This document shows positions 1-43,202 of a stretch of 43,202 nt of DNA, piece after piece. The position numbers and the translations under genes were made by a program. The first letter of the stretch is position 1; the number at the start of each line of letters is the position of its first letter. Source of the stretch: Corallococcus carmarthensis (lineage in GTDB: Bacteria > Myxococcota > Myxococcia > Myxococcales > Myxococcaceae); the NCBI RefSeq assembly GCF_003611695.1, contig NZ_RAWE01000070.1, forward strand, positions 1-43,202, written 5' to 3'. Under the pieces are notes generated by a model. That model worked only from the letters and a program-made list of their open reading frames with translations, was not told the DNA's origin and did not search any database.

Positions 1-107
1 GGCATGGTCGGGCTCGGGGCGTGGGACGCCGCGGGCGTCGGGGGTGACTCCGTGCAGGCCAGGCAGGCAGCGAGGAGACAAGCGGATAGCAGGGGAGCGC
101 GGTTCAT
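1..107 (-). CDS. Lipoprotein, N-terminal part (runs off the window start)
   Basis: The ATG at 107 opens a frame that stays open to base 1. It reads as a short basic start (MNRAPLL), a hydrophobic Ala/Leu/Cys-rich stretch and a lipobox-like LAAC or CLAC followed by a Thr/Ser/Pro-rich linker. This is the layout of a type II (lipoprotein) signal peptide with a flexible tether, so the product should be anchored to the outer or inner membrane. Only about 35 residues are visible and the mature domain lies outside the window, so no function can be given. It diverges from the tRNA gene to its right. No strong ribosome site is seen. Confidence 0.6.
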   Translation of the reverse strand, partial: MNRAPLLSACLLAACLACTESPPTPAASHAPSPTM

Positions 108-279
108 GTCCCCGGGTCTAGTCCATCACAGCGGGCAGACGGGGAGGGGGCGCGGGTCCTCTGTGCAGGAGCCATCACGCGGGCCCTGACCGCCCGGCGA
201 CGCTCCAGCGGGAGGTCAGGATTGCGTGCTTGCGTCGTCTGGGGACTTCGGTTACTCCTCCGGCACCGGAATTGGTTCT

Positions 280-353
<74 letters not shown>

Positions 354-363
354 CAGATGGAAG

Positions 364-411
364 GGCCCGGAATCACTGGGGAAATCCCAGAGGTTCCGGG
401 CCTTTGCTTTT
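364..411 (+). terminator. Rho-independent terminator of tRNA-Arg
   Basis: A perfect 9-bp stem pairs GGCCCGGAA (364-372) with TTCCGGGCC (394-402) and is followed by TTTGCTTTT. The loop holds a second small stem (CTGGG 376-380 with CCCAG 386-390). Its position 10 bases after the tRNA and its T-tract make it the transcript end of the tRNA. Confidence 0.88.
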
Positions 412-498
412 GGCGGCCAGGGCCCTCGCGACAGTATGCAGGCGGGGGATGGACGTTCCAGGTGATGGCTTTTCCCCAGCCCACCAGGCGTCTGGATC

Positions 499-640
499 AT
501 GAGCCCCCAGAAGACGTCGTCGCCCCGTGCGGTCTGCCTGCTGGCCATCCCTGGCCTGCTCTTGACGGGCATGGGCTGCGCGGCCCAGCGCCAGCAGGCC
601 GCGCTGGAGGATGAGGTTCGCGAGAGCCGGACTTCGCCCA
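499..640 (+). pseudogene. Probable remnant of a lipoprotein gene (5' end only)
   Basis: The ATG at 499 is followed by a typical lipoprotein signal: a polar start, a hydrophobic core with LLAIPGLLL, and the lipobox LTGMGC, then AQRQQAALEDEVRE. Up to about base 620-640 this looks like the start of a secreted protein. Beyond that the frame remains open but runs antisense to the DUF3626 gene and turns into an Arg/Pro-rich sequence of the kind produced by reading the opposite strand. I infer that the 3' part was lost and replaced by the end of the DUF3626 gene. The end coordinate is approximate. A short lipoprotein overlapping the neighbour is possible but less likely. Confidence 0.4.
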
Positions 641-672
641 ATCCCTCGCGGCGAAACAGTAGGGATGCAGGA

Positions 673-1518
673 TCAGCCGGTCGGAGCGGGCCAATCCCAG
701 GTCCGCCCGAAGCGGGCCACGCAGTGCCACAGCTTCTTGAGTGGCTGGGGCTCCACCGTCGTGTCCGAACGCGCCCTGCCAAGGACGAACGGCGTGAGCC
801 TTGCGTCGTCCGCGATCCGCTCCGCGAGCCGGAGGATGTCGTCACCCCGGTAGCCGGGGTGCTGGCTCAGCACGTCCAACGTGACGGCGTAACCCGGATG
901 CCATTCCAGGCGGATGCCCAGCGCGTGGGCTTCACCTTCGACGAGGGTCCCACGGTAGCTGGGGTCCAGGACCAGGGCCTCCACGTCGTCCGGAAGGCGG
1001 AGGTCTCCGTGGACGTGGGCTTCGACATACCAGTCCAGTGGATCCGCGAACGCCGTGGCCTCCGCCAGGCCCATGAGCGCCATCCGTCCGGAGGTCCCGA
1101 AGGACGTGGGCTCGAAGACGCTGTCCGGGAAGCAGAAGCTGGAACGGTCCAGCACCTCCTCCGTCAGCCGGAAGTAGCTGGAGCCGAAGCGCGGCGAGCC
1201 GCCGTAGGCATCACCGCGGAAGTTCAGCGAGCCGTACTTGGGACGCTCGCTGCCGTCGCGCTGATCATAGAACCCGTTGAAGAGACGGCTCTCCCACTGC
1301 CACCGCGCTCCCTGGGGAAAGGCCGTGAGGCCGCCATTGCTCGTGCGCGTCTCGAACTGGGAACGGTACCTGCCGTCACGCCGCATCGCGGCCAGGATGC
1401 CGCCGCCTTCGAAGCGGGCATCCGGATGGAAGTGCAGGGTGACCCGGAGCTGGCGATCCATCGGGCCGCCCCGGGCCTGCTGGTGGACATGCTCCAGGGC
1501 GGGATGGCGCGAACGCAT
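673..1518 (-). CDS. DUF3626 family protein
   Basis: This is a 281-residue soluble protein with the hallmarks of DUF3626: RVTLHFHPD near residue 25, RSQFETRTSNGGLTA near 52-66, KYGSLNFR near 94, FCFPDSVFEPT near 133, and EAHVHG near 166 with VEALVLDPSYRGT following. The conserved His, Asp and Glu residues suggest a metal-dependent or hydrolase-like active site, but no biochemical role is established for the family. It starts 7 bases after the stop of the upstream glycosyltransferase gene, so the two are probably co-transcribed. A second possible start is the Met at residue 20. Confidence 0.85.
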   Translation of the reverse strand: MRSRHPALEHVHQQARGGPMDRQLRVTLHFHPDARFEGGGILAAMRRDGRYRSQFETRTSNGGLTAFPQGARWQWESRLFNGFYDQRDGSERPKYGSLNFRGDAYGGSPRFGSSYFRLTEEVLDRSSFCFPDSVFEPTSFGTSGRMALMGLAEATAFADPLDWYVEAHVHGDLRLPDDVEALVLDPSYRGTLVEGEAHALGIRLEWHPGYAVTLDVLSQHPGYRGDDILRLAERIADDARLTPFVLGRARSDTTVEPQPLKKLWHCVARFGRTWDWPAPTG

Positions 1519-1525
1519 GTCCCGC

Positions 1526-2623
1526 TCAGACCCCCGTTACCTTCCGGATGAACGCGAGCATCCGCGAACACGTCGTGTCCAGGTCCATGTGGGCCTCGGC
1601 CATCCGGCGGGACTCCTGGCCCATGGCCGCCAGCGTGTCCGGCTGCTGCACCAGCGTGTCCAGCGTGTTCGCCAGCGCCCCGTAGTCACCCACCGGCACG
1701 ATGCGCCCGTCGACACCGTCGCGCACCAGCTCCCCCACGCCGCCCGCGGGCGTCGACACCACCGCGAGGCCCGCGGCCTTCGCCTCCGCGATGGCCCAGG
1801 AGGACATGTCCGCCATCGTGGGCAACACGAAGAGGTCCGCCGCCTGTGCCAGGCCAATCAGCTCCGGCGAGTTCGGCTGCACGCCCACGTGCACGCGCAC
1901 CCCCGGCGGTGCCTCGAAGGGCGTGGACGTCACCAGGTCCAGGTGCCAGTTCTTCCGCCGCGTCTCCCGCGCCCAACGCAGGAGCAGCTTGCCGCCCTTG
2001 CGCCCCAGGTCGCCGCCCACGAAGAGCAGCCGCACCACGCCGTCCCGGGCCTTCTTCTCCGGCGCGGGGCGCCACAGCGCCGTGTCCACGCTGGGCCACA
2101 CGACGTGCACGCTCGCGTCGGGCACGCCGTACTCCTCCACCAGTGAGCGCTTGGTGAACTCCGAGAAGGACAGCATCCCCTTCGCGATGGCGTACGTGCG
2201 CCGGTGCAGCGCGTTCTTCGCCCGGCCCATCCAGCCCGCGTGCTGCGTGCGCAGGCCGTAGTAGCGCAGGTAGTCCTCCAGCCCGCTCGGCGTCGCGTCC
2301 GTGGAGATGACGCTCGGCACCCGTCGCATGAAGTCGTGCGCCAGGTGCGCCATCCGCTGCGTGTGCACCACCGCGGCCCGCACCGGCTCCCGGGCGAAGG
2401 CCTGGTTCAACGCGCTGCGGGCCCGCAGGCCTCCGCGCACCGACAGCCGCGAGCGCACCAGCGGCAGCTGCTCCCAGACGTCATCCGCGTGCTCGTCGAT
2501 GGGCAACCACACCGGCGTGATGTCGTTGCGACGCGCCATCGCCCGCTTGAGGTTGTCCAGGAACACCGCGTTGCCGAGCGTCGTCTCGATGGCGAACGCA
2601 ATGCGTGGGGCTGGTGACGACAT
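1526..2623 (-). CDS. Glycosyltransferase family 4 (GT-B fold)
   Basis: This 365-residue protein lacks a signal peptide. The C-terminal half carries the GT4 donor-binding features: VRLLFVGGDLGRKGG (start of the second Rossmann lobe), a DLFVLPT strand, and the EX7E-type segment with SSWAIAEAKAAGLAVVSTPAGGVGE. GT4 enzymes transfer a sugar from a nucleotide or lipid-linked donor with retention. The N-terminal acceptor lobe is divergent, so the substrate cannot be named; glycan or exopolysaccharide synthesis is a guess. It has its own promoter upstream (2665-2693) and probably drives the DUF3626 gene as well. Confidence 0.88.
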   Translation of the reverse strand: MSSPAPRIAFAIETTLGNAVFLDNLKRAMARRNDITPVWLPIDEHADDVWEQLPLVRSRLSVRGGLRARSALNQAFAREPVRAAVVHTQRMAHLAHDFMRRVPSVISTDATPSGLEDYLRYYGLRTQHAGWMGRAKNALHRRTYAIAKGMLSFSEFTKRSLVEEYGVPDASVHVVWPSVDTALWRPAPEKKARDGVVRLLFVGGDLGRKGGKLLLRWARETRRKNWHLDLVTSTPFEAPPGVRVHVGVQPNSPELIGLAQAADLFVLPTMADMSSWAIAEAKAAGLAVVSTPAGGVGELVRDGVDGRIVPVGDYGALANTLDTLVQQPDTLAAMGQESRRMAEAHMDLDTTCSRMLAFIRKVTGV

Positions 2624-2664
2624 CCGCTGCGCGATCCTCCCGGGGCCGTGGCGTCCCTGCCGGG

Positions 2665-2693
2665 TTTATAGCGACCCGTCGCGTCATCACCAA
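2665..2693 (-). promoter_or_regulatory. Sigma-70-type promoter for the GT4 gene
   Basis: On the minus strand TTGGTG (2693-2688) is separated by exactly 17 bases from TATAAA (2670-2665). The predicted transcript start is about 2658, giving a leader of roughly 35 bases before the ATG at 2623. The -35 element lies mostly in the loop of the inverted repeat at 2674-2706. Confidence 0.55.
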
Positions 2694-2706
2694 CGACGCG
2701 ATGGGT
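2674..2706 (-). repeat. Inverted repeat (terminator or operator) over the GT4 promoter
   Basis: The 12-base arms ACCCGTCGCGTC (2674-2685) and GACGCGATGGGT (2695-2706) pair with a single G-T wobble around a 9-base loop. It lies 42 bases downstream of the CBS-protein stop, so it could end that transcript, but there is no T-tract. Because it covers the -35 box and spacer of the next gene, an operator role is equally possible. Confidence 0.5.
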
Positions 2707-2747
2707 CCCGTCCGGATTCGCACGGAGGGGGGCACTCCGGGCCGGAG

Positions 2748-4058
2748 TCACGCCTCGGGTTGCGTGGCCGGTTCCGGCAGGAGGAAGCGCACCTCGCGCA
2801 CCCGGCGCGGCGACGCTTCCATCACCTCCAGCACCGTGCCGTCCGGCAGGGACAGCTTCGCGCCCGGCTCCGGGATGGCGCCCCCCGCCAGCGCGATGCA
2901 CAGGCCCGCGACGGTGGAGTAGTGCTCGCTCTCCTCCAGCTCCAACCCCAGCGTGCGGTTCACCGCGCGCAGGCTCGCCTCGCCCTGCACCACTGCGATG
3001 GAGGGGCCCTCGCGCCGCACGAGCTCCTCGGGCGTCTCGGACTCGCTGAGGATGTCCCCCACGAGCTCCTCCACCAGGTCCTCCACCGTCACCAGGCCCA
3101 CCACGCCGCCGTGCTCGTCCACCACCACGGCCAGCTGCATCCGCCGGCGCTGCAGCTCCTTCATCGCCGCGATGGCGCGCATGGACTCCACCAGGAACAG
3201 CGGCGGGCGCAGCACGTCCTCCAGGACAATCAGGTGCGCCTCCCAGGCCACGCCCAACAGGTCCTTGGCCACGATGTAGCCCACCACGTTGTCCAGCGTG
3301 CCTTCGTACACCGGCATCCGCGAGTGCCCGTGCTCCAGCAGCACCTGGCGGATCTCCTCCGTGTTCGCGTGGCGGCGCAGCGCGACGATGTGCTCGCGCG
3401 TCACCATCACCTCGCCCAGCGTCAAATCCCCCAGCGCGAAGGCCCGGGACGCAATCTCCCCCGCGCGCGGATCCAACGTGCCCTGCTTCGACGCCTCCTC
3501 CACCAGCTGGAGCAGTTCGTCCGGTGACAGCCGCGACTCGGAGAAGTTCGTCCGGTCCCCGAAGAGCTTCAGCACCAGGTTGGAGCTCGCGGTGAGGAAC
3601 CACACCAGGGGGCGCATCACCCACGCCAACGCCTTGAGCGGACGGCCCAGCGTCAGCGCGTACTGTTCGGAGTAGCGCAGCGCCAGGGACTTGGGGACCA
3701 GCTCCCCCAGCACCAGCGACAGGTACGACACCAGCGCGACCACCAGCGCGAACGACACCTGGCTCGCGGTGGTCTCCGGAATGCCCAGCCCGGCCAGCAC
3801 TCCGGCCAGCCGCAGCGCGATGCTCGCGCCACCGAAGGCCGCGGCCGTGGAGCCAATCACCGTGATGCCAATCTGCACCGTGGCCAGCAGCCGCTCCGGA
3901 TCATCCCGCAGCGCCGACACCGCCTTCGCGGACTTGCTGCCCTGCTCCAAGAGCTCCTTCAGCCGCGTCTTGCGCACGGACAGCAGGCCCAGCTCGGCGC
4001 CCGCGAAGACGCCGTTGGCCAGCACCAGCAGAAGGATGATGACGAGCTCCGTGACGAT
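2748..4058 (-). CDS. CNNM/CorC-type membrane protein with CBS pair (hemolysin family)
   Basis: Domain order is a DUF21 (CNNM) transmembrane domain (about residues 1-180, including ANGVFAGAELGLLSVRK and VLGELVPKSLALRY), two CBS domains (about 200-330, with MVTREHIVAL and VVVDEHGGVVGLVTVEDLVEELVGD), and a C-terminal CorC_HlyC domain. The family is linked to Mg2+ efflux or metal resistance at the cytoplasmic membrane. The first regular start, GTG at 4025, would cut off half of the first membrane helix. Eleven codons upstream an ATC at 4058 sits 6 bases after a perfect GGAGG (4065-4069) and gives the usual family N-terminus (xVTELVIILLLVLANG). I therefore place the start at ATC, which is inferred and unusual. 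A sequencing error or real drift from ATG is the alternative. Confidence 0.88.
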   Translation of the reverse strand: MVTELVIILLLVLANGVFAGAELGLLSVRKTRLKELLEQGSKSAKAVSALRDDPERLLATVQIGITVIGSTAAAFGGASIALRLAGVLAGLGIPETTASQVSFALVVALVSYLSLVLGELVPKSLALRYSEQYALTLGRPLKALAWVMRPLVWFLTASSNLVLKLFGDRTNFSESRLSPDELLQLVEEASKQGTLDPRAGEIASRAFALGDLTLGEVMVTREHIVALRRHANTEEIRQVLLEHGHSRMPVYEGTLDNVVGYIVAKDLLGVAWEAHLIVLEDVLRPPLFLVESMRAIAAMKELQRRRMQLAVVVDEHGGVVGLVTVEDLVEELVGDILSESETPEELVRREGPSIAVVQGEASLRAVNRTLGLELEESEHYSTVAGLCIALAGGAIPEPGAKLSLPDGTVLEVMEASPRRVREVRFLLPEPATQPEA

Positions 4059-4115
4059 GGCGGACCTCCGGGCTGGACCCCCCCCGCCTCGGGGGCGGCG
4101 GGTGACGCCTCTGTC

Positions 4116-4499
4116 CTACACCCCCAACGATTGCAGGAGGAGCGACAATTGATCGCGGCTCGCTCCCTTGGGCAGGTAGTAGTGGGGACCGGACATGAGC
4201 GCGCTGCCCACGTCCTGGGCCGCCGCCGAGGTGAGGAAGACGATGCGCGGGTTGGTCGACGCGCGCGGCAGCTTCTCCACCACCTCCAGGCCGCTCATGC
4301 CCGGCATGTTCAGATCCAGCAGCATGACCCCGAAGCGCTCGCCCCGCTTGAGCGAGTCCAGCGCTTCCTGGCCGTCCGCCGCCTCGGTCGTCTCATAGCC
4401 GAGGTCCTCCAGGCTCACCCTGAGGAATTCCCGCCAGTCCGCGTCGTCGTCCACGACCAGGACCTTCCGCGCTCCATCATCCACCGCGAGTCGCCCCAA
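4116..4499 (-). CDS. Single-domain response regulator (receiver)
   Basis: This is a CheY-like receiver of about 127 residues with no output domain. The acidic pocket VVDDD, the phospho-acceptor Asp in VMLLDLNMPGMSG, the switch Thr in VFLTSA and the Lys in YLPKGA are all present, so it should be phosphorylated by a histidine kinase. No kinase is adjacent. I chose the TTG at 4499 because AGGAGG (4504-4509) ends 4 bases upstream; the frame is open to an ATG at 4553, which would add 18 residues that do not look like a receiver. It lies between the phosphoesterase and the CBS protein, all on one strand. Confidence 0.85.
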   Translation of the reverse strand: MGRLAVDDGARKVLVVDDDADWREFLRVSLEDLGYETTEAADGQEALDSLKRGERFGVMLLDLNMPGMSGLEVVEKLPRASTNPRIVFLTSAAAQDVGSALMSGPHYYLPKGASRDQLSLLLQSLGV

Positions 4500-4594
4500 G
4501 CATCCTCCTGACCTGGGGAGAACCTTCCGGGGCCCCGCTGGCATTCGCGACACCTGCGTGAAGCCTTGTCAGCGAGCAGGCAGCCAGACAGGCC

Positions 4595-5446
4595 CTAGAA
4601 CAGCGCCATGCCCAGCTGGCCCACCAGGTACTGGAGGGCGGGCCTGACGTTGTGGACCGCCGTGCGCGGCTTCGCCGGCTCCGACGCCTGGCACCACGCG
4701 GGCTCGCCCACCAGCTGGCCAGCCATGTGGCTGAAGACGCGGAAGCGGCCCAGGTCCGTGCTGCTGCCTGAGTTGTAGACGCGCATCGCGCGCTCACCCG
4801 GGCGGCCCAGATCCGCCGCGCTCGGGATGTGACGGTGGCCGTGCAGCACCAGGTCACACCGGCCGCCCACGCGCTCCAGCAGTTGCCTTCCCAACGCGAG
4901 CTCCGACGCGTGGGGCAGTCCGACCTTCGTGGCGATCCACTCCGGGAAGCTCTCCAGGGGCAGCGGCAGCACGTGGTGGTGCAGCAGCACCGCGACCAGC
5001 GTGTCCCTGGGGGCTGCGTCCAGCGCGCGGTCCACTTCGTCCACGACGCCTTCCGTCAGTTCTCCATGGCTGTGGAAATAGTTGCGGTTGTGTTCACCGG
5101 TGGAGTCCACGCACACCAGGAAGAGTCCCGCCTTCTCCACCGTGTGGACCTTACGGCCCTCCATGAACCCGCTGCCGACATCCTCGCCGGGCCGGTCATG
5201 GTTGCCGGGGATGAAGGTGAGGCGTCCAGTCTCCATCCAGGGCGCGAAGTGTTCACGGAAGCGCTGGAACTCGGCGTGGGATCCGCGGTGCGTGAGGTCT
5301 CCCGTCACCACCACGTGATCCACTGCCTGCGCCGCCAGGGCCTTCACCAGGGAGGACGCGGAGGCATCGCTCTCACGGCTCATGTCCAGATGAAGATCCG
5401 AAAGATGTGCCAGCTTCAGGGAGGCCATGCTGAAGGAGATAGGCAT
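4595..5446 (-). CDS. Calcineurin-like metallophosphoesterase
   Basis: The five metal-binding blocks of the superfamily are seen in order: DLH (Asp17, His19), GD (Asp50), GNHD (Asn82, His83), HHH near 156, and GHRH (His202, His204). This predicts a two-metal phosphodiesterase or phosphatase in the cytoplasm, since no signal peptide is seen. At 283 residues it resembles the 3',5'-cyclic-nucleotide phosphodiesterase (CpdA/Icc-like) class in layout, but the substrate is not certain. A second possible start is the Met at residue 7. No clear ribosome site distinguishes the two. Confidence 0.88.
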   Translation of the reverse strand: MPISFSMASLKLAHLSDLHLDMSRESDASASSLVKALAAQAVDHVVVTGDLTHRGSHAEFQRFREHFAPWMETGRLTFIPGNHDRPGEDVGSGFMEGRKVHTVEKAGLFLVCVDSTGEHNRNYFHSHGELTEGVVDEVDRALDAAPRDTLVAVLLHHHVLPLPLESFPEWIATKVGLPHASELALGRQLLERVGGRCDLVLHGHRHIPSAADLGRPGERAMRVYNSGSSTDLGRFRVFSHMAGQLVGEPAWCQASEPAKPRTAVHNVRPALQYLVGQLGMALF

Positions 5447-5507
5447 CGCGTCTTCGGGCGGCGAGGGTTGGCGTACGAAGGATCGTCAAAAGTTGGGCCA
5501 GCGTCGT

Positions 5508-6695
5508 TCACCCCACCCCGTTGCTGGGGATCCACTCCGCCGCGGTCGTGTTGCGAGCACGCATCGGTACCAGGCGCGTGCCTGACACCACGCGCAACCG
5601 CGTGCCGCGCCAGTCCACCGTGCGCCTGAACGCGCCGTGCCACCATGCGGCGAAGAGCAGCGCGTCCTTCACCAGCACCGCGGGCGCGGCGCGCAGGCCC
5701 ACCGGCTGGGGCCGCAGCGCGCGGAACACCGCCACGTCCACCCAGACCTTGCCCAGCGCCACCGCCAGCGCCGCCAGGCCCGTGAGGGCGGACGGGTGGA
5801 TCAGCGCGCCCAGCACCGCGAGCGGAACCGGGTTGAGGAGCGCCTGCGCCGCGTACGTCGAGGGCGATACCGCTGTGCGGTGGATGACGCTCCAGCGCAG
5901 GTAGCGCTGGAAGAAGGCGTCCACGCTCTTGCGCAGCGACACGTTGAAGACAGGGGCGTGCGCCAGCACCACGCGCTTGCCCAGCTTGCGCGTCACCCAC
6001 TGGCCAATGACGTAGTCCTCCGCCAGCACGTCCTTCACGGAGAAGAAGCCGCCCAGCGCCTCCACGTCCTCGCGGCGCAGCGCCATGGACTTGCCCACCA
6101 CGATGTCCCGGTCCGCCACGTGCTTCGCGGCGATCATCCCCGCCGCCGCGCTGGAGGACAGGTGCAGGTTGTCCAGGAGCGAACCGAAGGTCTGCTCACC
6201 CAGGCCCGCCACCGGGTGCGTCACGCAGCCCACCGTGGGGTCCTCGAAGGCGGCGGCGATCTCCTCCAGGTAGCCGTCCCCCACGCGGGTGTTGCTGTCG
6301 CTCACCACCCAGAGGTCGAAGCGGGCCTCCGCCGACAGCGTCACCAGCTGGTTCACCTTGGGGTTCAGGCCGGGCTCGCCCTCCTGGAGCACCACGCGCA
6401 TGACGTGGGGCCACCGCGCCTCCGCGGCCCGGGCCACCGCGTAGGCCGGGTCGCGGGCGTCCTTCACGCCCAGCAGGACTTCGTAGTGGGGGTAGGGCAG
6501 CCGCGCGAACTGGGCGAGGTTCGCCTCCAGGTCGTCATCCACGCCGCACAGCGGCTTGAGGATGGACAGGCCGGGGCGCTGCGTGGGGCCCGCGGGGACG
6601 GTGCGGCGGTGGCGGCGCACGAACAGCGCCTGGAGGAGGAGGGCGACGAGGCCCACTGCGGACGCGGCCAGGAGGAGACTGGAGGCGATGAGCAT
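5508..6695 (-). CDS. Ceramide glucosyltransferase-like GT (GT21/HpnI type)
   Basis: This 395-residue membrane protein has one N-terminal helix (residues 3-25), a GT-A catalytic domain, and further helices near 280-350. The motifs are SILKPLCGVD (45-53), the metal-binding DSN (133-135), ED (226-227) and the processive-type QRYLRW (263-268). Together these define the ceramide glucosyltransferase family, which in bacteria includes HpnI (hopanoid N-acetylglucosaminyl transfer) and glucosylceramide synthases. Either a sphingolipid or a hopanoid acceptor is plausible in a myxobacterium. No other hopanoid or sphingolipid gene is nearby, so the acceptor is open. Confidence 0.85.
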   Translation of the reverse strand: MLIASSLLLAASAVGLVALLLQALFVRRHRRTVPAGPTQRPGLSILKPLCGVDDDLEANLAQFARLPYPHYEVLLGVKDARDPAYAVARAAEARWPHVMRVVLQEGEPGLNPKVNQLVTLSAEARFDLWVVSDSNTRVGDGYLEEIAAAFEDPTVGCVTHPVAGLGEQTFGSLLDNLHLSSSAAAGMIAAKHVADRDIVVGKSMALRREDVEALGGFFSVKDVLAEDYVIGQWVTRKLGKRVVLAHAPVFNVSLRKSVDAFFQRYLRWSVIHRTAVSPSTYAAQALLNPVPLAVLGALIHPSALTGLAALAVALGKVWVDVAVFRALRPQPVGLRAAPAVLVKDALLFAAWWHGAFRRTVDWRGTRLRVVSGTRLVPMRARNTTAAEWIPSNGVG

Positions 6696-6782
6696 GTCGC
6701 CACCCTAGAAGCCCCACAAGGCGGGACCGGGGCGGCGGGACGGCGGGAAGGCCAACTCGCCGTGACACGCCGGTGAAGCCGC

Positions 6783-6799
6783 CCGGCGCTCGTCGCCGG
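6783..6799 (-). terminator. Hairpin after phoU (possible end of the pst operon)
   Basis: CCGGCG (6783-6788) pairs with CGCCGG (6794-6799) around a 5-base loop, 4 bases past the phoU stop codon. There is no T-tract, so intrinsic termination is uncertain. Confidence 0.3.
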
Positions 6800-6803
6800 A
6801 CGG

Positions 6804-7487
6804 CTACTCCAGGTCGCGGCTTCGCGGGTGGCGCACGTCCTTGCCGCGCACCATGTAGATGACCATCTCCGCCACGTTGAGCGCGTGGTCGCCAATGCGC
6901 TCCAGGTGCTTCGCGATGAACATCAACGCCGTGGCCCGGCGGATGTTGCGCGAGTCCTCCATCATGTAGGCCAGCAGCTCGTTGAAGATCTTGAGGAAGA
7001 GGGCATCCAGCAGGTCGTCCCCCTTGAGGACGTCCTCCGCCTTCGCCGCGTCCCCGGACACGAACGCGTCCAGCGCCTTCTTCACCTGCTGCTGCGCCAG
7101 CTCCGCCAGCTTCGGCGTGTCCACGTAGGGCGCCAGCGGCGGCACCTGGTTCAGGTCCATGGCGCGCTCGGCGATGTTCACCGCCAGGTCCCCGATGCGC
7201 TCCAGGTCGGTGACGATCTTCAGCGCCGTGGTGATGAGGCGCAGGTCGCTGGCGGCCGGCTGGCGCAGCGCGAGGATGCGGCGGCACAGGTCGTCGATGT
7301 CGACCTCCAGCCGGTTCACCTCGCGGTCCGCGCCCACCACCTGCTCCGCCAGGGCGGAGTCGCGGTCGGTGAGGGCGCGGGTGCTCTGGGCGATGAGGGT
7401 CTCCACCTTGGCCCCCATGGCGAGCAGCTTTTCGCGCAGGTTGCGCAGGTCCTGCTCGAATGCCTTGTCCGTGTGCGTGGCCGCCAT
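6804..7487 (-). CDS. phoU: Phosphate signalling protein PhoU
   Basis: This 227-residue all-helical protein has two PhoU repeats. Each carries the family metal-binding motif: ITTALKIVTDLERIGDLAVNIAERA in the first and FIAKHLERIGDHALNVAEMV in the second. PhoU links the Pst transporter to PhoR and keeps the Pho response off when phosphate is plentiful. The frame is open much farther upstream, but the PhoU homology begins at the ATG at 7487 (MAATHTDKAF), 26 bases after the pstB stop. It is the last gene of the operon. Confidence 0.95.
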   Translation of the reverse strand: MAATHTDKAFEQDLRNLREKLLAMGAKVETLIAQSTRALTDRDSALAEQVVGADREVNRLEVDIDDLCRRILALRQPAASDLRLITTALKIVTDLERIGDLAVNIAERAMDLNQVPPLAPYVDTPKLAELAQQQVKKALDAFVSGDAAKAEDVLKGDDLLDALFLKIFNELLAYMMEDSRNIRRATALMFIAKHLERIGDHALNVAEMVIYMVRGKDVRHPRSRDLE

Positions 7488-7513
7488 GTCGTCCTGTTCC
7501 GTCGCGCGGGCGT

Positions 7514-8290
7514 TCAGCCGAACTTCCCGGTGACGTAATCCTCCGTGCGCTTCTCGTGGGGGTTGGTGAAGATCTGCTCCGTGGGGCCGCACTCCACCAA
7601 TTCCCCCATGTAGAAGAAAGCCGTCCGGTCGCTCACGCGCGCGGCCTGCTGCATGTTGTGGGTCACGATGGCGATGGTGTACGTGGCCTTGAGCTCGTGG
7701 ATGAGCTCTTCGATCTTCGCCGTCGCGATGGGGTCCAACGCGGACGCGGGCTCGTCCATCAGCAGCACCTCCGGCTCTATCGCGAGCGCCCGCGCGATGC
7801 ACAGACGCTGCTGCTGGCCGCCGGACAGACCCAGGGCGCTCTCCTCCAGCCGGTCCTTCACCTCGTCCCACAGCGCCGCGCCGCGCAGGGACTTCTCCAC
7901 CCGCGCGGCCAGCTTCGCCTTGTCCTTGAGGCCGCCCACGCGCAGGCCGTAGGCGACGTTCTCGAAGATGGACTTGGGGAAGGGGTTGGACTTCTGGAAC
8001 ACCATGCCCACGCGCCGGCGCAGGTCCACCACGTCCAGCGAGCGGTCGTGGATGCTGCGGCCGTCCAGGAACACGCTGCCGTCGTGGTGCGCGCCCGGGA
8101 TGAGGTCGTTCATCCGGTTGAGCGAGCGCAGGAACGTGGACTTGCCGCAGCCGGACGGGCCGATGAGCGCCGTCACCTTGTGCTCGGGGATGGCCAGGCT
8201 CACCTGCTTGATGGCCACCTTGCTGCCGTAGCGCAGGGTGAGCTCGCGGGCTTCCATCTTGTTGCGCGGCGTGGCGGAGGGGATGGGCAT
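7514..8290 (-). CDS. pstB: Phosphate ABC transporter ATP-binding protein PstB
   Basis: This 258-residue ABC ATPase powers phosphate import. Walker A is GPSGCGKST (44-52), the Q-loop Gln is at 99, the signature LSGGQ is at 155-159, Walker B is LLMDEP with Glu180, and the switch His is 211. The segment [11 protein letters not shown] after Walker A and [22 protein letters not shown] are typical of PstB rather than other ABC proteins. It follows pstA by 17 bases. A second possible start is Met12. Confidence 0.96.
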
Positions 8291-8307
8291 GGGCGGAGGG
8301 ACGAGCG

Positions 8308-9219
8308 TCAGTGGCCGGCCGCGGCCTTGCGGCGCGTGCGCGTGCGGATGAGGACCGCGACGAGGTTCAGGGCGAAGGTGAGCAAGAGCAGCACCAGCAC
8401 CGTCGCGTACAGCAGCGGGCGGGTGGCCTCTACGTCCGGCGACTGCGTGGCCAGCACGTAGGTGTGGTAGCCCAGGTGCATGAACTGCGAGTTCAGGCTC
8501 GTGGGCAGGTCCGGCAGGAAGTAGGCGGCGCCGGTGAAGAGGATGGGGGCCACTTCGCCCGCGCCCCGGGAGATGGCCAGCACCGCGCCGGTGAGGATGC
8601 CCGGCAGCGCGCCCGGCAGCACCACCCGCGCCAGCGTCTGCGACTGGGTGGCCCCCAGCGCGAGGCTCGCGGTGCGGTGCTCCTGCGGCACGGCGCGCAG
8701 GGCCTCCTCCGTGGACACGATGACGACGGGCAGGGTGAGCACCGCCAGCGTGAGCGACGCCCAGAGGATGCCCGGCTGGGCCCAGTGCAACTGCTCATAG
8801 CCCAGCGCGTGATCCAACCCCTTGCCCACGAAGAGGATGAAGAAGCCCAGGCCGAAGAGGCCGAACACGATGGAGGGCACGCCGGCCAGGTTCGCCACCG
8901 CCACGCGCACCGCGCGGGCAAGGAAGCTGCTGGGAGGCGCGTACTCGTGCAGGTACACCGCCGTCAGCACGCCCACCGGCATCACCGCCAGGGTCATGAG
9001 CAGCGTGAGCGCCGCGGTGCCGAAGAGGGCGGGGAAGATGCCGCCGCCCATCATCCCGTCCGTGGGCGCCTGGGTGAGGAACTGCCAGGACAGGTGGCTC
9101 CAGCCGCCCCGGACGACGTCCAGGAGGATGAGGGCCAGCATGGCCACCATGATGAACGCGGCCAGCCCCGTGAGCGACACGAGCGACAGGCCCACGACCT
9201 TGCGCGTGGCGTGCTTCAC
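8308..9219 (-). CDS. pstA: Phosphate ABC transporter permease PstA
   Basis: This inner-membrane permease (303 residues) has about six helices and the cytoplasmic EAA loop ([25 protein letters not shown]) that docks onto PstB. The start is set at GTG 9219: a GGGAGG ribosome site ends 6 bases upstream, and the codon overlaps the pstC stop as GTGA, implying translational coupling. A longer frame to 9261 exists but would overlap pstC by 46 bases. Confidence 0.95.
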
Positions 9220-10232
9220 CCCGCACCTCCCTTGAGCCGCTGGATGACCTTCTTCGTCCACACCCCCGCGAGCATGTTGAGCACGAAGGTGAACAGGAAC
9301 AGCTCCACGCCGATGAAGAAGAGCAGCGCGTAGTGCGGGCTGCCCACCACCACCTCGCCCATCTCCGCGGCGATGGTGGCGGACAGCGAGCGCACGGAGT
9401 CCCCCAGGTTCGCGGACACGATGGCCGCGTTGCCGGAGGCCATGAGGACGATCATCGTCTCACCGATGGCGCGCCCGAAGCCCAGCACGCACGCGGCGAG
9501 GATGCCGGGGGCCGCCGCCGGGAGCACCACCTTCCACGCGGTCTCCCAGGGCGTGGCGCCCAGCGCCAGGGACGCCTCGCGGTAGCTGCGCGGCACGGCG
9601 GTGAGCGCGTCCTCCGTCACCGTGAAGATGACCGGCACGATGGCCAGCGCCAGGCCCAGGCCCGCCACCACCGCGTTGAGGCGGGAGGTGAAGCCGAAGG
9701 TCTCCTGGAGGAACGTGGCCATCACCATCAGGGCGAAGAAGCCCAGCACCACGGACGGGATGCCGGCGAGCAGTTCGATGGTGGGCTTGAGCACTTCACG
9801 CAGGCGCCGGGGGGCGAACTCCGCGGCGAACAGCGCGCCGAAGATACCCATGGGTACGGCCACCACCATGGACACGGCCGTCGTCTTCAGCGTGCCGATG
9901 AAGAGCGGAATCATGCTGACCTTGGGCACGCCGGACACCGGCTGCCACACGTAGGCCAGGGGCTTTCCCTTCCGCACCAGCTGCGGGAGGAACATCTTGG
10001 CGAAGCTCGCTTCTTCACGCGCCGACGCGTCGGTGACGAGCGTCAGCGCCTCCTTCGCCACGAAGACGAGGATGAGCACCAGCGCGGCGATGCCCGTGAA
10101 GGCCACCGCCGTGATGATCGCGGCGATGGCCTTCTCCTTCAGCTGCCGCCGCCGGGCCGCGGGCGACAGCATGGGCAGCGCCACCGGGGGCGCGAGGTCC
10201 TGCTCCTGCATGACGGCCTGTCTATCCAACAT
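9216..10232 (-). CDS. pstC: Phosphate ABC transporter permease PstC
   Basis: This is a 338-residue inner-membrane permease. The first helix lies at about 35-60, followed by a periplasmic loop with YVWQPVSGVPKVSMIPLFIGTLKTT that is characteristic of PstC, and then the permease core with an EAA loop ([26 protein letters not shown]). It pairs with PstA to form the channel. The ATG at 10232 has a G-rich upstream stretch; Met8 is an alternative. It begins 37 bases after the pstS stop. Confidence 0.95.
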   Translation of the reverse strand: MLDRQAVMQEQDLAPPVALPMLSPAARRRQLKEKAIAAIITAVAFTGIAALVLILVFVAKEALTLVTDASAREEASFAKMFLPQLVRKGKPLAYVWQPVSGVPKVSMIPLFIGTLKTTAVSMVVAVPMGIFGALFAAEFAPRRLREVLKPTIELLAGIPSVVLGFFALMVMATFLQETFGFTSRLNAVVAGLGLALAIVPVIFTVTEDALTAVPRSYREASLALGATPWETAWKVVLPAAAPGILAACVLGFGRAIGETMIVLMASGNAAIVSANLGDSVRSLSATIAAEMGEVVVGSPHYALLFFIGVELFLFTFVLNMLAGVWTKKVIQRLKGGAG

Positions 10233-10269
10233 GGGACCCCCGCGCCGGGTGACAATCGTGTGACGCCGA

Positions 10270-11094
10270 CTACTTCACAGGGAAGTAGCCGACCTGGGTG
10301 ACGATGGCCTGTCCCTCGGCGGACAGCGTGAAGTCGATGAAGGCCTTGGCCTCACCGGAGGGCTTGTTGCGCAGGTAGAAGAACAGCTCGCGCGACAGCG
10401 GGTACTTGCCGCTCTTCACGTTCTCCGCGGTGGGGGCGAAGGCCTCATTGCCCTTCTTCACCTTCAGCTCCTTGATGCCCTTGGCGTACGCGGCACCGCC
10501 GTAGCCGATGCCGTTCTTCTCCTTGGACACCGCGTTGACGACGGCGGCGGTGCCCGGGAGCGTCTGCGCGGCGGAGGCGAAGTCGTCCCCGCCCAGCACG
10601 GTGTCCTTCACGAACACGTAGGTGCCGGAGGAGTTCTCACGCGAGTACAGGACGATGGGGGCATCCGCGCCGCCCACGGCCTTCCACGACGTGGTGTCGC
10701 CCAGGTAGATGTCCTTGAGCTGCTCCACGGAGAGCGCGTCCACCTTGTTGGACTCGTTGACGTAGAAGGTGACGCCGTCCTTCGCCACGGCCACCGAGGA
10801 GGGCGGGGTGTTGTAGCGGGCGCGGAGCTTCTCCTCCTCCGCCTCCTTGATCTCCCGGCTGGACATGGCGATGTCGGTGGTGCCGTTCTGCAGGGCCGCC
10901 AGGCCCGTGCCCGAACCGCCGCCCGTCACTTGAATCTTCGTGGCGGGGTTCTTCTTCATGAACGCCTCCGCCCAGCGCTGGGCGAGGATGACCATGGTGT
11001 CCGAGCCCTTCACCGTCACCGTGCCTGCCTGGGCGGTGAGCGGGAGGACGGCGAGCCCGAAGGCGACGAAGCTTGAGAGCAGAGTCTTCTTCAT
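10270..11094 (-). CDS. pstS: Periplasmic phosphate-binding protein PstS
   Basis: This is a 274-residue precursor with a classical signal peptide (MKKTLLSS start, hydrophobic core, cleavage after AQA at residue 23). The phosphate-binding fold is shown by VKGSDTMVILAQRWAEAF, GGGSGTGLAALQNGTTDIAMSSR, SRENSSGTYVFVKDTVL and GIGYGGAAYA. It delivers phosphate to PstCA. It starts 12 bases after the porin stop, so porin and pstS are one transcript, matching a route from outer membrane to periplasm to cytoplasm. Confidence 0.96.
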   Translation of the reverse strand: MKKTLLSSFVAFGLAVLPLTAQAGTVTVKGSDTMVILAQRWAEAFMKKNPATKIQVTGGGSGTGLAALQNGTTDIAMSSREIKEAEEEKLRARYNTPPSSVAVAKDGVTFYVNESNKVDALSVEQLKDIYLGDTTSWKAVGGADAPIVLYSRENSSGTYVFVKDTVLGGDDFASAAQTLPGTAAVVNAVSKEKNGIGYGGAAYAKGIKELKVKKGNEAFAPTAENVKSGKYPLSRELFFYLRNKPSGEAKAFIDFTLSAEGQAIVTQVGYFPVK

Positions 11095-11106
11095 GGGGTG
11101 TCTCCT

Positions 11107-12390
11107 CTAGAAACGTGCCTGCATCTGCAGGGTGAACAGGTTGTCGTGCGGGTCCAATGCCTGGGCCACGGCGTGCGTCATGGGGATTTCGTAGACGGCG
11201 GAGACCTTCAGGTTCTCCCCGAAGTGGTGCTGGACGACGAAGCCCACGGTGTCGACGGCGTTGTCGGCGCCCGGCACCTCGCCCGCGGCCAGGTCCGTCT
11301 GGCCGTTGTGCGGGTCGAAGGTGTCGTAGCGAACGGCCACCGCGTCGTTGAGCCCGATGTTCTGGACGAGCAGCAGGTACCAGCCGTGCGCGGGCACATC
11401 CAGGTGGGTGGCGTTGTTGGCGGCGCCGTAGGTGCGGCCCGCGATGAACTCGCCCTTGATGGAGGTGCCGCCCAGGGGCACCACGTCGAAGTAGGCCTGG
11501 AGGTCCGCGCCGATGCGCGTGCGGTCGTACGCGTGGCGGAAGGTGTCCGTGGGCAGCCGGCCCATGTCATGGCCGTACCAGCCGGAGATGCCACCGGCGA
11601 TCCACTTCAGGTCGAAGCCCAGGTGGCCGACGAGGTCCTTCTCCTTGTCGTTGTCCTGGGTGGTGCCGCTGTCCGTGCCGTTGCCGTCGAAGACGCCCAC
11701 GGCGAGCCGCAGCCACTTGTAGCGGCCGTTCACCTTCGCGCCGCGGTCGCGCTCGCTGGGGAGCATGTTGCGCACCACGCGGCTGCGCTCGGGGAACTCG
11801 CGGTCGCTGGAGGACTGCGGGCCTTCGTAGCCGAAGGGCCACTTCATCTGGCCCAGCGTGACGGACAGCTGCTGCTTCGTGCCGGGGACGAAGAGGGTGG
11901 CCTCCGCGTCCTTGAGCGTCACGCCCGCGGGCACCGCGTCGATCTGCAGCATGAACTGCGAGAGGTCCGTGGTGTACGTGGCCTTCAAGCGGCCCCGGCG
12001 GACGCCGAAGCGGCTGTAGCCGCCCGCGCCGCTGTCATCCAGGTCCTGCTGGTACTGGTAGCGGGCCTGGATGTAGCCGGAGATGCGCAGCTTCTTGAGC
12101 GCGGACAGGTCGTTCTTCGTCTCCGTGTTCTGCTCCTCCAGCGCCTCCACGCGGTGCTCGTCGGCCGTGAGCCGCTCGTCGATGGAGGGCGACCCTTCCG
12201 GAACGGTGGGGGCGTTGGCGCGGGGTGGGAGTTGCTCGGAGGACTGCGGGGCCGAGGCCGTGGCGGAAGGCTCCACGGCCTCGCGCGGCTCGGAGGCCGG
12301 CGGGGTGGGGAGCGCTTCCTGGGGCGTGGAGGCCTGGGCCATGGCGGCGCTGGAGGTCAGCAGGGTGAGGGCAACGAGGAGTGGGCGCAT
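11107..12390 (-). CDS. Phosphate-selective porin, OprO/OprP family
   Basis: This is a 427-residue precursor. A signal peptide (cleaved near AMAQA) is followed by a Pro/Ala/Glu-rich linker, a short coiled coil (about 72-102, EERLTADEHRVEALEEQN type) and a beta-barrel. The barrel carries OprP-family signatures (RISGYIQARYQYQ, GVRRGRLKATYTTDLSQF, QMKWPFGYE, ERSRVV) and ends in a Phe (MQARF), the usual outer-membrane insertion signal. The N-terminal coiled coil suggests trimerisation or a link to the cell wall. It is the first gene of the porin-pst operon, and a candidate Pho box lies 81-98 bases upstream of its start. Confidence 0.93.
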   Translation of the reverse strand: MRPLLVALTLLTSSAAMAQASTPQEALPTPPASEPREAVEPSATASAPQSSEQLPPRANAPTVPEGSPSIDERLTADEHRVEALEEQNTETKNDLSALKKLRISGYIQARYQYQQDLDDSGAGGYSRFGVRRGRLKATYTTDLSQFMLQIDAVPAGVTLKDAEATLFVPGTKQQLSVTLGQMKWPFGYEGPQSSSDREFPERSRVVRNMLPSERDRGAKVNGRYKWLRLAVGVFDGNGTDSGTTQDNDKEKDLVGHLGFDLKWIAGGISGWYGHDMGRLPTDTFRHAYDRTRIGADLQAYFDVVPLGGTSIKGEFIAGRTYGAANNATHLDVPAHGWYLLLVQNIGLNDAVAVRYDTFDPHNGQTDLAAGEVPGADNAVDTVGFVVQHHFGENLKVSAVYEIPMTHAVAQALDPHDNLFTLQMQARF

Positions 12391-12470
12391 AGAAGGTCGG
12401 CGGGTGTCTCGGGGGTGTCGAGAACGCGTGACGATCTACGGGGCGGAGATGGCTGTTTGACGGCCCTTGC

Positions 12471-12488
12471 GTGACAAATGGGTAACGG
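12471..12488 (-). promoter_or_regulatory. Candidate Pho box upstream of the porin-pst operon
   Basis: The minus strand shows CCGTTAC, 4 bases, then TTGTCAC. Both half-sites fall 11 bases apart as in the PhoB box CTGTCAT-N4-CTGTCAT, and about 12 of 18 positions agree. It lies in the 114-base gap between the upstream regulator gene and the porin gene, pointing at the porin. A further TGAC at 12458 has wrong spacing (14 bases). Confidence 0.4.
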
Positions 12489-12504
12489 AAGGGGCGGCGC
12501 CTGC

Positions 12505-13194
12505 CTACCCGGCCGCTGGGTCCACGATGCGGTAGCCCACCCCGCGCACCGTTTCCAGGAGGGCGCGTGCGGGGCCCAGCTTGTCGCGCAGGCGCATCAC
12601 GTGCGTGTCGATGGTGCGCGTCTCCAGCGCGCTGGACAGGCCCCAGACCTGCTCCAGCAGTTGCTCGCGCGTCTGCACCCGGCCCAGCCGGGCCATGAGG
12701 TACTCCAGCAGGCGGAACTCCAGCGCGGTGAGAGGCGTCTCCTTCTCCTCCACGAAGAAGCGGTGCTGGGTGACGTCCAGGCGCAGGGGGCCCAGGGCCA
12801 GGGGGGGCGAGCCCTCCTGGGGCGCGGACGTGCGCCGGAGGATGGCCTTGAGCCTGAGCACCAGCTCGCGCACGGAGAAGGGTTTGACGACGTAGTCGTC
12901 CGCGCCGACCTCGAAGCCGCGGATGCGGTCCGCCTCCTCGCTCTTCGCGGTGAGCATGACGATGAGCACGTCACGCAGGCGGGGGTTGGCGCGCAGGTGG
13001 CGGCAGACCTCGATGCCGGACAGGTCCGGCAGCATCAGGTCCAGCAGCACCACGTCCGGGGACTGCTCGCGCGCGGCGGAAATCGCCGCCTCCCCGGTGA
13101 AGGCCACGCGGGTGGTGAAGCCCGCGCCGCGCAGGTTGAAGTCGATGAGCTCCGCTAGGTCGCGCTCGTCGTCGACGATGAGTACGTGGGACAT
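12505..13194 (-). CDS. PhoB-like response regulator (OmpR family), no adjacent kinase
   Basis: This 229-residue protein has a receiver (1-120; phospho-acceptor Asp52 in VVLLDLMLPDLSG, switch Thr in VMLTAK, Lys in VVKPFS) and a C-terminal winged helix (about 130-225) with LTALEFRLLEYLM, VQTREQLLEQVWG and TRTIDTHVMRLRDKLG. It is close in sequence to the PhoB encoded at 22592-23272. The ATG at 13194 starts exactly at the receiver; 8 more codons are open upstream. It ends 114 bases before the porin-pst operon, whose control is its most likely job. No histidine kinase is adjacent, so it may share PhoR with its paralogue. Confidence 0.92.
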   Translation of the reverse strand: MSHVLIVDDERDLAELIDFNLRGAGFTTRVAFTGEAAISAAREQSPDVVLLDLMLPDLSGIEVCRHLRANPRLRDVLIVMLTAKSEEADRIRGFEVGADDYVVKPFSVRELVLRLKAILRRTSAPQEGSPPLALGPLRLDVTQHRFFVEEKETPLTALEFRLLEYLMARLGRVQTREQLLEQVWGLSSALETRTIDTHVMRLRDKLGPARALLETVRGVGYRIVDPAAG

Positions 13195-13763
13195 GGCGGG
13201 CACGTACTGTGCGCGCATCGCTTCGCGGCCACGTGACGCGCCGGCAACAAGTGCGTCACGTCCGTCACGCGCGTGCGGCGGTCATCCGACGCACCCGTCA
13301 CGCGGCGCTGGAAGGCGCGGTCCCACGCGGAAGAATGCCCTGCGATACGACAGGCGCGGACGGGCCCCGGGAAGAGAGGGGACGGGGCCGTCCGCGCCGC
13401 TTGTCCTCGCCTGGGTTGCGCGAGGCCACCTTCGGCGTGCGCTCCAGCGCATCCGCGCCGGCGCCGCCATTCTGTCTGTCGGGCTCCACGAGCATCGCGG
13501 CGTCCACGTTGTGCCTCTGACCCTCCGCGAAGCCCGTGAAGGCGCTGGTGCGGTGCGGGCGGAAGTGGGCGGGGACGAAGACACAACGGGGAGGCCCGTC
13601 CCGTGCGTGCACGCCGGCACCGGCGGACACGCCGGAGACGAAGGAACGCGACGGAGGAGAGGGACCCGGTCAGGTCCAGACACCGCGCACGAGGGACCAC
13701 GCCAGCGCGCCCGTGGCATCACGGGACGGCGTGCGGGCACTCACGCGCGGGGGACGGCTGAGG
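13195..13763. other. 569-base stretch without a secure gene
   Basis: This stretch lies between the regulator start and the next hypothetical gene. It holds several TGACG/CGTCA motifs (13234, 13255, 13264, 13281, 13297) near the regulator gene, with irregular spacing, and a weak minus-strand reading frame (13298-13630, listed separately). No promoter, RNA gene or repeat family is recognised. Confidence 0.5.
13298..13630 (-). CDS. Possible small hypothetical protein (110 residues)
   Basis: A GTG-started minus frame shows high third-position GC in its middle part (about residues 18-75, such as VFVPAHFRPHRTSAFTGFAEG) but falls off at both ends. There is no recognisable domain, signal peptide or ribosome site. 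The middle could be a real small protein or the remains of a longer one. Overlapping frames are more Arg/Pro-rich and less convincing. Confidence 0.25.
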   Translation of the reverse strand: MSAGAGVHARDGPPRCVFVPAHFRPHRTSAFTGFAEGQRHNVDAAMLVEPDRQNGGAGADALERTPKVASRNPGEDKRRGRPRPLSSRGPSAPVVSQGILPRGTAPSSAA

Positions 13764-14195
13764 TCAGACGGCGGGATCTTCGTCCGGACCGCCGCGCCTG
13801 GGCAGCTGCTGCCGGCGCAGGGCGATGCCCAGCGCATCCGGTACGTCGGGCGCGGCCACGGGGGCCGCGTCGCGCGCGAGGACGGGCCGGAGGGAGGCGA
13901 GGAACGCGTCCAGGGTGCACGGCTTGGGGCTCCGCTCGAAGAGCAGCCCGCCCGTGCGCCGGTGCTTCTCCGCGAAGACCTTGAGCTCGACGTCCGCGCG
14001 GTGGGGGTCTTCCTCGAAGGGGCCCTGGTTGTCCTGTCCCTGGCTCAGGGGGACGACGGGCGCGAACGGCCGTGGCGGCGCCATCACCCCGGGCAGGAAC
14101 CCGAGTCCGATGATGACGAGCGCGATCCAGGGCAGCCGCAGCAGGCTGGCCACACGCATCCCCACCCCGGCGCGCACGTCATCCATGCCGTGCAT
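13764..14195 (-). CDS. Hypothetical membrane-anchored protein
   Basis: This is a protein of about 143 residues, not recognised. A single hydrophobic segment near the N-terminus (LPWIALVIIGLGFLPGVMA) is followed by a polar, probably periplasmic region. That region contains QGPFEEDPHRADVELKVFAEKHRRTGGLLF and a hydrophilic tail ending in RRGGPDEDPAV. The start is uncertain: ATGs at 14237, 14195, 14186 and 14159 are all in frame and none has a clear ribosome site, although the 14159 start has a G-rich stretch before it. A gene is supported by codon bias and the membrane segment only. Confidence 0.55.
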   Translation of the reverse strand: MHGMDDVRAGVGMRVASLLRLPWIALVIIGLGFLPGVMAPPRPFAPVVPLSQGQDNQGPFEEDPHRADVELKVFAEKHRRTGGLLFERSPKPCTLDAFLASLRPVLARDAAPVAAPDVPDALGIALRRQQLPRRGGPDEDPAV

Positions 14196-14401
14196 GGCGA
14201 AGGAGCGCGGAACGGCTGTGGCCTTGGGGGAACCCATGAGTCGCTGGAACAACGAACACGCTGACGCTCCGCATATTCGTGCATGGCCCCGGCGGGATTC
14301 GCAAGCCCCCGCGCATGGAACCGCGCCGCCTGGACACGGCGTCACCTGGTGGAAGCAGGGCCGCGTCTCCTCGCGCGCACCCCGTCATCCGCGAGGGTGA
14401 A

Positions 14402-14881
14402 TCACGGGCGCCGCAGGGAGCGTCCCGGGGACGCCATCCATTGCAGGGAGAACTCGCGTCCCTCGGGCCGCAGGGCGACCGCGCAGCCCTTGCGGAGCTT
14501 GTCCGGCAAGGCATGGCCCAGCGCGAGCGCGGCGGCGCGCTCCAGGGAGGGGTTGTGCCCCACCAGGGCCCATCCCGGCCCGACGTCCCGCGCCAGCTTC
14601 AGCACGTGGCGGCCCGCGCCCTTCATGGGAACGAGCGCGGGGTGGACCTCCACGTGGGACAGGCCGAGCGCGTCCGCGAGCAGCTCCGCGGTCTGCACCG
14701 CGCGCACCAGGGGGCTGGTGATGATGCCCATGAGCGGCGTGAGGCGCGCCAGCTTCTTCGCGTGCTGACGGAAGGCGGCGCGGCCCTGCGGGGTGAGCGC
14801 GCGGGCCTCGTCGCCCAGGGCGTGGGAGTCCTCGGCCACGGCGTGGCGCACGAGGAGGAGGGGCAGGTCGCGGTCGGCCAT
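14402..14881 (-). CDS. sixA: Phosphohistidine phosphatase SixA family
   Basis: This 159-residue histidine phosphatase has the catalytic RHA motif (LLLVRHAVAED, His13), SPLVRAVQTAELLA (second Arg of the pocket, about 55-70) and VGHNPSLE (His109). The short length and the RHxxAE form fit SixA, which removes phosphate from histidine phosphotransfer domains and phosphocarrier proteins. It therefore could damp two-component or PTS signalling; the target here is unknown. It stands alone between a hypothetical gene and the DUF1634 gene. Confidence 0.88.
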   Translation of the reverse strand: MADRDLPLLLVRHAVAEDSHALGDEARALTPQGRAAFRQHAKKLARLTPLMGIITSPLVRAVQTAELLADALGLSHVEVHPALVPMKGAGRHVLKLARDVGPGWALVGHNPSLERAAALALGHALPDKLRKGCAVALRPEGREFSLQWMASPGRSLRRP

Positions 14882-14946
14882 GGGCGGGCCTTGTAGTGCG
14901 TTTCCGGGCCGCGTGGATGTGACGAACGGGTGGACTGCCGTGTGGA

Positions 14947-15399
14947 TTACTCCACACCGCCCAGGAGGAAGGCGAGCAGGAGCAGCGCGAGCACGCTGGT
15001 GGTGATGGCCGCGAAGGTGCGGTCCTTCTGCGCGCGGAAGATGCCCAGCGACAGGGCCACGCGCAGCACGGGCACGGTGATCATCACCAGCAGTCCCGCC
15101 ATCACGAAGGACTGGCCGCGCACGGCCATGACGCCCTCGAAGACGTCCGGCAGCCGGTGCGGCGCGGAGTCCGGAGAGGTGAGGCGCTGGAGCGCGTCCG
15201 GCGACGAGAAGTAGTCCGGGTGGCGGAAGAAGGTCATCACCATGCCGCAGATGACGAGCGACAGGCTGAGCAGCACGCCGCCGCGCAAGAGCTGGCTGAT
15301 GAGCAGCTCCGGCGTGAGGGGAATCACCTCCGAAGGAACGGCGGTGGTGGCGGCGGCCGTCTCTTGGAGAGACGGAGGCTCGGAGGGCGCTGGAGTCAT
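14947..15399 (-). CDS. DUF1634 family membrane protein
   Basis: This 150-residue protein has three predicted membrane helices (near LLRGGVLLSLSLVICGMVMTF, FVMAGLLVMITVPVLRVALSL, and a C-terminal LALLLLAFLLGG). DUF1634 proteins are commonly encoded next to TauE/SafE exporters, as here. The ATG at 15399 overlaps the exporter stop (ATGA), so the two are translationally coupled and probably form one transporter complex. The frame is open 13 codons farther up, inside the exporter gene, but the overlapping ATG is the better start. Confidence 0.85.
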   Translation of the reverse strand: MTPAPSEPPSLQETAAATTAVPSEVIPLTPELLISQLLRGGVLLSLSLVICGMVMTFFRHPDYFSSPDALQRLTSPDSAPHRLPDVFEGVMAVRGQSFVMAGLLVMITVPVLRVALSLGIFRAQKDRTFAAITTSVLALLLLAFLLGGVE

Positions 15400-16259
15400 C
15401 CGTGGATTCCCTTGGACAGCATCTCGTACGACACCCACAGCAGGACGGCGACGAAGAGCCTGCGCAGCGACCCGCTCTTGAGCTTCGTCATGTAGCGCGA
15501 GCCCGCGAACGCGCCCAGCGTGACGCCCACGCAGACGGGGCCGGCGATGAAAGGGTCGATGTCGCCGCGCGCGAAGTAGATGCCCGCGCTGGCCGCCGCC
15601 GTGACGCCAATCATGAAGTTGCTGGTGGCGGTGGAGACCTTGATGGGCAGCCCCATCGCCAGGTCCATGGCCGGCACCTTCAGCGCGCCGGAGCCGATGC
15701 CCAACAGGCCGCTCACCGTGCCCGCGATGTACATGAGCCCCAGGCCCGCGAGCGGACGGTGCACGCGGTACGCGACCTCACCGCCGGTGGACACGTCGTA
15801 GTAGCTGCCGTGCAGGCCCAGCCGGTCCGCGAGCGCATTGGGTGGCGGCTCTTCACGGGGGCTGCCGTCCTCGCGCAGCTTGCGCAGCATCGCGAGCGCC
15901 GAATAGGCCATCACCGCGCCGAAGAGGAAGTACAGCGCGCGGCCGCCCACCACGCCCGCGAGCATCGCGCCCGTGACGGCGCCCGCCACGGTGGCCAGCT
16001 CCAGGAACATGGCCACGCGCATGTTGGCCAGACCGTCGCGCACGTACGCCGCCGCCGCGCCGCTGGACGTGGCGATGACGGACACGATGGACGCACCCAC
16101 CGCGTAGCGGATGTCCACCTTGAGCGCGAGCGTGAGGACGGGGATGAGGATGAGGCCACCGCCCAGGCCCAGCAGCGAACCCAGCAGGCCCGCACCGAAG
16201 GAGACGCACAGCACGATGGCGACGAAGTTGAACGGAGTGGCGTCCAAGGCGGCGGCCAT
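15396..16259 (-). CDS. Sulfite exporter TauE/SafE family protein
   Basis: This 287-residue polytopic protein has the two TauE/SafE repeats. The first holds FGAGLLGSLLGLGGGLILIPVL and the second AGTVSGLLGIGSGALKVPAMDL; Gly-rich (L)GxGGG/GIGSG turns are the family signature. Members export sulfite, sulfoacetate or related anions across the inner membrane; the substrate here is not known. A central cytoplasmic loop (about 130-165) separates the repeats. A purine-rich stretch (AAGAGGAAG) directly precedes the ATG. Confidence 0.92.
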   Translation of the reverse strand: MAAALDATPFNFVAIVLCVSFGAGLLGSLLGLGGGLILIPVLTLALKVDIRYAVGASIVSVIATSSGAAAAYVRDGLANMRVAMFLELATVAGAVTGAMLAGVVGGRALYFLFGAVMAYSALAMLRKLREDGSPREEPPPNALADRLGLHGSYYDVSTGGEVAYRVHRPLAGLGLMYIAGTVSGLLGIGSGALKVPAMDLAMGLPIKVSTATSNFMIGVTAAASAGIYFARGDIDPFIAGPVCVGVTLGAFAGSRYMTKLKSGSLRRLFVAVLLWVSYEMLSKGIHG

Positions 16260-16355
16260 CTTCCTCTTGGCCCTCCCGCATGCAAGCAGTTCGCTCGGAG
16301 CCCGTCTGGTTGCCTGCCCGTGACCGTCCCCGGAGGCTGAAAGGAAGGTGGACCT

Positions 16356-16592
16356 TCAACGTTGCCGGGGCGCGTCGGAGGGCTTCGTGTCCGGAGGCTG
16401 GGGCATGGGCCAGCCCTGGAATAGGGGCCAACCCCGGTATGGATTGCCCCGGGTGGGTTCTTCCACGGCTTCCGGCCGCTCTGGATGCGGGCCGGGGTGC
16501 GGTGGCGTGCGCAGCAGCACCCACGACAGCACGATGCACAGCAGGCTCATCGCGACGATGCTCCACGCGCGCGTCCGGGGCTCCAGCTCCAT
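16356..16592 (-). CDS. Small membrane protein coupled to the ClC channel gene
   Basis: This 78-residue protein has one N-terminal helix (TRAWSIVAMSLLCIVLSWVLL) and a Pro/His-rich tail (PPHPGPHPERPEAVEEPTRGN and onward). It is not recognised. Its ATG follows the channel stop codon with no gap (TAG then ATG), so it is surely co-translated with the channel and may be an accessory subunit. Confidence 0.65.
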   Translation of the reverse strand: MELEPRTRAWSIVAMSLLCIVLSWVLLRTPPHPGPHPERPEAVEEPTRGNPYRGWPLFQGWPMPQPPDTKPSDAPRQR

Positions 16593-18359
16593 CTAGAAGC
16601 GCCCCCGCTTGAGCAGGTCGCCCTTGGAGAGCGAGCCCAGCAGGTGCCGGCGTCCGTCCACCACGGGCAGCCGCTCCAGCTCCGTGTGGCCGAACCGCGC
16701 GGCCACCTCCGCCAGGGACAGGTCCGGGGTGATGGGTTGCACGCCGGTGTCCATCACGTCCGCGGCCACGGTGGCCTGGAGCAGCGAGTGGTCCGGCAGA
16801 TGGCCCTTGAGCGCGTCCAGGGTGATGACGCCCAGGAGGCGCCCCTCCGCGTCGGTGACGTACAGGTCCGCGCCCGCGGGCTGTTCCAGCAGCAGCACCA
16901 CCACCTCATCGAAGGGCGCGGAGGGAGGCACCCGCTGCGTCGCCGGGGACAGGAGCGAGCGCACCCCTTCCTCCCGCAGCCAGTGCGGCACGGAGTCCGG
17001 CACGCGCACGTCGCGCTTCACGAGCACCGACGTGTAGAGCGACTCCGGCTCCAGCCGGCGGCTGACGACGGCGGCCACCACCGCGGCGAGCATCAGCGGG
17101 AGGATGAGGTCGTAGTCGCCGGTCATCTCGAAGATCATCAGCACCGCGGACACGGACGCATGCGTGGTGCCCGCCAGCACCGCGCCCATGCCGAGCAGCG
17201 CATAGGCCCCGCTGGGCGCCGCGCCGCCGGGAAGCACGTGCTCCACCAGCATCCCGAACGCACCCCCCAGGAGCGCGCCGAAGAAGAGGGACGGGGTGAA
17301 GAGCCCGCCCGGCACCCCCGCGCCCGCGCACAGCGACGTCACCGCCAGCTTCGCCAGGGGCAGGATGAGCAGCAGCGCCAGGGGCAGTGTCCCGTGCAGC
17401 GCCATGTTCACGGAGTCGTAGCCGTTGCCCATGAGGTACGGCCCCGCGATGGCGGTGAGGCCCACCACCGTCATCGCGACCAGCGGCATGAACGGCGTGA
17501 GCCACGCGGGCAGCTTGTCCAGCAGGTCCGAGGCGAAGTTGATGCCGCGCACGTAGAGCGCGGAGGCCCCGCCCACGAGCACTCCCAGCAGGAGCGCTAG
17601 CACCAGCTCGCGCGGGTGGGTGAGGGCGTAGTGGGGGATGACGTAGCTGGGATGATCCGCGATGAGGGTGCGCGACACGAGCGTCGCGACCACGCACGAC
17701 ACGACGATGGGGCCGAAGAGCTCCAGCGCGAAGCTGCCCAGCAGCACCTCCAGGCCGAAGAGGGCCGCGCCGATGGGGACGTTGTACGCGGACGCGATGC
17801 CCGCGGAAGCGCCGCATGCCACCAGCACGCGAGCCTGGCCCGGCCCCAGCCGCAGCCACCCGGACAGCGCGGATCCGCTGGCCGCGCCCGTCTGGAGCAG
17901 CGCGCCTTCGCGGCCCAGTGGAGCCCCCAACGCCACCGCGATGATGGACACGAAGCCGCGCAGGAGCGCGCGAGGGAAGGGCAGCCGGCCGGACTTCACC
18001 CAGATGGATTCGATGATGCCCGCGGTGCCGTGGCCGCGCAGGGGCTGGCCCACCACCAGGGACACCAGCGTCACCAGCGCGCCGCCCAGCACCGGCACCA
18101 GGAACCGGCGCCAGCCCGGCGATGCGAGCGCACCCTCCAGGAAGTGCTCGGTGTTGCTCTGCCAGAACAGGTGCTGGGTGAAGCGCAGCACCGCGAGCAG
18201 CGCCACCGCGCCCAGGCCGGAGATGAGCCCCACGCCCACCACCAGCACCCAGAACCGCCGCTCCTGCCCCAGCAGGCCCCGGAGGATCCGCCGCAGCCAG
18301 GGAGACGGCGCCCCCGTCCTCAGGTCGGGATGCACTGCGCCGGCTGCGGGTTCGGGCAT
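16593..18359 (-). CDS. ClC-family chloride channel/transporter with CBS domains
   Basis: This 588-residue protein has a ClC membrane domain (about residues 25-425) and a C-terminal pair of CBS domains (about 445-585). The gating glutamate is in LGREGALLQTG, the second pore motif in GAGVPGGLFTPSLFFG, and the CBS pair in VVVLLLEQPAGADLYVTDAEGRLLGVITLD and LSLAEVAARFGHTELERLPVVDGR. The first pore motif reads GHGTAG rather than the GSGIP of the E. coli exchanger, and GREGP is GREGA, so anion choice may differ. I chose the ATG at 18359 (MPEPAAG); a frame open to 18419 adds 20 residues without support. Confidence 0.93.
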   Translation of the reverse strand: MPEPAAGAVHPDLRTGAPSPWLRRILRGLLGQERRFWVLVVGVGLISGLGAVALLAVLRFTQHLFWQSNTEHFLEGALASPGWRRFLVPVLGGALVTLVSLVVGQPLRGHGTAGIIESIWVKSGRLPFPRALLRGFVSIIAVALGAPLGREGALLQTGAASGSALSGWLRLGPGQARVLVACGASAGIASAYNVPIGAALFGLEVLLGSFALELFGPIVVSCVVATLVSRTLIADHPSYVIPHYALTHPRELVLALLLGVLVGGASALYVRGINFASDLLDKLPAWLTPFMPLVAMTVVGLTAIAGPYLMGNGYDSVNMALHGTLPLALLLILPLAKLAVTSLCAGAGVPGGLFTPSLFFGALLGGAFGMLVEHVLPGGAAPSGAYALLGMGAVLAGTTHASVSAVLMIFEMTGDYDLILPLMLAAVVAAVVSRRLEPESLYTSVLVKRDVRVPDSVPHWLREEGVRSLLSPATQRVPPSAPFDEVVVLLLEQPAGADLYVTDAEGRLLGVITLDALKGHLPDHSLLQATVAADVMDTGVQPITPDLSLAEVAARFGHTELERLPVVDGRRHLLGSLSKGDLLKRGRF

Positions 18360-18461
18360 GACCTCCACACCTGTCCAATGTACGGAGCAGGGAAGGGCCT
18401 TCCCGGGACCGCACGCCATTTCCCGGGCGTCCTCCGTCCGGCGGGCTGCTCTCCAGACGGG

Positions 18462-20072
18462 CTACCTGCCCGACGGAGTCCTGGCCGCCTTGCCCTGCGT
18501 GCTGCGCGCGGGCTGGCGTGCGCCGGAGTCGCGAGGCGGCGCGCCCGCCGCGGGGGCCTGTCCTTCCGGTTCACCCGAAAGCCCCAGGTGGATGCCAGGA
18601 GGGGGCGGATTCTTCAGCACGGATTCCGTCCGCGTCGCGGGCTCGGTGGTGTCCGGCGCGAAGCGGTCCGCCAGCTCCGCCGCGGTGTCGCTCAGGTCGC
18701 GGTGCGCGACGATGGTGCGCTCCAGCGTCTTGCCCAGGCGGGACGAGGTGTCGAAGGTCTGCCGGGATTCATCCGAGCCCGGCAGCGAGTCCTGATAGGA
18801 GAACGCGAGCGTCGCGTCCCGGCGCAGCGCATCCAGCAGCCGGGCCAGTTGCTGTTGCAGCTCCGCGTCCTGCTCCGCGCGCGGGCGCTCCAGCAGGCCC
18901 CGCTCGCCTCCGAACCAGACGCGCCCCACCTTCCCGAAGCCCTCGTCCGCGGAGGCCACGGGCAGGTCCTCCATCACGAGCAGCGGGTGCACGCGGCGCG
19001 GGAAGTCCTGCTCGTACAGCGCGAAGAGCAGCGTGCCATCCGCGCGCGGGAACACCGCCGCGGTGCGCGAGCCGAAGGGGAAGAAGGGCGTGGCGGACAC
19101 CTCCGCGCGCTTCGCCACGCGGGCGCGGGCCAGCGCGTCCAGCGGCGTCGTGCCCTCCAGGGCGCGCTTGGGCGTGCGGCGCAGGTTGGTCATCAGGTCG
19201 CGCGCCTGGTCGATGCCCACCACCACGTTGAGCGCGCTGCCTCGCGAGTAGCCGGCGTGGTAGACGCCCACCAGTTCGAACTCGCCCGTCTTGCAGGAGA
19301 TGGCGAGCACGGGCGACCCCGAGTTGCCCTGCGACAGGAGCGCGTCGATGACGAAGTCGTCGTGGTACCACTCCTTGTACTCGTCGCGGTCGTAGGCGGA
19401 GATGACCTTGCCCATGTTGGTGGCGTTGAAGACGCCCAGCGGGAAGCCGCGCACGTCCACCACGTCGCGCTCGCGCACGGCGGCGCTCCGGCCCACCTTC
19501 CACGGCATCACCGTCAGCGGCGCCTTGGTCTTGATGACGGCCAGGTCCAGCTGCGGATCCACCACCGCCTTGGACAGTGCGATGTCGTCGCGGTCGTACT
19601 GGTCCGCCTCGTTCTCCACGATGCTCAGGCCGTCCTTCACGCGCTTGCAGCCGGAAGGCACGCCGTCCACCGGGTGCGCGTCGCTGGTGACGTCCGGCCA
19701 CTCCACGACGTGCTCGTTGGTGAGCAGCAGCGTCTCCCCGGCCTGCTGCCGGTACGCGAACGCGGTGCCGTGCGCGGACACCGGCGTGCGCGTGCGGCGC
19801 ACGTTGCCCTCCGCGCCGTAGGACAGGCACTCGTACACGGCGGTGCTGCGCACGCAGTACGTGTACTTCTTCTGCATCGCCTGTTCGAAGGCCCGCGCCT
19901 TGGGGGACAGCGCGGCGTAGCTGTCCGCGTATTCGCCCTCGCAGTACGGCGCGGGCGGTGGCGCTTCCACCCCGGACGCTTCCGCGGGCGGCGGAGGTGA
20001 GGGGGGAGCTTCTGCTCCGGAAGCGGTGAGGGACACCGCCACCACCGACAGTCCGACCATCCACCCGACCAT
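18462..20072 (-). CDS. Secreted trypsin-like serine protease (S1C/HtrA-like catalytic domain)
   Basis: This is a 536-residue precursor. The start at 20072 follows GGGAGG. An N-terminal signal or anchor (VGLSVVAVSLTASGAEA) is followed by a Pro-rich linker, a Cys-containing region (YCEGEYADSY) and a chymotrypsin-fold domain with His121 (LLLTNEHVVEW), Asp176 (PQLDLAVIKT) and Ser251 (QGNSGSP). No PDZ domain is visible. The remaining 250 residues are a unique tail with an aromatic-poor region and a Pro/Gly-rich end. The protein should act in the periplasm or outside the cell, perhaps in envelope quality control. Confidence 0.85.
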   Translation of the reverse strand: MVGWMVGLSVVAVSLTASGAEAPPSPPPPAEASGVEAPPPAPYCEGEYADSYAALSPKARAFEQAMQKKYTYCVRSTAVYECLSYGAEGNVRRTRTPVSAHGTAFAYRQQAGETLLLTNEHVVEWPDVTSDAHPVDGVPSGCKRVKDGLSIVENEADQYDRDDIALSKAVVDPQLDLAVIKTKAPLTVMPWKVGRSAAVRERDVVDVRGFPLGVFNATNMGKVISAYDRDEYKEWYHDDFVIDALLSQGNSGSPVLAISCKTGEFELVGVYHAGYSRGSALNVVVGIDQARDLMTNLRRTPKRALEGTTPLDALARARVAKRAEVSATPFFPFGSRTAAVFPRADGTLLFALYEQDFPRRVHPLLVMEDLPVASADEGFGKVGRVWFGGERGLLERPRAEQDAELQQQLARLLDALRRDATLAFSYQDSLPGSDESRQTFDTSSRLGKTLERTIVAHRDLSDTAAELADRFAPDTTEPATRTESVLKNPPPPGIHLGLSGEPEGQAPAAGAPPRDSGARQPARSTQGKAARTPSGR

Positions 20073-20182
20073 GGCCCCTCCCGCGTTGTCGTCGCCTGTG
20101 GTGTTGCTAAGGCCCGCCGCGCCCTCGTGCATCTGTGCGTGCGGGAGGGCAGGCGGATTTCGCGGTGCGAAAAGCCCGCTGT

Positions 20183-20198
20183 CCGTCAGAAGTGACGG
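20183..20198 (-). terminator. Hairpin with T-tract after the phoB-phoR operon
   Basis: A perfect 6-bp stem pairs CCGTCA (20183-20188) with TGACGG (20193-20198) around a 4-base loop. On the minus strand it is followed after about 9 bases by CTTTT. It lies about 60 bases past the last gene of the phoB-phoR-phosphoesterase operon. Confidence 0.4.
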
Positions 20199-20258
20199 CG
20201 CGCCTGTCCATTCCCGGACGGGCCAGCCTCACGCGCACGCACCGGGTGGGCGTGGGCC

Positions 20259-21221
20259 TCACCCGTCCAGGTCGTTGAGCGCGTCCGGCGGCAGCGGGGA
20301 AGCGCCCGTCACCGTGCCGTCCATGTCCAGGGGCAGCGTGGACGGATCGACTTCCGGCGGCGGGCTGTTCTCGAAGGGCGCGGCGTGCGTGGGCCGTGAA
20401 CCCGCGGCACCCGGCGGCGGACGCAGCACGGGCCCCGGCGGAGGCAGCCCCGAGTGCCGCCGCGCGGCCTCCATCAGGGCGTTGTGGTGGCGGTATCGCG
20501 CCTCCACGAGCTTGTGGATGAGCAGCGGCCCTCCGGGCACGCGGCGCGCGGTGAGGGCCTGGGTGGCCTTGCGCACCGGGTAGCGCACGCGGCGGATCTG
20601 CACGCGCCAGCCCTTGGGGGTGAAGGTGAAGACGCCGTAGGCGGGGCGCAGGTCGCCGTCGCGAGGAATCCCGGCGCTGGCCACGTCCGCGATGAGCATC
20701 CGGCCCACGCGCCGCCGGTAGGGGAAGTGCAGGTGCCCGAAGGCGCACGCGGCCGCGTCCAGGTGCGTGAAGAAGCGGCGCACCGCGTGGTCGTCCAGCG
20801 TGGGATCCAACGACTCTTCCAGGTTGCGCGGGTTCGCGTGGCAGATGAACAGGTCCTGCCCCTTGCGCGGCGTGTAGCGCAGGGAGAAGGGCATCTGTCC
20901 CAGCTGCTGGAGCAGCGCGTCGCCCAGCTGGTCGCGCGTCCAGCGCAACAGCTCCGTCTTCCAGTGGTCGCGCTCGCGGTACGCACCGCCCAGGTAGTTG
21001 CCGGCGAGGTACGCGTCCGTGTTGCCCATGATGAGCGCGTGGCAGCGGCTGAAGAGCAGCTCCACCGTCTCGCGCGGGTGCGCGCCCCGCAGCGCCAGGT
21101 CTCCGGCCGCGACGATGTAATCCGGCGCCACCGATTTGGTGATGTCGTCCAGCACGGCCTCGCAGGCCGGAAGGTTTCCGTGAATGTCCGCGAGGATGGC
21201 GACCCGCATGGCCGCCCCCAT
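20259..21221 (-). CDS. YfcE-type metallophosphoesterase
   Basis: This 320-residue protein has the calcineurin-like core in the first 170 residues: ADIHGN, AAGDLALRG, MGNTDAY (Asp in place of the GNHD His, as in YfcE-like enzymes), CHANPR and FGHLHFPYRR. A second, unknown part of about 140 residues follows and ends in a Pro-rich tail. The ATG at 21221 lies one base after the phoR stop; a second ATG at 21209 is equally possible. As the third gene of the phoB-phoR operon it may act in phosphate recovery from phosphodiesters, which is inference from position. Confidence 0.88.
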   Translation of the reverse strand: MGAAMRVAILADIHGNLPACEAVLDDITKSVAPDYIVAAGDLALRGAHPRETVELLFSRCHALIMGNTDAYLAGNYLGGAYRERDHWKTELLRWTRDQLGDALLQQLGQMPFSLRYTPRKGQDLFICHANPRNLEESLDPTLDDHAVRRFFTHLDAAACAFGHLHFPYRRRVGRMLIADVASAGIPRDGDLRPAYGVFTFTPKGWRVQIRRVRYPVRKATQALTARRVPGGPLLIHKLVEARYRHHNALMEAARRHSGLPPPGPVLRPPPGAAGSRPTHAAPFENSPPPEVDPSTLPLDMDGTVTGASPLPPDALNDLDG

Positions 21222-21222
21222 C

Positions 21223-22584
21223 CTAGCCCGTCGCCGCCGTCGGGCCAGCCGCCGAGGGTAGAAAAATGACAAAGGTACTGCCTGCGTTCGGCTGGCTCTC
21301 CACCTTCACCTCGCCGTCCATCGCGCCCATCAGATGCTTCACGATGGAAAGGCCCAGTCCCGTCCCACCCATGTCCCGGCTGCGCCCCTTGTCCACCCGG
21401 TAGAATCGCTCGAAAATCCGGGAAAGATGCTTGGGCTCGATTCCCACGCCTGTGTCGCGCACGCGCACGACGCACCGGCCGCCCTCGTACGCTCCGTCCA
21501 CATCCACCCGGCCCCCCGCGGGCGTGTACTTCACCGCGTTGTCGAGCAGGTTGAGGAGCACCTGCTCGATGGCCCGCCCATCCCCCAGCGCCACCAGCCC
21601 CGGCGGCACGTGCAACCCGATTTGCTGGTTCTTGCCCTCGGCCTTGGGGCGCACCCCTTCGGCGGCGCGGGAGACGGCCAGGGCCAGGGGCACCTCCGTG
21701 CGCTGGAAGGTCATCTCGCGCGCCTCCAGGCGGGAGAGCTCCAGCAGGTCCTCCACCAGCTCGGAGAGGCGCTCGGACTGGCGGTGGATGATCTCCACCA
21801 TCTTGGGGGCTACCTGGGTGTCCTGGAGCGCGCCGCCCTGGAGCGTCTCCGCGTAGCCCCGGATGGCGGTGATGGGCGTGCGCAGCTCGTGGGAGACGTT
21901 GGCCACGAAGTCCTTGCGCACCTTCTCCAGCCGGCGCAGCTCGGTGACGTCGTGGAAGACGGCGGCGCTGCCGGGCAGGTCGCGCCCCACGGGCGTCACG
22001 CGCACGGCCAGGGTGCGGGAGTACAGCCCCTCGAGCGTCAGCTCCAGCCGCGTGGAGGCGCCCTCGTGGCAGGCCCGGGCCACCGCGTCGTTGAGGGCCT
22101 CGTTGCGGATGAGCGCGAGCGGCCGCTGTCCCACGATGGCGCCGTGCGCGGGCAGGAGCATCTCCGCGAGCGCGTCGTTGTGGCGCACCACGGTGCCCTC
22201 CGCGTCCGTCACCCAGAGGCCCTCCGCCATACCGTCCAGCACGGCGGTGAGGATGCGCGCCTCCTGGTTGAGCGCGGCGGCGCGCATGGACAGCTTGTCG
22301 TCCAGCGTGTCGATGGCGTCTTCCAGCTGCGCCAGGTCGTCCGTGCGCTCCAGGCTCGCGGGAGGCGCCACGTCCATGCCCGCCGCCAGCGACTGGGTCT
22401 TCTGGGTCAGCGCGCGGAGCTGCCGCTCCATGGCCACGCGGCTGGTGCCCAGCGCGAGCGCGGAGCCCGCCAACGTGACGAGCCCCGCGGCGAGCGCGCC
22501 CGCCGGATGCCCGAAGAGCACGAGCAGCGTCGCGACCAGGAGGGGAGGAACGAGCAGCGCCAGGAGCGTGAAGCGCAGGGGCAT
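21223..22584 (-). CDS. phoR: Phosphate regulon sensor histidine kinase PhoR
   Basis: This 453-residue inner-membrane kinase has two N-terminal helices (about 5-25 and 28-48) with almost no periplasmic loop, as in PhoR. A linker follows, then a PAS domain (about 108-215, ILTAVLDGMAEGLWVTDAEG), HisKA with His232 in VSHELRTP, and a HATPase domain with Asn349 (N box), DTGVG (377-381) and GGTGLGLS (407-414). The gene starts 7 bases after the phoB stop. The lack of a sensing loop agrees with control through the Pst/PhoU complex, whose genes lie 9 kb away in this window. Confidence 0.94.
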   Translation of the reverse strand: MPLRFTLLALLVPPLLVATLLVLFGHPAGALAAGLVTLAGSALALGTSRVAMERQLRALTQKTQSLAAGMDVAPPASLERTDDLAQLEDAIDTLDDKLSMRAAALNQEARILTAVLDGMAEGLWVTDAEGTVVRHNDALAEMLLPAHGAIVGQRPLALIRNEALNDAVARACHEGASTRLELTLEGLYSRTLAVRVTPVGRDLPGSAAVFHDVTELRRLEKVRKDFVANVSHELRTPITAIRGYAETLQGGALQDTQVAPKMVEIIHRQSERLSELVEDLLELSRLEAREMTFQRTEVPLALAVSRAAEGVRPKAEGKNQQIGLHVPPGLVALGDGRAIEQVLLNLLDNAVKYTPAGGRVDVDGAYEGGRCVVRVRDTGVGIEPKHLSRIFERFYRVDKGRSRDMGGTGLGLSIVKHLMGAMDGEVKVESQPNAGSTFVIFLPSAAGPTAATG

Positions 22585-22591
22585 GACGGCC

Positions 22592-23272
22592 TCACGGAGG
22601 GCTGAGCTTGTAGCCCACGCCGCGCACGGTCTCGATGATGTCGCCCGCGGGACCCAGCTTCTCGCGCAGGCGCTTGATGTGCGTGTCCACGGTGCGCGTG
22701 TGGATTTCGGCCTGGATGCCCCAGACGTCGGACAGCAGCACCTCGCGCGTCTGCACGCGGTCGCTTCGCTCCAGCAGGGTGCGCAGCAGGCGGAACTCCA
22801 GCGCGGTGAGGATGACCTCCTCGCCCTTCACCCGCACCTGGTGGCGCGACGTGTCCAGGCTGATGTCGCCCGCGGCCAGCACCGCGGCGGGGCCTTCCTC
22901 CGCGTCCGCGCGGCGCAGCACGGCCTTCACGCGCAGGAGCAATTCGCGCACGGAGAAGGGCTTCACCACGTAGTCGTCCGCGCCCAGCTCCAGGCCCTGG
23001 ATGCGGTCCGCCTCCTGGCCCTTGGCGCTGACGATGACGACCGCGGCCTTCTTCATCTCCGGGTCGCTCTTGAGCATGCGCAGGACCTCACCGCCCGCCA
23101 CGTCGGGCAGCATCAGGTCCAACAGCACCAGGTCCGGAGGATGGGCCCGGGCCCGGGCAAGGCCGCCCGCGCCGGTGTTCGCCGTGTCCGTTTCGAAGCC
23201 CGCCGCGCGGAGGTTGTAGTCGACGAGTCCGGCCAGGTCCTGCTCGTCCTCGATGATGAGGATGCGCGCCAT
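22592..23272 (-). CDS. phoB: Phosphate regulon response regulator PhoB
   Basis: This 226-residue OmpR-family regulator has a receiver with Asp52 (LVLLDLMLPDVAG), a Ser in place of the switch Thr (VIVSAKG) and Lys in VVKPFS. Its winged helix has LTALEFRLLRTLL and TRTVDTHIKRLREKLG, the recognition-helix region typical of PhoB. It is directly followed by phoR. The ATG at 23272 begins with the receiver (MARILIIEDE) and is preceded by GGGAG; the frame is open another 52 codons upstream without support. An 11-bp direct repeat of Pho-box type lies 65 bases upstream, so self-activation is likely. Confidence 0.93.
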   Translation of the reverse strand: MARILIIEDEQDLAGLVDYNLRAAGFETDTANTGAGGLARARAHPPDLVLLDLMLPDVAGGEVLRMLKSDPEMKKAAVVIVSAKGQEADRIQGLELGADDYVVKPFSVRELLLRVKAVLRRADAEEGPAAVLAAGDISLDTSRHQVRVKGEEVILTALEFRLLRTLLERSDRVQTREVLLSDVWGIQAEIHTRTVDTHIKRLREKLGPAGDIIETVRGVGYKLSPP

Positions 23273-23336
23273 GAAGGTGCTCCCGCGAAGGGATGGAATG
23301 CGTGGCGTCCCGTAACAGATTCGTTCCGGAGCGCTC

Positions 23337-23354
23337 GGGACATCCATGTGACAT
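23337..23354 (-). promoter_or_regulatory. Candidate Pho box (11-bp direct repeat) before phoB
   Basis: On the minus strand ATGTCAC, ATGG, ATGTCCC gives two half-sites exactly 11 bases apart. The plus strand reads GACATCCATG twice in tandem with a T between the copies. It fits CTGTCAT-N4-CTGTCAC well, ends 65 bases before the phoB ATG and faces it. No convincing -35 box lies between, as expected for a PhoB-activated promoter. Confidence 0.6.
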
Positions 23355-23405
23355 CCATGCGCCGTGCCCGCCCGTCTCCCCTCCAGGGTACCGGCGCCCG
23401 GCGGA

Positions 23406-23894
23406 TCAGCGCGGAAACACCGGGTCACAGGCCTGGGGGGTCAGCTCGATGGGGGCCGCCACCAGGGTCGCGTTGGTCCCGGAGTTCACCTCGCGCAGGT
23501 AGTTGCACGAGCTGCCCAGGAAGCGCGTCGGGGTGTCGGCCGTCAGCGCCTCGATGACGAGCGCGTAGTCCCGGCCCACCGGCACGTCCACCGCGAGCCC
23601 CATGGCCGCGCCACCGGGGGCGGAGGGGAAGCGCAGCGTGCGTCCCGTGTTGCCGTCCGCGTCCTTCAGCTCCAGCAGGTCGCCCGGATCCACCTGCGTG
23701 GACAGGCAGGTGCGCTGCAGCTCCGTGCAGTTGCGCTTCGCGCCGTCCTTCAGCACCGCCACCTGGTAGGCGCCCACCTGATTGGCGACGGCGCGGCTCA
23801 GGGTGAGCTCCAGCCCCAGCGGCAGGGGCGCTGGAGCAACGTCCGGCCCGCAGCCGGAGAGCAGCGCCAGAATCAGCAATGCCGGTCGTCTCAT
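23406..23894 (-). CDS. Hypothetical lipoprotein
   Basis: This 162-residue precursor has a short type II signal peptide (MRRPALLILALLSGC, lipobox LSGC, Cys15). The mature part is soluble and beta-rich in appearance, with four Cys residues (in NCTELQRTC, SSCNYL and QACDP) that could form disulfides. No family is recognised. Its ATG overlaps the stop of the upstream TPR protein (ATGA), so the two are coupled and probably work together at the envelope. Confidence 0.75.
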   Translation of the reverse strand: MRRPALLILALLSGCGPDVAPAPLPLGLELTLSRAVANQVGAYQVAVLKDGAKRNCTELQRTCLSTQVDPGDLLELKDADGNTGRTLRFPSAPGGAAMGLAVDVPVGRDYALVIEALTADTPTRFLGSSCNYLREVNSGTNATLVAAPIELTPQACDPVFPR

Positions 23895-24820
23895 GGCGTG
23901 GCGTCCTCCACGCGGATGGTGATGGGCACGCGGCCGCGCTCCTCGGAAGAGGACAGGGCCACCACCCCGGCCGTGCCGCCAATGGCCACCGCGCCCACGG
24001 CCACCCAGAGCCAGGGGCTCTTGTACCAGGGGCGGCTTGCGCCCTCCGTGAGGGCCGTGGCGGGGGCGGTCCGCGACGCCACCTGGAAGAGGAGCGGATG
24101 GAACGGGTCCCCGCGTCCGGCGAGCCGCCGCTGGGCCGCGTCCACGACCTCGACGTAGTACTCCACTTCATAGGGCGTGCTCTCCACGGGCAGCTCGTAC
24201 GCGGGAAGCACGGCCAGGTAGTGCTCGGTGCGGGAGCGGTCGCGCACGAAGTCCACTGACGAGAAGCCCTGCGCTCCGGCGCGCCGGTAGAACAGCCGGG
24301 CCCTCGCGCCCAGCGCCATGTCCCGGAGGACGGCGTCCACCTCCACGCGCTCGCCGGGCGCCGGGTCTGGGATGGGGTCCACCTCCAGCGTGACGGGGTG
24401 GACGCGGCGGTGGCGCAGGTCCTCCTTCAGCTTCGCGAAGAGGTCGCGGACCTTGGGCGGCGCGGAGCGGGGCAGCTCGAAGTCCGGCCGGGCCTGGAGC
24501 AGCTTCTCGTACGCCCCGCGCGCCAGGGCCTCGTCGCCCAGGTAGAGGGCGGTGAGCCCCTGCAGGCGGTAGAGCTCCACCAGCTCGTCATCCGTGACGT
24601 CGGGCGCATCCAGCCCGCTGCGCACCACGTCCAGGGCCTCCTGGAAGCGGCCGGCCTCCAACAGGCCCTTCGCCGCGTCGATGGCGGGGCTCGTCGGGCC
24701 CAGCTGGAAGAGGAGGGGAGACAGGGGAAGGGGCACACGGGCCTGCGCCGGCAGGGCGAGCAGCAGCCCGAGCCCCCAGACACAGAGTGCGCCCCGCGAA
24801 CGTCGAGCGGGGGAGCGCAT
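23891..24820 (-). CDS. TPR-containing envelope protein with C-terminal membrane anchor
   Basis: This is a protein of about 309 residues. The N-terminus has a signal peptide (GALCVWGLGLLLALPAQA). Residues about 40-125 form two or three TPR-like helical repeats (AKGLLEAGRFQEALDVVRSGL, ELYRLQGLTALYLGDEALARGAYEKLLQARPDF). A beta-rich region with PIPDPAPGERVEVDAVL and YEVEYYVEVVDAAQRRL follows, and a single helix (WLWVAVGAVAIGGTAGVVAL) lies near the end. This is a frequent myxobacterial layout, but no function is known. The start may be 24820 or the GTG at 24859. Confidence 0.75.
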   Translation of the reverse strand: MRSPARRSRGALCVWGLGLLLALPAQARVPLPLSPLLFQLGPTSPAIDAAKGLLEAGRFQEALDVVRSGLDAPDVTDDELVELYRLQGLTALYLGDEALARGAYEKLLQARPDFELPRSAPPKVRDLFAKLKEDLRHRRVHPVTLEVDPIPDPAPGERVEVDAVLRDMALGARARLFYRRAGAQGFSSVDFVRDRSRTEHYLAVLPAYELPVESTPYEVEYYVEVVDAAQRRLAGRGDPFHPLLFQVASRTAPATALTEGASRPWYKSPWLWVAVGAVAIGGTAGVVALSSSEERGRVPITIRVEDATP

Positions 24821-24890
24821 CAGATGGAAAGCTACCAGAGCGGTGTTGAGGGGATCCACGCGGCACGGCTCAGGAGTCCAACCCGGCGTG

Positions 24891-24919
24891 TTGACTGACG
24901 GGGGGAGTCCCTCTATGTT
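24891..24919 (+). promoter_or_regulatory. Sigma-70-type promoter of the DUF177-rpmF-fab train
   Basis: TTGACT (24891-24896) and TATGTT (24914-24919) are separated by exactly 17 bases. The predicted start is near 24926, giving a leader of about 23 bases before the ATG at 24949. It is the best match to a housekeeping promoter in the window. Confidence 0.65.
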
Positions 24920-24948
24920 GCGCGCCCTTTTGCCGGGAAGCCTTGTAG

Positions 24949-25548
24949 ATGGTCGTAAAGATTGAACAAATCAAAGAAGCGGGGCTGAAGCTCGATGAGC
25001 CCATCGCTCCGGGGCTCCTCAAGGAGGCCCTGGAAGGCCAGGCGTCCGGTAAGGACACCGGCTTCCAGGCGACCGCTCCGTCGACGCTCCAGGCCACCCT
25101 CCGCAAGGTCAGTGGCGGCGTGCTGCTGTCGGGCGGCTTCACGGTCCACGTGGGCGCGCCCTGCAAGCGCTGCCTCGCGGACGTGAATCTGGACCTTCCC
25201 GTGTCCTTCACCATCAACCTGGTGCCAGAGTCCCTGGCCCGGGGCGATGACTTCAAGGACGACGACGAGAAGGCCATGGAGAAGAAGGAACGCACCCAGG
25301 GTGAATCCGGAGGCACCTTCGAACTGGACGACACGGACGAGCAGCTTTTCGATGGGAAGACGATCGATCTGGATCCGATCATCCGGGAACAGGTATTGCT
25401 CGCGCTCCCGATGAGCGCGGTCTGTCGGGAAGACTGCCAGGGGCTCTGCTCGCAGTGCGGCCAGAACCTCAATGAAAAGAAGTGCGGCTGCGAGCCGAAG
25501 GTCGTGGACCCTCGACTGTCGCCGCTGAAGAACATCAAGTTGAACTGA
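24949..25548 (+). CDS. DUF177 (YceD family) protein
   Basis: This 199-residue cytoplasmic protein has the DUF177 layout. An N-terminal half with PCKRCLADV (CxxC) is followed by an acidic insertion (about residues 100-125, KDDDEKAMEKKERTQGE) and a C-terminal CREDCQGLCSQCGQNLN with a further CGC, likely a zinc site. YceD is almost always encoded just before rpmF; its plant and bacterial members act in 23S rRNA maturation. The strong promoter in front and the L32 gene behind agree with that role. Confidence 0.93.
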   Translation: MVVKIEQIKEAGLKLDEPIAPGLLKEALEGQASGKDTGFQATAPSTLQATLRKVSGGVLLSGGFTVHVGAPCKRCLADVNLDLPVSFTINLVPESLARGDDFKDDDEKAMEKKERTQGESGGTFELDDTDEQLFDGKTIDLDPIIREQVLLALPMSAVCREDCQGLCSQCGQNLNEKKCGCEPKVVDPRLSPLKNIKLN

Positions 25549-25559
25549 CGGTCCCTATG

Positions 25560-25580
25560 CCCCTCGCAGGTCGCGAGGGG
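25560..25580 (+). other. Stem-loop between DUF177 and rpmF
   Basis: CCCCTCGC (25560-25567) pairs perfectly with GCGAGGGG (25573-25580) around a 5-base loop. There is no T-tract, so it is more likely a processing, stability or regulatory structure in the leader of rpmF than a terminator. Confidence 0.4.
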
Positions 25581-25606
25581 GGACGGGTCCGATGCCGAGG
25601 TGAGCC

Positions 25607-25795
25607 GTGGGAGTTCCCAAGAAGCGGACGTCGAAGATGCGCCGGGACCGTCGTCGGGCCGGCAACAACAACCTGCGGACCCCCGTCCAGGTCATCAAGT
25701 GCTCCAAGTGCAAGGAGCCCGTGATGCCGCACCGCGCCTGCGCGGCCTGTGGCAACTACGGTGGCCGTGAAGTCATCGCGACCGCCGCGGAGTAG
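25607..25795 (+). CDS. rpmF: 50S ribosomal protein L32
   Basis: This 62-residue protein starts GVPKKRTSKMRRDRRR, the L32 signature, and has the zinc-ribbon cysteines C32, C35, C45 and C48. It is a component of the large subunit near the peptidyl-transferase exit. The GTG start at 25607 is preceded by GAGGTG. The order DUF177-rpmF-plsX is conserved in many bacteria and couples ribosome and lipid synthesis. Confidence 0.97.
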   Translation: MGVPKKRTSKMRRDRRRAGNNNLRTPVQVIKCSKCKEPVMPHRACAACGNYGGREVIATAAE

Positions 25796-25815
25796 TTGAA
25801 AGCGGAAGGCTGCCG

Positions 25816-26877
25816 GTGCGGCTCGTCCTCGACGCGATGGGTGGCGACCACGCCCCCGACGCCGTCGTGGAAGGGGGCGTGCTGTTCGCGCAAGCGTATC
25901 CCGGGCACGAACTCGTGCTGGTCGGGGACGCCACGCGTGTACGTCCCGTCCTGGAACGCGCCGGCGCGCCTCCCAACGTGCACCTCCACCACGCGTCCGA
26001 AGTGGTGGAGATGGACGACCCCGCCACCGCTGCGTTCCGGCGCAAGCGGGACTCCTCGCTCCGGGTGGGCTTCGAGCTCGTCCGGCAGGGGGAGGCGTCC
26101 GCCCTCGTGTCGGCGGGCAACTCCGGCGCGGTGATGGCAGGTGGCATGTTGACGCTCGGCCGGATTCCCGGCGTGGAGCGTCCGGCCATCGCGGCCCTGT
26201 TCCCGGCCCTCAAGGGCGAAGGCCGCTGCCTGCTGCTGGACGCGGGCGCCAACGTGGACTGCCGGCCCTCGCACCTGGCCCAGTTCGCCGTGCTCGGCGA
26301 GGCGTACTCGCGCACGCGCCTGGGCGTGAAGCGCCCCCGGGTGGCGGTGCTCTCCAACGGCGAGGAGGAATCCAAGGGCACGCAGCTCACGCGGGACGCG
26401 AGCGCCCTCCTGCGCCGCTCGGACCTGGAGTTCGTGGGCTACGTGGAGGGCAAGGACCTGTTCTCCGGTGACGTGGAGGTCGTCGTCACGGACGGCTTCA
26501 CCGGCAACATCGTCCTCAAGACCTCCGAGGGCGTGGGCATGGGCATCACCGGCCTGTTGCGCTCCGCCATCGAGAAGCGCGGCGGCCTGCCGGAGAAGCT
26601 GGGCGCGCTGCTGCTCAAGCCCACCTTGTTGGGGCTGCGCCGCGTCATGGACTACGCCGAATACGGCGGCGCGCCGCTCCTGGGCCTCCAGGGAGTGGGC
26701 ATCGTCGCGCACGGCCGCTCTTCCCCCCGCGCCATCCACAACGCGCTCGTCACCGCGCTGCAGCACGTGCGCGCGGGCGTGCAGGAAGAGCTGACGCGCT
26801 GCATCGCCAATGCCGCCGCCTGGCTTCCTCCCCACCAGCGGGGAAGGAAGGCGGAAGGGGACGAAGGGGCCGATTAG
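25816..26877 (+). CDS. plsX: Phosphate acyltransferase PlsX
   Basis: This 353-residue enzyme converts acyl-ACP to acyl-phosphate, the first step of phospholipid synthesis with PlsY. The signature blocks are VLDAMGGDHAPDAVVEG, SALVSAGNSGAVMAGG, LLDAGANVDCRP, VLSNGEEESKGT, VVVTDGFTGNIVLKTSEG and YGGAPLLGLQGVGIVAHG. The GTG at 25816 follows GGAAGG. It lies 20 bases after rpmF and 44 bases before the fabH start. Confidence 0.96.
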   Translation: MRLVLDAMGGDHAPDAVVEGGVLFAQAYPGHELVLVGDATRVRPVLERAGAPPNVHLHHASEVVEMDDPATAAFRRKRDSSLRVGFELVRQGEASALVSAGNSGAVMAGGMLTLGRIPGVERPAIAALFPALKGEGRCLLLDAGANVDCRPSHLAQFAVLGEAYSRTRLGVKRPRVAVLSNGEEESKGTQLTRDASALLRRSDLEFVGYVEGKDLFSGDVEVVVTDGFTGNIVLKTSEGVGMGITGLLRSAIEKRGGLPEKLGALLLKPTLLGLRRVMDYAEYGGAPLLGLQGVGIVAHGRSSPRAIHNALVTALQHVRAGVQEELTRCIANAAAWLPPHQRGRKAEGDEGAD

Positions 26878-26921
26878 AGCGCGCGCGCCGGGCGTTGGAC
26901 TCCGACGACTCCGGAGGCCCC

Positions 26922-27923
26922 TTGGCACGCACGCACATCATCGGTACCGGTTCCTATGCCCCCGCGCAGGTCCTGACCAACCAGGACCTGGAGCGCCTGG
27001 TCGACACGAGCGACGCGTGGATCCGCGAGCGCACCGGCATCCAGGAGCGCAGGCAGGCCGCCCCGGATGAGGCGACGAGCGACCTGGCGGTGCAGGCCTC
27101 GCGCAACGCGCTGGAGATGGCGGGCGTGGACCCCGGGGACCTGGACCTCATCGTCGTGGGCACCGTCACCGCGGACATGCCCATGCCGTCCTGCGCCGCG
27201 CTGGTGCAGGCGAAGCTGGGGGCGAAGCGTGCCTTCGCCTTCGACGTGTCCGCCGCGTGCGCCGGGGCCCTGTACGCGCTGAGCGTCGCGGACCAGTTCG
27301 TGCGCTCCGGCCAGGTGAAGCGCGCGCTCGTCGTGGGCGCGGACGTGCTCACCCGCGCGGTGGACTGGACGGACCGCAACACCTGCGTCCTCTTCGGGGA
27401 TGGCGCGGGCGCCCTGGTGCTTGGCGCGGAACCGGACGTGGAAGCCGACGCCATGGCGCCGCGCGGCATCCTCTCCACCCACCTGCGCACCGACGGCGAG
27501 CTCGCGAACCTGCTCTGCATCCCCGCGGGCGGCTCCCGCACCCCCGTCACCGCGGACAACGTGGATGCAAATCTTCACAAGCTCAAGATGAACGGGAAGG
27601 AGGTCTTCCGCTTCGCGGTGCGCGCGCTGGTGGAATCCACCCAGGCCTCGTTGGGTGTCCACGGGATGGACACGACGCAGGTGGACCACGTCATCGCCCA
27701 TCAGGCCAACCTGCGAATCCTGGAAGCCGTGATGGAGCGGCTGGAGATTCCCAAGGAAAAATGCTGGCTCAACCTGCACAAGTACGGCAACACGTCGTCC
27801 GCCTCGCTGCCCATGTCGCTGGACGAGGCGCAGCGCGCCGGCCGCCTCAAGCGCGGGGACGTCATCGCGATGATGGCCATTGGCGCGGGCATGGCGTGGG
27901 GCAGCGCGGTGGTGCGCTGGTAG
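26922..27923 (+). CDS. fabH: 3-Oxoacyl-ACP synthase III FabH
   Basis: This 333-residue enzyme starts fatty-acid synthesis by condensing acetyl- or branched acyl-CoA with malonyl-ACP. The catalytic triad is Cys113 (SAACAGAL), His260 (IAHQANLRIL) and Asn290 (KYGNTSSAS). I chose the TTG at 26922, because CCGGAGG ends 4 bases upstream and the product then begins ARTHIIGTGSYAP like other FabH proteins; an earlier TTG at 26895 adds 9 residues. Myxobacteria make branched fatty acids, so branched starters are plausible. Confidence 0.95.
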   Translation: MARTHIIGTGSYAPAQVLTNQDLERLVDTSDAWIRERTGIQERRQAAPDEATSDLAVQASRNALEMAGVDPGDLDLIVVGTVTADMPMPSCAALVQAKLGAKRAFAFDVSAACAGALYALSVADQFVRSGQVKRALVVGADVLTRAVDWTDRNTCVLFGDGAGALVLGAEPDVEADAMAPRGILSTHLRTDGELANLLCIPAGGSRTPVTADNVDANLHKLKMNGKEVFRFAVRALVESTQASLGVHGMDTTQVDHVIAHQANLRILEAVMERLEIPKEKCWLNLHKYGNTSSASLPMSLDEAQRAGRLKRGDVIAMMAIGAGMAWGSAVVRW

Positions 27924-27951
27924 GCAGGACGACACAAGGAAGGACCGCAAC

Positions 27952-28890
27952 ATGGCGAAGGTCGCGTTCGTGTTTCCCGGGCAAGGCAGTCAGGCCGTGG
28001 GGATGGGCAAGGACCTCTACGAGCAGTTCCCTGAAGCGCGGGCCGTCTTCGACGCCGTGGACGACGCGCTGCACGAGAAGCTCTCCACCACCTGCTTCGA
28101 GGGCCCGGAAGAGGCGCTGAAGCTCACCGCCACCACCCAGCCGGCCATCCTCACGGTGTCGGCCGCGGTTCACGCGGTGTTCCAGAAGCGCGGCCCGGCC
28201 CCGGCGTTCGTCGCGGGTCACTCGCTGGGCGAGTACTCCGCGCTGGTGGCCGCGGGCGCGATGAACCTCCAGGACGCGGCGCGGGCGGTGCGCGCGCGCG
28301 GCACGTTCATGCAGGAGGCGGTGCCCGTGGGCACGGGCGGCATGGCCGTCATCCTGGGCCTCACGCCGGACGCGGTGAAGGCCGCCTGTGACGCCGCGGC
28401 GGAAGGGCAGGTCGTCGCTCCCGCCAACTACAACTCGCCCGAGCAGACCGTCATCGCGGGCGACGCGGCCGCGGTGGAGCGCGCGGGCGCGAAGTGCAAG
28501 GAGGCCGGGGCCAAGCGCGTGATGCCGCTGCCCGTCTCCGCGCCCTTCCACTGCTCGCTGATGGATCCGGTGAAGCCCCGCCTGGCGGAGGTGCTGGCGG
28601 GCATGCGCATCCAGGCGCCCTCCGTGCCGGTGGTGAGCAACGTGGAGGCGAAGCCCAACGCGGACGCCTCCCGCGTGGTGCCGCTCCTGTTGGAGCAGGT
28701 GAGCGCGCCGGTGCGCTGGATCGAGTGTGTGGAATCGCTCAAGGCGAACGGCGTCACGCACGTGGTGGAGCTGGGACCGGGCAAGGTGCTGGGCGGGCTC
28801 ATCAAGCGCATCACCAAGGACATCGAATCGTTCAACGTCGAGAACGCCGCGACCCTGGAGAAGGTGCTCGCCGCGCTGGGGGCAGCATGA
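27952..28890 (+). CDS. fabD: Malonyl-CoA:ACP transacylase FabD
   Basis: This 312-residue enzyme loads malonate onto ACP. The nucleophile Ser91 lies in GHSLGEYSAL, the catalytic His200 in SAPFHCSLM, and the N-terminal FVFPGQGSQ and the PANYNSPEQTVI block are typical. The ATG at 27952 is preceded by AAGGA; the frame is open to 27880 but that part overlaps fabH. Its stop overlaps the fabG start (ATGA). Confidence 0.96.
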   Translation: MAKVAFVFPGQGSQAVGMGKDLYEQFPEARAVFDAVDDALHEKLSTTCFEGPEEALKLTATTQPAILTVSAAVHAVFQKRGPAPAFVAGHSLGEYSALVAAGAMNLQDAARAVRARGTFMQEAVPVGTGGMAVILGLTPDAVKAACDAAAEGQVVAPANYNSPEQTVIAGDAAAVERAGAKCKEAGAKRVMPLPVSAPFHCSLMDPVKPRLAEVLAGMRIQAPSVPVVSNVEAKPNADASRVVPLLLEQVSAPVRWIECVESLKANGVTHVVELGPGKVLGGLIKRITKDIESFNVENAATLEKVLAALGAA

Positions 28891-29639
28891 GCGAGGGTTT
28901 CAAGGACAAGGTGGTGCTGGTGACGGGCGGCTCGCGCGGCATCGGCCGGGCGTGCGCGCAGGCCTTCGCGAAGGCGGGCGCTTCCACCGTGGTCATCAGC
29001 TACGTGGGCAACGAGGCCGCCGCGATGGAGACGGTGGGCCTGCTCCAGCAGTCGGGCGCGAAGGCGGAGGCCGTGAGGTTCGACCTGGCGGACACCGCCG
29101 CGTGCGCGGGCGCCATCGACGGCATCGTCAAGACGCATGGCCGGCTGGACGTGCTCGTGAACAATGCGGGCATGGCCATCGACGGCCTGGTGATGCGCAT
29201 CAAGGACGAGGACTGGGACCGGCAGATGGACATCAACCTCCGGGGCGCCTTCGCGCTCATCCGCGCCGCCAGCCGGCCCATGATGAAGCAGCGGGCCGGG
29301 GCCATCATCAACATCACCTCGGTCGTGGGGGAGATGGGCAACCCGGGCCAGGCCGCCTACTCGGCCGCCAAGGCGGGGCTTATCGGCCTGACGAAGTCGG
29401 TGGCCAAGGAACTGGCCAGCCGGAGCATCCGCGTCAACGCCGTGTCCCCCGGATTCATCAGCACGGACATGACCTCCCACCTGGACGACGAGCTGCGCCA
29501 GAAGATGGTGGGGGGCATCGCCCTGGGCCGCCTGGGCAACCCGGAGGAGGTCGCCGGGGCCGTGGTGTTCCTCGCGAGTGATGCGGCGTCCTACATCACC
29601 GGCGAGGTCCTGAAGGTCAACGGCGGCATGTACATGTAA
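28887..29639 (+). CDS. fabG: 3-Oxoacyl-ACP reductase FabG
   Basis: This 250-residue short-chain dehydrogenase carries out the NADPH-dependent first reduction of the elongation cycle. The cofactor motif is TGGSRGIG (13-20), NNAG is at 92-95, and the catalytic residues are Ser145, Tyr158 and Lys162 (YSAAK). The ATG overlaps the fabD stop, indicating coupled translation. Confidence 0.96.
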   Translation: MSEGFKDKVVLVTGGSRGIGRACAQAFAKAGASTVVISYVGNEAAAMETVGLLQQSGAKAEAVRFDLADTAACAGAIDGIVKTHGRLDVLVNNAGMAIDGLVMRIKDEDWDRQMDINLRGAFALIRAASRPMMKQRAGAIINITSVVGEMGNPGQAAYSAAKAGLIGLTKSVAKELASRSIRVNAVSPGFISTDMTSHLDDELRQKMVGGIALGRLGNPEEVAGAVVFLASDAASYITGEVLKVNGGMYM

Positions 29640-29646
29640 GCCAAGG

Positions 29647-29675
29647 TTGGATTGCCGCCGGGCGTGGGATATACC
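29647..29675 (+). promoter_or_regulatory. Promoter candidate for acpP
   Basis: TTGGAT (29647-29652) and TATACC (29670-29675) are 17 bases apart in the gap between fabG and acpP. The predicted start near 29682 would leave a leader of about 63 bases. An internal promoter would allow the higher acpP output needed for an abundant carrier protein. Confidence 0.45.
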
Positions 29676-29744
29676 GCGCCCGCCTTGAAGACGGCCCGCG
29701 AGTCAACCGGCGGGTCCCATCTGGAGCTGGAGGGTTCTGCACGT

Positions 29745-29990
29745 ATGTCCAACGCAACCGACGTGGAAGCCAAGATCAAGTCCATCATCGCCGACCAGCT
29801 CGGTGTGGGTGAGGATGAGATCAAGCCCGAGTCGTCCTTCATCGAGGACCTGGGCGCGGACAGCCTCGACATCGTCGAGCTGGTGATGGCGATGGAGGAG
29901 GAGTTCGAAGTCGAGATCCCGGACGACGAGGCGGAGAACATCAAGACCGTCGGCGACGCCGTGAACTACGTGAAGACCCACAAGAAGTAG
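29745..29990 (+). CDS. acpP: Acyl carrier protein
   Basis: This 81-residue, strongly acidic four-helix protein has the phosphopantetheine site Ser40 in [11 protein letters not shown]. It carries growing acyl chains for all Fab enzymes here. The ATG at 29745 gives the normal N-terminus; the frame extends to 29652 but those residues are not ACP-like. Confidence 0.97.
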
Positions 29991-30002
29991 GCAGGGCAGT
30001 CG

Positions 30003-30020
30003 CGACACCCGGGAGTGTCG
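30003..30020 (+). terminator. Weak stem-loop between acpP and fabF
   Basis: CGACAC (30003-30008) pairs with GTGTCG (30015-30020) around a 6-base loop, and GGGGCCTTT follows. With a 6-bp stem and only three T residues it may attenuate rather than stop transcription, leaving fabF less expressed than acpP. Confidence 0.35.
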
Positions 30021-30083
30021 GGGCCTTTGGGGAGCGGCCTTCACCGGCGCTCCGCGCCCCATCGCGGTCAGCGGAGAAGAACA

Positions 30084-31340
30084 GTGTCAAACCGTCGAGT
30101 CGTCATCACCGGCACCGGCATCATTTCAGCGCTGGGCACCGGCACCGAGAAGAACTGGCAGGCGATGCTGGCCGGTCAGTCCGGTATCAGCACGATCACC
30201 CGTTTCGACCTGGGGAAGCTCGACGCGCGAATCGCGGGCGAGGTGAAGGACTTCCAGCCCGAGCAGTTCATCGACAGGCGCGAAGTGCGCCGGATGGACC
30301 TGTTCGCCCAGTACGCGATGGCCGCGGCCGACATGGCGGTGAAGGAGTCGGGCCTGCCCATCGGCCCGGACGCGCCCCATGGCTACCAGCCGGAGCGCGT
30401 GGGCGTCATCGTGGGCTCCGGCATCGGGGGCATCTCCTCCCTGGAGGAGCAGCACCGCAAGGGGCTGGAGAAGGGGTTTGACCGGCTGTCGCCCTTCTTC
30501 ATCATCCAGATGATCGTCAACATGGCGCCTGGGCTCATCTCCATGCGCTACAACTGCAAGGGCCCCAACTGGGCCCCGGTGTCGGCGTGCGCCACCAGCG
30601 CACACGCCATCGGCGAGGCCTGGAAGTCCATCCGCCTGGGTGAGACGGACGCGGCCATCGCGGGCGGCGCGGAGGCGGCCATCACCCAGCTGGGCATGGG
30701 CGGCTTCTCCGTGATGAAGGCCCTGTCCACGCGCAACGACGACCCTGCGCGCGCCAGCCGTCCCTTCGACAAGGAGCGCGACGGCTTCGTGATGGGCGAG
30801 GGCGCGGGCATCGTGGTGCTCGAGGAGCTGGAGGCCGCGAAGAAGCGCGGCGCCAACATCCTGGCGGAGGTGGTGGGGTACGGCGCCAACTCGGACGCGT
30901 ACCACGTCACCCAGCCGGCGCCGGAAGGCGAGGGCGCGGCGCGCTGCATGCGCCTGGCCCTGGCGTCCGCGGGCATGCGGCCGGAGCAGGTGGGCTACGT
31001 CAACGCCCACGGCACGTCCACGCCCTTCAATGACGCCAACGAGACCAAGGCCCTGAAGGCCGTGTTCGGCGACCACGCGCGCAAGCTGGCGGTGTCGTCC
31101 ACCAAGTCCATGACGGGCCACATGCTCGGCGCGGCGGGTGGCGCGGAGGCGGTGGTGAGCGTGAAGGTGCTCACGCAGAACGTGCTGCCGCCCACCATCA
31201 ACATGACGTCGCCGGACCCCGACTGCGACCTGGACTACGTGCCCAACACGGCGCGCGAGGCCCGCGTCGACGCCGTGATGAGCAACTCGTTCGGCTTCGG
31301 CGGCACCAACGCGGTGCTGATCTTCAAGCGCTTCAGCTGA
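30084..31340 (+). CDS. fabF: 3-Oxoacyl-ACP synthase II FabF
   Basis: This 418-residue chain-elongating condensing enzyme has the triad Cys169 ([12 protein letters not shown]), His309 ([11 protein letters not shown]) and His346 ([11 protein letters not shown]). The GTG at 30084 follows GGAGAAG and gives the typical [14 protein letters not shown] start. It closes the fatty-acid block; no fabZ, fabI or accBC gene is present in the window. Confidence 0.96.
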
Positions 31341-31350
31341 CGGCCTTCCG

Positions 31351-31380
31351 GCCCGCTGCTCCCTGAAAAGGAGCGGCGGG
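31351..31380 (+). terminator. Possible terminator hairpin after fabF
   Basis: CCCGCTGCTCC and GGAGCGGCGGG form an 11-bp stem with one wobble around a short A-rich loop, 11 bases after the fabF stop. There is no T-tract, so read-through into rpiB is possible. Confidence 0.35.
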
Positions 31381-31441
31381 CAGGGGCCCTCCTTCCCGGC
31401 CCCGCCCTCACGGCGCGGGCCCCTCCTTCCGGAGTCCGGCC

Positions 31442-31888
31442 GTGAAAGTCATCCTCGCCTCCGACCACGCCGGCATCGAGCTGCGCCAGGAGCTGGTGTC
31501 GCTGCTCAAGGAGCGCGGCACCGGCTTCCAGGACCTGGGCCCCCAGACGCGCGAGTCCGTGGACTACCCGGACTTCGCCTCGCAGGTGGCCCGCGCGGTT
31601 GTCGCGGAGGCCGGCACGCTGGGCGTGCTGGTGTGCGGCACCGGCATCGGGATGAGCATCGTGGCCAACAAGCACCACGGCATCCGGGCGGCCTTGTGCA
31701 CCACGGAGTTCGAGGCGCGGATGACCCGCGCGCACAACGACGCCAACGTGCTGTGCCTGGGCCAGCGCGTGGTGGGCGCGGGCGTGGCGCGCGGCATCCT
31801 GGAGGCCTTCCTCTCCACCGCCTTCGAGGGCGGCCGCCACGAGAAGCGCGTCCAGAAGATTCGCGACGTCGAGGCCCAGCAGCGCTGA
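31442..31888 (+). CDS. rpiB: Ribose-5-phosphate isomerase B
   Basis: This 148-residue enzyme interconverts ribose-5-P and ribulose-5-P. Family features are the ASDHAG start (Asp8, His9), the active-site Cys65 in GVLVCGTGIGMSI, and the NANVLCLGQRVVG-like block (NDANVLCLGQRVVG). The GTG start at 31442 follows CCGGAG. It supplies ribulose-5-P, a riboflavin precursor, upstream of the rib genes. Confidence 0.94.
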   Translation: MKVILASDHAGIELRQELVSLLKERGTGFQDLGPQTRESVDYPDFASQVARAVVAEAGTLGVLVCGTGIGMSIVANKHHGIRAALCTTEFEARMTRAHNDANVLCLGQRVVGAGVARGILEAFLSTAFEGGRHEKRVQKIRDVEAQQR

Positions 31889-31946
31889 CGGCCGTTGAAG
31901 CGTCCCTTCGCAGTCCCCTTCGTTCGTACGCCAGGAGGCAACCCCC

Positions 31947-33203
31947 ATGGAGAACACCCGCACGCTGTCCCAGGTGGATCCTGAAATCGCCCAGGTGCTC
32001 CGGCACGAGACGGAGCGTCAGGAAGAGGGGCTGGAGCTCATCGCCTCGGAGAACTTCGTCAGCCCGGCGGTGATGGAGGCGGTGGGCTCCGTGCTCACCA
32101 ACAAGTACGCGGAAGGCTACCCCGGCAAGCGCTACTACGGCGGCTGCGAGGTGGTGGACGTCGCGGAGAACCTGGCCATCGCGCGCGCGAAGGAGCTGTT
32201 CGGCGCGGACGCGGTGAACGTGCAGGCGCACTCCGGCAGCCAGGCCAACATGGGCGCCTTCATGGCGCTGATGAAGCCGGGCGACACCATGCTGTCGCTG
32301 GACCTCAACTCCGGCGGCCACCTCACCCACGGCGCGGCGTTCAACTTCTCCGGCAAGCTCTACAAGGTCGTCCACTACGGCCTGTCGCGCGACACGGAGA
32401 CCATCGACTTCGCGCAGGTGGAGGCGCTGGCGCTGGAGCACAAGCCCAAGGTGCTGGTGGTGGGCGCGAGCGCGTACCCGCGCACGCTCGACTTCGCGAA
32501 GTTCCGGGAGATCGCCGACAAGGCGGGCGCCGCGATGCTGGTGGACATGGCCCACATCGCGGGCCTGGTGGCCGCGGGCATCCACCCGTCGCCGGTGCCC
32601 TTCGCTGAAATCGTCACCACCACCACGCACAAGACGCTGCGCGGCCCGCGTGGCGGCATGGTGCTGTCCCGCGAGGCCTTCGCGAAGACCATCAACAGCC
32701 AGATCTTCCCCGGCATCCAGGGCGGCCCGCTGATGCACGCCATCGCGGGCAAGGCGGTGGCCTTCAAGGAAGCGCTGTCGCCGGAGTTCAAGACGTACCA
32801 GAAGCAGATCGTCGCCAACGCCCAGGCGCTGGCGGAGGCGCTGAAGAGCGCGGGCCTGCGGCTGTGCTCGGGCGGCACGGACAACCACCTGATGCTGGTG
32901 GACCTGCGCGCCAAGAAGCTCACCGGCAAGGTGGCCGAGGACGTGCTGGGCAAGGCGGGCATCACGGTCAACAAGAACATGATCCCCTTCGACCCGGAGA
33001 AGCCCACGACGACCTCCGGCGTCCGGGTGGGCACCCCGGCCATCACCACGCGCGGCATGCGCGAGGCGGAGATGGCGGTGGTGGGCCGGCTCATCGGCCA
33101 GGCGTTGGATTCCGCGCAGGACGACGCGGGGCTCGCGCGGGTCAAGGGGCAGGTGAAGGAGTTGGCGCAGGGCTTCCCGCTGTACGCCTCGCGGTTGAAG
33201 TAA
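31947..33203 (+). CDS. glyA: Serine hydroxymethyltransferase
   Basis: This 418-residue PLP enzyme makes glycine and methylene-tetrahydrofolate from serine. The PLP-binding Lys229 is in [34 protein letters not shown] and [16 protein letters not shown] are typical. The ATG follows AGGAGG. Length is normal. No riboswitch-like leader is seen in the 58 bases before it. Confidence 0.97.
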
Positions 33204-33210
33204 GCCGCCC

Positions 33211-33714
33211 GTGCGCTGCCCCTTCTGTCAGGACCCGGAGAACAAGGTCATCGACTCGCGGGAGTCGCACGAGGGCTCCGTCATCCGGCGGCGCCGCGAG
33301 TGCCTGGCCTGCAAGCGCCGCTTCACCACGTACGAGCGGGTGGAGGAGCTCTACCCGCTCATCGTGAAGAAGGACGGGCGCCGCGAGGCCTTCGACCGCG
33401 AGAAGATGCTCAACGGCCTGAAGAAGGCCTGTGAGAAGCGCCCGGTGTCCGCCGCGCAGCTGGAGGCGACGGTGGAGGACATCGAGCGGATGCTCCAGGG
33501 GATGGGGGAGAAGGAAGTGCCCTCCTCATCCATTGGCGAGCAGGTGATGCGGCGGTTACAGCAACTGGACGAGGTGGCCTACGTGCGCTTCGCGTCCGTG
33601 TACCGCAGCTTCCGGGACATCTCCGAGTTCATGCACGAGCTGAAGGACCTGCTCGAGGACCAGGAGCGTGAGCGCAAGGCGAAGCCGCCTGTGACTCCGC
33701 CCAAGGACGGTTAG
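33211..33714 (+). CDS. nrdR: Transcriptional repressor NrdR
   Basis: This 167-residue regulator of ribonucleotide reductase genes has an N-terminal zinc ribbon (C3, C6, C31, C34) followed by an ATP-cone domain (about 47-137) that senses dATP/ATP. The GTG start is 7 bases after glyA. The glyA-nrdR-ribD order is common in proteobacteria. Its C-terminus (about 150-167) is a charged tail. Confidence 0.96.
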
Positions 33715-33724
33715 GAAGGGCGGT

Positions 33725-34888
33725 ATGCGCTTGCTCACGCGGTCACGGTTGCAGGCGGTGAAGACGCCCCGCTCCAAGCGCGCGGCGGACTTCGACCACG
33801 CGGTGGCCGAGTTCTTCATGCGCATCGCGCTGGAGGAGGCCGCCAAGGGGCTGGGCCGCACCAGCCCCAACCCCGTCGTGGGGGCGGTGCTGGTGAAGGG
33901 CGGGCGCATCATCGCGCGCGGCCACCACAAGAAGGCCGGCACGGCGCACGCGGAGGTCGTCGCGCTGGAGGCCGCGGGCTCCAAGGCGCGCGGCGCGGAC
34001 CTCTACACGACGCTGGAGCCGTGCGACCACTACGGGCGCACCCCGCCGTGCAGTCTGGCGGTGCTGGAGGCCGGCGTGCGGCGCGTGTTCAGCGCGTCGT
34101 CGGACCCGAATCCGCTCGTCAGCGGCAAGGGCCTCAACCGGCTCAAGCGCGGCGGCGTGGCGGTGGTGACGCACGTCCTCAAGGACGAGGCGGACGCGCT
34201 CAACCGGCCCTTCTTCAAGATGATGCGCACGGGCCTGCCGTGGGTGACGCTCAAGGCCGCGGTGACGCTGGACGGGAAGATCGCCGCGCCCTCGGGTGAC
34301 TCGCGCTGGGTGACGGGCGAAGCGTCGCGCGCGTGGGTGCACCGGCTGCGCGACCAGGTGGACGCCATCCTCGTGGGCGCCAACACCGTCCGCATGGACG
34401 ACCCGCAGCTCACCACGCGGCTGCCCGGCGGCGGGGGCAAGGACCCCGTGCGCGTGGTGGTGGACTCGCACCTCAAGCTGTCGCCGGGGCACACCGTCTT
34501 CACGCAGCGCAGCCCCGCGCGCACCGTGGTGGCCACGCTGGAGGACCCGGAGGGACGGCGCGCCCGGCGCTTCCTGGCCCAGGGCGTGGAGGTGTGGAAC
34601 GTGCGCGCGAAGCAGGACCGCGTGGACCTGAAGGCCGTGCTGAAGCGCGTGAAGAAGGAGGGGCTCAACCACGTGCTCGTGGAGGGCGGCGCGGGCCTGT
34701 ACGGCACGCTGCTGCGCGAGCACCTGGCGGATGCGCTCGCCCTGTTCCTCGCTCCCAAGCTGGTGGGGGCCGGGGGGCTCACGTGGTCGGGCGAGCTGGG
34801 CGTGAAGGACATGGCCCAGGCCCTGGCGCTGAAGGACCTGACGATGGAGAAGGTGGGGGACGACGTCCTCCTGCGCGCCCTGCTCTGA
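33725..34888 (+). CDS. ribD: Riboflavin biosynthesis protein RibD (deaminase/reductase)
   Basis: This 387-residue bifunctional enzyme has a zinc deaminase (HAE with His75 and Glu77; PC motif Cys100 and Cys109) and a C-terminal reductase (about 175-385, TLKAAVTLDGKIA, WVTGEASR, HVLVEGGAGLYGTLL). It performs two successive steps of the pathway. The start follows AGGAAGG and gives about 30 basic residues before the usual MRIALEEA, an N-terminal extension compared with E. coli. The extension looks translated, but a start at Met32 cannot be excluded. Confidence 0.95.
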   Translation: MRLLTRSRLQAVKTPRSKRAADFDHAVAEFFMRIALEEAAKGLGRTSPNPVVGAVLVKGGRIIARGHHKKAGTAHAEVVALEAAGSKARGADLYTTLEPCDHYGRTPPCSLAVLEAGVRRVFSASSDPNPLVSGKGLNRLKRGGVAVVTHVLKDEADALNRPFFKMMRTGLPWVTLKAAVTLDGKIAAPSGDSRWVTGEASRAWVHRLRDQVDAILVGANTVRMDDPQLTTRLPGGGGKDPVRVVVDSHLKLSPGHTVFTQRSPARTVVATLEDPEGRRARRFLAQGVEVWNVRAKQDRVDLKAVLKRVKKEGLNHVLVEGGAGLYGTLLREHLADALALFLAPKLVGAGGLTWSGELGVKDMAQALALKDLTMEKVGDDVLLRALL

Positions 34889-34928
34889 AGGCCAGCGCCC
34901 GGACAGGGCTTCCGTTAAGGTTCCGGCC

Positions 34929-35594
34929 ATGTTCACCGGCCTCATCCAGGACACTGGCACCGTTACCCGCGTCACCCCTGGCGCGATGACCGACTTCTGG
35001 ATTCGCACCTCGCTGGGCGCGGAAGCCTTCGCCCTGGGCGAATCCATCGCCGTGGACGGCGCGTGCCTCACGGTGGTGGAGAAGGGCGGGGACACCTTCC
35101 GCGTGCAGGCGGCCCCGGAGACGCTCCGGCGCACCACCCTGGGGGCCCGGCGGACGGGCGACAAGGTGAACCTGGAGCGGGCGCTCGCACTGGGAGACCG
35201 GCTGGGCGGGCACCTGGTGTCGGGCCACGTGGACGCCGTCAGTGAGGTGCTGGAGACGTTCGCGGAAGGGGGCTCGTGGGTGATGGTGTTCCGGCTGCCC
35301 CCGGAGCTGGCGCCCTGCTTCATCGAGAAGGGCTCCGTCACCATTGACGGCATCAGCCTCACGGTGAATGCCGTGGAGGCGGACCGCTTCCGGGTCCAGC
35401 TGATTCCGGAGACGCAAGCGCGCACCACGCTCCACGGCAAGGGCCCCGGGGCGCAGGTGAACCTGGAGGGCGACCTGATTGGGAAGTACGTGGCCCGGCT
35501 GTATGCCCTCCGGGGCGCCCCGGAAGCGGCGGCCCAGGGGACGGGGCTGACGGAGGCGGTGGTGCGGGCGGCGGGTTTCACCCCTCGCGGGTAG
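34929..35594 (+). CDS. ribE: Riboflavin synthase alpha subunit
   Basis: This 221-residue enzyme dismutates two lumazine molecules into riboflavin. It contains the two tandem barrels: MFTGLIQDTGTV with GESIAVDGACLTV, and GGHLVSGHVDAV with KGSVTIDGISLTVNAV. It lies 40 bases after ribD. The C-terminal 25 residues are extra relative to short family members. Confidence 0.95.
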   Translation: MFTGLIQDTGTVTRVTPGAMTDFWIRTSLGAEAFALGESIAVDGACLTVVEKGGDTFRVQAAPETLRRTTLGARRTGDKVNLERALALGDRLGGHLVSGHVDAVSEVLETFAEGGSWVMVFRLPPELAPCFIEKGSVTIDGISLTVNAVEADRFRVQLIPETQARTTLHGKGPGAQVNLEGDLIGKYVARLYALRGAPEAAAQGTGLTEAVVRAAGFTPRG

Positions 35595-35621
35595 GGGCTC
35601 GGGTGGTGTAAGGAGCGCGCC

Positions 35622-36122
35622 ATGCCTCGCTATTTCGAAGGGGATTTCCTCCCCCCCCAGGGCCGGTTCGCCATCTGCGTGTCCCGGTTCAACAGCTTCA
35701 TCACGGAGGAGCTCTTGAAGGGCGCCGTGGACACCCTGGTGCGCCATGGCGTGAAGGACGACGCCATCGACGTGTACCGCTGCCCCGGCACCTATGAGCT
35801 GCCGGGCCTCACCCGGCGCGTGTCGGAGGGTGGCCAGTACGCGGGCATCGTCGTCCTGGGCGCGGTGATTCGCGGCGGCACCCCCCACTTCGACTACGTG
35901 GCGGGCGAGTGCGCCAAGGGCATTGGTTCGGTGGCGTTCAGCGCGGCGGCCGGCCCCAAGCCGGCGGCGGTGACGTTTGGCGTCCTCACGTGCGATACCG
36001 TGGAGCAGGCCATCGACCGGGCGGGCGTGAAGGCGGGCAACAAGGGCGCCGAGGCCGCGGTGGCCTGCATCGAGATGGTCAACCTCTTCGCTCGCATGAC
36101 GGGCGCTGAGCGAAAGGGATAA
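35622..36122 (+). CDS. ribH: 6,7-dimethyl-8-ribityllumazine synthase
   Basis: This 166-residue enzyme condenses the RibD-derived pyrimidine with dihydroxybutanone phosphate. Signature parts are FAICVSRFNSFITEEL, DVYRCPGTYELP, GAVIRGGTPHFDYVAGECAKG and FGVLTCDTVEQAIDRAG (catalytic His in TPHFDYV). It comes directly before nusB, a frequent arrangement. Confidence 0.96.
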   Translation: MPRYFEGDFLPPQGRFAICVSRFNSFITEELLKGAVDTLVRHGVKDDAIDVYRCPGTYELPGLTRRVSEGGQYAGIVVLGAVIRGGTPHFDYVAGECAKGIGSVAFSAAAGPKPAAVTFGVLTCDTVEQAIDRAGVKAGNKGAEAAVACIEMVNLFARMTGAERKG

Positions 36123-36127
36123 CCGCG

Positions 36128-36553
36128 ATGGGCGCGCGCAGAACGGCACGGGAGCGGGCGCTACAGGCGCTCTACCAATTGGAGATGGCCCAGGGCGCCA
36201 CCTCGCGGGAGGCCCTGGACTCAGCGTGGGCCGCCTCCGCGGAGGACGGGAAGCCGGAGCCGGACGCGGTGAAGTTCGCCAAGGAGCTGGTGGAGGGCGT
36301 CGAGGCGAACCGCGAGGAGATTGACGGGCTCATCGAGCGCCACAGCCACAACTGGCGCCTGGACCGCATGTCCCGCATCGACCGGAACGTGCTCCGGCTG
36401 GGCATCTTCGAATTGAAGTACCGCCCGGACATCCCCCGCAAGGTGACCATCAACGAGGCCGTGGAACTGGGGAAGAACTTCGGCACCGAGGAGTCGAGCG
36501 CCTTCGTCAACGGCCTCTTGGACCGCGTCGCGGTGGCGCTCGGGAAGCCGTGA
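36128..36553 (+). CDS. nusB: Transcription antitermination factor NusB
   Basis: This 141-residue helical RNA-binding protein works with S10 at boxA of rRNA leaders. It starts GARRTARERALQALYQLE (Arg-rich N-terminus) and has IERHSHNWRLDRMSRIDRNVLRLGIFEL and INEAVELGKNFGTEESSAFVNGLLD, the core signatures. Its stop overlaps the next GTG start. Confidence 0.96.
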   Translation: MGARRTARERALQALYQLEMAQGATSREALDSAWAASAEDGKPEPDAVKFAKELVEGVEANREEIDGLIERHSHNWRLDRMSRIDRNVLRLGIFELKYRPDIPRKVTINEAVELGKNFGTEESSAFVNGLLDRVAVALGKP

Positions 36554-37041
36554 GCCAGACGCAGACCCTGGACGTGGGCCTGGAGGGCCTGGACGCGCTG
36601 ACGGGGGTGGACGCCCTCTGCCTCTTCGTGGCCGAGGACGACCGCCCCCTGCCGTCCTCCGCTGGCTACGTGGACTGGCGGCTGTGCGGCGCCCTGTCGC
36701 GCGTGCTCCAGGGCGGGTTCTTCACCGGCGTGAAGGACGACTGGCTCCTCTTGCCGTCGGACGGGAAGCTGCCCGTGCCGCGCATCTTCGTGGTGGGGCT
36801 GGGCTCCCGGAAGCGCCTGGACGCGGCCTCGTTGGGTGAGGCGCTGGCGGGCGCGGCCAAGGTGTTGAGCCGCGCGAAGGTGGAGGCGGTGGCCTTGGAG
36901 GTCCCCCAGGGGGCTTCCCTGAGTGATTCGGCCCGTGCGGAGGCGTACCAGCGGCAGTTCCTGCCCGCGTTCAAGGGGGGACGGGTGTCCCTCCTCGCGG
37001 ACAAGGGGCTTGTCGGGTCGCTGTCATCCCGGAAGGGCTGA
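36550..37041 (+). CDS. Stand-alone peptidase M17 N-terminal-domain protein
   Basis: This 163-residue protein resembles only the N-terminal domain of leucyl aminopeptidase (M17_N). It has a mixed alpha/beta macro-like fold, with GVDALCLFVAEDDRPLP, IFVVGLGSRKRLDAASLGEALAGAAKVLSRAKVEAVALEVP. The catalytic domain that would bind two zinc ions is missing, and the stop at 37041 is followed by unrelated genes. The GTG overlaps the nusB stop (GTGA), so it is translated with nusB. In full-length enzymes this domain binds nucleic acid or holds the hexamer, so a non-catalytic regulator is possible. Confidence 0.75.
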   Translation: MSQTQTLDVGLEGLDALTGVDALCLFVAEDDRPLPSSAGYVDWRLCGALSRVLQGGFFTGVKDDWLLLPSDGKLPVPRIFVVGLGSRKRLDAASLGEALAGAAKVLSRAKVEAVALEVPQGASLSDSARAEAYQRQFLPAFKGGRVSLLADKGLVGSLSSRKG

Positions 37042-37053
37042 CGCGCAGCGACC

Positions 37054-37069
37054 TGGCGGGGGTTCTGCT
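37054..37069 (+). promoter_or_regulatory. Sigma-54-like promoter before cheY
   Basis: TGGCGGG, 4 bases, CTGCT fits the -24/-12 pattern TGGCACG-N4-TTGCW with the strict 10-base gap between GG and GC. A start near 37081 would leave a 15-base leader that still holds the GAGG ribosome site of cheY at 37096. The match could be chance in such GC-rich DNA. Confidence 0.4.
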
Positions 37070-37095
37070 AGCATCCAGCCCTTGAGGCGCGCGCG

Positions 37096-37470
37096 ATGAA
37101 GTTCAAGGTGTTGATCGTCGAGGACTCCAAGGTGTCGCGCGAGCACATCGCCGCGACCGTGGAGGCCGTGGACGGCGTCGAGGCCGTCACCACCGCCAGT
37201 GGCTTCGAGGCGCTGAAGCTGCTGCCGCGCCAGCGGTTCGACCTGATCATCACCGACATCAACATGCCCGACATCAACGGGCTGGAACTCATCAACTTCG
37301 TCAAGAAGAACCCCAACTACCGGGACGTGCCGCTCATCATCGTCACCACCGAGGGGCGTGAGCAGGACCGCTCGCGGGGCATGGCGCTGGGCGCGGCCGG
37401 CTACCTGGTGAAGCCGTTCCAGCCGGAGGACCTGGAGGCGCTCCTGCGGCGCTTCCTGAAGCCGCTGTGA
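37096..37470 (+). CDS. cheY: CheY-like response regulator
   Basis: This 124-residue single receiver has acidic residues Glu9/Asp10, phospho-acceptor Asp54 in LIITDINMPDING, Thr84 in IVTTEG and Lys106 in YLVKPF. It has no DNA-binding or enzymatic part, so it would signal by protein contact. The stop overlaps the cheA GTG (GTGA). It is the first gene of the che cluster, preceded by a sigma-54-like promoter. Confidence 0.93.
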   Translation: MKFKVLIVEDSKVSREHIAATVEAVDGVEAVTTASGFEALKLLPRQRFDLIITDINMPDINGLELINFVKKNPNYRDVPLIIVTTEGREQDRSRGMALGAAGYLVKPFQPEDLEALLRRFLKPL

Positions 37471-39716
37471 CGCCCGGGGGCAAGGCGCTGGCGGAGTTCG
37501 TCGCCGAGGCCACGGAGATCCTCGATGCGCTGGGCCGTGACCTCCTGGCGCTGGACGAGGCGCGCGGCCAGGAGGCGGACCCCGAGCACATCAACGGCAT
37601 CTTCCGCGCGGCGCACTCGCTGAAGGGGCTGTCGGGCCTCTTCGGCCAGGAGCGCATCAGCCAGCTGGCGCACGCGGCGGAGGACCTGCTGGACCGGCTG
37701 CGGCTGGGCCGGCTGACGCTGGACGACCAGGTCCTGGACACGCTGGTGGACGCGCTGGACACGTTCCAGGCGCTGCTCGGCGAGGCCTCCCGGACCGAGG
37801 AGGGCGCGGACCTCTCCCAGCGCACGCGGGACATGGAGGACCGCATGGCGCGGCTGGGTTCGCCCCCGCCGGCCGTGGAAGAGGATCCGCTGGAGCGCCT
37901 GGAGCTGGACGCGACGGTGCGCGCCGTCTTCACCGAGTACGAGGAGCACCGGCTGCGCGAGAACGTGCGGCGCGGGGTGGCCCTGTGGCGGGTGCGCGCG
38001 GCGTTCGACCTCACGGATTTCGATCAGGGGCTGGCGGACCTGAACGCGCGCCTCAAGCCCCTGGGCGAGGTCATCAGCACGCTGCCCTCGTCGCGGCCCG
38101 GCGGCAGCACCGGCATCGCGTTCGACCTCATCTTCGGCGCGAAGGTGGCCGCCCATGCGCTGGAAGCGGCGCTCCGGGGCACGCCCGCGGAGCTCGCGCC
38201 GCTGGCCGTGCGTCCGCCGGTGGAGGGTTCGCCGGGGCCTGCGTTCGACATGCCCCCGCCGCCTTCCGGGCGTGAAGAGACCGACGCGGAGCTGCTGCTT
38301 GCGGCGGACACCGACGAGGAAGAGCCCGATGAGGGCTCCGCGCCGCCGGGGGGCTCCACCAGCCTCGCGACCGTGCCGGTGACCCCGGTGGGAAGTCCTC
38401 CGCGCATGCGGGCGGTGGCGCCTCCGTCCACCGTGGTGGGGCTCCAGGCCGCCGCGTCCGCGCCCATTCCCGCGGGCCGTCCCAAGGTGGAAGAGACGTC
38501 CCTGCGTTCGCTCACGCAGACGGTGCGCGTGGACATCGGCCGGTTGGACGGGCTGATCAACATGGTGGGCGAGCTGCTGCTCATCAAGGCCAACCTCCAG
38601 CGGCTGGCGGAGACGTCCCGGCAGGACGGCACCGTCGCGCTGTCCAAGCTCTTCGGCCAGGAGCTCTCGCGTGAGACGCGGCAGCTGGAGCGCAAGCTGG
38701 AGGCGCTCCAGGAGGGCCTGCTCGAAGCGCGCATGGTCCCCGTGGGCCAGGTCTTCGACAAGCTGGCGCGGCTGGTGCGGAAGATCGCCCGCGAGGCCGG
38801 CAAGGAGATCGACTTCGTCAGCTCCGGCGGCGAGGTGGAGCTGGACAAGCTCATCGTGGAAGAGCTCAGCGACCCGCTGATGCACCTCATCCGCAACGCC
38901 ATCGACCATGGCGCGGAGGGGCCGGAGGCACGGCTCTCCGCGGGCAAGCCCCGGCGCGCGGTGGTGCGGCTGCGCGCGGAACAGAAGGGCAACCACGTCG
39001 TCATCAGCGTGTCCGACGATGGCTCCGGCATCGACGAGGTGCGCGTGCGCGAGGTGGCGCTCTCGCGCGGGCTCGTCACCCCGTCGCAGGTGAGCGAGAT
39101 GACGCGGCGCGAGCTGCTCAACCTCATCTTCCTGCCGGGCTTCTCCACCCGCTCCAGCGTCAGCTCGCTCTCCGGACGGGGCGTGGGCCTGGACGTGGTG
39201 AAGAACAACCTGGGCAACCTCTCCGGCATCATCGACGTGTGGAGCGAGCGCGGGAAGGGCACGGCCTTCCACCTGACGCTGCCGGTGACGCTGGCCATCG
39301 TGCGCGCGCTGGTGGTGGGCGTCAGTGGCCGCACCTACGCGGTGCCGCTCAACAGCGTGCTCGAAATCCTCTCCGTGCAGCCGCGCGACATCCGCACCGT
39401 GGAGCGCCGCGAGGTGCTGGACCTGCGCGGCCAGACGCTGCCCTTCCTGCGGCTGGGGCGCCTGTTCCACCTGCCGGAGCGCGAGGTGAACCGCCACTTC
39501 GTCGTCGTGGTGGGCCTGGCGCAGCAGCGGCTGGGCATCGCGGTGGACGAGCTGTTCGGCCAGCAGGACATCGTCACCAAGCCCCTGGGCGGCCGGCTGA
39601 GCCGGGTGAAGGGCATCTCCGGCGCCACCGACCTGGGCAACCGCCGCACCGTGCTGGTGCTGGATGTCGCGGAACTCCTGGAAGAGGGCATCGCGCAGGA
39701 GCGGCGCCGCGCTTGA
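37467..39716 (+). CDS. cheA: Chemotaxis histidine kinase CheA
   Basis: This 749-residue kinase has an HPt domain (1-105; His50 in FRAAHSLKGLSGLFG) and a second alpha/beta domain (about 125-225). An acidic, Pro-rich linker (about 250-340), P3 dimerisation helices (about 345-410), an ATPase with LIRNAIDHGAE, SDDGSGIDE and GRGVGLDVV, and a CheW-like P5 domain (about 610-745) follow. The 125-225 region (EEHRLRENVRRG, FDLTDFDQGLADLNARLKPLGEVISTLP) is not a classical CheY-binding P2 but sits in its place. It should phosphorylate the adjacent CheY. The GTG start overlaps cheY. Confidence 0.95.
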   Translation: MTPGGKALAEFVAEATEILDALGRDLLALDEARGQEADPEHINGIFRAAHSLKGLSGLFGQERISQLAHAAEDLLDRLRLGRLTLDDQVLDTLVDALDTFQALLGEASRTEEGADLSQRTRDMEDRMARLGSPPPAVEEDPLERLELDATVRAVFTEYEEHRLRENVRRGVALWRVRAAFDLTDFDQGLADLNARLKPLGEVISTLPSSRPGGSTGIAFDLIFGAKVAAHALEAALRGTPAELAPLAVRPPVEGSPGPAFDMPPPPSGREETDAELLLAADTDEEEPDEGSAPPGGSTSLATVPVTPVGSPPRMRAVAPPSTVVGLQAAASAPIPAGRPKVEETSLRSLTQTVRVDIGRLDGLINMVGELLLIKANLQRLAETSRQDGTVALSKLFGQELSRETRQLERKLEALQEGLLEARMVPVGQVFDKLARLVRKIAREAGKEIDFVSSGGEVELDKLIVEELSDPLMHLIRNAIDHGAEGPEARLSAGKPRRAVVRLRAEQKGNHVVISVSDDGSGIDEVRVREVALSRGLVTPSQVSEMTRRELLNLIFLPGFSTRSSVSSLSGRGVGLDVVKNNLGNLSGIIDVWSERGKGTAFHLTLPVTLAIVRALVVGVSGRTYAVPLNSVLEILSVQPRDIRTVERREVLDLRGQTLPFLRLGRLFHLPEREVNRHFVVVVGLAQQRLGIAVDELFGQQDIVTKPLGGRLSRVKGISGATDLGNRRTVLVLDVAELLEEGIAQERRRA

Positions 39717-39750
39717 GGCGGTTGCGCCGGGGGCTGCTATCCTCCCGGCC

Positions 39751-40314
39751 GTGTCCCGTTTCGAAGCCCTGCTCGACGCGTTCTTCTACCGCCCGGACGA
39801 GGACGTCGGCGGCCTGCTGGACTTCGCCGCGGGCAGTGACGACCTGGCGCAGCCGCTCCTGGAGGAGGAGCCCGTCGAGTACCTGGCCTTCCGCCTGGAG
39901 GCGGAGTGCTACGCGGTGCCCATCCTCTCGGTGAGGGAGATCTGCAAGGTGCCGCTGCTCACGGAGATTCCGCGCGCGGAGCCGCAACTGCTGGGCGTGA
40001 TGAACCTGCGCGGCGAGCTGTTGCCCGTCTATGACGTGAAGCTGCGGCTGCGGCTGTCGGAGGTGCCGCCGCTGGTGGCGGGGCCGGACGCGGGCCTGCC
40101 GCCCCGGGCCGCGCGCATCCTCGTGCTCAAGACGGACGACGGGCCCGCGGGTGTGTGGGTGGACTCGGTGGCGGGCGTGGTGCGGCTCAAACCGTCCATG
40201 GTGGAGCTGTCGCCCGCGGGGCTGCGCGGGGACCGTGACTGCGTGGCGGGGCTGGGGCGCAAGGGCTCGCAGCTCTACATCCTGTTGGATCCAGAGCAGG
40301 CGCTCTCCCCATGA
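39751..40314 (+). CDS. cheW: CheW-like coupling protein (first)
   Basis: This 187-residue protein has an N-terminal extension of about 45 acidic residues (SRFEALLDAFFYRPDEDVG, then LAQPLLEEE). The CheW domain follows (VEYLAFRLEAECYAVPILSVREI, EPQLLGVMNLRGELLPVYDVKLRL, SRV-like end). The NLRG motif is well kept. It links receptors to CheA. The GTG at 39751 follows cheA by 34 bases. The stop overlaps the next start (ATGA). Confidence 0.92.
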   Translation: MSRFEALLDAFFYRPDEDVGGLLDFAAGSDDLAQPLLEEEPVEYLAFRLEAECYAVPILSVREICKVPLLTEIPRAEPQLLGVMNLRGELLPVYDVKLRLRLSEVPPLVAGPDAGLPPRAARILVLKTDDGPAGVWVDSVAGVVRLKPSMVELSPAGLRGDRDCVAGLGRKGSQLYILLDPEQALSP

Positions 40315-40838
40315 CGGACCCCGTGAACCTGCTGGCCCGCCGCCCGCGCGGCGACATGGCGCGAGAGACGTCAGCGGCCGACGCGGAGGTGCAGCTGTGC
40401 GCCTTCTTCGTGGGCAACGAGGAGTACGTGCTGGACATCATGCGCGTGGAGGAGATCCTGCCGCCCCAGCGCGTGATCCCCATCCCGCACGCGCCCGCCT
40501 TCGTGGAGGGCGTGCTGCACCTGCGCGGCGCGATGCTGCCCGTGGTGGACCTGCGACGGCGCCTGCTGGGGCAGCCCGCGCAGGAGACGCGGCGCACGCG
40601 GCTGCTCGTGTGCCGGCTGGGAACGCGCCGGGTGGTGGCGCGGGTTGATCGTGTGGCGGAGGTGCTGCGCGTGCGCCGCGGCGACATCAAGCCCGCGCCG
40701 GCGCTCATGTCCGGGGGCCGCACGCCGTTCGTGGTGGGCGTGTGCGGACCGCCGGAGCGGCTGCGGCTGCTGTTGGATTTGAAGGCGCTCCTGCGCGCGG
40801 AGCTGGAGCGCGACTCGCGCCCTCCGACTGCCGGCTGA
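40311..40838 (+). CDS. cheW: CheW-like coupling protein (second)
   Basis: This 175-residue CheW protein has AFFVGNEEYVLDIMRVEEILP, HAPAFVEGVLHLRGAMLPVVDLRRRL (LRG in place of NLRG) and a shortened second barrel ending LLLDLKALLRAELERD. It differs clearly from the first CheW, so the pair probably serves distinct contacts in one array or two receptor types. It starts in overlap with the first cheW. Confidence 0.92.
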   Translation: MTDPVNLLARRPRGDMARETSAADAEVQLCAFFVGNEEYVLDIMRVEEILPPQRVIPIPHAPAFVEGVLHLRGAMLPVVDLRRRLLGQPAQETRRTRLLVCRLGTRRVVARVDRVAEVLRVRRGDIKPAPALMSGGRTPFVVGVCGPPERLRLLLDLKALLRAELERDSRPPTAG

Positions 40839-40883
40839 GCGCGCCGTGTTCATCGGACGCACCGCGGGTTTAGGAGGGGTGCC

Positions 40884-41108
40884 ATGCGAGACCTGAGCGG
40901 GCATCGGAAGCCGCTGGGGTTCCTCTACGTGTTCGTGCACGTGCTGGTGCTGGTGGGCGCGGGTGGGTTGGGCTACGTCACCTGGATCGTGGCCCACCTC
41001 GCCACCTCCGGGAGCTCCAAGCCGTCCGCGCAGGACTGGAACAATGGCGTCTATTCCCTCTGGTTCTTCGGCCAGGAGGGGTGGGACGCGGAGCCCCGGG
41101 GGGCCTGA
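40884..41108 (+). CDS. Small single-pass membrane protein in the che cluster
   Basis: This 74-residue protein has one long hydrophobic stretch (LGFLYVFVHVLVLVGAGGLGYVTWIVAHLA) and a polar tail with several Trp residues (QDWNNGVYSLWFFGQEGWDAE). It is not recognised. The ATG follows a strong AGGAGGGG ribosome site 5-9 bases upstream, and it is flanked by cheW and the HEAT gene, so it is probably a real part of the module. A receptor-like membrane anchor is a guess. Confidence 0.7.
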   Translation: MRDLSGHRKPLGFLYVFVHVLVLVGAGGLGYVTWIVAHLATSGSSKPSAQDWNNGVYSLWFFGQEGWDAEPRGA

Positions 41109-41324
41109 GCGGACTCACGCGCCTTCGCCCGTGCTTCCTTCGCGGTCGCGAAGGGTGCGAAGGTGAACGTTCCCATCCGACGCCAGGCTGCCCTCCGGCG
41201 CGGGGAGTGCCGTGGGAATGAGCCTGGCGGGCCCTCGTTCGGGCCTCGTGGAGCGCGACTCCCCTCGCGGCTTCAAGCAGGATGCGGACTTCCCGAGGAA
41301 CGGAGCCCCGAAGGAGGACGGCGG
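41109..41324 (+). other. 216-base gap with stem-loop before the HEAT gene
   Basis: CCTTCGCG (41137-41144) pairs perfectly with CGCGAAGG (41147-41154), effectively a 7-bp stem with a 4-base loop, about 30 bases past the small membrane protein gene. There is no T-tract. The frame of the HEAT gene is open through about 160 bases of this gap (from a GTG at 41163), but the translation looks non-protein-like. No clear promoter is seen. Confidence 0.35.
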
Positions 41325-43202
41325 ATGAGCGACACGGTGCGGTCCCCCGCGGGGCAGGAGGAGGCGAGGTACCGGGCGTTGCAGGCGGTGGATCCGCGCG
41401 CGCCCGGGGCCTTGGAGACCTTCACCACCGGCCTGCATGACGAGAGCTGGCGCGTGCGCCACGCGGCGGCGGAGGGCTTGCGCCGCGTGCCGGACGCGAT
41501 GGGCGTCACCGCCCGGCTCATCTCCGTGCTGGGGGAGCGGGGCGAGACGGGCGCTCGCAACGCGGCGGCCGAGGCGCTGGCCGGCATGGGGCCCGTGGCG
41601 ATGCAGCCGCTGGTGCGCCTGCTGGAGCACGAGGATCCGGATCAGCGCAAGCTGGCCGCGGACATCCTGGGACAGCTGGGCCAACCGGACGTGGAGGCGG
41701 TGCTGCTGCGCGCGCTCTCCGACGACGACCTCAACGTGCGCGTGGCGGCCGCGGAGGCCCTGGGCCGGATGGGCGGGGATGCGGCGGCGCGAGCGCTGGA
41801 AGGCCTGCTGGACACCCCGACGTCCCTGTTGCGGCTGGCCGCGCTGGAGGGCCTCGCGTCGCTCAAGCGCGCTCCCCCATTGGAGCGGGTGATGACGCTG
41901 GTGGAGGACCCGGGGTTGCAGCGCAGCGCCCTGCGGCTCCTGGGCCTCTACGCTCCGGGCGTGTCCACGGAGCGCATCTGCCGCGCCCTGGCCTCGCCGG
42001 TGCGCTCGGTGCGCGAGGCGGCCCTCGTCGCGCTGGGGACGCAGGCCGCGGTGCTGGGCCCGTATGAGCGCGGCGAACTGGACGCGGTGGCGCGCTCGGT
42101 GCTTGGCGGCATCCCGGGGGTGACGGAGCACGTGGCGCAGGCGCTGGACGGCGAGGACGTCCAGGTGCGGGCCGGAGCGCTGGTGGCCGCCGGAGCCCTG
42201 GGCGAGGCGTCGCTGGCGGTGGCGGTGGCGGAGGTGGCGCGCGAGGACCGGCTGCTGCGCGAGGTGCTCTTCACGCTGGGCCAGCTGGGGCCTGACGGAC
42301 GGCGCCTCCTGCTCGGGAGCATGGGCACGCTGTCGCTGCCCGCGCGCACGGTGGCTGCCGAGGCGCTGGTGCTGCTGGTGGACGCGACGTCGGTGCCGGA
42401 GCTGTGCGCGCTGCTGGAGTGGGCGGAGGACGACCTGCGCGCGGTGGTGGTGCGGGCGCTGGGGCGCACGCGCTCGCTGGAGGCCGTGGCGCCGTTGGTG
42501 GAGCTGCTCGCGGACACCTCGCTGTCGGGCATGGCGGCGCGAGCGCTGGAGCAGCTGACCGTGGCCCACCCGTTGGCGGCGCTGACCGCGCTGGAGGCGG
42601 CGGTGGAGCAGCGCACGACGCCCGCGGCGGTGGCGGTGCTGGGCCGGCTGGGCGGTGCGCGGGTGCTGCCCGTGCTGCGAAGGATCGCGCGCGATGAGGA
42701 CGCTGCCTGGCGCGCGGCGGCGGTGGAGGCGGCGGGCCGCGCGGACGGAGAGGCGGGCCTGGAGCTGGCGCGCGGCGCGCTGGCGGACGAGTCCCCCAAG
42801 GTGCGCATCGCCGCGGTGCGCTCCCTGGGGCAGCAGGGCGGCAAGGAGGCCGCGACGTTCCTGGGGCTCGCGCTGAAGGACGAGGACCGGGGCGTGCGCG
42901 TGGCCGCGGTGGAGGCGGTGGGCCACGCGGGCGCGAAGGAGCGCTCGGCGGACCTGGAGTCGCTGGTGCGCCACGGTGACGGTGCGCTCGCGATGCTGGC
43001 GGTGCGCGCCCTGACGAAGCTGGGTGCGGTGGGCGCGGGCGTGCTGTGGGACGCGCTCAGCCATCCCGACGCGGAGGTCGTGAAGGCGGCGCTGGCGGCG
43101 CTGGCGTCGGCGGAGGCGTCCGCGGACGGTGTGTCGCTGGCGGTGTCGCTCCTGGGCCATCCGCGCTGGGACGTGCGTGCGGCGGCGGCGCGGGTGCTGG
43201 GG
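41325..43202 (+). CDS. HEAT-repeat protein (5' part, runs off the window end)
   Basis: The ATG at 41325 follows AGGAGG (41312-41317) and opens a frame of 626 codons that is still open at the last base. The product is built from repeated pairs of helices of about 31 residues, of the HEAT/PBS-lyase type: DESWRVRHAAAEGLRRV, DPDQRKLAADILGQLG, DDDLNVRVAAAEALGRMG, ESPKVRIAAVRSLGQQG, DRGVRVAAVEAVGHAG. Such scaffolds bind proteins. In Myxococcus xanthus, the HEAT protein Cpc7 is the partner of a Che-type CheY, a parallel for the position here next to a che cluster. Start is well supported; total length is unknown. Confidence 0.92.
   Translation, partial: MSDTVRSPAGQEEARYRALQAVDPRAPGALETFTTGLHDESWRVRHAAAEGLRRVPDAMGVTARLISVLGERGETGARNAAAEALAGMGPVAMQPLVRLLEHEDPDQRKLAADILGQLGQPDVEAVLLRALSDDDLNVRVAAAEALGRMGGDAAARALEGLLDTPTSLLRLAALEGLASLKRAPPLERVMTLVEDPGLQRSALRLLGLYAPGVSTERICRALASPVRSVREAALVALGTQAAVLGPYERGELDAVARSVLGGIPGVTEHVAQALDGEDVQVRAGALVAAGALGEASLAVAVAEVAREDRLLREVLFTLGQLGPDGRRLLLGSMGTLSLPARTVAAEALVLLVDATSVPELCALLEWAEDDLRAVVVRALGRTRSLEAVAPLVELLADTSLSGMAARALEQLTVAHPLAALTALEAAVEQRTTPAAVAVLGRLGGARVLPVLRRIARDEDAAWRAAAVEAAGRADGEAGLELARGALADESPKVRIAAVRSLGQQGGKEAATFLGLALKDEDRGVRVAAVEAVGHAGAKERSADLESLVRHGDGALAMLAVRALTKLGAVGAGVLWDALSHPDAEVVKAALAALASAEASADGVSLAVSLLGHPRWDVRAAAARVLG

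Follow-up and report, generated by a model that had tools for sequence, protein, structure and literature searches.

A HEAT-repeat protein as a core component of the Che8 chemosensory cluster in Corallococcus carmarthensis, with McpJ as its likely receptor

Which chemosensory system is encoded at the end of this Corallococcus carmarthensis contig, which receptor might feed it, and what part does the long HEAT-repeat protein play? The window analysed here is the whole 43,202-nucleotide stretch (NZ_RAWE01000070.1). It is one entire contig, and its end falls within the HEAT gene. Features of the cluster are given below.

37055..37068, forward strand: sigma-54-like GG-N10-GC pattern, overlapping the extended -10
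37066..37074, forward strand: putative extended -10 (sigma-70-type) TGCTAGCAT, upstream of cheY8b; TGnTAnnnT in 43/50 regions
37096..37470, forward strand: cheY8b, 124 residues, a lone receiver (Pfam Response_reg; alignment), equal in length to MXAN_4759 (PMC3945109 Table 2)
37467..39716, forward strand: cheA8, 749 residues, with Hpt, dimerisation, ATPase and CheW domains (Pfam)
39751..40314, forward strand: cheW8b, with a likely GTG start in an ORF open from 39664 (Pfam CheW; codon check)
40311..40838, forward strand: cheW8a, 175 residues (Pfam CheW)
40884..41108, forward strand: 74-residue remnant of a 129-131-residue membrane protein (comparison with full-length copies)
41325..43202, forward strand: first 626 codons of the HEAT-repeat gene (Pfam HEAT_2; AlphaFold2 model of the L085 ortholog)

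Pfam searches and ORF reading confirm cheY, cheA, two cheW genes, the 74-residue ORF and the HEAT gene. Scores are 9.5e-28 for cheY (Response_reg), 3.3e-29 and 6.7e-33 for the two cheW genes (CheW) and 1.4e-52 for the HEAT gene (HEAT_2). CheA8 contains CheW, HATPase_c, Hpt and H-kinase_dim domains and has no receiver match. As the initial annotation stated, CheY8b is a single receiver with no output domain; in an alignment of 18 sequences D10, D54 and K106 never vary, and at least 90% retain T85. The four che genes had also been described as tightly overlapped. The genes themselves stand, but an overlap of cheA by the first cheW is not required given the likely GTG start at 39751, which yields a CheW8b of 187 residues compared with 188 in M. 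xanthus.

The gene run continues on contig C165 of the same assembly. This contig opens with the last 37 HEAT codons (L137:1-111), followed by cheR, cheB, a second cheY and an ABC transporter. Window and C165 together give a single run, cheY-cheA-cheW-cheW ... cheR-cheB(-cheY), without an mcp gene. The initial annotation had seen no MCP, CheR, CheB or flagellar gene. CheR and CheB were missing because the window's contig ends there, and both lie directly next on C165. The absence of receptor and motility genes holds: neither the window contig nor C165 has an MCP match, and no motility gene was recognised beside the cluster among neighbours named by eye or by Pfam (rib genes, nusB, M17_N, the ABC transporter and tRNA synthetases). 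An ordinary flagellar or motility che operon was rejected on these grounds.

By gene content and order, the locus is the Corallococcus ortholog of Che8 (MXAN_4751-4759), one of the eight chemosensory systems of M. xanthus. The two clusters have a like gene set and order, with similar products (CheY8b of 124 residues, CheW8a of 174/175 and CheR8 of 290), and the M. xanthus cluster likewise has no MCP gene and a lone CheY at either end. M. xanthus AM003 shows the same order, with a cheA of 862 codons, the length of MXAN_4758; Corallococcus CheA8 differs in having only 749 residues. The initial label of an under-described system holds only in part: the cluster already has a name and a cheA deletion made in M. 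xanthus (PMC3945109), although its functions were still called not yet identified in 2022 (PMC9040617). The beta-group che clusters of Geobacter and deltaproteobacteria also contain cheA, cheW, cheB and cheR but lack an mcp gene. The carriers listed for this group include M. xanthus and Anaeromyxobacter, and another paper describes M. xanthus che8 as shared, by conservation, with A. dehalogenans and G. sulfurreducens; from these two papers we infer that the beta-group cluster of M. xanthus is Che8. The extracellular-matrix role given for the group is a preliminary statement in its source.

CheA8 orthologs occur in 28 of 39 genomes and score at least 390 bits, against at most 289 for other CheAs. 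Named relatives share the order ribH-nusB-M17_N-cheY-cheA-cheW-cheW-HEAT-cheR-cheB-(cheY), and 43 of 45 well-covered loci combine CheA8, HEAT, cheR and cheB. Judged by this conservation, the HEAT protein belongs to the core of Che8: its gene holds the same slot in 44 of the 45 loci and its presence matches that of cheR in all 45 (both in 44, neither in one). A chance passenger gene might be imagined, given how frequent HEAT repeats are in this genome (95 HEAT_2 matches) and how far HEAT8 identity falls in more distant rows (31-49%). The slot is nevertheless kept down to MAGs with a CheA only 44-45% identical, and we regard a passenger as very improbable. HEAT and cheY8b disagree in presence in three of the 45 loci. 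L040 and L041 retain HEAT and have lost cheY8b; L166, which is cut about 2 kb past the slot, retains both cheYs and has no HEAT gene there. That HEAT does not follow CheY8b at these loci counts against the pathway set out below. Among plasmids, a search with CheA8 returned 450 records; every one lay below 60% identity and fell short of 80% coverage of the protein, and the two plasmid records inspected had no HEAT gene annotated nearby.

The long HEAT-repeat scaffold of the initial annotation is borne out by the strength of its repeats and by its conservation with the cluster; the contig stops before the gene is complete, and the full-length protein of a relative (L034) has 663 residues. An AlphaFold2 model of the L085 ortholog is entirely helical, with a mean pLDDT of 92.5; its neighbours in the PDB are scaffold proteins, the PP2A A subunit and CAND1 among them. 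The protein is a predicted alpha-solenoid with no other recognised domain. It probably acts by protein contact, either with CheY, as reported for Cpc7, or with CheR.

Contact with CheY is suggested by Che7, which falls in the same phylogenetic group 1 as Che8 (PMC3945109) and for which a review reports an interaction between Cpc7 and CheY7 (PMC11514114). The C. carmarthensis genome has a Che7-like cluster on contig C443 (cheY-cheA-cheW-mcp-HEAT-cheR), in which HEAT precedes cheR as it does in Che8; the HEAT protein of this slot is presumably Cpc7. Che7 differs from Che8 in carrying an MCP of its own and a single cheW. The Cpc7 parallel suggested at the outset has a basis in the equivalent position of the two genes, but not in any special sequence likeness between them. 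Close kinship had been expected and was rejected: a HEAT8 profile search of the genome did not list the Che7 HEAT at E<=1e-3, ranking nine other HEAT ORFs, and blastp relates the two at 29% and 2e-8. Another candidate for Che7, on contig C27, proved to be a different cluster. A HEAT protein also lies beside che genes in haloarchaea. There the HEAT_PBS protein OE2401F is reported to bind CheD and OE2402F, and its deletion resembles a cheY deletion (PMC2666748). OE2401F serves the archaeal flagellum, and it is likened to HEAT8 by description, not by sequence.

The HEAT protein could instead be an in-trans partner of CheR8, placed on the adaptation side and not at the CheY output. It would then do the job of a fused TPR solenoid, steering or limiting receptor methylation. 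The perfect agreement of HEAT with cheR, set against its three disagreements with cheY8b, favours this reading, as does the position of cheR directly 3' of HEAT in both Che8 (a 13-bp gap in L034) and the Che7-like cluster (14 bp). L105 also lacks HEAT, cheR and cheB alike, and no HEAT gene occupies the slot in L166; one deletion can, however, remove adjacent genes jointly, L105 is a MAG, and the L166 locus is the one cut short. In M. xanthus, CheR7 and CheR8 are tabulated without TPR and FrzF, CheR3, CheR4 and CheR6 with it (PMC3945109 Table 3), no TPR was detected in CheR8 or CheR7 of the C. carmarthensis genome (Pfam, E<=0.01), and the FrzF TPR is reported to limit which sites are methylated (PMC3447774). 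Against it, CheR5 is likewise tabulated without TPR, HEAT having been looked for in Che7 and Che8, and Cpc7 is reported to interact with CheY7. We consider a CheR partner possible but on balance unlikely. A broader version, which we hold to be doubtful, has the free-standing HEAT solenoid of Che7 and Che8 replacing the TPR fused to several other CheR proteins and binding CheR, perhaps simultaneously with CheY~P; methylation of the unlinked McpJ would then come under feedback from the pathway output. The literature searched contained no description of such a HEAT-for-TPR adaptation device.

The unlinked receptor of Che8 is likely McpJ, a proposal drawn from co-occurrence. A McpJ match (one per genome, E<=1e-60) is present in 27 of 28 CheA8-positive genomes and in none of the 11 CheA8-negative ones. 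These 39 genomes include 16 of one genus, so rows are not independent, and in two of the 11 negatives (G035, G036) no CheA reaches E<=1e-30; the survey scored 27-30 first-look candidates per genome. McpJ does not track Che7, because it is found in 10 of 21 genomes without a CheA7 ortholog. The C. carmarthensis candidate (L063) has at least 688 residues, against about 720 for McpJ, with two hydrophobic segments, a HAMP domain (191-237) and an MCP domain (384-569). Its orthology to MXAN_5907 is putative, and it shows one Pfam MCP stretch, compared with two listed for M. xanthus. Among the 22 MCPs of the genome, this candidate and the Che7 receptor are mutual best matches after self, as expected if the two are McpJ and Mcp7, which have been published as recent duplicates. 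Against the assignment, deletion of mcpJ in M. xanthus is reported to cause no defect. Published grouping ties McpJ to Mcp7 by localisation and assigns Mcp7, McpB and McpJ jointly to Che7 and Che8, which would equally suit a system served by Mcp7, McpB or several shared MCPs, with McpJ merely sharing the genome set. McpJ was the sole orphan MCP profiled, and one CheA8-positive genome (G017, 78% complete) has no McpJ match. Its presence without CheA7 and its absence wherever CheA8 is missing argue the other way, and a receptor other than McpJ appears rather unlikely.

Taken together, we propose with a probability of about 0.5 that Che8 forms an entire chemosensory pathway apart from a receptor gene in the cluster, fed by McpJ and using the HEAT protein as a docking partner. 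McpJ would signal through CheW8a and CheW8b to the kinase CheA8, and CheR8 and CheB8, by homology, would set receptor methylation. CheA8 would phosphorylate CheY8b and CheY8a, consistent with the retained phosphorylation residues of CheY8b. The HEAT protein would then dock a partner, most likely phosphorylated CheY, by analogy with Cpc7 and CheY7. In M. xanthus the orphan regulator MXAN_4468, published as pulled down with CheA8, is probably a further target; this regulator acts with HrcA on groESL. Fruiting-body defects have been published for all M. xanthus cheA mutants. What is new here is the proposal of McpJ as a likely dedicated Che8 receptor; this and the place of the HEAT protein in the core make Che8 directly approachable by experiment. 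If true, a second HEAT-coupled system alongside Che7 would, given the parallels in haloarchaea and in TPR-bearing CheR proteins, suggest solenoids as a recurrent connector in such pathways.

Expression of the cluster had initially been tied to an enhancer-binding protein through a sigma-54-like element. The GG-N10-GC at 37055-37068 is correctly spaced, yet of 50 distinct upstream regions compared only 17 have GG-N10-GCTA at this place. The context is GC-rich, and the -12 C varies (GC elsewhere being GT, GA or GG). TGnTAnnnT is present 10-29 bp before the start codon in 43 of the same 50. An extended -10 is the better reading of the putative promoter, the sigma-54-like pattern is probably fortuitous, and control by sigma-54 with an enhancer-binding protein is hardly credible.

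The initial annotation also placed the 74-residue membrane protein in the module. Its ORF is real, but it is a shortened form of a 129-131-residue protein from which 165 bp have gone in frame relative to full-length copies, one of them in M. xanthus AM003. Synteny across relatives, which retains HEAT with the cluster, does not retain this gene: it is absent from three of 12 Corallococcus-type loci and was not found outside Myxococcus-, Pyxidicoccus- and Corallococcus-type loci. No clear Pfam or NCBIfam family emerged, with DctQ (23.1 bits) and DUF2127 (13.1 bits) each scoring below cut-off in one relative. The small protein was rejected as a core part on account of its loss in some relatives and its dN/dS values, which run from 0.38 to 1.19 over 15 pairs of six 129-residue copies and exceed 0.6 in 13 of them.

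The chemosensory module proposed in the initial annotation is borne out by Pfam, which identifies a CheY, a CheA, two CheW proteins and HEAT repeats in the window. The genome comprises 10.8 Mb in 530 contigs, and the window is the whole of one of them (C498), past the end of which the HEAT reading frame continues. A profile built from 31 HEAT orthologs, run against this genome, located the missing C-terminus in the first bases of a second contig, C165. On the single-contig genome of a Corallococcus-type relative (L034), the last aligned base of the window maps to position 8173 and the start of C165 to 8175, so the two contigs abut within about 1 base; this relative shows the gene order of the window plus C165. 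The adaptation genes that had been thought missing, cheR and cheB, continue the cluster on C165.

37096-37470, lone receiver, cheY8b (Pfam)
37467-39716, CheA with Hpt, dimerisation, ATPase and CheW domains and no receiver match (Pfam)
C165, after the HEAT end, cheR, 290 aa
C165, after cheR, cheB, 348 aa
C165, after cheB, second cheY, 127 aa
C165, after the second cheY, ABC ATPase (Pfam)
C165, after the ABC ATPase, permease-like gene
C165, further along, asparaginyl- and leucyl-tRNA synthetase genes (read by eye)

An MCP search of the genome gave no match on C498 or C165, and no motility gene was recognised on either. Directly ahead of cheY8b, a reading frame overlapping nusB encodes a stand-alone 163-aa Peptidase_M17 N-terminal domain (36550-37041) with no match to the catalytic half, in a position kept in many relatives. 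The ABC ATPase and permease genes 3′ of the second cheY (2528-5001 of L137, the stretch read from C165) recur in most Myxococcus, Pyxidicoccus and Corallococcus loci and in Citreicoccus (L095) and Hyalangium (L101); the pair has no match in L117 or two Archangium loci (L098, L120).

The cluster is the known, named system Che8 in one more species. Corallococcus records show 84-95% identity in CheA, and at the equivalent locus of M. xanthus AM003 (L116) cheA has 862 codons, equal to the published length of CheA8 (MXAN_4758). Sizes given for M. xanthus are 124 aa for CheY8b, 174 for CheW8a, 290 for CheR8 and 345 for CheB8, and Che8 is described there without an MCP (PMC3945109); C. coralloides Che8 is likewise listed without an associated MCP (PMC6194562). 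Judging by gene order, MXAN_4754 and MXAN_4755, unnamed in the tables of PMC3945109, are expected to encode the HEAT protein and the membrane protein, respectively. MCP-less 'beta group' clusters are reported from deltaproteobacteria, M. xanthus included, with a preliminary extracellular-matrix role for that of Geobacter (PMC2577667), and M. xanthus che8 is reported as conserved in Anaeromyxobacter and G. sulfurreducens (PMC2330069). CheA8 and CheA7 are recovered in pull-downs with the orphan regulator MXAN_4468, and for groESL a cheA8 deletion resembles an MXAN_4468 deletion; the same source terms Che8 functions not yet identified (PMC9040617). A record titled Comamonas sp. KCTC 72670 (L114) carries a Myxococcus-type che8 locus (CheA 77%) and is therefore probably mislabelled or mixed.

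The HEAT protein is a core part of Che8, and its inclusion in the module by the initial annotation was correct: it is absent from only one of the 45 scored cheA8 loci. Loci are contig stretches, several of which come from one genome in the wider set; those scored extend at least 0.9 kb before and at least 7.5 kb after cheA, with five duplicates dropped. cheY8b, HEAT, cheR and cheB are all present in 41, cheB is missing from one (L129), and HEAT, cheR and cheB are all missing from one MAG (L105). The other two (L040 and L041) lack only cheY8b, having none ahead of cheA; L041 has an extra gene, seemingly between cheA and cheW, which we take to resemble an ExeA-type ATPase. Under a cruder rule (4.5 kb after cheA), 44 of 46 loci have HEAT, and in 43 it adjoins cheR; one of the two misses, L047, does carry HEAT. 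At E≤1e-30, HEAT is found in 25 of 39 genomes, every one among the 28 with CheA8. As for the remaining three, the HEAT N-terminus sits at a contig end in G016, the contig stops before the HEAT slot in G020, and the G021 genome has no match at this threshold. The G021 locus (L166), too short for the strict count, has its second cheY directly after cheW8a and no HEAT, cheR or cheB match as far as the contig end. L166 and L105 are natural reduced clusters that keep cheY8b-cheA8-cheW8b, with HEAT, cheR and cheB not found. For the full-length ortholog from L085, a Corallococcus-type relative, the predicted fold is an all-helical solenoid of 40 helices (mean pLDDT 92.5, pTM 0.71), which Foldseek places near eukaryotic scaffolds, among them the PP2A A subunit, CAND1 and karyopherin-beta2.

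A second cluster of the genome (contig C443, minus strand) reads cheY-cheA-cheW-mcp-HEAT-cheR. We read it as Che7 because its MCP (846 aa, without a HAMP match or any strongly hydrophobic 19-residue window) fits published M. xanthus Mcp7 (821 aa, no TM; PMC3945109). HEAT lies directly 5′ of cheR in both systems. The parallel is positional, since sequence likeness is low: blastp segments between the HEAT proteins of Che8 and Che7 reach only 29% identity, and a HEAT8 profile search of the genome listed nine other HEAT reading frames at E≤1e-3 and not that of Che7. We infer that Cpc7, which a review reports to interact with CheY7 (PMC11514114), is the HEAT gene of the C443 cluster.

HEAT8 would dock a partner, either CheY or CheR. 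CheY is suggested by two analogies, Cpc7 and the haloarchaeal protein OE2401F; cells that have lost OE2401F behave as do cells that have lost CheY (PMC2666748). We rank CheY first, an interaction having been reported in the sister system. CheR is also a candidate, since HEAT and cheR are never apart in the 45 loci, HEAT and cheY8b being apart in three, and since CheR7 and CheR8 are described as lacking the TPR carried by FrzF, CheR3, CheR4 and CheR6 (PMC3945109); Pfam finds no TPR match in CheR8 or CheR7 of the present genome.

The genome holds 22 MCP matches, among which a receptor on contig C515 (L063) and the Che7 receptor are reciprocal best matches after self. In the C515 receptor a HAMP domain covers 191-237 and a single Pfam MCP stretch 384-569, alongside two hydrophobic segments; M. 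xanthus McpJ, described as a recent duplicate of Mcp7, has 723 aa, a HAMP domain, two TM and two listed MCP stretches (PMC3945109). In domain make-up and kinship with the Che7 receptor, the C515 protein fits McpJ (MXAN_5907) and is taken as a putative McpJ. CheA8, this receptor and CheA7 were run over the same 39 genomes, with at most 27, 30 and 29 first-look candidates scored per genome, respectively; 16 genomes come from one genus, and McpJ was the only MCP profiled in this way. CheA8 orthologs (at least 390 bits, versus at most 289 for other CheAs) are present in 28 genomes and absent from 11. At E≤1e-60, McpJ has exactly one match (the weakest at 2.9e-168) in 27 of the CheA8-positive genomes and no match in any of the 11 negative ones; the single CheA8-positive exception, G017, is 78% complete. 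CheA7 orthologs (at least 559 bits) occur in 18 of the 39 genomes; 17 of these carry McpJ, as do 10 of the 21 that lack CheA7. Within-family contrasts for CheA8 and McpJ agree in three families (f3, f5, f9). Two of the negatives, G035 (that of f9) and G036 (one of the two in f3), lack any CheA match at E≤1e-30; the remaining nine CheA8-negative genomes have some CheA match at that threshold. G021, with its reduced Che8, retains a McpJ match, and the match at G009:C1:8100682-8102742 holds one in-frame TAG. The McpJ gene of G030 (L170, 3757-6858) lies directly behind another gene, by eye presumably resembling an ABC substrate-binding protein and possibly a periplasmic ligand carrier. PMC3945109 groups McpJ jointly with Che7 and Che8, ties it to Mcp7 by localisation, and reports no defect for mcpJ deletion in M. 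xanthus; the two-hybrid tests drawn on here from that paper have no McpJ x CheW8 pair.

In the proposed mechanism, the putative receptor McpJ would feed CheW8a/b and CheA8, whose roles are assigned by homology, and CheA8 would signal to CheY8b and CheY8a. CheY8b keeps its phosphorylation residues in alignment. In M. xanthus, CheA8 would also signal to MXAN_4468, following the published link (PMC9040617), and CheR8 and CheB8 would, by homology, act on the receptor. New and open to testing are the assignment of McpJ to Che8 and the link between HEAT and CheR.

A sigma-54-like promoter, also part of the initial annotation, is not upheld: upstream of cheY8b, GG-N10-GC occurs in 17 of 50 distinct regions, many from close relatives, versus 43 for TGnTAnnnT at the same place, 10-29 bp before the start codon (five duplicates dropped, L040 and L041 excluded for want of cheY8b, both flanking genes required). 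The 74-aa membrane protein, too, had been misjudged. A 129-131-aa protein lies between cheW8a and HEAT in 8 of 12 distinct Corallococcus-type loci, the window copy is 74 aa through a 165-bp in-frame deletion, and none was found there in three of the 12 (L034, L043, L044), which have lost it. Eleven Myxococcus/Pyxidicoccus-type loci have a relative of 125-134 aa, and the cheW8a-HEAT gap is at most 124 bp in Archangium, Hyalangium, Citreicoccus and the more distant loci read. For the membrane protein, a dN/dS of 0.38-1.19 (15 pairs, six full-length copies) points to weak constraint.

Elsewhere in the genome, contig C27 (L132, 2650-10507) carries a cheA-cheW-MCP-ABC1-like-cheB cluster, with gene names assigned by eye; it is similar to an aerotaxis cluster described in PMC6194562 and called unique to C. 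coralloides there. Matches to cheA that share the 767-aa frame of L132 cheA occur in surveyed genomes G005, G009 and G013, so this type of cluster may not be unique to C. coralloides.
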